Shown here: positions 1 to 13,399 of the stretch, one piece after another
Position numbering within the stretch: position 1 is the first letter of the stretch
Layout of the letters: every line of letters begins with the position of its first letter
DNA from: Candidatus Equinaster intestinalis
Lineage (GTDB): Bacteria; Bacillota_A; Clostridia; Oscillospirales; Acutalibacteraceae
Assembly (NCBI GenBank): GCA_018065375.1
Contig: JAGHTJ010000087.1
Span: 1-13,399 of the forward strand
Direction of reading: 5' to 3'
Length of the DNA: 13,399 bases
Notes under the pieces: model-generated
Told to the model about the DNA's origin: nothing
The model's input: only the letters and a program-made list of their open reading frames with translations
Databases searched by the model: none
Program-made: the position numbers and the translations under genes

Positions 1-35
1 ATTATAAAGTGTCAACCTCTAAATATAAATTTTTC

Positions 36-64
36 TTGACAGATTGGCTGTTTTAGTGTATTAT
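36..64 (+). promoter_or_regulatory. Sigma-A-type promoter of the SigH-like gene
   Basis: TTGACA at 36-41 and TATTAT at 59-64 are separated by exactly 17 bases, close to the vegetative consensus. Transcription would start near 71 and leave a leader of about 25 bases before the ATG at 97. The match is read directly from the sequence; that it is used by the housekeeping polymerase is inference. Confidence 0.8.
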
Positions 65-96
65 ATAAAAAAGTATGGTGTGATAGTGGAGCTTTT

Positions 97-669
97 ATGG
101 ACGATTTTATCAATGATGCCGATATTTCTCTTTCCGATGAAGATTTGGCTATTCTTATAAAATCCGGCGACGAAACTAAATTACACCTGCTTATCCGCCG
201 CTATTTGCCGCTTATTAAGGCAAAGTCAAGAAAGTTTTGCATCGGCGGGGATAATGATGATTTCTTGCAGGAAGGCCTCATGGCTCTTTATTCTGCTGCA
301 AAGGTATTCAATCCTGACATATCTTCTTTTAAGTCATTCGCTTCGGTTTGCATTGAAAGAACGCTTGTGTCATATTTCCGCAAAAATTTCAGTAAGAAAC
401 AGATACCGAAGGAAGCGCTTGTATATTTTGAGGATGATTCCGAGCTGTTTTCGGAAGAAACACCCGAATCACTTATAATTGAAAAAGAAGAAAGCGATTT
501 GCTGACTTTGAGGATTAAGAAAGAATTATCAAGGCAGGAATATAACATTTTGGTTATGTTTCTTGCGGGTAATTCTTATGAAAGTATTGCCAATAAATTC
601 GGTTTAACTCTTAAAGCGGTTAATAATTCTATGTACCGCGCAAGAAAGAAAATCGAATTATTGAAATAA
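97..669 (+). CDS. Sigma-70 family RNA polymerase sigma factor, SigH-like
   Basis: A 190-residue sigma factor that would direct RNA polymerase to a subset of promoters. Region 2 is visible at about residues 50-95 (DDFLQEGLMALYSAA, then SFKSFASVCIERTLVSYFRK), a pattern shared with the sporulation/transition-state factor SigH. Region 4 lies near the C-terminus (SYESIANKFGLTLKAVNNSM) and forms the helix-turn-helix for the -35 element. There is no sign of region 1 or of an N-terminal pro-sequence. The ATG at 97 follows a TGGAG ribosome-binding site 5 bases upstream. SigH proteins are usually a little over 200 residues and their region 2 is better conserved than here, so this may be a divergent SigH or a related alternative factor. 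The next genes are a structured RNA and a zinc-ribbon gene, not the rpmG-secE-nusG set often found after sigH. Confidence 0.8.
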   Translation: MDDFINDADISLSDEDLAILIKSGDETKLHLLIRRYLPLIKAKSRKFCIGGDNDDFLQEGLMALYSAAKVFNPDISSFKSFASVCIERTLVSYFRKNFSKKQIPKEALVYFEDDSELFSEETPESLIIEKEESDLLTLRIKKELSRQEYNILVMFLAGNSYESIANKFGLTLKAVNNSMYRARKKIELLK

Positions 670-673
670 ATAT

Positions 674-739
674 GCCCTTTGTAGCTTAAATTAGAAGAGC
701 GTTGTGTTTCAAAGGTGGCGGTGCAATCCCGCCCTGGGC
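674..739 (+). ncRNA. tRNA-like structured RNA, function unknown
   Basis: The 96-base gap between two genes holds a compact foldable element that resembles a tRNA but is not a standard one. GCCC 674-677 can pair with GGGC 736-739. A D-arm-like hairpin pairs GCTT 684-687 with GAGC 697-700. A T-arm-like hairpin pairs GGCGG 717-721 with CCGCC 729-733 around a 7-base loop, TGCAATC. The D-loop lacks the GG pair of normal tRNAs, the T-loop has G where tRNAs have pseudouridine-55, and only 16 bases lie between the two arms, too few for a normal anticodon arm. TTTG 678-681 (or CCTTTG 676-681) can pair with CAAA(GG) 710-715, giving a three-way junction instead. It is either a degenerate tRNA or a cis-acting leader of the downstream zinc-ribbon gene. 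No CCA end is encoded. Confidence 0.45.
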
Positions 740-765
740 TAAAAATCAAGAGTGAGGTAAAAGAG

Positions 766-1056
766 ATGTTTGAAGACAAAACGTTAGTTTGCAAAGACTG
801 CGGTGAGGAATTTGTTTTCACTGCAAGAGAGCAGGAATTCTATGAGTCCAAAGGCTTTGTTAACGAACCGCAACGCTGCAAACCTTGCCGTGACAAGCGT
901 AAAAATGCCGGTAGAGCTCCCCGTGAGTTCCACGAAGCAGTATGTAATGCTTGCGGCGGTGTTGCAAAAGTTCCTTTTGTACCGAAGGACGACCGTCCGG
1001 TATACTGCAGCGAATGCTACGCAAAAATGAAAGAAAATTCTGCTGCTGAAGAATAA
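766..1056 (+). CDS. Double zinc-ribbon protein of unknown function (CxxC-x17-CxxC type)
   Basis: A 96-residue soluble protein with two predicted zinc-binding ribbons. The first uses C9-x2-C12 and C38-x2-C41. The second uses C60-x2-C63 and C81-x2-C84 with exactly 17 residues between the pairs, the spacing that names a small Clostridia family. The linker around residues 42-57 is rich in Arg and Lys, so nucleic-acid binding is possible but unproven. The start is placed at ATG 766 because GAGG at 754-757 sits 8 bases upstream. The frame stays open back to a GTG at 715, but that start would lie inside the tRNA-like element and lacks a ribosome-binding site. A terminator follows at 1081. The gene may share the transcript of the upstream sigma factor, since no separate promoter is evident in the 96-base gap. 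Confidence 0.85.
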   Translation: MFEDKTLVCKDCGEEFVFTAREQEFYESKGFVNEPQRCKPCRDKRKNAGRAPREFHEAVCNACGGVAKVPFVPKDDRPVYCSECYAKMKENSAAEE

Positions 1057-1080
1057 GGGCTCGATTTTGTTACATTTTGG

Positions 1081-1109
1081 CCACCCAAAGTTTTTTTGGG
1101 TGGTTTTTT
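1081..1109 (+). terminator. Rho-independent terminator
   Basis: CCACCCAAA 1081-1089 pairs perfectly with TTTGGGTGG 1095-1103 around the loop GTTTT, followed by a T-run at 1104-1108. It closes the sigma factor/zinc-ribbon unit and insulates the two-component operon. Confidence 0.9.
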
Positions 1110-1175
1110 ATTATTCATATTTTATTAATGAAATTTGCGGAAAATTGTTGTAAAATAAACTTGAGGTGATGTTTT

Positions 1176-1862
1176 GTGAACAACACGAAAATTCTTATTG
1201 TTGATGATGATATCAATATTTGCGAGCTTTTAAGACTTTATCTTGAAAAGGACGGCTTTATGACTATTGTTGCTAATGACGGTGCCGAGGCTCTGTATTC
1301 TTTCCGCGAAAAATCGCCTGACCTTATTTTACTTGATATAATGCTCCCGAAGCTGGACGGTTGGCAGGTCTGCCGCGAAATCAGAAAAACCTCCGATGTT
1401 CCGATAATTATGCTTACCGCTAAGGGCGAAGTCTTTGATAAGGTTTTGGGGCTTGAGCTCGGTGCCGACGATTATATTTCTAAGCCTTTTGATACCAAAG
1501 AGGTTATTGCTCGCATAAAGGCAGTGCTTCGCCGCACTAAAAGCGCAAACGAAAACGATGTAAAAGAAGTGTCATTTGAAAACCTTAAAATAAATTTAAC
1601 CAACTATGAAATGACGGTTAAGGGCAAATCTGTCGATACTCCTCCTAAAGAGCTTGAGCTTATATACCACCTTGCGAGCAACCCAAACCGTGTTTATACA
1701 CGAGACCAACTGCTTGATGAGGTGTGGGGCTTTGATTATTACGGCGACTCCAGAACGGTTGATGTTCATGTTAAAAGACTGCGCGAAAAGCTTGAAGATG
1801 TTTCAGATAAATGGGCTTTGAAAACCGTTTGGGGCGTTGGTTATAAATTTGAAGTGAAATAA
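1176..1862 (+). CDS. OmpR/PhoB-family DNA-binding response regulator
   Basis: A 228-residue two-domain transcription regulator. The receiver domain (about 1-120) has the acidic pocket D10-D11-D12, the phosphoacceptor D54 in LLDIMLP, the switch residue T81 and the conserved K103 in SKPF. The C-terminal winged helix (about 130-228) ends in the family's typical TVWGVGYKFE, with the recognition-helix region TVDVHVKRLREKL. Start is GTG at 1176, preceded by the near-perfect anti-SD match GAGGTGAT at 1163-1170. The stop is one base from the start of the kinase gene, so the two are translated together and are surely a cognate pair. A TAAAAT at 1151-1156 could be a -10, but no good -35 is visible 17 bases upstream, so the operon may use an activator or its own product. 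The regulon cannot be read from the sequence. Confidence 0.95.
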   Translation: MNNTKILIVDDDINICELLRLYLEKDGFMTIVANDGAEALYSFREKSPDLILLDIMLPKLDGWQVCREIRKTSDVPIIMLTAKGEVFDKVLGLELGADDYISKPFDTKEVIARIKAVLRRTKSANENDVKEVSFENLKINLTNYEMTVKGKSVDTPPKELELIYHLASNPNRVYTRDQLLDEVWGFDYYGDSRTVDVHVKRLREKLEDVSDKWALKTVWGVGYKFEVK

Positions 1863-1863
1863 T

Positions 1864-3309
1864 ATGAGATTCCGGTTTTTTAAGAAGGTATTTTTAACTG
1901 TATCCTGCACAATTCTGGTTACGCTCACGCTTTCTTTGGCGATACTCGGTTTTGTTGTTTCAAATTATTTTTTGAAAGAAAAATACGAGCAGTTGGACGG
2001 CAGCTGCCGCTCGGTAGCCACCATAGTGCTTTCGGATATAACATCGGCAAATTTCAAGCGGAATGTGCATAACATACTTCGCGTTCAACGCGAGGTTTCT
2101 TCCTTTGATGTTTTGATTTCGGATAACTCCGGCAAAATTCTTGTGTGCGGCTGCCGCGATTATCAGCGAGACGGCGAGTGCCGACATTCGAAAAAAAATA
2201 TTCCGCTTGATGTAATTGCCAAAACGGGAAATGCGGGGTATCGCGATATTACCGATTTGGGCGGCGTTTTTGAGGACCAATATTATGTTGTTTCCAGAGC
2301 CGTTTGCGATGAGGACGGCTCGGTTTACGGCTATGTATTTTCCGCCGCTTCATCCCGTTCGCAAAGAAATTTGCTGAACACCGTAACAAAAATGTATATT
2401 TTAGCGGTGGTTATTCCGTTTGTAATTATGTTCTTTGCGATTTATGTAATGACATATAATTACACTAAACCGTTAAAGATGATGTCTGAGGCCGCAAAAG
2501 CCATGGCAAAGGGCGATTTTTCAAAGCGCATACCGATAACGAGCAACGATGAAATCGGCGAGCTTTCGGTTTCGTTTAATAATATGACCGATTCGCTCTC
2601 CCGCCTTGAGCAGATGCGCCGCAGCTTTATCGGCAATGTTTCACACGAGTTGAGAACTCCGATGACAACTATTGCAGGCTTTGTTGACGGTATTTTGGAC
2701 GGTACTATTCCTTACGAAAAGCAGGAATATTACCTGAAAATTGTTTCTGATGAAGTAAAAAGATTATCAAGGGTTGTAAAATCTATGCTTGAGCTCGCGC
2801 GCTTTGAATCGGGCGAGGTAAAGCTGAATCCTACAAGGTTCAATGTTTCAGAGCAGATAGTAAATGTTGTTTTAAGCCGCGAAAAACAGATTGAAGAAAA
2901 GAATATCGAAATAGAAAATCTTGATAATCTGCCCGCGGCATATATAAATGCAGATTACGATTTGATTTATCAGGTGATTTATAACCTTGTTGATAACGCC
3001 GTTAAGTTTACTGATGAGAACGGCAAAATCACATTTTTGCTTATTAATACCGAGAACAGTGTTCAGTTTTCGGTTCGCAATACCGGTAAAGGCATACCGA
3101 AAGAAAACCTTGCGAATATTTTTGAAAAGTTCTATAAGGTTGATAAATCGCGCTCAAATAATATTAACAGTACCGGTCTCGGTCTTTATATTGTCAAAAC
3201 AATAATTGATATTCACGGCGGAAAAATTGTTGCAGACAGTGTTCAAAACGAGTATACTGTATTTAAGATTTTGTTGCCTACAGAAAACGGAGGTAAAAAC
3301 AATGGATGA
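1864..3309 (+). CDS. Membrane sensor histidine kinase
   Basis: A 481-residue HisKA-type kinase partnered with the response regulator one base upstream. Order: cytoplasmic N-tail, membrane segment about 10-33, extracytoplasmic sensor about 34-175, second membrane segment about 177-199, HAMP linker about 200-250, dimerisation helix with the phosphorylated H261 in SHELRTP, then the ATPase domain with N378 in the N-box (NLVDNAVKFT), GKGIP, and GLGLYIV in the G2 box. All catalytic boxes are intact. The sensor contains a small Cys/His cluster, C95-x-C97-x8-C106-x-H108, that could bind a metal or respond to redox state; this is inference. Its 3' end carries the ribosome-binding site of the protease gene and overlaps that gene by 8 bases, which points to coupled translation. 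Pairing with HtrA resembles the CssRS-HtrA secretion-stress logic of Bacillus, though the ligand here is unknown. Confidence 0.95.
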   Translation: MRFRFFKKVFLTVSCTILVTLTLSLAILGFVVSNYFLKEKYEQLDGSCRSVATIVLSDITSANFKRNVHNILRVQREVSSFDVLISDNSGKILVCGCRDYQRDGECRHSKKNIPLDVIAKTGNAGYRDITDLGGVFEDQYYVVSRAVCDEDGSVYGYVFSAASSRSQRNLLNTVTKMYILAVVIPFVIMFFAIYVMTYNYTKPLKMMSEAAKAMAKGDFSKRIPITSNDEIGELSVSFNNMTDSLSRLEQMRRSFIGNVSHELRTPMTTIAGFVDGILDGTIPYEKQEYYLKIVSDEVKRLSRVVKSMLELARFESGEVKLNPTRFNVSEQIVNVVLSREKQIEEKNIEIENLDNLPAAYINADYDLIYQVIYNLVDNAVKFTDENGKITFLLINTENSVQFSVRNTGKGIPKENLANIFEKFYKVDKSRSNNINSTGLGLYIVKTIIDIHGGKIVADSVQNEYTVFKILLPTENGGKNNG

Positions 3310-4666
3310 ATTTGAAAATAACGAGCAGATTCCCGAAGTTGAAGCAGAGCCCGAGGCTCACGAAATCACCGATTCGGAGCAATTAAACTCAGAGCCTGCC
3401 GAGAGCTTTGCCGAGTTTCAAAACGAGGAAGAAATAGTTGATAATAACTACACAGATTCGCCCGCTAATGTGCCTATTGAACTGCAAAAGCCGAAAGAAT
3501 CGGGAAGTTCTTTGGGGCTCCGCATATTTATTCTTTTGCTCTGCGGTGTTATTGCCATCAGCGGAGCTTTGGCGGCAGGTTATTTCTTGGGCAAAAACGG
3601 TTTCGGTAATAATAAGGAAAGCAAAAATGAATTTCAGCTTGAGTCAAAACCCGATTCCGCCGAGGTACTTTCTGCCGAAAAAATTTACAAAACCGTTAAT
3701 CCGTCGGTAGTCGGCATAGTGGTATATAATTCTCAAAAGGTGTTTGGTTATGCCAGCGGTGTTGTTTATTCGGAGGACGGTTATATTATCACCAACGACC
3801 ATATTTACGCCGAGTGCCCCGATGCTAAATTCAGAATTTATACCTTTGACGGCAAGTCATATAACGCAAGCTTTGTTGCAGGCGATGTTCGCTCCGACCT
3901 TGCTGTGTTAAAAGCGGACGCCGACGGTTTATATCCCGCTACATTCGGCAACTCCGACGACCTTAATCCCGGCGAAGCCGTTTATACAATGGGCAGACCC
4001 GATAATGTTACCGGTAATACAACCATTACGAGCGGAAATGTCTCTTATCTCAATATAAGAATCGCAAACGCCTCAAGCTATTCGCAGAAATTTATACAAA
4101 CCGATGCGGCTCTTAATCCCGGTTCTTCGGGCGGTGCACTTGTAAATTCCTTTGGTCAGATAATCGGAATTACCGCCGGAAACAAAACCGACGGTTATGA
4201 AGATATAAGTTACGCCATACCTACGGTTACGGTTAAGAAAATTGTTGTTTCGCTTATCGAAACCAAATCGGTACCCGACCGCGCAAAGCTCGGTATATCT
4301 TATCAGGCAGTAGATGATGTTACGGCTCTTATTTCGAAAACTCCAACCGGCCTTTATGTTGCGGAAATTTCGGGTAACCCCGACCTTGAAAAAAAGATAA
4401 AAGAGGGCGATGTAATTTTCGAGATAAACGGAATAAAAATCGATAAAGATTCTGTTGTTCTTGATTTTCTCGAAACTGCAAAACCCGGTGATGAGGTTAC
4501 CTTATCGGTATATTCCGAGGGCGGCGGAGAAACAACCGTTAAAACCGTTTTAATGGCTGATAAATGCAAATCGAGTTATAATTCTTCCAAGGGTAATAAG
4601 GAGGATAGCCTGCCTGCCAATCCTTCGGATGGTGACGGAACTTTCGATTTCCCGTACGGTTATTGA
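3302..4666 (+). CDS. Membrane-anchored HtrA/DegP-family serine protease with PDZ domain
   Basis: A 454-residue protease predicted to act outside the membrane on misfolded secreted or envelope proteins. Residues 1-73 form an acidic cytoplasmic tail, and one membrane helix spans about 74-97. The trypsin-like domain carries the triad H167 (ITNDHI), D199 (RSDLAVL) and S276 (NPGSSGGAL); spacings of 32 and 77 residues match the family. A single PDZ domain spans about 330-430 for substrate binding. Start is ATG 3302, where GGAGG 3289-3293 lies 8 bases upstream; the frame is open further back but only inside the kinase gene. Overlap with the kinase by 8 bases makes it the third gene of the operon, so it is probably both output and feedback part of the two-component system. 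The C-terminal tail is rich in Ser, Gly, Asn and Asp. A terminator follows at 4681. Confidence 0.93.
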   Translation: MDEFENNEQIPEVEAEPEAHEITDSEQLNSEPAESFAEFQNEEEIVDNNYTDSPANVPIELQKPKESGSSLGLRIFILLLCGVIAISGALAAGYFLGKNGFGNNKESKNEFQLESKPDSAEVLSAEKIYKTVNPSVVGIVVYNSQKVFGYASGVVYSEDGYIITNDHIYAECPDAKFRIYTFDGKSYNASFVAGDVRSDLAVLKADADGLYPATFGNSDDLNPGEAVYTMGRPDNVTGNTTITSGNVSYLNIRIANASSYSQKFIQTDAALNPGSSGGALVNSFGQIIGITAGNKTDGYEDISYAIPTVTVKKIVVSLIETKSVPDRAKLGISYQAVDDVTALISKTPTGLYVAEISGNPDLEKKIKEGDVIFEINGIKIDKDSVVLDFLETAKPGDEVTLSVYSEGGGETTVKTVLMADKCKSSYNSSKGNKEDSLPANPSDGDGTFDFPYGY

Positions 4667-4680
4667 TTGTTAAAAGCTTA

Positions 4681-4717
4681 AAACCTGCTGTTTCAATTTG
4701 AAACGGCAGGTTTTTTT
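4681..4717 (+). terminator. Rho-independent terminator of the two-component/HtrA operon
   Basis: A 15-bp stem (4681-4695 with 4699-4713, one T-G wobble) with a 3-base loop, followed by a T-run to 4717. It ends only 2 bases before the Spo0A box of the next operon. Confidence 0.9.
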
Positions 4718-4719
4718 AT

Positions 4720-4753
4720 TTCGACAAATTTTACGGAAACAAAGTTATATACT
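4720..4753 (+). promoter_or_regulatory. Spo0A box and spoIIG-type promoter
   Basis: TTCGACAAA at 4720-4728 is the exact reverse complement of the Spo0A-box consensus TTTGTCGAA. It overlaps a -35-like TCGACA at 4721-4726, and TATACT at 4748-4753 is a good -10. The gap of 21 bases is too long for ordinary sigma-A promoters but matches the stretched (22-bp) spoIIG promoter of Bacillus subtilis, where bound Spo0A rescues the spacing. The box and its position are seen; activation by Spo0A is inferred from that parallel. Confidence 0.75.
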
Positions 4754-4774
4754 GTATTTACGGGAGGGATGCCG

Positions 4775-5596
4775 ATGGTAATTTATGTTGATGTTCTGAT
4801 AGCGACAAACATTATAATCAACTATTTTTTACTGCTGATTTCCGCCCGACTTGACCGACGGGAATTCAGCTCACTTCGAATAATTTTGGCATCGCTTCTC
4901 GGAGGAATATTTTCGCTTTACATACTTTTGGAGCTTAACAGTACGGTTATTGATATTTTGGTAAAGGCGGTATGCTGTTTTGCAATGGTATTAACCGCAT
5001 TCGGTTATAAAAGCTTAAAAAATTTTTTGCGGAGTTCGTTCTTTTTGCTGTTATCAAGTATGATTTTTGCGGGTAGTATGTTTTTGGTTTGCAGTTTCTA
5101 TAAAAACAGTGTGATAGTTGTAAACAACTCAACCGTTTACTTCAATGTTTCGGTAGTAATGCTGATAATTTGCGCTGTGGCGGTTTATCTTATTGTTTCG
5201 GTAATTTTATATTTTACTCACAAAAAGGCCTTAAAAGATAAAATATGCAAGATTTCGGTTTGGTTTGGCGGGTATAATGCCGAGCTTACGGGATTTTTCG
5301 ATACAGGAAATTCACTTACCGATAATTTTTCCGATAATGCGGTTATACTTGTAGATAAAAATTTCTTTGTTTCACAGAACACCGCAACCGAAGAATTTTA
5401 TAAAAAGCGCTATCGGATTTTGCCCTGCAAAACCGTTAACGGAAGCGGAATATTAGAGGGCTTCAGAGCTGATAAAATGGTGCTTTTCCTCGAAAATGAA
5501 AACCGCGAATTTATAAATCCGCTTGTTATGTTCAGTAAGACGAAACTTAAGGACGGCTTTAATGCCGTTTTGAATACAGATATTCTCGAGAGGTAA
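4775..5596 (+). CDS. spoIIGA: SpoIIGA, sporulation sigma-E factor processing peptidase
   Basis: A 273-residue membrane aspartic protease that removes the pro-sequence of SigE in the mother cell, normally in response to the forespore signal SpoIIR. The N-terminal half has five hydrophobic helices (about 2-23, 33-53, 57-75, 85-106 and 125-147). The C-terminal cytosolic half carries the catalytic motif FFDTGNSL with the predicted catalytic D176. The opening MVIYVDVL is typical of the family. The start is set at ATG 4775: GGGAGG 4762-4767 lies 7 bases before it, whereas the in-frame ATG at 4769 almost touches the ribosome-binding site. The stop is 3 bases from sigE, and the sigE ribosome-binding site lies in the last codons, so the protease and its substrate are made together. 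Length is slightly below the Bacillus protein. Confidence 0.95.
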   Translation: MVIYVDVLIATNIIINYFLLLISARLDRREFSSLRIILASLLGGIFSLYILLELNSTVIDILVKAVCCFAMVLTAFGYKSLKNFLRSSFFLLLSSMIFAGSMFLVCSFYKNSVIVVNNSTVYFNVSVVMLIICAVAVYLIVSVILYFTHKKALKDKICKISVWFGGYNAELTGFFDTGNSLTDNFSDNAVILVDKNFFVSQNTATEEFYKKRYRILPCKTVNGSGILEGFRADKMVLFLENENREFINPLVMFSKTKLKDGFNAVLNTDILER

Positions 5597-5599
5597 AAA

Positions 5600-6319
5600 A
5601 TGTTCGATAAAATTAAAAACGCGATTACATATCTTTTGGTAAAGCTCGGTCTTATAAAGGCGGTTTACTATATAAACGGGCCCGAAACTCTGCCGCAGCC
5701 GCTCACTGCCGAAGAGGAAAAGGAGCTTATAGATAAACTTGAAACATCACCGGGGTATGCAAAAAATGAACTTATTGTTCATAACCTGCGGCTTGTGGTT
5801 TATATTGCGCGCAAGTTTGAAACAAATGCTACCGGTGTTGAAGATTTAATTTCAATAGGTACAATCGGGCTTATAAAAGCCGTAAATACTTTTTGCCCGC
5901 AAAAAAACATTAAGCTCGCAACCTATGCGTCTCGCTGCATTGAAAATGAAATACTCATGTATCTGCGCAAAAGCGCATCGCAAAAATCGGAAATTTCTTT
6001 CGATGAGCCGCTTAATATCGATTGGGACGGCAATGAACTTTTATTATCCGATGTTTTGGGCAGCGATTCGGATGAAATCGGCAGTAAAATCGAGCAGGAT
6101 GATGAAAAAACTCTGCTTTTATATCTTATTGATAATCTTTCCGCACGCGAAAAGCAAATTATTGAAATGCGATTTGGCATTAACGGCAGGCAAGAGCTTA
6201 CTCAAAAAGAGGTTGCAGATAAGCTCGGTATATCGCAGTCCTACATATCAAGGCTCGAAAAAAGAATAATAGATAAACTGAAAAAGCAGATTGAAAAAGA
6301 AAATATGGCTGAAATATAA
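5600..6319 (+). CDS. sigE: RNA polymerase sporulation sigma factor SigE (pro-sigma-E)
   Basis: A 239-residue early mother-cell sigma factor made as an inactive precursor. The amphipathic pro-sequence covers about residues 1-23. The conserved junction [14 protein letters not shown] marks the SpoIIGA cleavage site, by analogy with Bacillus between Y23 and Y24. Region 2 is nearly identical to the family ([17 protein letters not shown], then [20 protein letters not shown]), as is [20 protein letters not shown]. Region 4 ends with the helix-turn-helix [20 protein letters not shown]. The ribosome-binding site GAGAGG 5588-5593 lies within the end of spoIIGA. In many sporeformers sigG follows sigE directly; here the next gene is mgtE on the other strand, so sigG must be elsewhere. 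Its product is the likely activator of the spoIVA promoter at 9348-9376. Confidence 0.97.
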
Positions 6320-6344
6320 GAAACCGCTCAAAGAGCGGTTTCTT
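6318..6344. terminator. Hairpin terminator between convergent sigE and mgtE
   Basis: AAGAAACCGCTC 6318-6329 pairs perfectly with GAGCGGTTTCTT 6333-6344 around the loop AAA. The stem begins in the sigE stop codon and ends 10 bases from the mgtE stop. The T-tracts are short on both strands (TTTCTT inside the arm), so it may serve both converging transcripts with modest strength. Confidence 0.7.
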
Positions 6345-6354
6345 AGGTTATAAG

Positions 6355-7725
6355 TTAAATTTGTAAGAGTGCCGATGCGATTGTGAAATAAAGCAGCAGA
6401 GAAACCGCATCAACGATTGTTGTTATAAACGGGCTTGCCATAACTGCCGGGTCAAGTCCGATTTTTTGAGCAAATATCGGCAAAGTGCAGCCAACAAGCT
6501 TTGCGAGCAAAACAGTGCAAAGCAGTGTAATGCAAACGATAAAATCATCCATAAGTGTTGCCGATGAGCTAAGCAGCATAATATCAATAATCCAGATTTT
6601 GAAAAAGCTGATTGTTGAAAGAATAATGCCGCAAACCAAGGCAACGCGAAGCTCTTTCCAGATAACTTTGCCTATATCACCAAGTTCAATATCGCCGATA
6701 GAAAGGCTGCGGATGACCGTTACTGCCGACTGACTGCCCGAGTTGCCGCCAGTGTCCATAAGCATAGGAATAAAAGCAATAAGGGCAGGGAACAGGGTTA
6801 GTTTTGCTTCAAAATTTGATATTATAAGACCCGTAAATGTGGCTGAAATCATAAGTAAAAGCAGCCACGGTATACGGTTTTTAACCGTTTCGAAAACACC
6901 GGTTTTAAGATAAGTTTTATCATTCGGCAAAATAGCCGCCATCTTAACGATATCTTCGGTGGTCTCTTCTTCAATTACATCGAGAACATCGTCAACCGTA
7001 ACTATGCCTACAAGTCGGTTTTCGGCATCAACAACCGGCATTGCGAGAAAGTTGTACTTTTTGAACTCTTGAGCTACCGTTTCCTGGTCTACATCGGTTG
7101 TAACGGAAATAACATTTGTTTGCATTAAATCGCCGATTTTATCATCGGGATTTGCCATAATCAAATTGCGCAGAGTGATAAATCCAAGCAAAATTCTGCC
7201 GCGCGATGTAACATAGCAGGTGTTAACCGTTTCCTTATCAATACCTGTTTTGTGAATTATTTCGATGGCCTCGCTTACAGTATGACTTTCGCGGAATTCA
7301 ACAAATTCCGTTGTCATAACACTGCCGGCGCTGTCCTCGGGGTACTTAAGCAGTTCGTTAATATCCTTGCGCATATCGGGGCTTGCCTGCTTAAGAATAC
7401 GCTTTACAACATTTGCGGGCATCTCTTCGATAATATCAACCGCATCATCGGCGTAAAGCTCGCTGATAACTTCTTTAAGCTCTTTATCGGAAAAGCCTTT
7501 TATCAGCAACTCCTGAAGGTCGGTTTCCATTTCAACAAAAGTATCAGCCGCAAGTTCTTTAGGCAATAATCTGAAGATTCGGGGTAAAATTTCCTCAGGT
7601 AAATCTTCAAAAAGAACTGCAATATCAGCGCTGTTCATGGTTATGAGAACATCTTTAACAGTGCTGAATTTTTTTGATTCGATAAGCGAAATCAAAGTGT
7701 TGTTAATTGTGATTTGATTCTCCAT
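6355..7725 (-). CDS. mgtE: Magnesium transporter MgtE
   Basis: A 456-residue Mg2+ channel of the inner membrane. The N-terminal acidic superhelical domain (about 1-130) and the tandem CBS pair (about 135-260) form the cytosolic Mg2+ sensor that closes the pore when Mg2+ is plentiful. The C-terminal half (about 285-456) has five membrane helices with the family signatures DTGGNSGSQSAVTVIRSL and LDPAVMASP; the Asp of the latter corresponds to the pore Asp of the Thermus protein. Length and domain order are normal. Start is ATG at 7725, with GGAGG at 7737-7733 placed 7 bases upstream. It is monocistronic and preceded by a leader of about 160 bases containing a 28-codon ORF. No M-box core was recognised in that leader, so expression control probably differs from the usual Mg2+ riboswitch. 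Confidence 0.97.
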   Translation of the reverse strand: MENQITINNTLISLIESKKFSTVKDVLITMNSADIAVLFEDLPEEILPRIFRLLPKELAADTFVEMETDLQELLIKGFSDKELKEVISELYADDAVDIIEEMPANVVKRILKQASPDMRKDINELLKYPEDSAGSVMTTEFVEFRESHTVSEAIEIIHKTGIDKETVNTCYVTSRGRILLGFITLRNLIMANPDDKIGDLMQTNVISVTTDVDQETVAQEFKKYNFLAMPVVDAENRLVGIVTVDDVLDVIEEETTEDIVKMAAILPNDKTYLKTGVFETVKNRIPWLLLLMISATFTGLIISNFEAKLTLFPALIAFIPMLMDTGGNSGSQSAVTVIRSLSIGDIELGDIGKVIWKELRVALVCGIILSTISFFKIWIIDIMLLSSSATLMDDFIVCITLLCTVLLAKLVGCTLPIFAQKIGLDPAVMASPFITTIVDAVSLLLYFTIASALLQI

Positions 7726-7772
7726 AGTCTTTCCTCCAAAATTTTAGTTTAGAGTAAGACACATATTTGAGA

Positions 7773-7859
7773 CTAAAACAAAATAACGGCGCAGAAAGTG
7801 TGCCGGGGTATATTTTGCCCTCGCCCTAAAGGTGTGCCGTTACTACTGCCTGCGTCCAT
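7773..7859 (-). CDS. Putative 28-residue leader peptide upstream of mgtE
   Basis: A short ORF with an excellent translation signal: GAGGTGA at 7871-7865 lies 5 bases from ATG 7859. It starts about 27 bases from the predicted transcription start and ends 47 bases before mgtE. The product begins MDAGSSNGTPLGRGQ and ends NIPRHTFCAVILF. It has two prolines (P10, P18), an IPRH motif and a hydrophobic tail; it has no signal peptide, so a secreted role is unlikely. Its codons form the hairpin arms described in the next entry, so ribosome position would change leader folding. By analogy with Mg2+-responsive leader peptides such as enterobacterial MgtL, it may couple translation to mgtE expression; this is inference. 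It could also be a structured RNA that happens to be open in this frame. Confidence 0.55.
   Translation of the reverse strand: MDAGSSNGTPLGRGQNIPRHTFCAVILF
7784..7842 (-). promoter_or_regulatory. Foldable mgtE leader RNA with alternative stems
   Basis: In the minus-strand transcript TAACGGC (7842-7836) pairs perfectly with GCCGTTA (7790-7784), extended by a G-U and an A-U pair. GGG and CCC runs inside can form a smaller hairpin. CGCAG (codons 2-4 of the leader ORF) can instead pair with CTGCG next to the 3' arm, giving a competing fold. A weaker stem, TTTTAGT 7778-7772 with ACTAAAA 7748-7742, lies just before the mgtE ribosome-binding site. An 8-base repeat, CGGCACAC on the minus strand, occurs at 7839-7832 and 7805-7798. 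The pairings are read from the sequence; a switching role is inferred. Confidence 0.45.
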
Positions 7860-7892
7860 TATTTTCACCTCACAAAATAATAATTACAAGTC

Positions 7893-7921
7893 ATTGTAAC
7901 ACCAATTATTTTCATAGTCAA
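7893..7921 (-). promoter_or_regulatory. Extended -10 promoter for the mgtE transcript
   Basis: On the minus strand TTGACT (7921-7916) and TACAAT (7898-7893) are 17 bases apart, and TGT directly before the -10 makes an extended -10 element. Transcription would start near 7886, giving a leader of about 160 bases before mgtE. Confidence 0.8.
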
Positions 7922-7971
7922 TATTTTAACCGAAAAAATTTTTTTTAATATTATAAACAGAGGAAATATTG

Positions 7972-8000
7972 TTGACAGACCTTTGTTTGTGTGTTAAAAT
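7972..8000 (+). promoter_or_regulatory. Sigma-A promoter of the aspartate kinase gene
   Basis: TTGACA 7972-7977 and TAAAAT 7995-8000 with a 17-base spacer. A and T tracts directly upstream (7933-7950) could act as an UP element and are shared with the divergent mgtE promoter. The leader is only about 24 bases, so there is no room for a lysine riboswitch. Confidence 0.85.
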
Positions 8001-8030
8001 TACTGTTATGCTAAATGGGGGAATATGTAT

Positions 8031-9344
8031 ATGTTAAAAGTTTTGAAATTCGGCGGCAGTTCATTAAGTGATGCCGCGCAGTTCAAAAAAGTTGCAGATA
8101 TAATTAAAGCCGAAAAGGAAAGAAAATATATTGTTGCTTCTGCTCCCGGCAAGCGCTTTGATAATGATACTAAAGTTACCGATATGCTTCTTGATTGCTT
8201 CGATAAGTCTTATGAGACCGAATATACCGAAAAGTGCTTTGCTCAGATTACCGAAAGATTCAATAATATTATTGAAGGTCTCGGCTTGAATTTTTCGCTG
8301 GAAGAAGATTTTAATTACATTAAATCTTCGCTTAAGCATCACGCGGGCAGAGATTATTTTGCAAGCCGCGGCGAGTACTTAAATGCCAAAATTCTTGCCG
8401 AATATCTCGGCTATCCGTTTATTGATGCGAGCGTTTGCATTTTCTTTAATGAGGACGGTACGCTTAACAGCGAAAAAACCAACAACATTTTAGGGGAGAT
8501 ACTTGAGAAGTACGAATATGCCGTTTTACCCGGTTTTTACGGCTCAATGCCAAACGGCACCATAAAAACATTTTCGCGCGGCGGCTCGGACATTACCGGC
8601 TCAATAGTTGCGCGCGCCGCAAAAGCCGATGTTTATGAAAATTGGACCGATGTTTCGGGTCTTTTAATGGTTGACCCCAGAATAGTTGAAAACCCGAAAA
8701 CCGTTAAAGAGATTACCTACCGTGAGCTTCGCGAGCTTTCCTATATGGGTGCAACCGTTCTCCATGAAGAGGCAATTTTCCCGGTTAAAAAAGCAGGTAT
8801 TCCGATAAATATCAGAAATACAAATGCGCCTGCCGATAAGGGGACATTTATAGTGCCCAAAGCCACAACCGAATCGAGCGAAAATGTTATTACAGGCGTT
8901 GCGGGTCTTGCAGGATTTACGGCAATATTTATTGAAAAAGCAATGATGAATGCTGAGGTCGGTTTTACACGCAGAGTGCTTGAAACACTCGAAAATCATA
9001 ACCTTTGTTTTGAACATCTGCCTTCGGGCATTGACACAATGTCAATAGTTTTGCGCAGTGATGCAATAAAAGAACTCAAGGGCGTTATCACAGCCGATAT
9101 TGTTAAAAAGGTTGAGCCCGATTCAATAACACTGTTCGAAAATCTCGCCCTTATAGCCGTTGTTGGCCGCGGTATGATCAGCAACCGCGGTACTGCCGCA
9201 AAGGTGTTTACCGCTTTGGCGGATGCCAATATCAATATCCGCATGATTGACCAGGGCTCAAGCGAGCTTAACATCATAATCGGTGTTGAAGAAAAAGATC
9301 TGAAAGACGCTATCAGGGTTATTTACAATAAATTTGTTGGCTGA
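8031..9344 (+). CDS. Aspartate kinase with C-terminal ACT domains
   Basis: A 437-residue cytosolic enzyme that phosphorylates L-aspartate with ATP, the first step towards lysine, diaminopimelate, methionine and threonine. The N-terminal amino-acid-kinase domain (about 1-280) opens with KFGGSS, contains TFSRGGSDITGS, and ends with GATVLHEEAIFP. Two ACT domains follow (about 285-350 and 365-435), the site of feedback inhibition by pathway products. The single-polypeptide layout is that of LysC/YclM-type monofunctional kinases; which isozyme cannot be decided. ATG 8031 is preferred because the GGGGG at 8017-8021 is 9 bases upstream; the in-frame ATG at 8025 is only 3 bases from it and would add two residues. 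Diaminopimelate also supplies cortex peptidoglycan and dipicolinate, so proximity to spoIVA may be functional, but promoter signals suggest separate control. Confidence 0.95.
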   Translation: MLKVLKFGGSSLSDAAQFKKVADIIKAEKERKYIVASAPGKRFDNDTKVTDMLLDCFDKSYETEYTEKCFAQITERFNNIIEGLGLNFSLEEDFNYIKSSLKHHAGRDYFASRGEYLNAKILAEYLGYPFIDASVCIFFNEDGTLNSEKTNNILGEILEKYEYAVLPGFYGSMPNGTIKTFSRGGSDITGSIVARAAKADVYENWTDVSGLLMVDPRIVENPKTVKEITYRELRELSYMGATVLHEEAIFPVKKAGIPINIRNTNAPADKGTFIVPKATTESSENVITGVAGLAGFTAIFIEKAMMNAEVGFTRRVLETLENHNLCFEHLPSGIDTMSIVLRSDAIKELKGVITADIVKKVEPDSITLFENLALIAVVGRGMISNRGTAAKVFTALADANINIRMIDQGSSELNIIIGVEEKDLKDAIRVIYNKFVG

Positions 9345-9347
9345 TAA

Positions 9348-9376
9348 GAATAAAAGCATTCCTTCGCACATATTCT
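9348..9376 (+). promoter_or_regulatory. Candidate sigma-E promoter of spoIVA
   Basis: GAATAAA 9348-9354 matches five of seven positions of the Bacillus sigma-E -35 (KMATATT). CATATTCT 9369-9376 matches six of eight positions of the -10 (CATACAMT). The spacer is 14 bases, within the usual range. Transcription would start near 9382-9384, inside the loop of the overlapping hairpin. spoIVA is a known sigma-E target in Bacillus. Reading based on consensus only. Confidence 0.5.
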
Positions 9377-9409
9377 TTACAAACGGAATAATGTGCGGAG
9401 GAATTTTTT
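9358..9409 (+). terminator. Terminator of the aspartate kinase that also covers the spoIVA ribosome-binding site
   Basis: The 5' arm 9358-9375 pairs with the 3' arm 9386-9404, giving 18 pairs with one T-G wobble, one bulged A at 9390 and a 10-base loop. A T-run at 9404-9409 leads straight into the spoIVA ATG. The spoIVA Shine-Dalgarno GGAGG (9397-9401) lies in the 3' arm and would be hidden in any transcript containing both arms. Confidence 0.85.
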
Positions 9410-10888
9410 ATGACTGCAAATCTCAATATTTATAACGATATAGCGCTCAGAACAAACGGTGATATTTATATAGGTGTTGTGGGACCCGTTCGAACGGGAA
9501 AATCAACATTTATAAAACAGTTTATGGAAAAAATGGTTTTGCCGAATATTGCCGAGGGATTTTCAAAGGAACGGGCAAACGATGAGTTGCCGCAGGCCTC
9601 CGCAGGCAGAACTATTATGACTACCGAGCCAAAATTCATCCCCGAAAATGCGGTTAAGGTTAAAATTGACGATACAGCGCAAATGAATGTAAGGCTTATT
9701 GATTGCGTTGGCTACATAGTTCCGAGCTCACTCGGTTATATTGAGGGCAACGAGCCGCGGATGGTGCGCACGCCTTGGTATGAAACTCCGATACCGTTTA
9801 ATATGGCGGCTGAAATCGGCACCAAAAAGGTTATAACAGAGCATTCCACAATAGGTCTAGTAATCACTACCGACGGCAGCATAAGCGATATTCCGAGGGC
9901 TGAGTACGCCGAGGCTGAAGAGCGGGTTATAAATGAATTAAAAGAGATAAATAAACCTTTCATTATTGTGTTAAACTGTGTTTATCCCGATTCCGACAGC
10001 GCCTTAAAGTTAGCCGCAGAGCTTTCGGAAAAATACGGTGTAGCCGTTTTGCCCATGAGCTGCGCCGATATCAGTGAAGAAAACATTAAGCAGATTTTAT
10101 CAAAGATTTTATATGAATTTCCGGTTAAGGAAATCTGCGTTTCGTATCCAAAATGGGTAAATACACTTTCTTTAGACCATTGGCTGCGCTCAAAAATCAC
10201 CGATTTTATCAAAAAAACCGCCGAAAATGTAGAGCATATCAGAGATATAGGCATTTTTACAAACTGCACAAATAATGAAATAATCGATGCTGTAAGCGTT
10301 GATAAAATCGATTTGGGCAGGGGAAGGGCAGAGGTTAAAATCTGCATTGACGCCAATCTCTTCTATAAAGTTCTTGAGGAAACCACCGGAATTGTTATCG
10401 GCGGCGAGGATGAATTGCTTGAAACCATAAACGAGCTTTCCAAAATTAAAAAAGACTATATGCGCTTTAAGGATGCACTTGACGAGGTTGAAGCTACCGG
10501 CTACGGAATTGTTATGCCGGCACTTGATGAGCTGACTCTGCAGGAACCCGAAATTATGAAGCAAGGCGGCAGATATGGCGTAAGACTCAGAGCATCGGCG
10601 CCTTCAATTCATATGATGAAAGCCAATATCACAACCGAAGTAAACCCGATAGTCGGCTCCGAAAAGCAGAGCGAAGACCTTGTTATGTATCTGCTCAGCG
10701 AATTTGAGGAAGACCCGGTTAAAATCTGGGATTCAAATATTTTCGGAAAATCTCTGCACGAGCTTGTAAACGAGGGCTTGCACGCCAAGCTTGCACATAT
10801 GCCGAGTGATGCGAGAATGAGGCTGCAGGAAACCCTTGAAAGAGTTATAAATGAGGGCTGTAACGGGCTTGTATGTATAATTTTATAA
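9410..10888 (+). CDS. spoIVA: SpoIVA, stage IV sporulation protein A (coat morphogenetic ATPase)
   Basis: A 492-residue cytosolic mother-cell protein that polymerises on the outer forespore membrane, using ATP, to form the base layer on which the spore coat assembles; it is also needed for cortex formation. The N-terminal GTPase-like fold has Walker A GPVRTGKST with K31 and a Walker B-like RLIDCVGY. Strongly conserved blocks follow, such as GRTIMTTEPKFIP and TPWYETPIPFN. The C-terminal end GCNGLVCIIL matches the membrane-proximal tail of the family. Length equals that of the Bacillus protein. The start at ATG 9410 is 8 bases from GGAGG 9397-9401. It is monocistronic, closed by the terminator at 10891, and predicted to be under sigma-E control, so it responds to the spoIIGA-sigE operon in this same window. 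Confidence 0.97.
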   Translation: MTANLNIYNDIALRTNGDIYIGVVGPVRTGKSTFIKQFMEKMVLPNIAEGFSKERANDELPQASAGRTIMTTEPKFIPENAVKVKIDDTAQMNVRLIDCVGYIVPSSLGYIEGNEPRMVRTPWYETPIPFNMAAEIGTKKVITEHSTIGLVITTDGSISDIPRAEYAEAEERVINELKEINKPFIIVLNCVYPDSDSALKLAAELSEKYGVAVLPMSCADISEENIKQILSKILYEFPVKEICVSYPKWVNTLSLDHWLRSKITDFIKKTAENVEHIRDIGIFTNCTNNEIIDAVSVDKIDLGRGRAEVKICIDANLFYKVLEETTGIVIGGEDELLETINELSKIKKDYMRFKDALDEVEATGYGIVMPALDELTLQEPEIMKQGGRYGVRLRASAPSIHMMKANITTEVNPIVGSEKQSEDLVMYLLSEFEEDPVKIWDSNIFGKSLHELVNEGLHAKLAHMPSDARMRLQETLERVINEGCNGLVCIIL

Positions 10889-10890
10889 TG

Positions 10891-10917
10891 AAAAAAGCCG
10901 ACATCAGTCGGCTTTTT
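10891..10917. terminator. Bidirectional terminator between spoIVA and the recombinase gene
   Basis: A-run 10891-10896, stem GCCGAC 10897-10902 with GTCGGC 10907-10912, loop ATCA, T-run 10913-10917. The symmetrical A and T runs let it work on both strands. On the minus strand the recombinase stop codon sits in the loop, so the last codons (EKAD) form the terminator stem. Confidence 0.9.
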
Positions 10918-11905
10918 CGCTATTATTTTTCTTTTTAACATTGGCGAGCGGATTGGCGTTGATTGCGGTTTGAACCTGCTCATTTGCAACATGTGTGTAT
11001 ATCTGAGTAGTGCCCAAATTCGCGTGTCCCAGTATTTCTTTTAGCACTCGAACATCTACATGGCCTTGCTGATACATCAGCGTTGCGGCAGTATGGCGGA
11101 GTTTGTGGGTTGAATAGCCCATATTGCCGAGACCGGCTTTTTCAAGATAAGTTGTAACTATATGCTGAACGGTTTTATTGCTGATTCTTTGCTTATTTCG
11201 GCTGATAAACAGCGCATTTTTGTGATTATAAGGCACACCTTCGTTGGGGCGGACCTTCAGATATTCGCCGACAGCATCAATACAGGCCTGATTTAAGTAG
11301 ACAAGCCGTTCTTTGTTACCTTTACCTGTGATAATAATGCTTCCGTCCGACTTAATGTCGGTAACATTCAGGCTTACAAGCTCGGATAAACGCATACCGC
11401 AGTTAAGGAAAAGTGTTAAAATACAGTAATCTCGGGCTGAATTGAGCCCCGTTACTGAATTTAGTAATGCAATAGAGTCTTCAAGTGTCAGGTGCTTTGG
11501 CAGGCTCTGCTTGGTTTTGGGTGATTCGAGCAGCTCGGCAGGGTTAACCTCAAGCAGATGCTCCTGAACGGTAAGGTATCTGAAGAAGATTCGCAATGTT
11601 GATGATTTGCGTGCGCGCGTTGCGGCGTTGTTGCCGCGCTCGTTTTTACAGTATACCAAAAAGCTGTATAAGTCGTTTAATGTTATAGATTTTATCAAAT
11701 CTATGTCAACTCCGGAAATGTCGATTTCAGAGAACTCGATTACAGACGATACAAATCCTTTGGACAATAGAATGTATCGAAAGAAGGTCTGCAAATCGAA
11801 ACAGTATTCCGAGATAGACTTATCGGATTTGCCTTTGATGGTTTCATTGTATGCAAGAAAGCGCTGAACAATCGGCGGCATAGCTGAATAGATTTCCAAA
11901 TTCAT
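10904..11905 (-). CDS. XerC/XerD-like tyrosine recombinase
   Basis: A 333-residue site-specific recombinase that cuts and rejoins DNA through a tyrosine-DNA bond. The N-terminal core-binding domain (about 10-115) is followed by the catalytic domain with all expected residues: R172 (GMRLSEL), K195 (TGKGNKER), H267 and R270 (HKLRHTAAT), H294 (LGHANLGTT) and nucleophile Y303 (IYTHV). Start is ATG 11905, with GGAG 11917-11914 eight bases upstream. Length is somewhat above the usual 295-305 of XerC/D, with a longer N-terminal half and a Lys/Asn-rich tail. It could be the chromosome-dimer-resolving Xer enzyme or a domesticated phage-type integrase. It lies next to, and on the same strand as, the mobile element to the right, but its codon use and terminator look native, so it is probably a host gene. 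Confidence 0.9.
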   Translation of the reverse strand: MNLEIYSAMPPIVQRFLAYNETIKGKSDKSISEYCFDLQTFFRYILLSKGFVSSVIEFSEIDISGVDIDLIKSITLNDLYSFLVYCKNERGNNAATRARKSSTLRIFFRYLTVQEHLLEVNPAELLESPKTKQSLPKHLTLEDSIALLNSVTGLNSARDYCILTLFLNCGMRLSELVSLNVTDIKSDGSIIITGKGNKERLVYLNQACIDAVGEYLKVRPNEGVPYNHKNALFISRNKQRISNKTVQHIVTTYLEKAGLGNMGYSTHKLRHTAATLMYQQGHVDVRVLKEILGHANLGTTQIYTHVANEQVQTAINANPLANVKKKNNSEKAD

Positions 11906-12040
11906 AAAATCAACTCCAAGCAGAAATTTAATGTAAAACAGATAATGCAGATCATAGATGGCTCAAAAGGGCTATGAGGCTAAAATAGGTAAAATCAGTC
12001 CAAAAGAGCCCGAAACACCCTTAATTGCCTAAAACTTCTC
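11906..12040. other. Intergenic stretch, no gene seen; imperfect repeats
   Basis: No ORF with a credible start. GGCTC 11960-11964 can pair with GAGCC 12006-12010, and similar CAAAAGGGC and CAAAAGAGCC words occur at 11964 and 12001. These might be recombinase-binding or attachment-site sequence, since the element border must lie near here, but no core site can be identified from one end alone. Confidence 0.35.
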
Positions 12041-12226
12041 CCCTTAATTATACAAAATATTGATTTTGTATAATTGCCTTTCTTTTTATAAAGGCGGGTT
12101 TCCCCGCTTCGTTGGCAATTATCGCGGCTTAACCCGCCGCTTACAAAATCACCGTTTTGTAAAATTGCGGTCAGCGGTTGCTCCTTTCTCGTGATACTCA
12201 AAAGCGCAAAGCCGCCGCGCCCCGCG
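12041..12226 (-). ncRNA. Palindrome-rich probable non-coding RNA, unknown class
   Basis: A strong minus-strand promoter at 12261-12233 would start an RNA near 12226. Its first 185 bases are packed with stems. One pairs CCGC+TTACAAAA 12137-12148 with TTTTGTAA+GCGG 12155-12170 (loop TCACCG, bulge AATT). Another is GCGGG-GAAA-CCCGC (12107-12094), with a GNRA tetraloop on the minus strand. A third pairs 12122-12114 with 12078-12070 (9 bp), enclosing the tetraloop hairpin. Last is a 13-bp perfect hairpin at 12046-12075. The third and last stems share bases, so they exclude each other. An 88-codon frame crosses this region (12261-11995), but its possible starts lie upstream of the predicted transcription start, so it is probably not translated. 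I do not recognise the RNA. It could be a regulatory RNA, an element-end structure or a replication structure. Confidence 0.5.
12046..12075. repeat. Perfect 13-bp inverted repeat
   Basis: AATTATACAAAAT 12046-12058 and ATTTTGTATAATT 12063-12075 are perfect reverse complements around ATTG. The arms share the TACAAAA/TTTTGTA core with the hairpin at 12141-12162, so the two hairpins can also cross-pair. No T-run follows on either strand, so it is not a typical intrinsic terminator. Confidence 0.85.
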
Positions 12227-12232
12227 AGTATC

Positions 12233-12261
12233 ATTTTAGCATAACCGCTCGGAAATGTCAA
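12233..12261 (-). promoter_or_regulatory. Consensus extended -10 promoter facing the structured RNA
   Basis: On the minus strand TTGACA (12261-12256) and TAAAAT (12238-12233) are 17 bases apart, with TGC before the -10. It lies between the integrase stop and the palindromic region and points into the latter. Its -10 touches the 8-bp inverted repeat TGATACTC 12192-12199 / GAGTATCA 12226-12233, which could be an operator. Confidence 0.75.
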
Positions 12262-12280
12262 GGTTTACGTAATTCCGTAA

Positions 12281-12775
12281 TCACCGCTTGCGTATGCGGT
12301 CTGCCATAGCATATATGAGGGTAACGGCTTCGTCGCTATGGTTGAGCAGTTTTTGAACCTTTTTAAGGTTGCCGCACTCGTTGAAGTATGCCACCGCGTA
12401 AGCCTTGCGCATACTGTGCGGGGTTACGTTTTCCTTAATACGGAGCAAGCCGCAAGCCCTGCGCAAGTCCTTAAAAACGGCTTGACGGGTGCGGTGCTCC
12501 CTGCCGTTGAGTCGGTGCTCAAAGACATAATGTTGCCCCGCTATTGCTATGCCCTGCTCGTAAATTTCCTTGGGCAAACATATGTTCTTTGCTTTGCCCG
12601 TCTTTTCCTCCCGTATGGTAAAGCGGCGCTTTTTCCACTTTGCCGTTGGTATTGCGAGCACGTCGTTGATACGTAAACCCGTAACGAGCGACACCTTGCA
12701 GGCAAGGCGATTTTGCTCGGTTAAAGCACGGAGTATAAAAGCGATCTCGGTAGGCTCAGCCCATTGGCTACGCAT
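12281..12775 (-). CDS. Minimal tyrosine recombinase/integrase of a mobile element
   Basis: A 164-residue catalytic-domain-only tyrosine recombinase. It keeps R35 (GLRINDVL), a Lys in EKTGK (K58 or K61), H120 and R123 (HSMRKAYA), H146 (LLNHSDEA) and nucleophile Y155 (LIYAM). It lacks the N-terminal core-binding and arm-binding domains of phage integrases, so it is far shorter than the recombinase at 10904-11905; the size is closer to FimB/FimE-type enzymes. Start is ATG 12775 with GGGGGTGA (12787-12780) directly upstream. It lies 37 bases after the replication gene and on the same strand, so the two form one unit. It likely excises and inserts the element or resolves its multimers. The sequence is complete, with no frameshift seen. 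Confidence 0.85.
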   Translation of the reverse strand: MRSQWAEPTEIAFILRALTEQNRLACKVSLVTGLRINDVLAIPTAKWKKRRFTIREEKTGKAKNICLPKEIYEQGIAIAGQHYVFEHRLNGREHRTRQAVFKDLRRACGLLRIKENVTPHSMRKAYAVAYFNECGNLKKVQKLLNHSDEAVTLIYAMADRIRKR

Positions 12776-12789
12776 ATTTTCACCCCCTT

Positions 12790-12843
12790 TTTACTTTCCG
12801 AAAAAAGTAAACTCATTTTTCAGAGTCCCGTTTTTGGGACTCT
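12790..12843. repeat. Two hairpins at the rep/int junction
   Basis: TTTACTTT 12790-12797 pairs with AAAGTAAA 12804-12811, and AGAGTCCC 12822-12829 pairs with GGGACTCT 12836-12843; both stems are perfect 8-bp with 6-base loops. The second lies in the last codons of the replication gene. Neither has a T-run behind it on the minus strand, so they may stabilise the mRNA end or moderate expression of the integrase. Confidence 0.6.
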
Positions 12844-13399
12844 AAATCTACCCATTTGACTTTGACGTAATCGTTTTCAAAGTCCCACTCCGCCACGGGC
12901 GGAGTATGCTGATAAGCGGAGCAGTTTTTGATTATCTGTTCTTTCCCTTTGAGCCCCTGCGAAGCATAAAAAAGGTGGTGACCGCTTTCAATGGCAGATA
13001 GAGAAAGGTCTTTTGTAATGTACTTGGTTAAGTACTTGGAGCACCCCTCTTTTGAGGCTATGGGGGTACAAGTGAAATACCCGAATTTGCGGCTATATTG
13101 CTCCCAATTGTATATCTTTTCCCCGTTTTTAATGCGCTTTTTAAGGTTAAGCGGAATATTGTCTTTGGTGGAAAACTCCCTTAAATCGTCGGGGGTTAAC
13201 CCCATTAATAACCCGTGCATATGCCAAGCGCCGCGGTCTTTTGCTTTTTGGGAATTAAGGTGCGGCTCAGGTATCAAAAGATACTTGATAGGTGCGTCGG
13301 CTCGGGTGCGGTTAATGTTGCGAATAAACTGCCCTAAGTCTTTGATAAAAGCCGCAAGGTCGAAGCGGTCAGCCCTCATTTTATCGGACTGTGTGAAAG
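12813..13399 (-). CDS. HUH-type replication initiation protein, 5' end outside the window
   Basis: The C-terminal part of a rolling-circle replication initiator, a nicking enzyme that starts replication by forming a tyrosine-DNA bond. The metal-binding HUH motif is AWHMHGLLM (HMH codons at 13223-13215). A two-tyrosine motif KYLTKYITK follows, with tyrosine codons at 13034-13032 and 13022-13020. That Y-x3-Y layout is seen in Rep proteins of microviruses and some plasmids. The frame stays open to the window end through FTQSDK, and the ATG at 13379 has no ribosome-binding site, so the true start is beyond 13399. The first conserved strand of the Rep fold is therefore missing from view. A complete gene here would make the element able to replicate as a plasmid or single-stranded phage. 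No helicase domain is seen in the visible part. Confidence 0.75.
   Translation of the reverse strand, partial: FTQSDKMRADRFDLAAFIKDLGQFIRNINRTRADAPIKYLLIPEPHLNSQKAKDRGAWHMHGLLMGLTPDDLREFSTKDNIPLNLKKRIKNGEKIYNWEQYSRKFGYFTCTPIASKEGCSKYLTKYITKDLSLSAIESGHHLFYASQGLKGKEQIIKNCSAYQHTPPVAEWDFENDYVKVKWVDLESQKRDSEK

Follow-up and report, generated by a model that had tools for sequence, protein, structure and literature searches.

A promoter, an intrinsic terminator and the Shine-Dalgarno sequence nested in one leader hairpin as a probable insulator of spoIVA in a clostridial lineage

The gap of only 65 bases that separates the aspartate kinase gene lysC from the sporulation gene spoIVA in Candidatus Equinaster intestinalis holds a promoter motif, a hairpin, the Shine-Dalgarno (SD) sequence and six T. 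The hairpin, the U-run behind it, the SD buried in its stem, the promoter motif across its 5' arm and the conservation of this arrangement in a clade with different neighbouring genes are all directly visible, and we consider it probable that this nested promoter–terminator–SD module insulates spoIVA. The features concerned, all located in the window (the whole analysed stretch of 13,399 nucleotides from contig JAGHTJ010000087.1), were as follows:

5600-6319, + strand: sigE (NF006158, 349 bits, cut-off 339; TIGR02835, 330 bits, just under the cut-off of 348.6)
8025-9344, + strand: lysC, aspartate kinase, open reading frame (NCBIfam NF006540, 562 bits, cut-off 434), stop codon TGA at 9342-9344
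9348-9355, + strand: −35-like element GAATAAAA, weak alone (−0.3 bits)
9358-9404, + strand: hairpin found by folding, 5' arm 9358-9376, loop 9377-9384, 3' arm 9385-9404; kept in 5/5 leaders of the clade
9369-9376, + strand: −10 element CATATTCT, within the 5' arm of the hairpin (−10 part of the matrix, 11.7 bits)
9383 (about 9381-9385), + strand: transcription start predicted from the position of the −10 element, about 7 bases downstream of it, in the hairpin loop
9397-9401, + strand: SD sequence GGAGG, entirely inside the 3' arm of the hairpin
9404-9409, + strand: U-run (terminator tail), six T, between the hairpin and the spoIVA ATG
9410-10888, + strand: spoIVA, stage IV sporulation protein A (TIGR02836, 716.9 bits, cut-off 459.9), ATG at 9410

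Folding of the region 9340-9430 yielded −28.6 kcal/mol compared with a mean of −11.6 (sd 2.72) for its shuffled versions (z −6.25), and none of the 200 shuffles was as stable, which confirmed the hairpin with a T-run that had been proposed from the sequence alone to pair the SD between lysC and spoIVA. In the predicted structure positions 9358-9371 pair with 9391-9404 and 9372-9376 with 9385-9389, leaving a bulge at 9390. An outer A/U extension joins 9350-9356 to 9405-9411, up into the spoIVA start codon, and the A-tract of the −35-like GAATAAAA also base-pairs with the U-run. The stem of −24.0 kcal/mol is followed directly by the U-run, with six T in the last eight bases before the ATG, as expected of an intrinsic terminator. 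The generic terminator scan of the window did not return this hairpin, probably because of the bulge. Rfam gave no match at the gathering threshold in the whole window, and on this ground a riboswitch or a known leader RNA was rejected for the spoIVA leader. The stem begins 14 bases after the lysC stop codon, and ribosomes terminating there might interfere with the folding of the hairpin.

Sigma-E-type −35 and −10 elements stand before spoIVA at the right spacing, with 19 bases from ATA to CATA, and from this motif dependence on sigE may be predicted. On a matrix derived from the spoIVA promoters of other genera, whose training set was chosen by ATA-N16-CATA 30-80 bases before the start and is biased to those letters and that distance, the window promoter scored 11.4 bits (−10 part 11.7, −35 part −0.3). 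This score was reached at 1.0e-5 of 199,964 background positions of a related genome, G003. The sigma-E-like promoter of the sequence-only reading was thereby borne out as a motif, and the start predicted from it falls in the loop. The four relatives described below have the same exact spacing; three of them (L008 and L011 with 17.9 bits, L030 with 17.7) scored above all 199,964 background positions, and the 10.8 bits of L084 were reached at 1.5e-5 of them. Outside the clade ATA-N16-CATA was found before spoIVA in 56 of 77 loci when searched for 30-80 bases before the start (observed at 36-75) and was absent from 21, two of these for want of a leader. In the window and the four relatives CATA precedes the ATG by 40-45 bases, as it does in most other genera, which suggests that the promoter is old and that the hairpin arose on top of it.

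The gene for the sigma factor expected to read this promoter, sigE, lies in the same window, with a spoIIGA-like gene (score below the family cut-off) upstream of it. A strong separate terminator (4680-4714, + strand) stands between an HtrA-like gene and the spoIIGA-like gene, so that the spoIIGA-like/sigE sporulation operon, in contrast to spoIVA, lacks the nest. At the other end of the window (12281-13379, − strand) an integrase-like frame lies beside a frame with a weak, sub-cut-off match to a replication protein family, possibly the remnant of a mobile element.

To judge from the motif and the start position predicted from it, the promoter is placed in all five clade leaders so that its RNA would lack the 5' arm of the hairpin. 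In the predicted folds of the long RNA the probability of an unpaired SD was 0.002 or lower in 5/5 leaders; in the predicted short RNA it was 0.49, 0.81, 0.71 and 0.43 in four of the five and 0.09 in L008. The spoIVA AUG was mostly paired in three of the predicted short RNAs (probability unpaired 0.08 in L008, 0.03 in L011 and 0.17 in L084).

The SpoIVA scan of GTDB species genomes returned 319 loci, the best 80 of which were kept (the top ones about 75% identical). The same nest of promoter, hairpin and SD was seen in the leaders of L008, L011 and L030, as well as in L084 (76% identical), and these four together with the window are referred to as the clade. All four genomes examined of the nearest relatives' genus (G001, G002, G003 and G261) carried the nest; the window probably belongs to this genus or to a close one. 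The gene preceding the spoIVA leader is metA in L008 and likewise in L011 (a near-identical protein, judged by eye) and lysA, itself behind lysC, in L030. In L084 lysC ends about 1.3 kb upstream, and a gene resembling the lysA of L030 ends before the leader (by eye). The element therefore travels with spoIVA while its neighbour differs (metA, lysA or lysC). We rejected the view of the element as a part of lysC, and its tie to the aspartate kinase gene, assumed at the outset, had to be given up. The expected conservation of the junction was upheld for the promoter and the hairpin, kept in 4/4 relatives, and for the gene order only in a wider sense, as no relative examined has lysC directly before spoIVA. 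At the level of sequence comparison, the relatives, which could have contradicted the earlier interpretation, support it. The lysA gene, which L030 and apparently also L084 have between lysC and spoIVA, is missing in the window, where the spoIVA leader is still kept. A second SpoIVA-encoding stretch in one genome (L074 and L111, G001) is cut by the contig end before its leader.

The alignment used to compare the structures comprised few sequences (five) and a lower stem of 12 pairs. The lower-stem cells were paired in 91.7% of cases in these five sequences, versus 43-52% when one side was slid by 1 to 3 columns. Compensatory changes were present at two stem pairs (C-G to G-C and U-A to A-U). 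The covariation score was reached by 8 of 500 column shuffles and the number of doubly changed pairs by 72 of 500; the control slid by −3 gave three doubly changed pairs, more than the real stem, but was only 52% paired. The stem of L030 has one mismatch, and the upper stem of L084 is disturbed.

To define the arrangement mechanically we asked for a simple hairpin, of −12 kcal/mol or lower, whose 3' arm contains the SD, and for at least five T in the last eight bases (hereafter SD-terminator). Among the 80 leaders, taken from the best-matching loci, it was found in the window, L008, L011, L030 and L084 and in none of the other 75, so a widespread spoIVA feature was rejected; L074 and L078 were left out of the leader count because the leader is not on their contigs. 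At ten of the 75 non-clade loci the SD lies in a hairpin of −8 kcal/mol or lower, but this is weaker or lacks the U-run. A codirectional open frame of at least 90 codons lies in front of spoIVA at 61 of 80 loci (mechanical call), and in 18 of the 56 non-clade loci with such a frame the promoter is preceded by a separate terminator. At four loci of other genera (L005, L006, L007 and L019) an ordinary intrinsic terminator and, downstream of it, a distinct promoter do the same job of isolating spoIVA; unlike in the window, their terminator, promoter and SD do not overlap. Since some outside loci keep a separate terminator and, among the 80 leaders, the nest is confined to the clade, the genus appears to have fused the terminator with the leader.

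Sporulation genes must be silent during growth, yet active biosynthetic genes may end only a few dozen bases upstream of them. We propose that transcription continuing out of the upstream biosynthetic gene would copy both arms of the hairpin. Most of the read-through transcripts would end at the U-run, immediately before the ATG, and those escaping termination would keep the SD paired. During sporulation the sigma-E polymerase would initiate in the hairpin loop, and the loop-started RNA, devoid of the 5' arm, would be unable to form the terminator and would expose the SD. In this scheme we infer, from the arrangement of the motifs, the start site, the use of sigma-E, the efficiency of termination, the translation block and insulation as the selected function.

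The nest had been taken as peculiar to spoIVA, which proved too narrow: it also precedes amidase genes, some spoIIR and spoVAC genes and one yunB gene. Of 745 SD-preceded starts in G003 (933 kb in 100 stretches; the genome measures about 1.2 Mb), 14 have an SD-terminator, versus a mean of 3.27 for shuffled leaders (sd 1.77, maximum of 10 in 100 runs), and in G002 (330 kb) 7 of 324 starts do, versus 1.34 (sd 1.16), with none of 200 shuffled runs as high. The G003 matches include, besides spoIVA, SpoVAC, YunB (0.8 bits below the NCBIfam cut-off, above the Pfam cut-off) and an Amidase_3 gene; among those of G002 are again SpoVAC and the amidase, as well as a gene resembling those for D-Ala-D-Ala carboxypeptidases. 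A few of the G003 matches are doubtful reading frames, and in 3/14 (L178, L186 and L197) there is a separate terminator, to whose tail or foot the SD is paired (by eye). The arrangement is not exclusive to sporulation, as SD-terminators were also found before TspO, ECF transporter and ferritin genes, which have no evident spore role. Named spore families account for three of the 14 G003 matches, spoIVA being counted by its likeness to that of the window, versus 1 of 40 random genes (one-sided p 0.049); the enrichment of sporulation genes is only suggestive. Two genomes of the genus also have an SD-terminator before the gene for a membrane protein of the TIGR04086 family (L199 and L277).

The leader of the cell-wall amidase gene (Amidase_3) has the SD-terminator at all four loci in the genus (L212-L215), with CATA near the loop, 27-30 bases before the start. 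Elsewhere in the family 29 amidase loci were considered, of which 26 were testable; one of these has the SD-terminator (L237, in another genus), and L238 has an SD hairpin and CATA without the U-run. The best scores of the amidase leaders on the sigma-E matrix were low (3.6 bits for L212 and 2.7 bits for L214); hence only a CATA-type −10 is claimed there. The spoIIR leaders (L231-L233) have the SD hairpin in 3/3 cases and the U-run in 2/3, so that two of three carry the SD-terminator, L231 having the hairpin with only four T; the spoIIR search in G002 gave no match. These three leaders share an identical stretch of ten bases, TGTCAATATT, towards their 5' ends. Two of four spoVAC leaders have the SD-terminator; in the other two (L264 and L265) the SD hairpin is weaker and comes after a separate terminator. 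Before yunB a strong hairpin with a U-run stands directly before the start in 4/4 leaders (L271-L274), with a full SD-terminator only in L271 and no recognised SD word in L272-L274. All 13 pairs of the yunB hairpin are kept, and its covariation is not significant (reached by 120/500 shuffles), thus yunB was not accepted as a full member; the pair counts leave out the alignments of amidase leaders, which are misaligned, and of spoIIR leaders. Across the recurrence loci without L271, the nearest codirectional frame lies 46-83 bases away. An M23 peptidase gene (L201) was rejected because its hairpin is weak and absent from L221 and L222.

These data raised a tentative hypothesis of a general developmental insulator of this lineage, which might have been built separately before spoIVA, spoIIR, spoVAC, the amidase gene and perhaps yunB, with promoters of different sporulation sigma factors. 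If it is true, about 50 bases per gene would enforce the timing of expression at the end of transcription, the start of translation and the start of transcription. A single short element to stop, mute and restart would explain how small genomes keep spore genes silent, and its recurrence in one genus makes the insulator idea testable by gene comparison. The nest suggests a compact insulator part, and it is also a warning for annotation that attenuation does not necessarily follow from a terminator placed directly ahead of a start codon.

The SD-terminators before TspO, the ECF transporter and other genes with no role in spores, and the commonness of short intergenic gaps would also fit plain compaction of a small genome, with the hairpin being only the terminator of the upstream gene that drifted over the next promoter and SD, and the hiding of the SD unselected. 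We consider this unlikely: the SD lies wholly in the stem in 5/5 spoIVA leaders though the neighbour differs, and other genera keep terminator and promoter apart. The diversity of the genes in front bears on attenuation as well, in which a long RNA from a vegetative promoter in the last part of lysC would also express spoIVA once the terminator is opened by a ligand, a protein or a ribosome. Weak sigma-70-like matches do occur at 9300-9329 and 9322-9351, in a window with 46 such sites versus 30.5 expected. The leader follows different genes, however, which argues against a promoter within the upstream coding sequence, and the window has no Rfam match; we give attenuation little credence.

It is still harder to believe that the sigma-E-like motif arose by chance and that spoIVA is transcribed from elsewhere. 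Among the 75 outside loci whose leader could be read, 19 do lack ATA-N16-CATA (with a near match in three, L034, L055 and L056), and several other motif-less loci closely follow a gene, but in the clade the motif recurs at the exact spacing and the usual distance from the ATG in 5/5 leaders. The nested insulator is our preferred reading of the spoIVA leader.

Comparable leaders precede the transposase genes of IS10 and IS50, where read-through RNA folds over the SD and an inner promoter starts inside the structure. Those are mobile elements, whereas the spoIVA nest belongs to development. In the literature searched, with most subscription journals outside its coverage, we found no description of such a nest before spoIVA, and the literature search did not retrieve a description of the IS10/IS50 arrangement. 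In Bacillus subtilis a leader hairpin of 20+ pairs before sigG (spoIIIG) was proposed to block translation of the RNA reading through from the spoIIG promoter, and it cannot form in RNA from the own promoter of sigG (PMC5942855). As in sigG, a sporulation gene would have an SD hairpin limited to read-through RNA, which for spoIVA is a prediction. The accessible part of that report describes the translation block only, without mention of a terminator, and the gene concerned is sigG, read by sigma-F and sigma-G, instead of spoIVA. In bacteriophage T4 the SD of e, soc, 49 and I-TevI is hidden in long early RNA, and the late promoters yield RNA without the 5' part of the structure, which is translated (PMC3014915, PMC2988022). 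The T4 late genes belong to a phage, and a translation block is what the accessible parts of these papers describe; the spoIVA leader has in addition a predicted intrinsic terminator that extends up to the start codon. As far as these partly accessible sources go, the logic of SD hiding bypassed by a promoter is already known from the T4 late genes and B. subtilis sigG; its fusion with an intrinsic terminator and its reuse in sporulation genes look new. The spoIVA stem also carries the U-run, so that one element, as predicted, can end the read-through RNA, mute the escaping transcripts and be bypassed by a developmental promoter.
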